Part shown: positions 1 to 17,418 of the stretch, piece after piece
Layout of the letters: every line of letters begins with the position of its first letter
How positions within the stretch are numbered: position 1 is the first letter of the stretch
Assembly (NCBI GenBank): GCA_913009315.1
Contig: CAJVZA010000040.1
Coordinates: forward strand, 1 to 17,418
Source of the DNA: an uncultured Hippea sp.
GTDB taxonomy: Bacteria > Campylobacterota_A > Desulfurellia > JAADFJ01
Length of the DNA stretch: 17,418 nucleotides
Reading direction: 5' to 3'
The notes under the pieces: generated by a model
What the model was told of the DNA's origin: nothing
The model's input: only the letters and a program-made list of their open reading frames with translations
The model's database searches: none
Program-made: the position numbers and the translations under genes

Positions 1-275
1 CTTTAGGAGAGAAACGAGGTCACACCTATTTTTGATAGACAAAATTTTTAAAATAAAGGATAATGTGCAACATGCCAAGAAAAATACGCTGCATCATACC
101 TCGCTTACCCCACCATGCGCTTCAACGCGGGAATAGTCGTCAAGATATTTTTCCCGAATCTAAAGACAAAGAATGTTTCCTGAAACAGTTAAAACAATAT
201 GCACAAGAGAATAGAGCTGCAGTTGGAGCATATTGTTTAATGACCAATCATTTTCACCTATTGATTTATCCCCAC

Positions 276-299
276 TGGGGCAGTGTCTTCACTTTTGAT
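276..299 (+). repeat. Left copy of 24-bp inverted terminal-like repeat
   Basis: This copy begins TGGGG and ends TTTTGAT. It matches the reverse complement of 2251-2274 at 19 of 24 positions, including TGGGG, GTGTCTT and TTTGA blocks. It lies exactly where the RAYT homology ends, which is what an element border would look like. A weaker similar stretch in the same orientation is at 16-37. The match is visible; its role as a transposon end is inferred. Confidence 0.55.
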
Positions 300-348
300 A
301 TAACGACTCAGATTTGCTCACATAGCCGGAAAGTAATCCAAGGACTAA

Positions 349-395
349 ATTGTTTCGCTGTACTCGTAATGACGAAGAAGAAAATGCTCGCAACG
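349..395 (-). repeat. Dispersed palindromic repeat copy (family A, reverse orientation) plus shared tail
   Basis: Positions 349-372 read like the reverse complement of the repeat units at 7588-7614 and 7687-7716 (core TCATTGCGAG ... GCGAAGCAAT), with a few substitutions. The tail GAAGAAAATGCTC that follows is repeated after the degenerate copy at 2110-2124. The copy therefore belongs to a repeat family also found elsewhere in the window, here inside the foreign 3' part of the broken RAYT gene. Confidence 0.6.
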
Positions 396-491
396 CCCCT
401 AAATTTTTTGCAAAACGCATTGTTAATATATGAATTATGGCATATTATACCGATTAAAACAAAGACTAAAATCACAATATAACTTCTGCTC

Positions 492-520
492 TTGACATTC
501 AACATATTTTATGTTAAAAG
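492..520 (+). promoter_or_regulatory. Possible promoter with palindromic operator upstream of the DUF6765-like gene
   Basis: A perfect -35 hexamer TTGACA (492-497) is followed after 17 nt by a weak -10 TAAAAG (515-520). The spacer contains a perfect inverted repeat AACATA-TTT-TATGTT (501-515), placed where a repressor would block RNA polymerase. The -10 match is poor, so the promoter call is moderate. The palindrome is certain; its use as an operator is inferred. Confidence 0.4.
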
Positions 521-628
521 GTATGATATGTGTATGAAAAATGTTCTATTTATCAATTTATGCGCAACATGAGAAAGTAATATAAAAAATCTATCAAGGT
601 AATATCTGACAAAAAATGGAGGCGTCTC

Positions 629-1711
629 ATGCAACTTGATATGCATTACTACGGAACCTATGTAATGGCTCGTGCTGCCGGTCTAAACCGGAAGACTTCA
701 GAAATAATTGCTACGGCATCCCAATTTGTTGATGATAATGCCGAAAAAGAAAGCGTTAATTTTCGTGATGGCGGAGAGATGAATGCCGAGGCTACAGCTC
801 ACCACACATTACAAATCAAAAATTTGGATAGAGAAGATCAGCGACAAATATGGGTCCCGTTTCATTTTCTTCCAGGCAACGAAGGTGAATCTTTTACGGA
901 AAAGTTAATTTGCCAAAAAAACAGTCCTATTGCCGAAGACATGGTTAGGTTTAACCTTTCTCATCTACGCGAGTCTTATGCTCTTCCTCTTATAGGAATT
1001 ACTGCCCATGTATATGCAGATACCTTCTCTCATTATGGTTTTTCTGGAATAAGTTCAAGAAAAAACAAGATTATTAACGACAGTTTTAAATTTGAAGAAA
1101 TTGATCCAGATATGGAAGGCTATATCCGCAAAAAGGAGGCTCTTTTCAAAGAAAATTATCCAAATGAAAATATTATGGTTAACATCAAATCTTGGTTTGC
1201 CGAAAAAATGTCTGGAGCATTAGGACACGCAGCGGCAGTAACTTTTCCTGACAGGCCATTTTTGCAATGGAGCTTTAAGTATGAGTGGGCTAAACAAAGA
1301 TGTCCTTTAAGGGATAACCCAAAAGTATATTTGGATGCTTGTGAGAAACTCCATGGCATGTTTAGAAAAGTTGCAAAAAAACAGGATTTGGTAGAAGAAA
1401 ATTCTTTTAAAGATTTTAACTCAATACGAGACATAGTTAGTAGTGTATTGAGAACCCAAGCGGATCAAGAGGGACGCATTAAAGCTTGGAAAGATGTCGT
1501 TCTTAAGGGAGATATAATTGGAACTGGAGCTGAGAAAATACCCCCATATAAGAAAAATGACTGGCCTAATCAACGAGATAATTTGAAAAGGGAAAAAGAC
1601 TCAAGCGTAACGACGTCTTTGAACATCTATCAATTTTATCAAGCAGCTGCAATTCACAGAGTAAATGTACTCCGAAACATACTACCATCTCATGGATTGT
1701 TGGTTGCGTGA
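629..1711 (+). CDS. DUF6765-like protein, possible metal-binding enzyme of unknown function
   Basis: This 360-residue protein opens with MQLDMHYYGTYVMARAAGL, and a VDD pair follows at 34-36. I recognise the pattern as the uncharacterised DUF6765 family, from memory only. Potential metal ligands are spread along the chain: H6, D35/D36, H58/H59, H79, H127/D131/H135 in AHVYADTFSHYGF, and H200 with D208. The HxxxDxxxH arrangement recalls the all-helical zinc phospholipase C/S1-P1 nuclease fold, but no such homology is proven. No signal peptide or membrane segment is seen, so it should be cytoplasmic. GGAGG at 618-622, six bases before ATG, supports the start. It looks intact, yet lies between two broken transposase genes and inside a 24-bp inverted repeat pair, so it may be cargo carried in from elsewhere. 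Function and substrate are unknown. Confidence 0.72.
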   Translation: MQLDMHYYGTYVMARAAGLNRKTSEIIATASQFVDDNAEKESVNFRDGGEMNAEATAHHTLQIKNLDREDQRQIWVPFHFLPGNEGESFTEKLICQKNSPIAEDMVRFNLSHLRESYALPLIGITAHVYADTFSHYGFSGISSRKNKIINDSFKFEEIDPDMEGYIRKKEALFKENYPNENIMVNIKSWFAEKMSGALGHAAAVTFPDRPFLQWSFKYEWAKQRCPLRDNPKVYLDACEKLHGMFRKVAKKQDLVEENSFKDFNSIRDIVSSVLRTQADQEGRIKAWKDVVLKGDIIGTGAEKIPPYKKNDWPNQRDNLKREKDSSVTTSLNIYQFYQAAAIHRVNVLRNILPSHGLLVA

Positions 1712-1776
1712 GTTAAAGTAACAGCCATTCTCTTTAAAAAATAACTATATTTTCGTAACTACAGCGGTTTTCCATA

Positions 1777-2109
1777 TTAAAGTCTTACAGGTATTTTACA
1801 CTTTATTCTTTCAAACAGAGTCTTTAGATTATCATTAACGCAGGGAATTGTTTCAAAGATAATGGCACGATTTATTACATTTTCAACTGTTTTTACCAGT
1901 GATAACTCTCTGAGAGTTGATTTAAAATCAAGATTGCACAGGTCAGTATACTCTTTTAGTTTCAAGACTATATTATATGCAAGCATAGATAAAGCGGTAT
2001 GACCTTTTATTCTCTTATCCGTTTTTAAATATAAAGGTCTGATCTCTAAAAATTCAGTCTTCAATGTTTTAAAAGCATTTTCTACTTTGATTAAAGTCTT
2101 AGGTTGCCG
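1777..2109 (-). pseudogene. C-terminal remnant of IS1634-type (IS4 superfamily) DDE transposase
   Basis: The roughly 110-residue fragment carries the end of an IS1634-like transposase: KVENAFKTLK, then EIRPLYLKTDKRIKGH and ALSMLAYNIVLKL. This matches the last catalytic region, where the DDE glutamate (VE) and the lysine seven residues later form the E-(6)-K part of the YREK signature. The upstream tyrosine position is already lost at the junction. Most of the usual protein, including both catalytic aspartates, is missing. The break is immediately next to a degenerate palindromic repeat at 2110-2124, so the upstream part was replaced by repeat sequence. It stops at TAA (1777-1779) and cannot be active. 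Confidence 0.75.
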
Positions 2110-2200
2110 CGCTTCACTCAATGACGGAGAAGAAAATGCTCACGATATCTGTGATACGTGTGATACGCTAAGATTGCCGCTGTGCTTGCAATCTTGCCAT
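2110..2200 (-). repeat. Degenerate composite repeat between the IS1634 remnant and minE
   Basis: Positions 2110-2124 are a shortened reverse copy of the family A repeat. It is followed by the tail GAAGAAAATGCTC shared with 349-395, then a tandem TGTGATACG pair (2149-2166) that resembles the B unit near 7630. A perfect 7-bp hairpin comes next, AGATTGC (2171-2177) with GCAATCT (2188-2194). The flanking GCAATCTTGCC also recurs, reversed, near 7751-7761. The order resembles the larger array at 7515-7800, so this is probably a decayed relative. Confidence 0.5.
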
Positions 2201-2250
2201 AGAGATATACTAATCCACTGATTACTTATAACCTTAAGTCAAAGAGTTAT

Positions 2251-2274
2251 GTCAAATGTAAAGACACGACCCCA
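2251..2274 (-). repeat. Right copy of 24-bp inverted terminal-like repeat, adjacent to minE
   Basis: This is the inverted partner of 276-299 (19/24 identical) and ends five bases from the minE stop codon. If it is an element border, the mobile block is 1,999 bp long, contains the DUF6765-like gene and the IS1634 remnant, and was joined directly to the end of the min operon. The rest of the RAYT gene does not resume beyond it, so this was not one clean insertion. Confidence 0.5.
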
Positions 2275-2278
2275 GGGA

Positions 2279-2527
2279 CTATTTTGAGTTATTTCCTGTT
2301 ATTGGAACATTTATCTCTATAAAGTCGTATCCGTCTCGGTGACTAACACTTATATTAAGCGTATCTTTGGTATCGGTATATTTAGACAACACTTTTATCA
2401 GATCGGATTTTAGATCATCAAAGAACGGCAATCGTGCCATACCGCGTTCATGGGCAAGAATTACGTGTAATCTTTCAGTGGCAAGTTTTGCACTTTTTCT
2501 TTTTCTTTTTAGAAAATCAAAAAGCAT
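2279..2527 (-). CDS. minE: Cell division topological specificity factor MinE
   Basis: MinE displaces MinC from MinD and stimulates the MinD ATPase, driving the pole-to-pole oscillation that keeps the Z-ring at midcell. The 82-residue length is normal for the family. The N-terminus MLFDFLKRKRKSAK is the amphipathic membrane-targeting stretch. TERLHVILAHER is the anti-MinCD contact segment that converts between helix and beta strand on binding MinD. The rest (residues 36-78) is the topological specificity domain, ending in IEINVPI. It is the last gene of minCDE, 11 bp after minD, with an AAAGGA ribosome binding site overlapping the minD end. Its own stop is five bases from the mobile-element border at 2274, so any original 3' flank or terminator has been lost. 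Confidence 0.95.
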   Translation of the reverse strand: MLFDFLKRKRKSAKLATERLHVILAHERGMARLPFFDDLKSDLIKVLSKYTDTKDTLNISVSHRDGYDFIEINVPITGNNSK

Positions 2528-2538
2528 ATTATTATCCT

Positions 2539-3321
2539 TTATAATCTTTCAAAAAGTTTACGTAGAAAACTTTTTGGTTTAAGTTCAAGCTGCGGTACAT
2601 CTTCTCCCATCAATCGTCTTGTAATATTTATGTATGCGTTTGCCGTTACAGATATTTTATCCAAAACGGCGGGTTCTCCCTTGTTGGTATATTCTATCAT
2701 TTTAGGATCATCGGGCACTATGCCCAACAGATCGATTGCAAGAATCTGCAGAATATCGTCCTGGCTCATCATTTCACCTTTTTTAACCATTTCGGGTTTT
2801 ATACGATTGACAATTAAAGAAATGTTATGTTTTCCGTTAGCTTCCAATATTCCAACAACTCTGTCTGCATCCCTGATTGATGATATTTCGGGAGTAGCTA
2901 CAATGATAACGCCCTCGGCTCCGGCAAATGCATTTGAAAAGCCGGTTTCGATGCCTGCAGGTGAATCGATAAATACAAAATCAAACTGTTCCTTAAGCAG
3001 TTTAAGAAGATCAAGGAATTTTTCTTTGGATAAGTCCTCTTTTGAATTAGTTTGCGAGGCTGCTAAAAGTTTAAGATTATCTCCTCTTTTGTCTCTTATG
3101 AGAGCGCTGTTAAGTTTTGCTCTTCCTTCGAGAAGATCGATTATGTTATAAACTATGCGATTTTCCAGCCCAAGTATCATATCAAGGTTTCTTAGACCTA
3201 TATCAAGATCAATCGCCACAACCTTTTTTCCTGCAATTGCCATGCCTAATGCAAGGTTTGCGGTCGTTGTTGATTTTCCTACCCCGCCTTTACCTGATGT
3301 AATCGTATATATTTTACCCAT
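2539..3321 (-). CDS. minD: Septum site-determining ATPase MinD
   Basis: MinD is a membrane-cycling ATPase of the ParA/MinD class. As an ATP dimer it binds the inner membrane and recruits MinC to block FtsZ assembly near the poles. The 260 residues include the deviant Walker A loop SGKGGVGKST (9-18, signature K11 and catalytic-loop K16), the switch I segment DLDIGLRNLD near 40, and the DSPAGIE switch II near 120. The last residues, KSFLRKLFERL, form the amphipathic membrane-targeting helix. The ribosome binding site AGGGGAG overlaps the minC stop codon, with about three bases to ATG, so translation is probably coupled to minC. No key residue is missing. Confidence 0.96.
   Translation of the reverse strand: MGKIYTITSGKGGVGKSTTTANLALGMAIAGKKVVAIDLDIGLRNLDMILGLENRIVYNIIDLLEGRAKLNSALIRDKRGDNLKLLAASQTNSKEDLSKEKFLDLLKLLKEQFDFVFIDSPAGIETGFSNAFAGAEGVIIVATPEISSIRDADRVVGILEANGKHNISLIVNRIKPEMVKKGEMMSQDDILQILAIDLLGIVPDDPKMIEYTNKGEPAVLDKISVTANAYINITRRLMGEDVPQLELKPKSFLRKLFERL
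2550..2576 (-). other. Perfect AT-rich hairpin in the 3' end of minD
   Basis: CAAAAAGTTT (2550-2559) and AAACTTTTTG (2567-2576) form a perfect 10-bp stem with a 7-nt loop. It lies inside the codons for the MinD C-terminal membrane helix (FLRKLF), about 25 nt before the minE start. It could tune the MinD:MinE ratio by affecting ribosome passage or mRNA decay. However, the lysine- and phenylalanine-rich coding constraint may explain it by chance. Confidence 0.45.
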
Positions 3322-3329
3322 TTACTCCC

Positions 3330-3962
3330 CTAAATTCCTAAATTGAGTTTTTCATTTCTAATAAGCCAATCATTATAATTTTGTACAATAATAGTACCCG
3401 ATGATAAAAATGCAATTTCAGGTTCTATTTCAGCTCTGTTTTCCCGGGGAGCTCTGGCAACCTTGTCGGCAATTCGTATTTGAGGCGAAAGCAGTTTCAT
3501 TGAGAATATAACAGCACCTTCATTTCCATTAGCTCCGGCATGAACAATTCCGCTGTTGTTTCCCAATATAACAATATTCCCGGTGGCTTTTATCTCCGCC
3601 CCCGAATTCAGATTTCCAAAAAGTACCATATCTCCGTCGATTTCATAAGATTGTCCGCTTCTTATAGTCTTATGAACGGCAGTAATTTCTCTCTTTTCTG
3701 TTTTGGCAACAGATTCGGGATGCTCCTCCTCCGTCTGGCAGCCTATCAGATGGAATCCAAATTTTTTGAGACTTTCAGTAACTATTGGAACCAGGTTTTC
3801 TGCTCCGCTATCCGGCTTTATTATGACCGGACGTGTATTAAAAATCTTTGTATTTTTGGCAAATCTTACAGTCTCTTTTTCTATCTTTTTCCTGTCGTCG
3901 TTATGCACAACTATCTCAAAACAGACTATACTTTTGCCTTTTGCCTCAATAGCGTTACTCAT
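3330..3962 (-). CDS. minC: Septum site-determining protein MinC
   Basis: MinC is the FtsZ antagonist delivered to the membrane by MinD. The 210-residue protein has a divergent N-terminal FtsZ-inhibiting domain (about 1-75), a charged linker (EEEHPESVAKTEKRE), then the right-handed beta-helix that dimerises and binds MinD. That helix starts at HKTIRSGQ, where the RSGQ motif is intact, and continues through GDMVLFGNLNSGAEI, GNIVILGNNSGIVHAGANG and LLSPQIRIA. The usual 'LRG' of the helix reads NSG, a mild change. The ATG has no Shine-Dalgarno sequence. A promoter (-10 TAGAAT at 3970-3975) places transcription at or next to the start codon, so the message is probably leaderless. It is the first gene of minCDE and divergent from queE. 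Confidence 0.93.
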   Translation of the reverse strand: MSNAIEAKGKSIVCFEIVVHNDDRKKIEKETVRFAKNTKIFNTRPVIIKPDSGAENLVPIVTESLKKFGFHLIGCQTEEEHPESVAKTEKREITAVHKTIRSGQSYEIDGDMVLFGNLNSGAEIKATGNIVILGNNSGIVHAGANGNEGAVIFSMKLLSPQIRIADKVARAPRENRAEIEPEIAFLSSGTIIVQNYNDWLIRNEKLNLGI

Positions 3963-4027
3963 TTAATCTATTCTAACAAAAAACCGGACAGTTGCAAATA
4001 GTCTATTTTTCTGTATTATTATTATCG
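3962..4027. promoter_or_regulatory. Symmetric divergent promoter of minC and queE sharing one palindromic -35 box
   Basis: TTGCAA (3992-3997) is its own reverse complement, so it can act as the -35 box in both directions. To the right it is followed by a 16-nt spacer, TATTAT (4014-4019), seven nt and the queE GTG (4027). To the left, on the minus strand, it is followed by a 16-nt spacer, TAGAAT (3975-3970), seven nt and the minC ATG (3962). Both start codons lie 32.5 bp from the centre. Neither gene has a Shine-Dalgarno sequence, and the -10 positions put transcription starts at or within one base of the start codons. The hexamers and distances are read directly; promoter activity, leaderless translation and mutual exclusion are inferred. 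Two more overlapping TATTAT options exist at 4017 and 4020. Confidence 0.65.
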
Positions 4028-4692
4028 TGAAGCTTCCTGTTTCGGAAACATTTTATTCTATTCAGGGTGAAGGCGTGAATGTGGGTAGGCCTGCACTCTT
4101 TATTCGTGTTTATGGGTGCAACAAGCGCTGTGTCTGGTGCGACAGCTCATACAGCTATGAGGGCGGCAGCTACAGCCTCTTTTCTGAAGAGCGGGTCATT
4201 CGGATGATTGAGCAGTCGTTTGTTAAAACGGTTGTTCTGACAGGCGGTGAGCCTGCTATTTATCATGATTTTTTTTCACGCTTGATTGATCTTGCTCCGG
4301 CAGCATATTTTATGGAAACGAATGGAACAATCTGGATTGAAGATCTTATAGAAAAACTTGATTTTATATCAATTTCTCCAAAACTTTCTTCTTCCGGAGC
4401 TGACTTCGATATAGGTCTTATAAAAAGATATGTTGATAATGTTCATAACGGGGAGATAAAATTTGTCATAGCCGATATGCAGGATATAGAAGAGGCTATA
4501 GGGATTATCAATGCTTTGTCAAACAAAAAGAATGCTGTTTCAATAGTGTTTCAGCCCGCTGAGATTTCAGGAGAAGATTATTTACATCAGATACAAATGG
4601 TATATCAGGCGATTATGAAAAATCAATTTTTAAACAGCCTTAAAACATTAAGGTTTATTCCGCAGGTGCATAAATTATGTAATCTAAAATAA
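4027..4692 (+). CDS. queE: 7-carboxy-7-deazaguanine synthase (radical SAM)
   Basis: QueE performs the radical-SAM ring contraction of 6-carboxy-tetrahydropterin to 7-carboxy-7-deazaguanine, a step toward preQ0 and queuosine in tRNA (or deazaguanine DNA modification in some systems). The 221 residues begin with ETFYSIQGEG, the family hallmark. The iron-sulfur cluster motif CNKRCVWC follows (C31, C35, C38), with the usual adjacent CD. LTGGEPA is the SAM-binding GGE motif. Start is GTG, supported by the family N-terminus and the promoter spacing. There is no Shine-Dalgarno sequence, so a leaderless mRNA is likely. No other queuosine gene lies in the window, so the pathway must be dispersed. It is the first gene of an apparent operon with the next two genes. 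Confidence 0.93.
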   Translation: MKLPVSETFYSIQGEGVNVGRPALFIRVYGCNKRCVWCDSSYSYEGGSYSLFSEERVIRMIEQSFVKTVVLTGGEPAIYHDFFSRLIDLAPAAYFMETNGTIWIEDLIEKLDFISISPKLSSSGADFDIGLIKRYVDNVHNGEIKFVIADMQDIEEAIGIINALSNKKNAVSIVFQPAEISGEDYLHQIQMVYQAIMKNQFLNSLKTLRFIPQVHKLCNLK

Positions 4693-4707
4693 CAGGAGGT
4701 GGTTTTT

Positions 4708-5226
4708 ATGGAAACAGTTTGCATTTCGGTGCCCTTTGAATACCGGAGGACAGATTCAAAGAGCGCTGCAGGCGATTATTCTATATGTCCGGTTATCGAT
4801 AAAGAGGGGGAGTTATGGTTTTCATTCATTCACACGGAGATTGCAGATATCATCTCATCAATCGGTGATTCCCTGCGCATACTCCTTCGTTCGGTATCTT
4901 CCCTGAATGGTGCAAAAAAGGTGTTTCTTATCGGATTTATCAATCCTGACGTCAAGTCATTGGAGGGGGGCGGTTATCATAAATTCAAGGCGAAACAGAT
5001 CCATATATTAAAGGAAAACGATTTTCTCGACATAACAGAGGCTATATTAAGTCGAGGCATAAACAAAAGAGTTGCAAAAAGCAACAGTATTAATCACCCG
5101 GAATATAAAAATATGCTGAATGACTGGCTGAATTATCTTACAGATAAACAGGATGATTCGGCTATTTTTATCTACGATATTAAAAATAGCAGCAAAATTA
5201 AGGCGGTGATTGATGAAAAGATATAA
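4708..5226 (+). CDS. Unrecognised 172-residue protein between queE and the EF-G-2 gene
   Basis: I do not recognise this protein. It is soluble-looking, with no signal peptide or membrane segment, and begins METVCISVPFEYRR. A hydrophobic strand VFLIGFINPD sits in the middle, and the C-terminal half is lysine- and asparagine-rich. It has no cysteine pairs or nucleotide-binding loop. Start choice: an in-frame GTG at 4699 lies inside the strong ribosome binding site AGGAGGTG (4694-4701), so ATG 4708, six bases downstream, is the true start. It begins 16 bp after the queE end and overlaps the EF-G-2 gene by 14 bp, so it is almost certainly co-transcribed and translationally coupled with that gene. 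The role is unknown; the neighbours suggest, without proving, a link to tRNA modification or translation. Confidence 0.85.
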   Translation: METVCISVPFEYRRTDSKSAAGDYSICPVIDKEGELWFSFIHTEIADIISSIGDSLRILLRSVSSLNGAKKVFLIGFINPDVKSLEGGGYHKFKAKQIHILKENDFLDITEAILSRGINKRVAKSNSINHPEYKNMLNDWLNYLTDKQDDSAIFIYDIKNSSKIKAVIDEKI

Positions 5227-7192
5227 CGTAGCGCTGATTGGACAAAGAAGTTCAGGCAAAACAATCCTTAGCGAACGAATACTTTTTGAGACAAAAAATA
5301 TAAGCAGAATGGGCAGTACGACTGACGGGAATTCTACAACGGATTACCATAGAACGGAAATATCACGTGGTTTTTCCATCCAGCTGTCGCTTTTTAATTT
5401 CAACTGGAAAGATGATCTGTATTCTGCAATAGATACTCCCGGATATTCGAATTTTATAGGAGATGCCCTCTGCGGTATCGGAGCAGTTGATAACGTTATT
5501 TATGTGGCTGACAGCAGTGATGATCTTAAAGCCAATGGGTTTCGATTACTGCAGCAGACACGGAAACGATCGCTTCCTACCTTGATTTTTATCAACAAAC
5601 TTGATGCTGAGCGTTCAGATTATGAAAAATGTTTTGAAGCAATAAAGACCGTTGACAACAGGGCTGTACTTATGCAGCTTCCGGTCGAAAAAACGAATTC
5701 CGTTATAAATCTGCTTGCCTCCGATGAATTTCCCGATGAAATTTCGGAAAAGGCACTTGCCATGAAAGAAAAACTTATAGAGTCGATAGTCGAATCGGAT
5801 GATCGGCTGCTTGAAAAATATCTTGAAGGTGAAAAAATAGAAACAGAAGCATTGAGAGATCTTTTGAAAAAAGATGTAGTAAGCGGAGCAATATGCCCTG
5901 TTTTTGTCGGTTCGGCTTTAACGGGTGCAGGAATTAAAGAACTGCTTGATGCGGCGTCGAGATGGTTTATTTCGGGCGACCAAAGAGTATTGGATATAGA
6001 TGGAGATAAGTCAAAAATCGATGATATGTTTATAGCTTCTGTATTCAAAACCTTTAATGATCCAAAATCAGGGAGAACGAACTGCATAAGAATATGGTCG
6101 GGCAGCATGAAGTCGGATTCAACATATTACAATACCACCAAAAAGACCGTTGAAAGAGTTGGAAGCTTATTGAGACTTCAGGGTAAAAAGGCTGTTCCCG
6201 TTGAAACTGCTGTTGCAGGCGAACTAATAGCGGTAAACAAACTTAAAGAAACACTAACCGGTGATACATTAACAGCCGATCAAAGCAGCGTGAGCGTTAA
6301 AACTCCCGATATGCCTCCAACATTGATTCGATATAGGATATTGGGAAAATCAAAACAGGATACTGAAAAGATAGGCGGATACCTGTCAAAAATACTTGAG
6401 GAAGATATAAGTTTAAAATTTGAAAAGAATCGTGAAACAAATGAGTTCGTACTTTCAGGTATGGGCAAACTTCATATTGATATAACAGTGGAAAAGTTGA
6501 AAAGGCGTTATGGCGTTGAAGTCATAGCAGAATTACCAAGCGTTCCTTATAAAGAGACGATAAAAAAGGAAGTTACGGCGCAGGGCAGATATAAAAAGCA
6601 GACGGGCGGACATGGTCAGTTCGGAGATTGCAAGATTGTTGTTGCGCCGTCGAAAAGCTACGAAGACGGCGTATTATTTGTCGATCAGATCGTTGGCGGT
6701 GCGATACCGAGACAATATATTCCATCTGTAGAAAAAGGTGTAAGGGATGCGCTTAAGAAGGGAAAACTTGGAGAATATCCGGTGACTGGAATTTCAATAA
6801 GATTGACTGACGGTTCATATCATCCTGTGGACTCCTCGGATCTTGCATTTCAGATGGCCGGTCAAATTGCGATAAAGAAGGCTCTCGATGATGCGTCTCC
6901 TGTTTTAATAGAACCGATTTACAAAGTTGAGATTATCTGCAGGGAAGGTGATGTCGGTGCAGTGATAGGTGATTTAAACAGCAGGCGCGGAGAAGTTGTA
7001 AATATGAGACATCATGATGACATAAAAGAATTCAGGATAATTGATGCAAGAATGCCTAAAACGGAGCTGCTTGCTTATGCGCCTGCTCTGCGTTCACTAA
7101 CGGCCGGTTTTGGACGATTTACTTCCGATTTTGAACGGTACAAGGAAGTTCCCGAGCAGATTGCAAAAACAATCCTGCAGGCAGCGCAATAA
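5213..7192 (+). CDS. Elongation factor G-like GTPase (EF-G-2 / FusA2 type)
   Basis: This is a 659-residue translational GTPase with all five EF-G domains. Seen: P-loop GQRSSGKT (10-17), G3 DTPGY (D74-Y78) and G4 NKLD (128-131). Domain III carries LSGMGKLHIDI, domain IV has TGGHGQFGDCKI and GGAIPRQYIPSVEKG, and a ferredoxin-like domain V ends the chain. Canonical EF-G has GHVDHGKT and DTPGH. Here the histidine that activates water is tyrosine, as I recall for the EF-G-2 paralogue of Thermus (DAPGY). It is therefore probably an EF-G-2 with altered or ribosome-independent GTPase behaviour, not the main translocase. The second codon, ATG 5213, is preferred over TTG 5210 because GGCGG lies six bases upstream of it. 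It overlaps the preceding gene by 14 bp. Exact cellular role is unknown. Confidence 0.88.
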   Translation: MKRYNVALIGQRSSGKTILSERILFETKNISRMGSTTDGNSTTDYHRTEISRGFSIQLSLFNFNWKDDLYSAIDTPGYSNFIGDALCGIGAVDNVIYVADSSDDLKANGFRLLQQTRKRSLPTLIFINKLDAERSDYEKCFEAIKTVDNRAVLMQLPVEKTNSVINLLASDEFPDEISEKALAMKEKLIESIVESDDRLLEKYLEGEKIETEALRDLLKKDVVSGAICPVFVGSALTGAGIKELLDAASRWFISGDQRVLDIDGDKSKIDDMFIASVFKTFNDPKSGRTNCIRIWSGSMKSDSTYYNTTKKTVERVGSLLRLQGKKAVPVETAVAGELIAVNKLKETLTGDTLTADQSSVSVKTPDMPPTLIRYRILGKSKQDTEKIGGYLSKILEEDISLKFEKNRETNEFVLSGMGKLHIDITVEKLKRRYGVEVIAELPSVPYKETIKKEVTAQGRYKKQTGGHGQFGDCKIVVAPSKSYEDGVLFVDQIVGGAIPRQYIPSVEKGVRDALKKGKLGEYPVTGISIRLTDGSYHPVDSSDLAFQMAGQIAIKKALDDASPVLIEPIYKVEIICREGDVGAVIGDLNSRRGEVVNMRHHDDIKEFRIIDARMPKTELLAYAPALRSLTAGFGRFTSDFERYKEVPEQIAKTILQAAQ

Positions 7193-7258
7193 GATTATCC
7201 GGTATTGTTTCGACATATGAATAAAGCATAAGGCAGCTTTGTTAATTTCGAGTGTTTG

Positions 7259-7335
7259 GAGTCTGTTGATAAACTCCTATTTGTCATTGCGAGCACCGAA
7301 AGGTGCGTGGCAATCCCTTTATTATCAACAGGCTC
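7259..7335. repeat. Nested inverted repeat with GAAA-capped hairpin
   Basis: The outer arms 7259-7272 and 7322-7335 match at 13 of 14 positions (GAGTCTGTTGATAA versus the complement of TTATCAACAGGCTC). Inside is a near-perfect hairpin: ATTGC (7286-7290), GCACC (7293-7297), loop GAAA (7298-7301), GGTGC (7302-7306) and GCAAT (7310-7314). The inner unit has the TCATTGCGAG ... GCAATC frame of the family A repeats downstream but a different centre. It lies 67 bp after the EF-G-2 gene with no T-run, so it is not a classical terminator. It is probably a mobile palindromic repeat; it could still act as an mRNA 3' stabiliser. Confidence 0.6.
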
Positions 7336-7514
7336 TTTCAGATTGAAAGCCCGAATCTGTTTTATAAACTTACTTTGCATATCGGATGCGTCCTTGAGTG
7401 CAAAGAGAAGACTGATCCGGGACTCAAATGATCCTTGTATGAATTTAACAGAGTTGCCCTTATTTTTCTTAACGCAGATTTCCCAACGCGGGCAAAGAAA
7501 ATAAGACAAAGAGC

Positions 7515-7751
7515 ACTGAGACTGCCGCGGCCTTTGGCCTCGCAGTGACAAAAGAAGGAAGGTCATTGTCTTGAAATTTCCCCTCCGTCATTGCGAGTGC
7601 AGCGAAGCAATCTCACCACAGGCAGGATGCCTATGATACACTGAGACTGCTTCGGCCTTTGGCCTCGCAGTGACAGAAGGAAAAAGTCATTGCGAGTGGT
7701 GCAGCGAAGCAATCTCAGCTTCTTCAGTGTATCACAGGCATCCTGCCTGTG
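7515..7751. repeat. Cluster of alternating palindromic repeats (family A and B)
   Basis: Four family A units are seen: 7588-7614 and 7687-7716 forward, 7517-7549 and 7642-7674 reverse. Each has TCATTGCGAG (or TCACTGCGAG) at one end and GAAGCAATCTC-like sequence at the other. The reverse units carry the palindromic centre GGCCTTTGGCC. The B unit (7617-7644) has an inverted partner at 7724-7751, identical at 27 of 28 positions. B, A-reverse, A-forward and B-inverted thus make a 135-bp palindrome centred near 7681. The 7515-7567 and 7640-7690 blocks are also direct repeats of each other. Such REP/BIME-like arrays are typically spread by RAYT transposases, and a broken RAYT gene lies at the window start. 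The rest of the gene-free stretch 7193-8008 contains the other features listed; 7336-7514 shows nothing convincing. Confidence 0.75.
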
Positions 7752-7765
7752 GCAAGATTGTTTTG

Positions 7766-7792
7766 CCTGCCTGCGCTTATCACGCAGACAGG
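7766..7792. repeat. Ten-bp stem hairpin beside the repeat cluster
   Basis: CCTGCCTGCG (7766-7775) pairs with CGCAGACAGG (7783-7792) at nine of ten positions, with a 7-nt loop. It follows the B unit directly and shares its CCTGCCTG core, so it is probably part of the same repeat family. No T-run follows that would make it a terminator. Confidence 0.5.
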
Positions 7793-7831
7793 TCACTTTG
7801 TTTTCCGCAATAACAACAGGAAAGAATAATG

Positions 7832-7924
7832 CTGCAGCGGTTTTCTCTTTTGTTGCGAACACTCGAAGGATATGCGGTGATCTCAAATACTCTTTTCGTT
7901 TGTTCCGCATTTGAGAGAAGCTGC
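7832..7924 (+). other. Possible structured segment upstream of the def promoter
   Basis: Three pairings are visible. ATGCGG (7872-7877) can pair with CCGCAT (7905-7910). TCTCAAAT (7881-7888) is a perfect complement of ATTTGAGA (7909-7916). GCAGC near 7834 with the following TTCTC can pair with GAGAGAAGCTGC near 7913-7924. The first two overlap at 7909-7910, so they exclude one another, as in alternative folds. No known riboswitch was recognised, and the segment may lie outside the def transcript. It could simply be more repeat debris. Confidence 0.25.
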
Positions 7925-7973
7925 AAAACTGCTTGACTTTAATACGGAACATTTCGCGATGATTGCTTGCCGA

Positions 7974-8008
7974 TTGACTTTCGCTTTTTCTGATATAAAT
8001 TATTCGGC
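7974..8008 (+). promoter_or_regulatory. Promoter of def-fmt, likely giving a leaderless transcript
   Basis: TTGACT (7974-7979) serves as -35. The best -10 by sequence is TATAAA (7994-7999) with an upstream TG one base away (TGATATAAA, an extended -10). A second choice, TAAATT (7996-8001), has a 16-nt spacer and seven nt to ATG, the same geometry as the minC and queE promoters. Either way transcription starts within about three bases of the def ATG at 8009. No Shine-Dalgarno sequence exists there, which supports leaderless initiation. Confidence 0.6.
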
Positions 8009-8515
8009 ATGCAGTTGACTATTTATGGTGACCCTGTTTTGAGAAAAAAATGCGATGAGGTTAGAGATATTAACGGTAAATTGAAAGATATAGCCCGTGA
8101 TATGTTTAATATTATGAAGGAAAACTCGGGTATCGGTCTTGCGGCTTCGCAGGTTGGTATAGCAAAACGGTTTTTTGCTATCGACTGTACGGATAAAGAG
8201 AGCGGAGTTCGCAGCAAGCTTTTTTTGATAAATCCAATAATAACAGATAAAGACGGTGTTCAGGAGTCGGATGAAGGGTGCTTGAGTATTCCGGGATTTT
8301 ATGAAAAGGTGCAGAGAAGCGCTAAGATAAATATCAGCTATCTGAATCTTGACGGAAAAAGGCTGAATCTTACGGCAGATTCCTTTTTGGCGGTAATCCT
8401 GCAGCATGAAATAGATCATCTTGACGGGATTCTTTTTATTGACCATCTGAGTCGTTTGAAACGTGAGCTTTTTAAGAATAAATGGAATAAACTTGTAAAA
8501 TCTGCTATGGAATGA
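8009..8515 (+). CDS. def: Peptide deformylase
   Basis: Def removes the N-formyl group from nascent proteins using a metal (usually iron) bound by one cysteine and two histidines. All three motifs are intact in 168 residues: GIGLAASQ (41-48), EGCLS with C91, and HEIDH with H133, E134 and H137. Length is normal. The start ATG has no ribosome binding site but sits directly after a strong promoter, so it is probably read from a leaderless mRNA. The gene overlaps fmt by ATGA (8512-8515), coupling removal of the formyl group to its addition by the next gene product. The upstream side is the repeat-rich gap, so def heads the operon. Confidence 0.96.
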   Translation: MQLTIYGDPVLRKKCDEVRDINGKLKDIARDMFNIMKENSGIGLAASQVGIAKRFFAIDCTDKESGVRSKLFLINPIITDKDGVQESDEGCLSIPGFYEKVQRSAKINISYLNLDGKRLNLTADSFLAVILQHEIDHLDGILFIDHLSRLKRELFKNKWNKLVKSAME

Positions 8516-9432
8516 AGGTTCTTTTTTTCGGATCGGACGATTTCTCCGTTCCTGTTCTTAAGATGCTGGATGCGAGACATACGCTTGTCGGTGTTGTTAC
8601 ACAACCTGATAAGCCTAAAGGGCGAGGCAAAAAGATTCAGTCGAACCCTGTTGCGGAATGGTCGATCCGCCGCAATAAACGTATTTTTTATGATATGAAT
8701 GACAGCAATATCTTTTCACTTGATGTTGATATAGGAGTTGTTGCCGCTTATGGAAAGATTATTCCCGAAAAACTGCTGAATTTTCCAAAATTACGATTGA
8801 TCAATCTTCATCCTTCTCTTCTGCCTCGTTATCGCGGTGCAACACCTATTGAGAGCACTATATTAAACGGAGATCGAAAAACGGGCTGCAGCATTATCTA
8901 TGTTGAAAAAAAACTTGATTCCGGAGATATTCTTGCCATGCGTGAATATTTACTCGACGGAAGAGAAAATAGTATAAAGCTTAGACAGACTCTCTCAGAG
9001 GTTGGGGCTGAAATGATTATCGAACTGCTTGAAAATATGAATAATATAAGTCCGATCAAACAGGACGATTCTTTGGCGGTTTATACGAAAAAAATGATAA
9101 AAAGCGACGGTAAAATTTCTTTTGAAACGGAAAGTGCCTGCCGAATTGATCGAAAAATAAGAGCATATATAAATATTGGAAGTTATTTTTACCTGAATGG
9201 AAAAAGATTGATTGTTGAGGAAGCAGATTTTGAAGATGTTGACAGCGAAAAACCGGCCGGCTGCATAATCAGTTCAAAAGATAGACTGGCGATTCAAACG
9301 AAAAAGGGTATCATATATATAAAACGTGTAAGACCTGCCGGAAAAGGTTCAATGGCTATAAAACAGTTTTTAAATGGATATAAAGGCAATCTAATTGGTT
9401 ATATTATTAGTGATGCCTCTATTGATTCGTGA
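8512..9432 (+). CDS. fmt: Methionyl-tRNA formyltransferase
   Basis: Fmt transfers a formyl group from 10-formyl-tetrahydrofolate to initiator Met-tRNA. The N-terminal Rossmann-like domain starts MKVLFFGSDDFSVPVL. The catalytic signature INLHPSLLPRYRGATPI supplies N98 and H100, and LDSGDIL supplies D136, matching the Asn-His-Asp triad of the E. coli enzyme (N106, H108, D144). The C-terminal barrel domain (about 205-306) is present. At 306 residues it is slightly shorter than the common 310-315. The start overlaps the def stop by four bases. It is followed after 78 bp by htpX. Confidence 0.95.
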   Translation: MKVLFFGSDDFSVPVLKMLDARHTLVGVVTQPDKPKGRGKKIQSNPVAEWSIRRNKRIFYDMNDSNIFSLDVDIGVVAAYGKIIPEKLLNFPKLRLINLHPSLLPRYRGATPIESTILNGDRKTGCSIIYVEKKLDSGDILAMREYLLDGRENSIKLRQTLSEVGAEMIIELLENMNNISPIKQDDSLAVYTKKMIKSDGKISFETESACRIDRKIRAYINIGSYFYLNGKRLIVEEADFEDVDSEKPAGCIISSKDRLAIQTKKGIIYIKRVRPAGKGSMAIKQFLNGYKGNLIGYIISDASIDS

Positions 9433-9510
9433 ACGGTTATCTTGAGCCTCGAATTGGTTTCCTTGAAATATCAGGAATCAGTAGAAGTGCTCTGAATTAT
9501 GGAGGAATAG

Positions 9511-10368
9511 ATGAATAATACCGTTAAAACAACATTTTTGATGGTGCTGTTATTTGTCCTGTTCTGGCTTGTTGGAAATGCGATAGGAGGAAGAAGCGGA
9601 GGTCAGATTGCTCTTGTTTTGGCGTTTGCAATGAACGTTTTTGCCTATTTTTATTCTGATAAGGTTGCACTTGCGGCATATAAAGCAAAGCCGGTTTCCA
9701 GCGCCGATGCACCCGTGGTTTATAGAATTGTTAAAAAATTGACGCTAAAAGCGGGGCTTCCGATGCCCAAAATCTATATAATTCCTACTGATGCAGCCAA
9801 TGCATTTGCTACAGGCAGAAATCCGTCTCATGCCGCAGTTGCAGTGACAGCGGGGATTCTAAAAATATTATCGGAAGAGGAACTATCGGGAGTATTGGGA
9901 CATGAACTCGCTCATGTAAAACATAGAGATATACTTACCGGAACTATTGTTGCGACATTTGCAGGAGCGATAATGTTTTTGGCAAGCATGGCAAGATGGG
10001 GAGCTCTTTTCGGAGGATTTTCCTCAGATGAAAGGGACAGTTCCGGAGGCATTATCGGATTGATTGTTATTTCGATTGTGGCACCGCTTGCAGCTACGCT
10101 GATTCAGCTTGCTATCAGTCGTTCCAGAGAATATGCAGCTGATGCAGACGGAGCAAGATTTTCAGGAAACCCGCTTTATTTGGCGGGCGCCTTATCAAAG
10201 CTTGAACAGGCGTCAAAGGTTGCATCTATTAGAAATGCCGGTGAGGCGACTGCGCATCTGTTTATAATCAATCCGCTGCGTTCCAGATCATTTGCCGCTC
10301 TTTTTTCTACTCATCCGTCTACGGAAGAAAGAATTACACGACTGAGAAAAATGATGGGAAAAATCTGA
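9511..10368 (+). CDS. htpX: HtpX-type M48 zinc metalloprotease
   Basis: HtpX is an inner-membrane protease that degrades misfolded membrane proteins with its active site facing the cytoplasm. In 285 residues two N-terminal membrane segments (about 8-24 and 31-49) precede the zinc site HELAH (H131, E132, H135) and the third ligand E207 in SREYAAD. Further hydrophobic segments lie at about 143-160 and 181-200. GGAGG placed six to seven bases before ATG supports the start. A pair with fmt is plausible but the 78-bp gap leaves room for a separate promoter, though none is clear. No heat-shock promoter was recognised. All catalytic residues are intact. Confidence 0.93.
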   Translation: MNNTVKTTFLMVLLFVLFWLVGNAIGGRSGGQIALVLAFAMNVFAYFYSDKVALAAYKAKPVSSADAPVVYRIVKKLTLKAGLPMPKIYIIPTDAANAFATGRNPSHAAVAVTAGILKILSEEELSGVLGHELAHVKHRDILTGTIVATFAGAIMFLASMARWGALFGGFSSDERDSSGGIIGLIVISIVAPLAATLIQLAISRSREYAADADGARFSGNPLYLAGALSKLEQASKVASIRNAGEATAHLFIINPLRSRSFAALFSTHPSTEERITRLRKMMGKI

Positions 10369-10445
10369 ATTTTACCCTACTAAATTGCAATTTTTGATTA
10401 ATTAACAGGAAGATGGAGTTTGTTTTTGTTTGCAGCTATTAACCC

Positions 10446-10473
10446 TTGAAGACTGGGATTTATCGTTTATAGT
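10446..10473 (+). promoter_or_regulatory. Promoter of the ppsA-truA-mog-eno-ftsB-gltX operon
   Basis: TTGAAG (10446-10451), a 16-nt spacer and TATAGT (10468-10473) form a sigma-70-like promoter. The predicted start near 10480 leaves a leader of roughly 24 nt holding the GGGGG (10494-10498) ribosome binding site. It is the only clear promoter before the tightly spaced block that ends at 17298. Confidence 0.55.
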
Positions 10474-10503
10474 AGTTATAAACTTGAATTTTCGGGGGTC
10501 TTT

Positions 10504-12897
10504 ATGAAGTATGTGAAATGGTTAAATGAAGTAACCATTGATGATCTGCCCTTGGTTGGCGGCAAAAATGCATCTCTTGGCGAGATGACGCAAGAGCTTT
10601 CAGCGCAAGGCATTAATGTTGCAAGAGGTTTTGCAATAACATCCAATGCATATTGGCGATATCTCGATTATAACGGCCTTAGGGAAAAAATCAAAAGAGA
10701 ACTGGATGGTCTTGATACTCAAAAGACTTCTCTGTTGAGAGAAAAAACCAAATATGTGAGAGATCTTATAACATTCGGTAAAATGCCTGATGACTTAACC
10801 GAAGAGATAACTGCTGCGTATAAACAGTTGTGTGAGCGATATGGTGACGACACCGCCGTGGCAGTGCGTTCAAGTGCAACAGCAGAGGATATGCCGGATG
10901 CTTCTTTTGCCGGTCAGCAGGATACATATTTGAATATAAGCGGTATTGAACGTATTCTTGAACGATGCCGTTCGTGCTATGGTTCTATTTTTACCGAAAG
11001 AGCTACCAGCTATCGACATGACAAAAACTATGACGATTTTAATGTGGCGTTGTCGATAGGAATTAATGTGATGGTTCGTTCCGATCTGGCTGCAAGCGGC
11101 GTTGCATTTTCTGTTGATACCGAATCGGGTTTTACGGACGCGGTTCTTATAGACGCATCGTATGGTCTTGGAGAGATGATTGTAAGCGGCCAGGTAAATC
11201 CCGATGAATACTATGTTTTTAAGCCTACCCTGGCGAAAGGCTACAACGCTATAATTGCAAAAAGACTGGGTGCCAAGGCGCAGAAAATGGTCTATAGCGA
11301 TGATGGAAGTGATATTAAAATCGTTGATGTTTCGGAAAAGGAGAGGAATAAATTTGCTTTGAACGACGACGATATACTGCATCTTGCAAAATGGGTTGTT
11401 GCGGTTGAAGCGCATTATACCGAGAAGAACGGGCACTATACTCCTATGGATGTTGAATGGGCAAAAGACGGGAAAAGCGGAGAGCTGTTTATTGTTCAGG
11501 CAAGGCCTGAAACGGTTCAATCTCAGAAAAAGTTGACGGAACTGGTGCAGTATCGTCTTGACGAAGAAGGTGACGTTATTATAACAGGCAACTCTGTAGG
11601 TGAAAAGATTGCCAGCGGAAGGGCTGTTTTAATGGATAGTCCTGAAGATATAGAAAAGCTTGAAGACGGGGCAATTCTTGTTACCGACATTACTGATCCC
11701 GATTGGGAACCTATAATGAAGAAAGCCTCTGCAATAGTAACAAACAGAGGCGGCAGAACATGCCATGCTGCGATTATCAGCAGAGAGATTGGGATTCCGG
11801 CAATTGTCGGCACTCTTAACTGTACTGAAAAGATCAAAAACGGGCAAAATATAACAGTTTCGTGTGCGCAGGGAGATGTCGGTTTTGTATATGACGGCTT
11901 ATTGAAATATCATAAAGATGTTATTGATCTTTCTAATATTGAAAAGCCGAAGACCAAAATAAAGATGAATGTGGGCAATCCTTCCATCGCGTTCAAGACA
12001 TCGTTTTTGCCCAGCGACGGGATCGGTTTGGCAAGAATGGAGTTTATCATCAACAGCTATATCCAGATTCATCCGCTTGCGCTGATTCATCCTGAAAGAG
12101 TTAAAAGTCAGGTTACGCTTGATAAGATAAATAGTCTTACGGCAGGATATGAAAATAAGGCTGATTACTTTGTTGACAGACTGGCCGACGGCATGGCTCT
12201 TATTTCTGCGGCATTTTATCCGAAGCAGGTTTTAATAAGGACGTCGGATTTTAAGAGTAACGAATATGCGAATCTAATCGGAGGCAAGATTTTTGAACCT
12301 ATAGAGGAAAATCCGATGATCGGTTTCAGAGGTGCATCCCGTTACTATAGCGATAGCTACAAAGAGGGATTTGCTTTGGAGTGCAGGGCGATTAAAAAAG
12401 TAAGGGAGAAGATGGGACTTACCAATCTTACCGTTATGATACCGTTTTGCCGAACACCCGAGGAAGGCAGAAAGGTTATTGAGGTTATGGAAGCAAATGG
12501 TCTGAAACGCGGCGAAAACGGGCTTGAGATATATGTTATGTGCGAGATTCCGAGTAATGTAATACTTGCGGATCAATTCAGCGAAATCTTTGACGGTTTT
12601 TCTATTGGATCTAACGATTTGACGCAGCTTACATTGGGTCTTGACAGAGATTCTTCTGTTGTTGCACATCTGTTCGATGAGAAGAATGAGGCTGTAAAAC
12701 GTATGATTCATATGGTTATTCAAACCGCTCACAAATATAACAGGCCGGTTGGAATCTGCGGTCAGGCACCCTCCGATTATCCGGAATTTGCACAATTTCT
12801 GGTTAGTGAAGGAATCGACAGCATGTCTTTGAATCCGGACAGTGTTATGAAAACTACCTTATCCGTGCTTGAAATGGAGAAGAAATTAAATAAATGA
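10504..12897 (+). CDS. ppsA: Phosphoenolpyruvate synthase (pyruvate, water dikinase)
   Basis: PpsA converts pyruvate and ATP to phosphoenolpyruvate, AMP and phosphate, the entry step of gluconeogenesis from pyruvate. The 797-residue length equals the usual PpsA (about 790). The N-terminal ATP-grasp domain (about 16-345) begins LPLVGGKNASLGEM and holds VAVRSSATAEDMPDASFAGQQ. The swivelling phosphohistidine domain has GGRTCHAAI, with H421 at the same number as the E. coli active-site histidine. The C-terminal PEP/pyruvate barrel carries EIPSNVILADQF, GSNDLTQLTLGLDRDS and the conserved cysteine C752 in VGICGQAPSDYP. It heads the operon and overlaps truA by ATGA (12894-12897). All key residues are intact. 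Pyruvate, phosphate dikinase is excluded because it is about 870 residues. Confidence 0.95.
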   Translation: MKYVKWLNEVTIDDLPLVGGKNASLGEMTQELSAQGINVARGFAITSNAYWRYLDYNGLREKIKRELDGLDTQKTSLLREKTKYVRDLITFGKMPDDLTEEITAAYKQLCERYGDDTAVAVRSSATAEDMPDASFAGQQDTYLNISGIERILERCRSCYGSIFTERATSYRHDKNYDDFNVALSIGINVMVRSDLAASGVAFSVDTESGFTDAVLIDASYGLGEMIVSGQVNPDEYYVFKPTLAKGYNAIIAKRLGAKAQKMVYSDDGSDIKIVDVSEKERNKFALNDDDILHLAKWVVAVEAHYTEKNGHYTPMDVEWAKDGKSGELFIVQARPETVQSQKKLTELVQYRLDEEGDVIITGNSVGEKIASGRAVLMDSPEDIEKLEDGAILVTDITDPDWEPIMKKASAIVTNRGGRTCHAAIISREIGIPAIVGTLNCTEKIKNGQNITVSCAQGDVGFVYDGLLKYHKDVIDLSNIEKPKTKIKMNVGNPSIAFKTSFLPSDGIGLARMEFIINSYIQIHPLALIHPERVKSQVTLDKINSLTAGYENKADYFVDRLADGMALISAAFYPKQVLIRTSDFKSNEYANLIGGKIFEPIEENPMIGFRGASRYYSDSYKEGFALECRAIKKVREKMGLTNLTVMIPFCRTPEEGRKVIEVMEANGLKRGENGLEIYVMCEIPSNVILADQFSEIFDGFSIGSNDLTQLTLGLDRDSSVVAHLFDEKNEAVKRMIHMVIQTAHKYNRPVGICGQAPSDYPEFAQFLVSEGIDSMSLNPDSVMKTTLSVLEMEKKLNK

Positions 12898-13616
12898 AGC
12901 TAAAGCTTACCCTGAGCTATGATGGGACAAATTTTTATGGGTCTCAGAGGCAGAAGTACTTCAGAACCGTTCAGGGTGAGCTGGAAAAGGCGATCGGCAC
13001 CATAGAACAGAAGGAGATAACAATTAAAACAGCCGGAAGAACAGACAGAGGAGTTCATGCTACCGGACAGGTGGCGGCATTTGACTCGCAGAGATTGATG
13101 ACTCCGGAAAAATATAGAAAAGCATTGAATCCGCTTCTGCCCAAAGATATTTTTGTCGGAAAAATAGAACAGGTGCCCGATGATTTCGATCCGAGACGAG
13201 ATGCCCTGAGACGTGATTATCTTTATAGGATTAAAATCGGCAGCTATAACCCGCTTTTGGCCGATCATGCATTGCAAATTGAAAGAATACCTGATGTCGG
13301 TGCGATGGAGAGGGCTGCACAGTTATTTGTAGGAACTCATGACTTTCGTCCGTTTTCGGTTGGAAATGATAAAAGCAGCTATACTACTGTCGTATTTGAT
13401 TCTCAGATTAGACTTGCGGGCAGCTGGATCTACTACAAAATATCGGCAGCGGCTTTTTTTCGTCATATGGTGCGAAGAATTGTAAGACTGCTTATTGAGA
13501 CAGGCCGTAACCGGTATGCACCGGACATTGTTTTGGAATCTCTAAGCAGAAAAGTATCATATTTTTCTGCTGTTGATGCCTGCGGATTGATTTTAAGAAG
13601 AGTCAGTTATGATTGA
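12894..13616 (+). CDS. truA: tRNA pseudouridine(38-40) synthase TruA
   Basis: TruA converts uridines 38-40 of the tRNA anticodon stem to pseudouridine. The 240-residue protein opens with LTLSYDGTNFYGSQRQ. The catalytic aspartate D51 lies in the signature AGRTDRGVHATGQVAAF, followed by LPKDIFV and DPRRDALRRDYLY. FFRHMVRRIV near the C-terminus is the conserved substrate-binding segment. Length is normal. The start overlaps the ppsA stop by four bases, so translation is coupled. It overlaps the following gene by eight bases. No defect is seen. Confidence 0.95.
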   Translation: MKLKLTLSYDGTNFYGSQRQKYFRTVQGELEKAIGTIEQKEITIKTAGRTDRGVHATGQVAAFDSQRLMTPEKYRKALNPLLPKDIFVGKIEQVPDDFDPRRDALRRDYLYRIKIGSYNPLLADHALQIERIPDVGAMERAAQLFVGTHDFRPFSVGNDKSSYTTVVFDSQIRLAGSWIYYKISAAAFFRHMVRRIVRLLIETGRNRYAPDIVLESLSRKVSYFSAVDACGLILRRVSYD

Positions 13617-14406
13617 GATAGAGCCGTATCCGGGAAAATTCAATATCAAAAAAGGAGATTCGGTATTTTTTGCGGACAGGGAAAGTCTGTCGATCTGCGG
13701 TATGGAACCGCAGGATAATTCTGTTTTAACCGACCTGTCGTCTATTAAGGCATCATCGGTTATAAAGATGAACAGACTGCGGCTGAGAGTCAAACATCCA
13801 TTCGGTTTTTTATCTGAAAAAATCGGTTCTCTATTAAGTATCTACGATCTGTTTGGTGTTGAATTGATTGCGGAGACAGACGGAACAGTGGAGGGCAGGT
13901 CGGCTGAGATAGATAATTCTAAAATATCGACAGCTGTTGTTACGCTTTCCGACAAGGGATCAATAGGTCAAAGGGATGATCTGACTGGTCCTGCAGTTCA
14001 AAAAATTGTCAAAAATATATCTGACTTTAGTGATCTGTATATTATACCTGATGATAAAAATCTTTTGGATTATCTTGTCCGTGAGCTTGCCGACAAGAAA
14101 CGTTATGATATTATTATAACAAACGGCGGAACAGGTGTAAGTCCGAGAGATATAACCGCAGATGTAACTGAAACATTGATAGAGAGGCGATTGGGCGGAT
14201 TTGAACAGGCGATGATGGCTGCAAGTATAAAAGAAACATACAAAGCGGTACTTTCCCGTTCTGTGGTTGGAATTAGAGGCAGAAGCCTTATTATTAATCT
14301 TCCCGGAAGTCCAAGAGCTGCCGCTACAAATCTGAGTTCTGTTGTGGATGCCATTGTCCATCTTATAAAAAAACTGAACGGCGATCCGACTGAATGCGGA
14401 TCGTGA
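13609..14406 (+). CDS. MogA/MoaB-fold molybdopterin-binding protein with unidentified N-terminal extension
   Basis: Residues about 106-260 are a MogA/MoaB/CinA-type domain: STAVVTLSDKG, GQRDDLTGPA, then NGGTGVSPRD (N172-G176 core) and INLPGSPRAA. In the family this fold adenylates molybdopterin or inserts molybdenum during molybdenum-cofactor synthesis. The first 105 residues belong to no domain I recognise. In many bacteria the fused N-terminal partner is a MOSC domain, but no MOSC cysteine is seen: the one cysteine here lies in SICGMEPQ. The gene overlaps truA by eight bases and precedes eno by 22 bp. No other molybdenum-cofactor gene is in the window, so operon location says little about the substrate. 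Confidence is high for the fold and low for the exact role. Confidence 0.8.
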   Translation: MIEIEPYPGKFNIKKGDSVFFADRESLSICGMEPQDNSVLTDLSSIKASSVIKMNRLRLRVKHPFGFLSEKIGSLLSIYDLFGVELIAETDGTVEGRSAEIDNSKISTAVVTLSDKGSIGQRDDLTGPAVQKIVKNISDFSDLYIIPDDKNLLDYLVRELADKKRYDIIITNGGTGVSPRDITADVTETLIERRLGGFEQAMMAASIKETYKAVLSRSVVGIRGRSLIINLPGSPRAAATNLSSVVDAIVHLIKKLNGDPTECGS

Positions 14407-14428
14407 AACTTTAGAGAGAGGAGGAAAA

Positions 14429-15673
14429 ATGTCACATATTGTATCTATAGAAGCAAGGGAAATACTTGATTCAAGAGGAAATCCTACCGTAGAATCCAAG
14501 GTGGTCACACAGGAGGCGGAAGCTATTGCCAAGGTTCCGTCGGGGGCATCAACCGGTTCTTATGAAGCCGTTGAACTAAGAGACAATGACTTCAGATATA
14601 ATGGAAAAGGAGTTATGGATGCCGTACGCAATATCAACGGTCCGATTGCCGATGCTCTTACGGGAATGGATGTCACCGATCAGAGAAAGATAGACAAAAT
14701 TATGATTGATCTTGACGGCACGAAAAATAAGGCCAAACTCGGGGCAAATGCAACAATTGCAGTATCGATGGCTTGCTGCAGAGCAGCTGCAATCGAATCA
14801 TATCTTCCGCTTTTCAGATATTTGGGCGGTGTCGCACCAAAACGTATGCCTGTTATTATGGCAAATGTAATTAATGGCGGACAACATGCTAATAACAATA
14901 TAGATATGCAGGAATATATGCTGAGTCCGGTTGGAGCAACAAATTTTCATGATGCTCTGAGAATGACCGCAGAAACGTTCCGCGCTCTTAAGTCGCTTTT
15001 AAACGAAAGAGGTTTTTCAACCGCCGTCGGCGATGAAGGCGGATTTGCCCCGAATCTTAAAAATAATAAAGAACCGCTTGAATTTATGGCAAAAGCTGTA
15101 GAGAAAGCCGGATACAAACTTGGCGAGGATATAAAATTTGCTATAGATCCGGCCTCAACGTCATTTTTTGAAAACGGAAAATACAGAGTAGAGGGAAATG
15201 ACTTAAGCAGCACTCAAATGATTGATTATTATGAAGGACTTGTTAACAGTTATCCTATTTATATTCTGGAGGACGGTCTTGCTGAGGACGACTGGGACGG
15301 ATGGAGTGAACTGACGGAACGCTTAGGCAAACAGGTAATGCTTATCGGAGATGATATTTTTGTGACAAATACCAATCTCATTGCCCAGGGTATAGAGAAA
15401 GGCATTGCGAATGCAGTTTTGATTAAACTTAATCAGATAGGAACTGTTTCCGAAACTATGGATGCAATAGAATTGGCACAGTTTGCAGGATACAAAACTG
15501 TTGTCAGCCATCGTTCGGGAGAAACTGATGACAGTTTTATTGCCGATCTTGCGGTAGCTAAAAATTGCGGATTTATAAAAACCGGATCAGTGTGCAGAGG
15601 TGAGCGTATTGCAAAATACAACAGACTCACAGAGATTGAAGACATTCTAAAAACAACATCAATATACGGGTGA
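14429..15673 (+). CDS. eno: Enolase (divergent but catalytically complete)
   Basis: Enolase interconverts 2-phosphoglycerate and phosphoenolpyruvate. At 414 residues it is about 15 shorter than the usual 428-432. Seen: LDSRGNPTVE, PSGASTGSYEAVELRD, GANATIAVSMA and INGGQH with H153. The general acid/base pair is E203 (GDEGG) and K333 (LIKLNQIG). Magnesium ligands are D240 (AIDPAS), E281 (LEDGL) and D308 (GDD), then SHRSGETDD. Family positions normally read NIINGGxHADNN, IEDGLDESDWDGW and GSxSRxxR; here they are NVINGGQHANNN, LEDGLAEDDWDGW and GSVCRGER, with catalytic residues kept. AGGAGG directly before ATG is a strong ribosome binding site. Downstream ftsB starts at the very next base, the classic eno-ftsB pairing. 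Confidence 0.95.
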   Translation: MSHIVSIEAREILDSRGNPTVESKVVTQEAEAIAKVPSGASTGSYEAVELRDNDFRYNGKGVMDAVRNINGPIADALTGMDVTDQRKIDKIMIDLDGTKNKAKLGANATIAVSMACCRAAAIESYLPLFRYLGGVAPKRMPVIMANVINGGQHANNNIDMQEYMLSPVGATNFHDALRMTAETFRALKSLLNERGFSTAVGDEGGFAPNLKNNKEPLEFMAKAVEKAGYKLGEDIKFAIDPASTSFFENGKYRVEGNDLSSTQMIDYYEGLVNSYPIYILEDGLAEDDWDGWSELTERLGKQVMLIGDDIFVTNTNLIAQGIEKGIANAVLIKLNQIGTVSETMDAIELAQFAGYKTVVSHRSGETDDSFIADLAVAKNCGFIKTGSVCRGERIAKYNRLTEIEDILKTTSIYG

Positions 15674-15964
15674 ATGAATATAAAGGCAGTCATAAACGCC
15701 TTTTTGGTTTTTTTATTTATATCTGTTGCGATTTCTGCGATAAAAGCTCACAAGGAGTTTGTCGGCTTGAGAAAGTGGCAGAATGATGCATCAAAAAGAT
15801 TGGCTGCAAACAAGAAAAAGCTTCTTAAAATTAAAAACAAACTTGAACTCACCAAAAACAAACAGTATCTCCTGAAACTTGCACGTGAAAAGTTATATAT
15901 GAAGAGAGCCGATGAAACTGTGATTCTCATTAAAAGATTGCCGAAGCATGCTGCCGGCAAATAG
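15674..15964 (+). CDS. ftsB: Cell division protein FtsB/DivIC family (septum formation initiator)
   Basis: FtsB is a bitopic inner-membrane protein that, with FtsL and FtsQ, relays the signal to start septal peptidoglycan synthesis. The 96 residues have a short cytoplasmic N-terminus, one membrane segment at about 5-23 (VINAFLVFLFISVAISAI) and a periplasmic coiled coil at about 30-68 rich in lysine and leucine. The family-signature segment LAREKLYMKRADETVI comes last. The very basic coiled coil is unusual but the order of parts is right. Its ATG directly follows the eno stop, so translation is probably coupled. It is the second divisome-related system in the window after minCDE, though distant from it. 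Confidence 0.85.
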   Translation: MNIKAVINAFLVFLFISVAISAIKAHKEFVGLRKWQNDASKRLAANKKKLLKIKNKLELTKNKQYLLKLAREKLYMKRADETVILIKRLPKHAAGK

Positions 15965-15984
15965 CAGCATACATACAAGGTTGG

Positions 15985-17298
15985 ATGAAACTTAGATTTG
16001 CACCATCGCCAAGCGGATTGCTTCATATTGCTAATGCAAGAGTAGCAATAGTTAACTATCTCGAAGCAGCGCAAAACGATGCCGAGCTGATATTGAGAAT
16101 TGAAAATACAGATGTTCTCAGATCTACAGATGAAAACGAGAGACGGATATTAGAAGATCTTCGGTGGCTCGGAATCAGATTTGATGAATTTTACAGACAG
16201 CAGGATCACCTGAATCTTTACAAGAGCTTTGCAGAATCGCTTATAAAGAAACATAAGGCATATCGCTGTTTCTGCGGAAAGCAGCAGCTTCAGGAACAAA
16301 AACAAATTGCTGTAAAAACCGGCGTTGCTTATAGATATCCCGGACACTGCGCAGACATTCCGGATAATGAGAGCAACAAGAGAGCGGAGAATGAAACTTA
16401 TACTATTCGTTTGAGAATTTCGGGCAGGGTAACGGTAGATGATTTTCACAGAGGGAAAATAAAATTTAGTGCCGATGATTTTGATGATTTCATAATTATA
16501 AGAGAGGACGGAAGGGCAACCTACAATTTTGCCTGTGCAATTGATGATTTAGAGATGAAAATCGATGAAGTTATCAGAGGCGAAGACCACATTACAAATA
16601 CTGCAAGACAGATTATTGTTTTTAATGCCCTGGATAAGCAGCCGCCGAAATATATTCATCTTCCGACAATGCTGGATCCGGATAGAAAGAAGATTTCAAA
16701 AAGAAAAGGCGGCTACAGTATCAGTGAGCTGCGGGAGAGCGGCATTTTTCCTGAAGCGATAATTTTATACCTTGCATCAATGGGAACCGGTAAGGAATTT
16801 AAATTAGAAGATCTGCCGAAACGATTTTCAATAAAAATGATTTCAAAAAGCAATCCGGTCTTCGATTTTCATAAACTGTCCCTTATCAATGAGTCACTTA
16901 TGAAAACAGTTGATGAAAGTTTGCTGCTGAAGCATCTGATTGCGTTTGAGGGCAATACATTGGATGCCGACCGGCTGCGATTTGTTTCAATTTTTAGAAA
17001 TAACGCAAAAAATCTCGTTGATTTACGGCAGCAAATAGACCGATTTATTGAGTTTCATCCTCGAAAAGCAAGCGATGAGGATAAAAAAATAATTAGAGGT
17101 TTTATAAGACTTTTTGAGAAAAACAGTTTTGCCGAATCGGTGAAAAAATTATCCGCTGAGGTTAACAAAAAAGGAAAGGCAATCTATCACCCAATAAGAA
17201 TTGCTCTTACCGGAAGTGAAAAAGGACCGTCAATAGCTGAAATTATAGAGGTTTTTGGGAAGAAAAATACCATCTCCCGCTTATCCGAAGCATTATGA
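15985..17298 (+). CDS. gltX: Glutamyl-tRNA synthetase (class I, GlxRS family)
   Basis: GltX charges glutamate onto tRNA(Glu), and in organisms with GatCAB also onto tRNA(Gln). The class I HIGH motif appears as HIAN (14-17) after RFAPSPSGLL, and KMSKS as KISKR (236-240). RGEDH is also present. A zinc-site pattern C95, C97, C122 is visible in YRCFCG and PGHCAD, but the position of the fourth E. coli ligand, H127, is D124, so zinc binding is uncertain. At 437 residues it is shorter than the usual 460-490, resembling short GluRS forms, and the C-terminal anticodon-binding end (RIALTGSEKGPS) is complete. AAGG before ATG fits the start, 20 bp after ftsB. It is the last gene of the operon. Whether it discriminates tRNA(Glu) from tRNA(Gln) cannot be judged. 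Confidence 0.9.
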   Translation: MKLRFAPSPSGLLHIANARVAIVNYLEAAQNDAELILRIENTDVLRSTDENERRILEDLRWLGIRFDEFYRQQDHLNLYKSFAESLIKKHKAYRCFCGKQQLQEQKQIAVKTGVAYRYPGHCADIPDNESNKRAENETYTIRLRISGRVTVDDFHRGKIKFSADDFDDFIIIREDGRATYNFACAIDDLEMKIDEVIRGEDHITNTARQIIVFNALDKQPPKYIHLPTMLDPDRKKISKRKGGYSISELRESGIFPEAIILYLASMGTGKEFKLEDLPKRFSIKMISKSNPVFDFHKLSLINESLMKTVDESLLLKHLIAFEGNTLDADRLRFVSIFRNNAKNLVDLRQQIDRFIEFHPRKASDEDKKIIRGFIRLFEKNSFAESVKKLSAEVNKKGKAIYHPIRIALTGSEKGPSIAEIIEVFGKKNTISRLSEAL

Positions 17299-17328
17299 GA
17301 CCACTGCGCAATAAGCACCTTCACAGCT

Positions 17329-17418
17329 TTATCAGGTTTTCTATAGGCAAGGCAAACTTCCGCAGCATTAACAGGTTAATTCAAGGAAGTTTAACGAAGC
17401 ATATGGGAAACCTGATAA
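17329..17418. repeat. Three-tier nested palindrome at the window end
   Basis: The outer arms are TTATCAGGTTTTC (from 17329) against GGGAAACCTGATAA (17405-17418), matching at 12 of 14 positions. The middle arms AAACTTCC (17354-17361) and GGAAGTTT (17385-17392) are perfect. The inner arms ATTAAC (17367-17372) and GTTAAT (17375-17380) are perfect around AG. The structure follows the gltX stop by 30 bp, has no T-run, and is cut by the window end, so its full size is unknown. A palindromic mobile repeat or a structured 3' region is possible. Confidence 0.5.

Follow-up and report, generated by a model that had tools for sequence, protein, structure and literature searches.

A divergent minC-queE gap with two predicted leaderless promoters and a probable shared palindromic -35 box

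The window (the whole 17,418-nt stretch of DNA analyzed here) is contig C40 of genome G000 (1.74 Mb in 96 contigs), and the genome-wide counts given below cover 1.37 Mb of this genome with 1,194 predicted genes. Two divergent gene groups in the window are separated by a short gap:

2279 to 2527, minus strand: minE
2539 to 3321, minus strand: minD
3330 to 3962, minus strand: minC, septum site-determining protein, the first gene of minC-minD-minE
4027 to 4692, plus strand: queE-like gene for a radical SAM protein of the 7-carboxy-7-deazaguanine synthase family, scoring under the curated NCBIfam thresholds for all QueE models
4699 to 5226, plus strand: ORF of no known family, probably co-transcribed with queE given the close spacing
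5210 to 7192, plus strand: second elongation factor G, probably on the queE transcript

The start codons bounding the gap are backed by alignment, with the conserved MinC motif beginning 6-7 residues, and that of QueE 5 residues, past the start in nearly all relatives. The minC start codon is ATG in all 23 genomes compared; queE starts with GTG in the window and with ATG in most relatives. The other elongation factor G copy of this genome lies on contig C46. Elsewhere in the window, a short Y1-transposase-like ORF occupies positions 63-482, and positions 7460-7770 are part of a high-copy repeat that gives at least 100 hits across this genome, many of them mutually inverted.

The gap between minC and queE is 64 nt long and carries TTGCAA at its center, the hexamer center (3994.5) being the midpoint of 3962 and 4027. 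The following elements were located by reading the sequence together with a generic promoter scan (hexamers) or are predicted from the geometry (transcript starts):

3963 to 3969, minus strand: 7 nt between the minC -10 hexamer and the ATG (3962), predicted transcript start at 3962 or 3963
3970 to 3975, minus strand: minC -10 hexamer TAGAAT (5/6), with a 16-nt spacer (3991-3976)
3976 to 3978, minus strand: minC extended -10 TGT, preceding TAGAAT; TGn is kept in 23/23 genomes of the class
3992 to 3997, no strand assigned: self-complementary -35 hexamer TTGCAA, common to both promoters
4014 to 4019, plus strand: queE -10 hexamer TATTAT (5/6), with a 16-nt spacer (3998-4013)
4020 to 4026, plus strand: 7 nt between the queE -10 hexamer and the GTG (4027), predicted transcript start at 4027

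These coordinates, spacings and hexamers, as well as the central position of TTGCAA, had been given in the first-pass annotation and were all right when re-read from the sequence, and the generic scan recovers both promoters. The sigma70 pattern is present on both sides, with a -35 matching TTGACA at 4/6, a -10 matching at 5/6 and a spacer of 16 nt. Both genes also have the -10 placed 6-9 nt ahead of the start codon together with a properly spaced -35, an arrangement referred to below as leaderless-type. The extended -10 is present on the minC side and absent on the queE side, and TATTAT recurs at 4017 and 4020, both at wrong spacers from TTGCAA. No Shine-Dalgarno (SD) 4-mer was found 3-12 nt ahead of either start codon, which bears out the earlier statement that both genes lack this sequence. 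Of the transcript starts placed earlier at 3962 and 4027, the latter stands, whereas the former was widened to 3962 or 3963, corresponding to a predicted minC leader of 0-1 nt.

The generic scan by itself says little since it reports 8 sites within 1 kb of sequence surrounding the gap. Such frequent promoter-like matches would fit an explanation by chance, in which AT-rich DNA yields the hexamers fortuitously and the transcripts have ordinary leaders. When the 64-nt gap was shuffled 100,000 times with its dinucleotides preserved, however, the right-hand promoter arose in 321 shuffles (0.3%), the left-hand promoter in 658 and both in just 2, and the gap is too short for a leadered start with an SD on either side. 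We regard the chance explanation as extremely improbable, and the conservation of the minC arrangement across the class, described below, argues further against it. The perfect symmetry of the gap adds little in itself. Two leaderless promoters need around 70 bp, so that their -35 boxes must overlap in a gap of 64 bp, and equal spacers then result in symmetry.

Analysis of the whole genome suggested that the arrangement is not confined to this locus. Gene starts refined by coding score, without using the SD, gave a clear -10 peak, whereas the longest-ORF starts gave a weak one. Ahead of divergent genes, the extended -10 TGNTANNNT peaks at a distance of 6-7 nt to the start codon, with 8 occurrences compared with approximately 1 expected (around 0.5 per position elsewhere). 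For 35 other genes chosen by the -10 and its position alone, TTG stands exactly 16 or 17 nt further upstream in 24, compared with 2-4 in bands of equal width. A stricter control, requiring a 5/6 -10 at a gap of 6-8 nt, identified TTG at 16 or 17 nt in 21 of the 32 other first-in-unit genes versus none of the 13 operon-internal genes. Complete promoters cluster at a gap of 6-9 nt (33 genes), and a second, broad group lies at approximately 28-34 nt, the distance expected of leadered genes. Collectively, leaderless genes appear to form a real minority class in this genome. The near-absence of an SD among the candidates (1/33 versus 43%) was dropped as independent evidence, because the -10 fills the position of the SD and its absence from leaderless-type genes is partly mechanical. 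The positional signal and the independent -35 check, together with the minC pattern found in 23/23 genomes, uphold the earlier proposal of leaderless starts as a prediction, with minC probably and queE likely leaderless.

The capacity of TTGCAA to act as a -35 box was assessed in the same genome. TTGACA ranks first, a -10 following 30 of its 71 occurrences (10-fold above the base rate). TTGCAA is paired with a -10 in 11 of 45 occurrences (5.8-fold), which places it third by score among the non-overlapping kinds of -10 partner hexamer and next to TTGACA once shifts of the latter are set aside; the preference is for TTGACA or TTGCAA at a spacing of 16-17 nt. TTGCAA is a genuine -35 variant of this genome, and it is the self-complementary member of the -35 group, which makes sharing between two promoters possible. 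A search of the 1.37 Mb for a general class of promoters using TTGCAA on both sides found none, and two-sided 4/6 matches occur at the chance rate for any palindrome. Within this sample, TTGCAA with a 5/6 -10 on both sides is present in the window only.

Comparison within the genus involves two genomes, G000 and G001; the contigs of G002 break inside both genes, and a contig search for further members gave G001 only. The gap differs between the two genomes at 1 of 64 nt (position 3985, in the minC spacer), and the queE side is identical, whereas fourfold sites in the flanking genes differ by 12.5-16.5%. Around 10 changes would be expected in the gap and one is observed, indicating that the gap is constrained. 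Alignment of the min-que interval in related genomes had been proposed in the first-pass annotation as a check, and it shows that TTGCAA and both spacer lengths are kept in G001. A longer stretch of approximately 170 nt (3916-4085), which takes in the opening codons of minC and queE, carries a single substitution between the two genomes.

Family f2 (G003, G005 and G007) has the same divergent minC/queE pair with a gap of 78 nt. The f1 and f2 gaps were compared by start-codon anchoring, since the MAFFT alignment was wrong there. The minC side in f2 reads TTGCAA-17-TGATATTTT-7-ATG, and queE owns a TTGACT box 7 bp from the -35 of minC, followed by the -10 candidates AATAAT (spacer 16, 7 nt to the codon) or TAGAAT (spacer 13, 10 nt to the codon). 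The three f2 genomes vary at nine columns of the gap, none of them inside a promoter box. The shared -35 proposed earlier is favored by the geometry, by the standing of TTGCAA as a -35 variant and by its retention in G001, but the f2 pair uses two separate boxes; sharing is seen only in the genus of the window (2 genomes), where it is probable from the sequence comparison.

Across the class (probably Desulfurellia), the minC pattern TTG-16/17-TGnTA-7..9-ATG without an SD is found in 23/23 genomes from four families. In families f3 and f4, minC and queE lie apart, and the divergent partner of minC is a UPF0047, ApbA or glutaredoxin-like protein. The minC promoter there reads TTGaat/aaa-17-TGnTATTTa-7..9-ATG without an SD, with the -10 TATTTA lacking the usual final T. 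Leaderless-type promoters of queE are found in f1, f4 and most of the f3 genus g3, the f3 and f4 copies being located away from minC; none was found in the f3 genera g5 and g6. We infer that the predicted leaderless promoter of minC is old and independent of queE. In f3 (L010, L012 and L015-L020), conservation of the minC promoter extends from the boxes to the spacer (TTGAATTATAnCAAATTATATGGTATTTA), beyond what a promoter alone requires, and a bound regulator is a possible reason for this.

We consider it quite likely that two sigma70 promoters stand back to back in the window, squeezed to the minimum length, each predicted to start its transcript on the first codon or 1 nt ahead of it, with the palindromic TTGCAA serving both. 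The min operon would have an old leaderless promoter that is self-sufficient and belongs to the class as a whole, queE would carry its own leaderless promoter in many relatives, and in the genus of the window both may have been pushed together until a single TTGCAA served both. Leaderless promoters would have come first, adjacency second and box fusion last, an order suggested by the distribution among families rather than by a tree. The actual transcript starts and the two-way use of TTGCAA are what we infer. The GTG start of queE, the 4/6 match of TTGCAA to TTGACA and the occurrence of the shared box in two genomes count against this reading, and leaderless non-AUG starts are reported to be inefficient in E. 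coli (PMC3616915).

The GTG start also bears on the possibility that only the minC promoter uses TTGCAA, with queE transcribed from elsewhere, such as antisense within minC, and the TATTAT repeat incidental. The simple repeat TATTATTATTAT in the queE -10 region and the extended -10 on the minC side point in the same direction. This possibility is nevertheless unlikely in view of the unchanged queE side of the gap in G001, the recurrence of leaderless-type queE promoters in other families and the rarity of the right-hand promoter in the shuffles.

If both promoters work, RNA polymerase must choose its direction at TTGCAA, as two-way use of the hexamer would bar simultaneous occupancy of both directions; this is physical exclusion and not yet regulation. 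The first-pass annotation had read the arrangement as a switch between cell-division control by minCDE and queuosine synthesis by queE, in which the regulated choice imposed by the shared -35 would be the reason for its retention. The strong conservation of the gap within the genus is consistent with such a switch, and a link to division is imaginable because the QueE of E. coli has a second role in inhibiting division (PMC11142719). That link is only suggestive here, since the distant QueE proteins of P. aeruginosa and B. subtilis are without division activity (PMC11142719). Moreover, the shared element does not accompany the pair wherever it is divergent, as the separate boxes of f2 show, and the minC promoter is kept in f3 and f4 though its partner changes. 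At five tested E. coli bidirectional promoters, basal activity was not high enough for competition, and strong activation of one direction was needed before any appeared (PMC12825309). Given the kept minC promoter and the low basal activity of the E. coli promoters, the switch is not supported, and we consider it very unlikely. Mutual exclusion is more likely a by-product of compaction. Highly improbable, too, is the proposal that MinCDE is tied to QueE by mutually exclusive polymerase binding at a palindromic -35 on leaderless messages, with the ratio depending on conditions that affect the state of polymerase or ribosomes. On the queuosine side, QueC is present in G000, and tRNA-guanine transglycosylase (tgt, PF01702) was not found in G000 or G002; it is present in G001 and most of the class. 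The lack of tgt had suggested that the genome of the window makes no queuosine; this idea was rejected, because the presence of tgt in G001 of the same genus makes an assembly gap just as likely.

Compact divergent promoters with a leaderless member are familiar from lambda cI (PRM/PR) and tetR/tetA, which are repressor switches with operators. The minC-queE gap resembles them in combining compact divergent promoters with predicted leaderless messages and differs in that no regulator gene or operator was found there. The gap also resembles the bidirectional sigma70 promoters of Warman, Grainger and colleagues, where polymerase can bind a single symmetrical element in either orientation (PMC10268837, PMC12825309). 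By the published definition, those promoters share the -10 and have starts 7-25 bp apart (PMC10268837); the gap falls outside this definition, with a shared -35, separate -10s and predicted starts approximately 65 bp apart. A shared palindromic -35 would be a compact variant of divergent promoters that suits the measurement of polymerase competition at the -35 instead of the -10.

The leaderless mRNAs of C. jejuni and H. pylori, which belong to the same phylum if Campylobacterota is taken in its older sense, likewise have a sigma70 -10 just ahead of the start codon and no SD (PMC3847290). Those messages are poorly conserved, with 3 of 23 genes shared (PMC3847290), whereas minC here looks leaderless in 23/23 genomes of four families. 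If true, a leaderless promoter of a division operon kept over four families despite a change of neighbor would be a clear counter-example to the reported poor conservation, and one that cultivated relatives such as Hippea make easy to test. A search of the open-access literature found neither a leaderless min operon nor a shared -35 described, which is weak evidence of novelty as subscription journals lay outside the search.

Among the 94 divergent pairs in the 1.37 Mb of G000, 3 have a leaderless-type promoter on both sides. A second such pair, on contig C29 (6076-6152, L099), has a gap of 76 nt in which the -35 boxes TTGCAA and TTGCCA nearly abut and are not shared; it is flanked by a glycosyltransferase-like gene and an Rrf2-like regulator, both named by eye.
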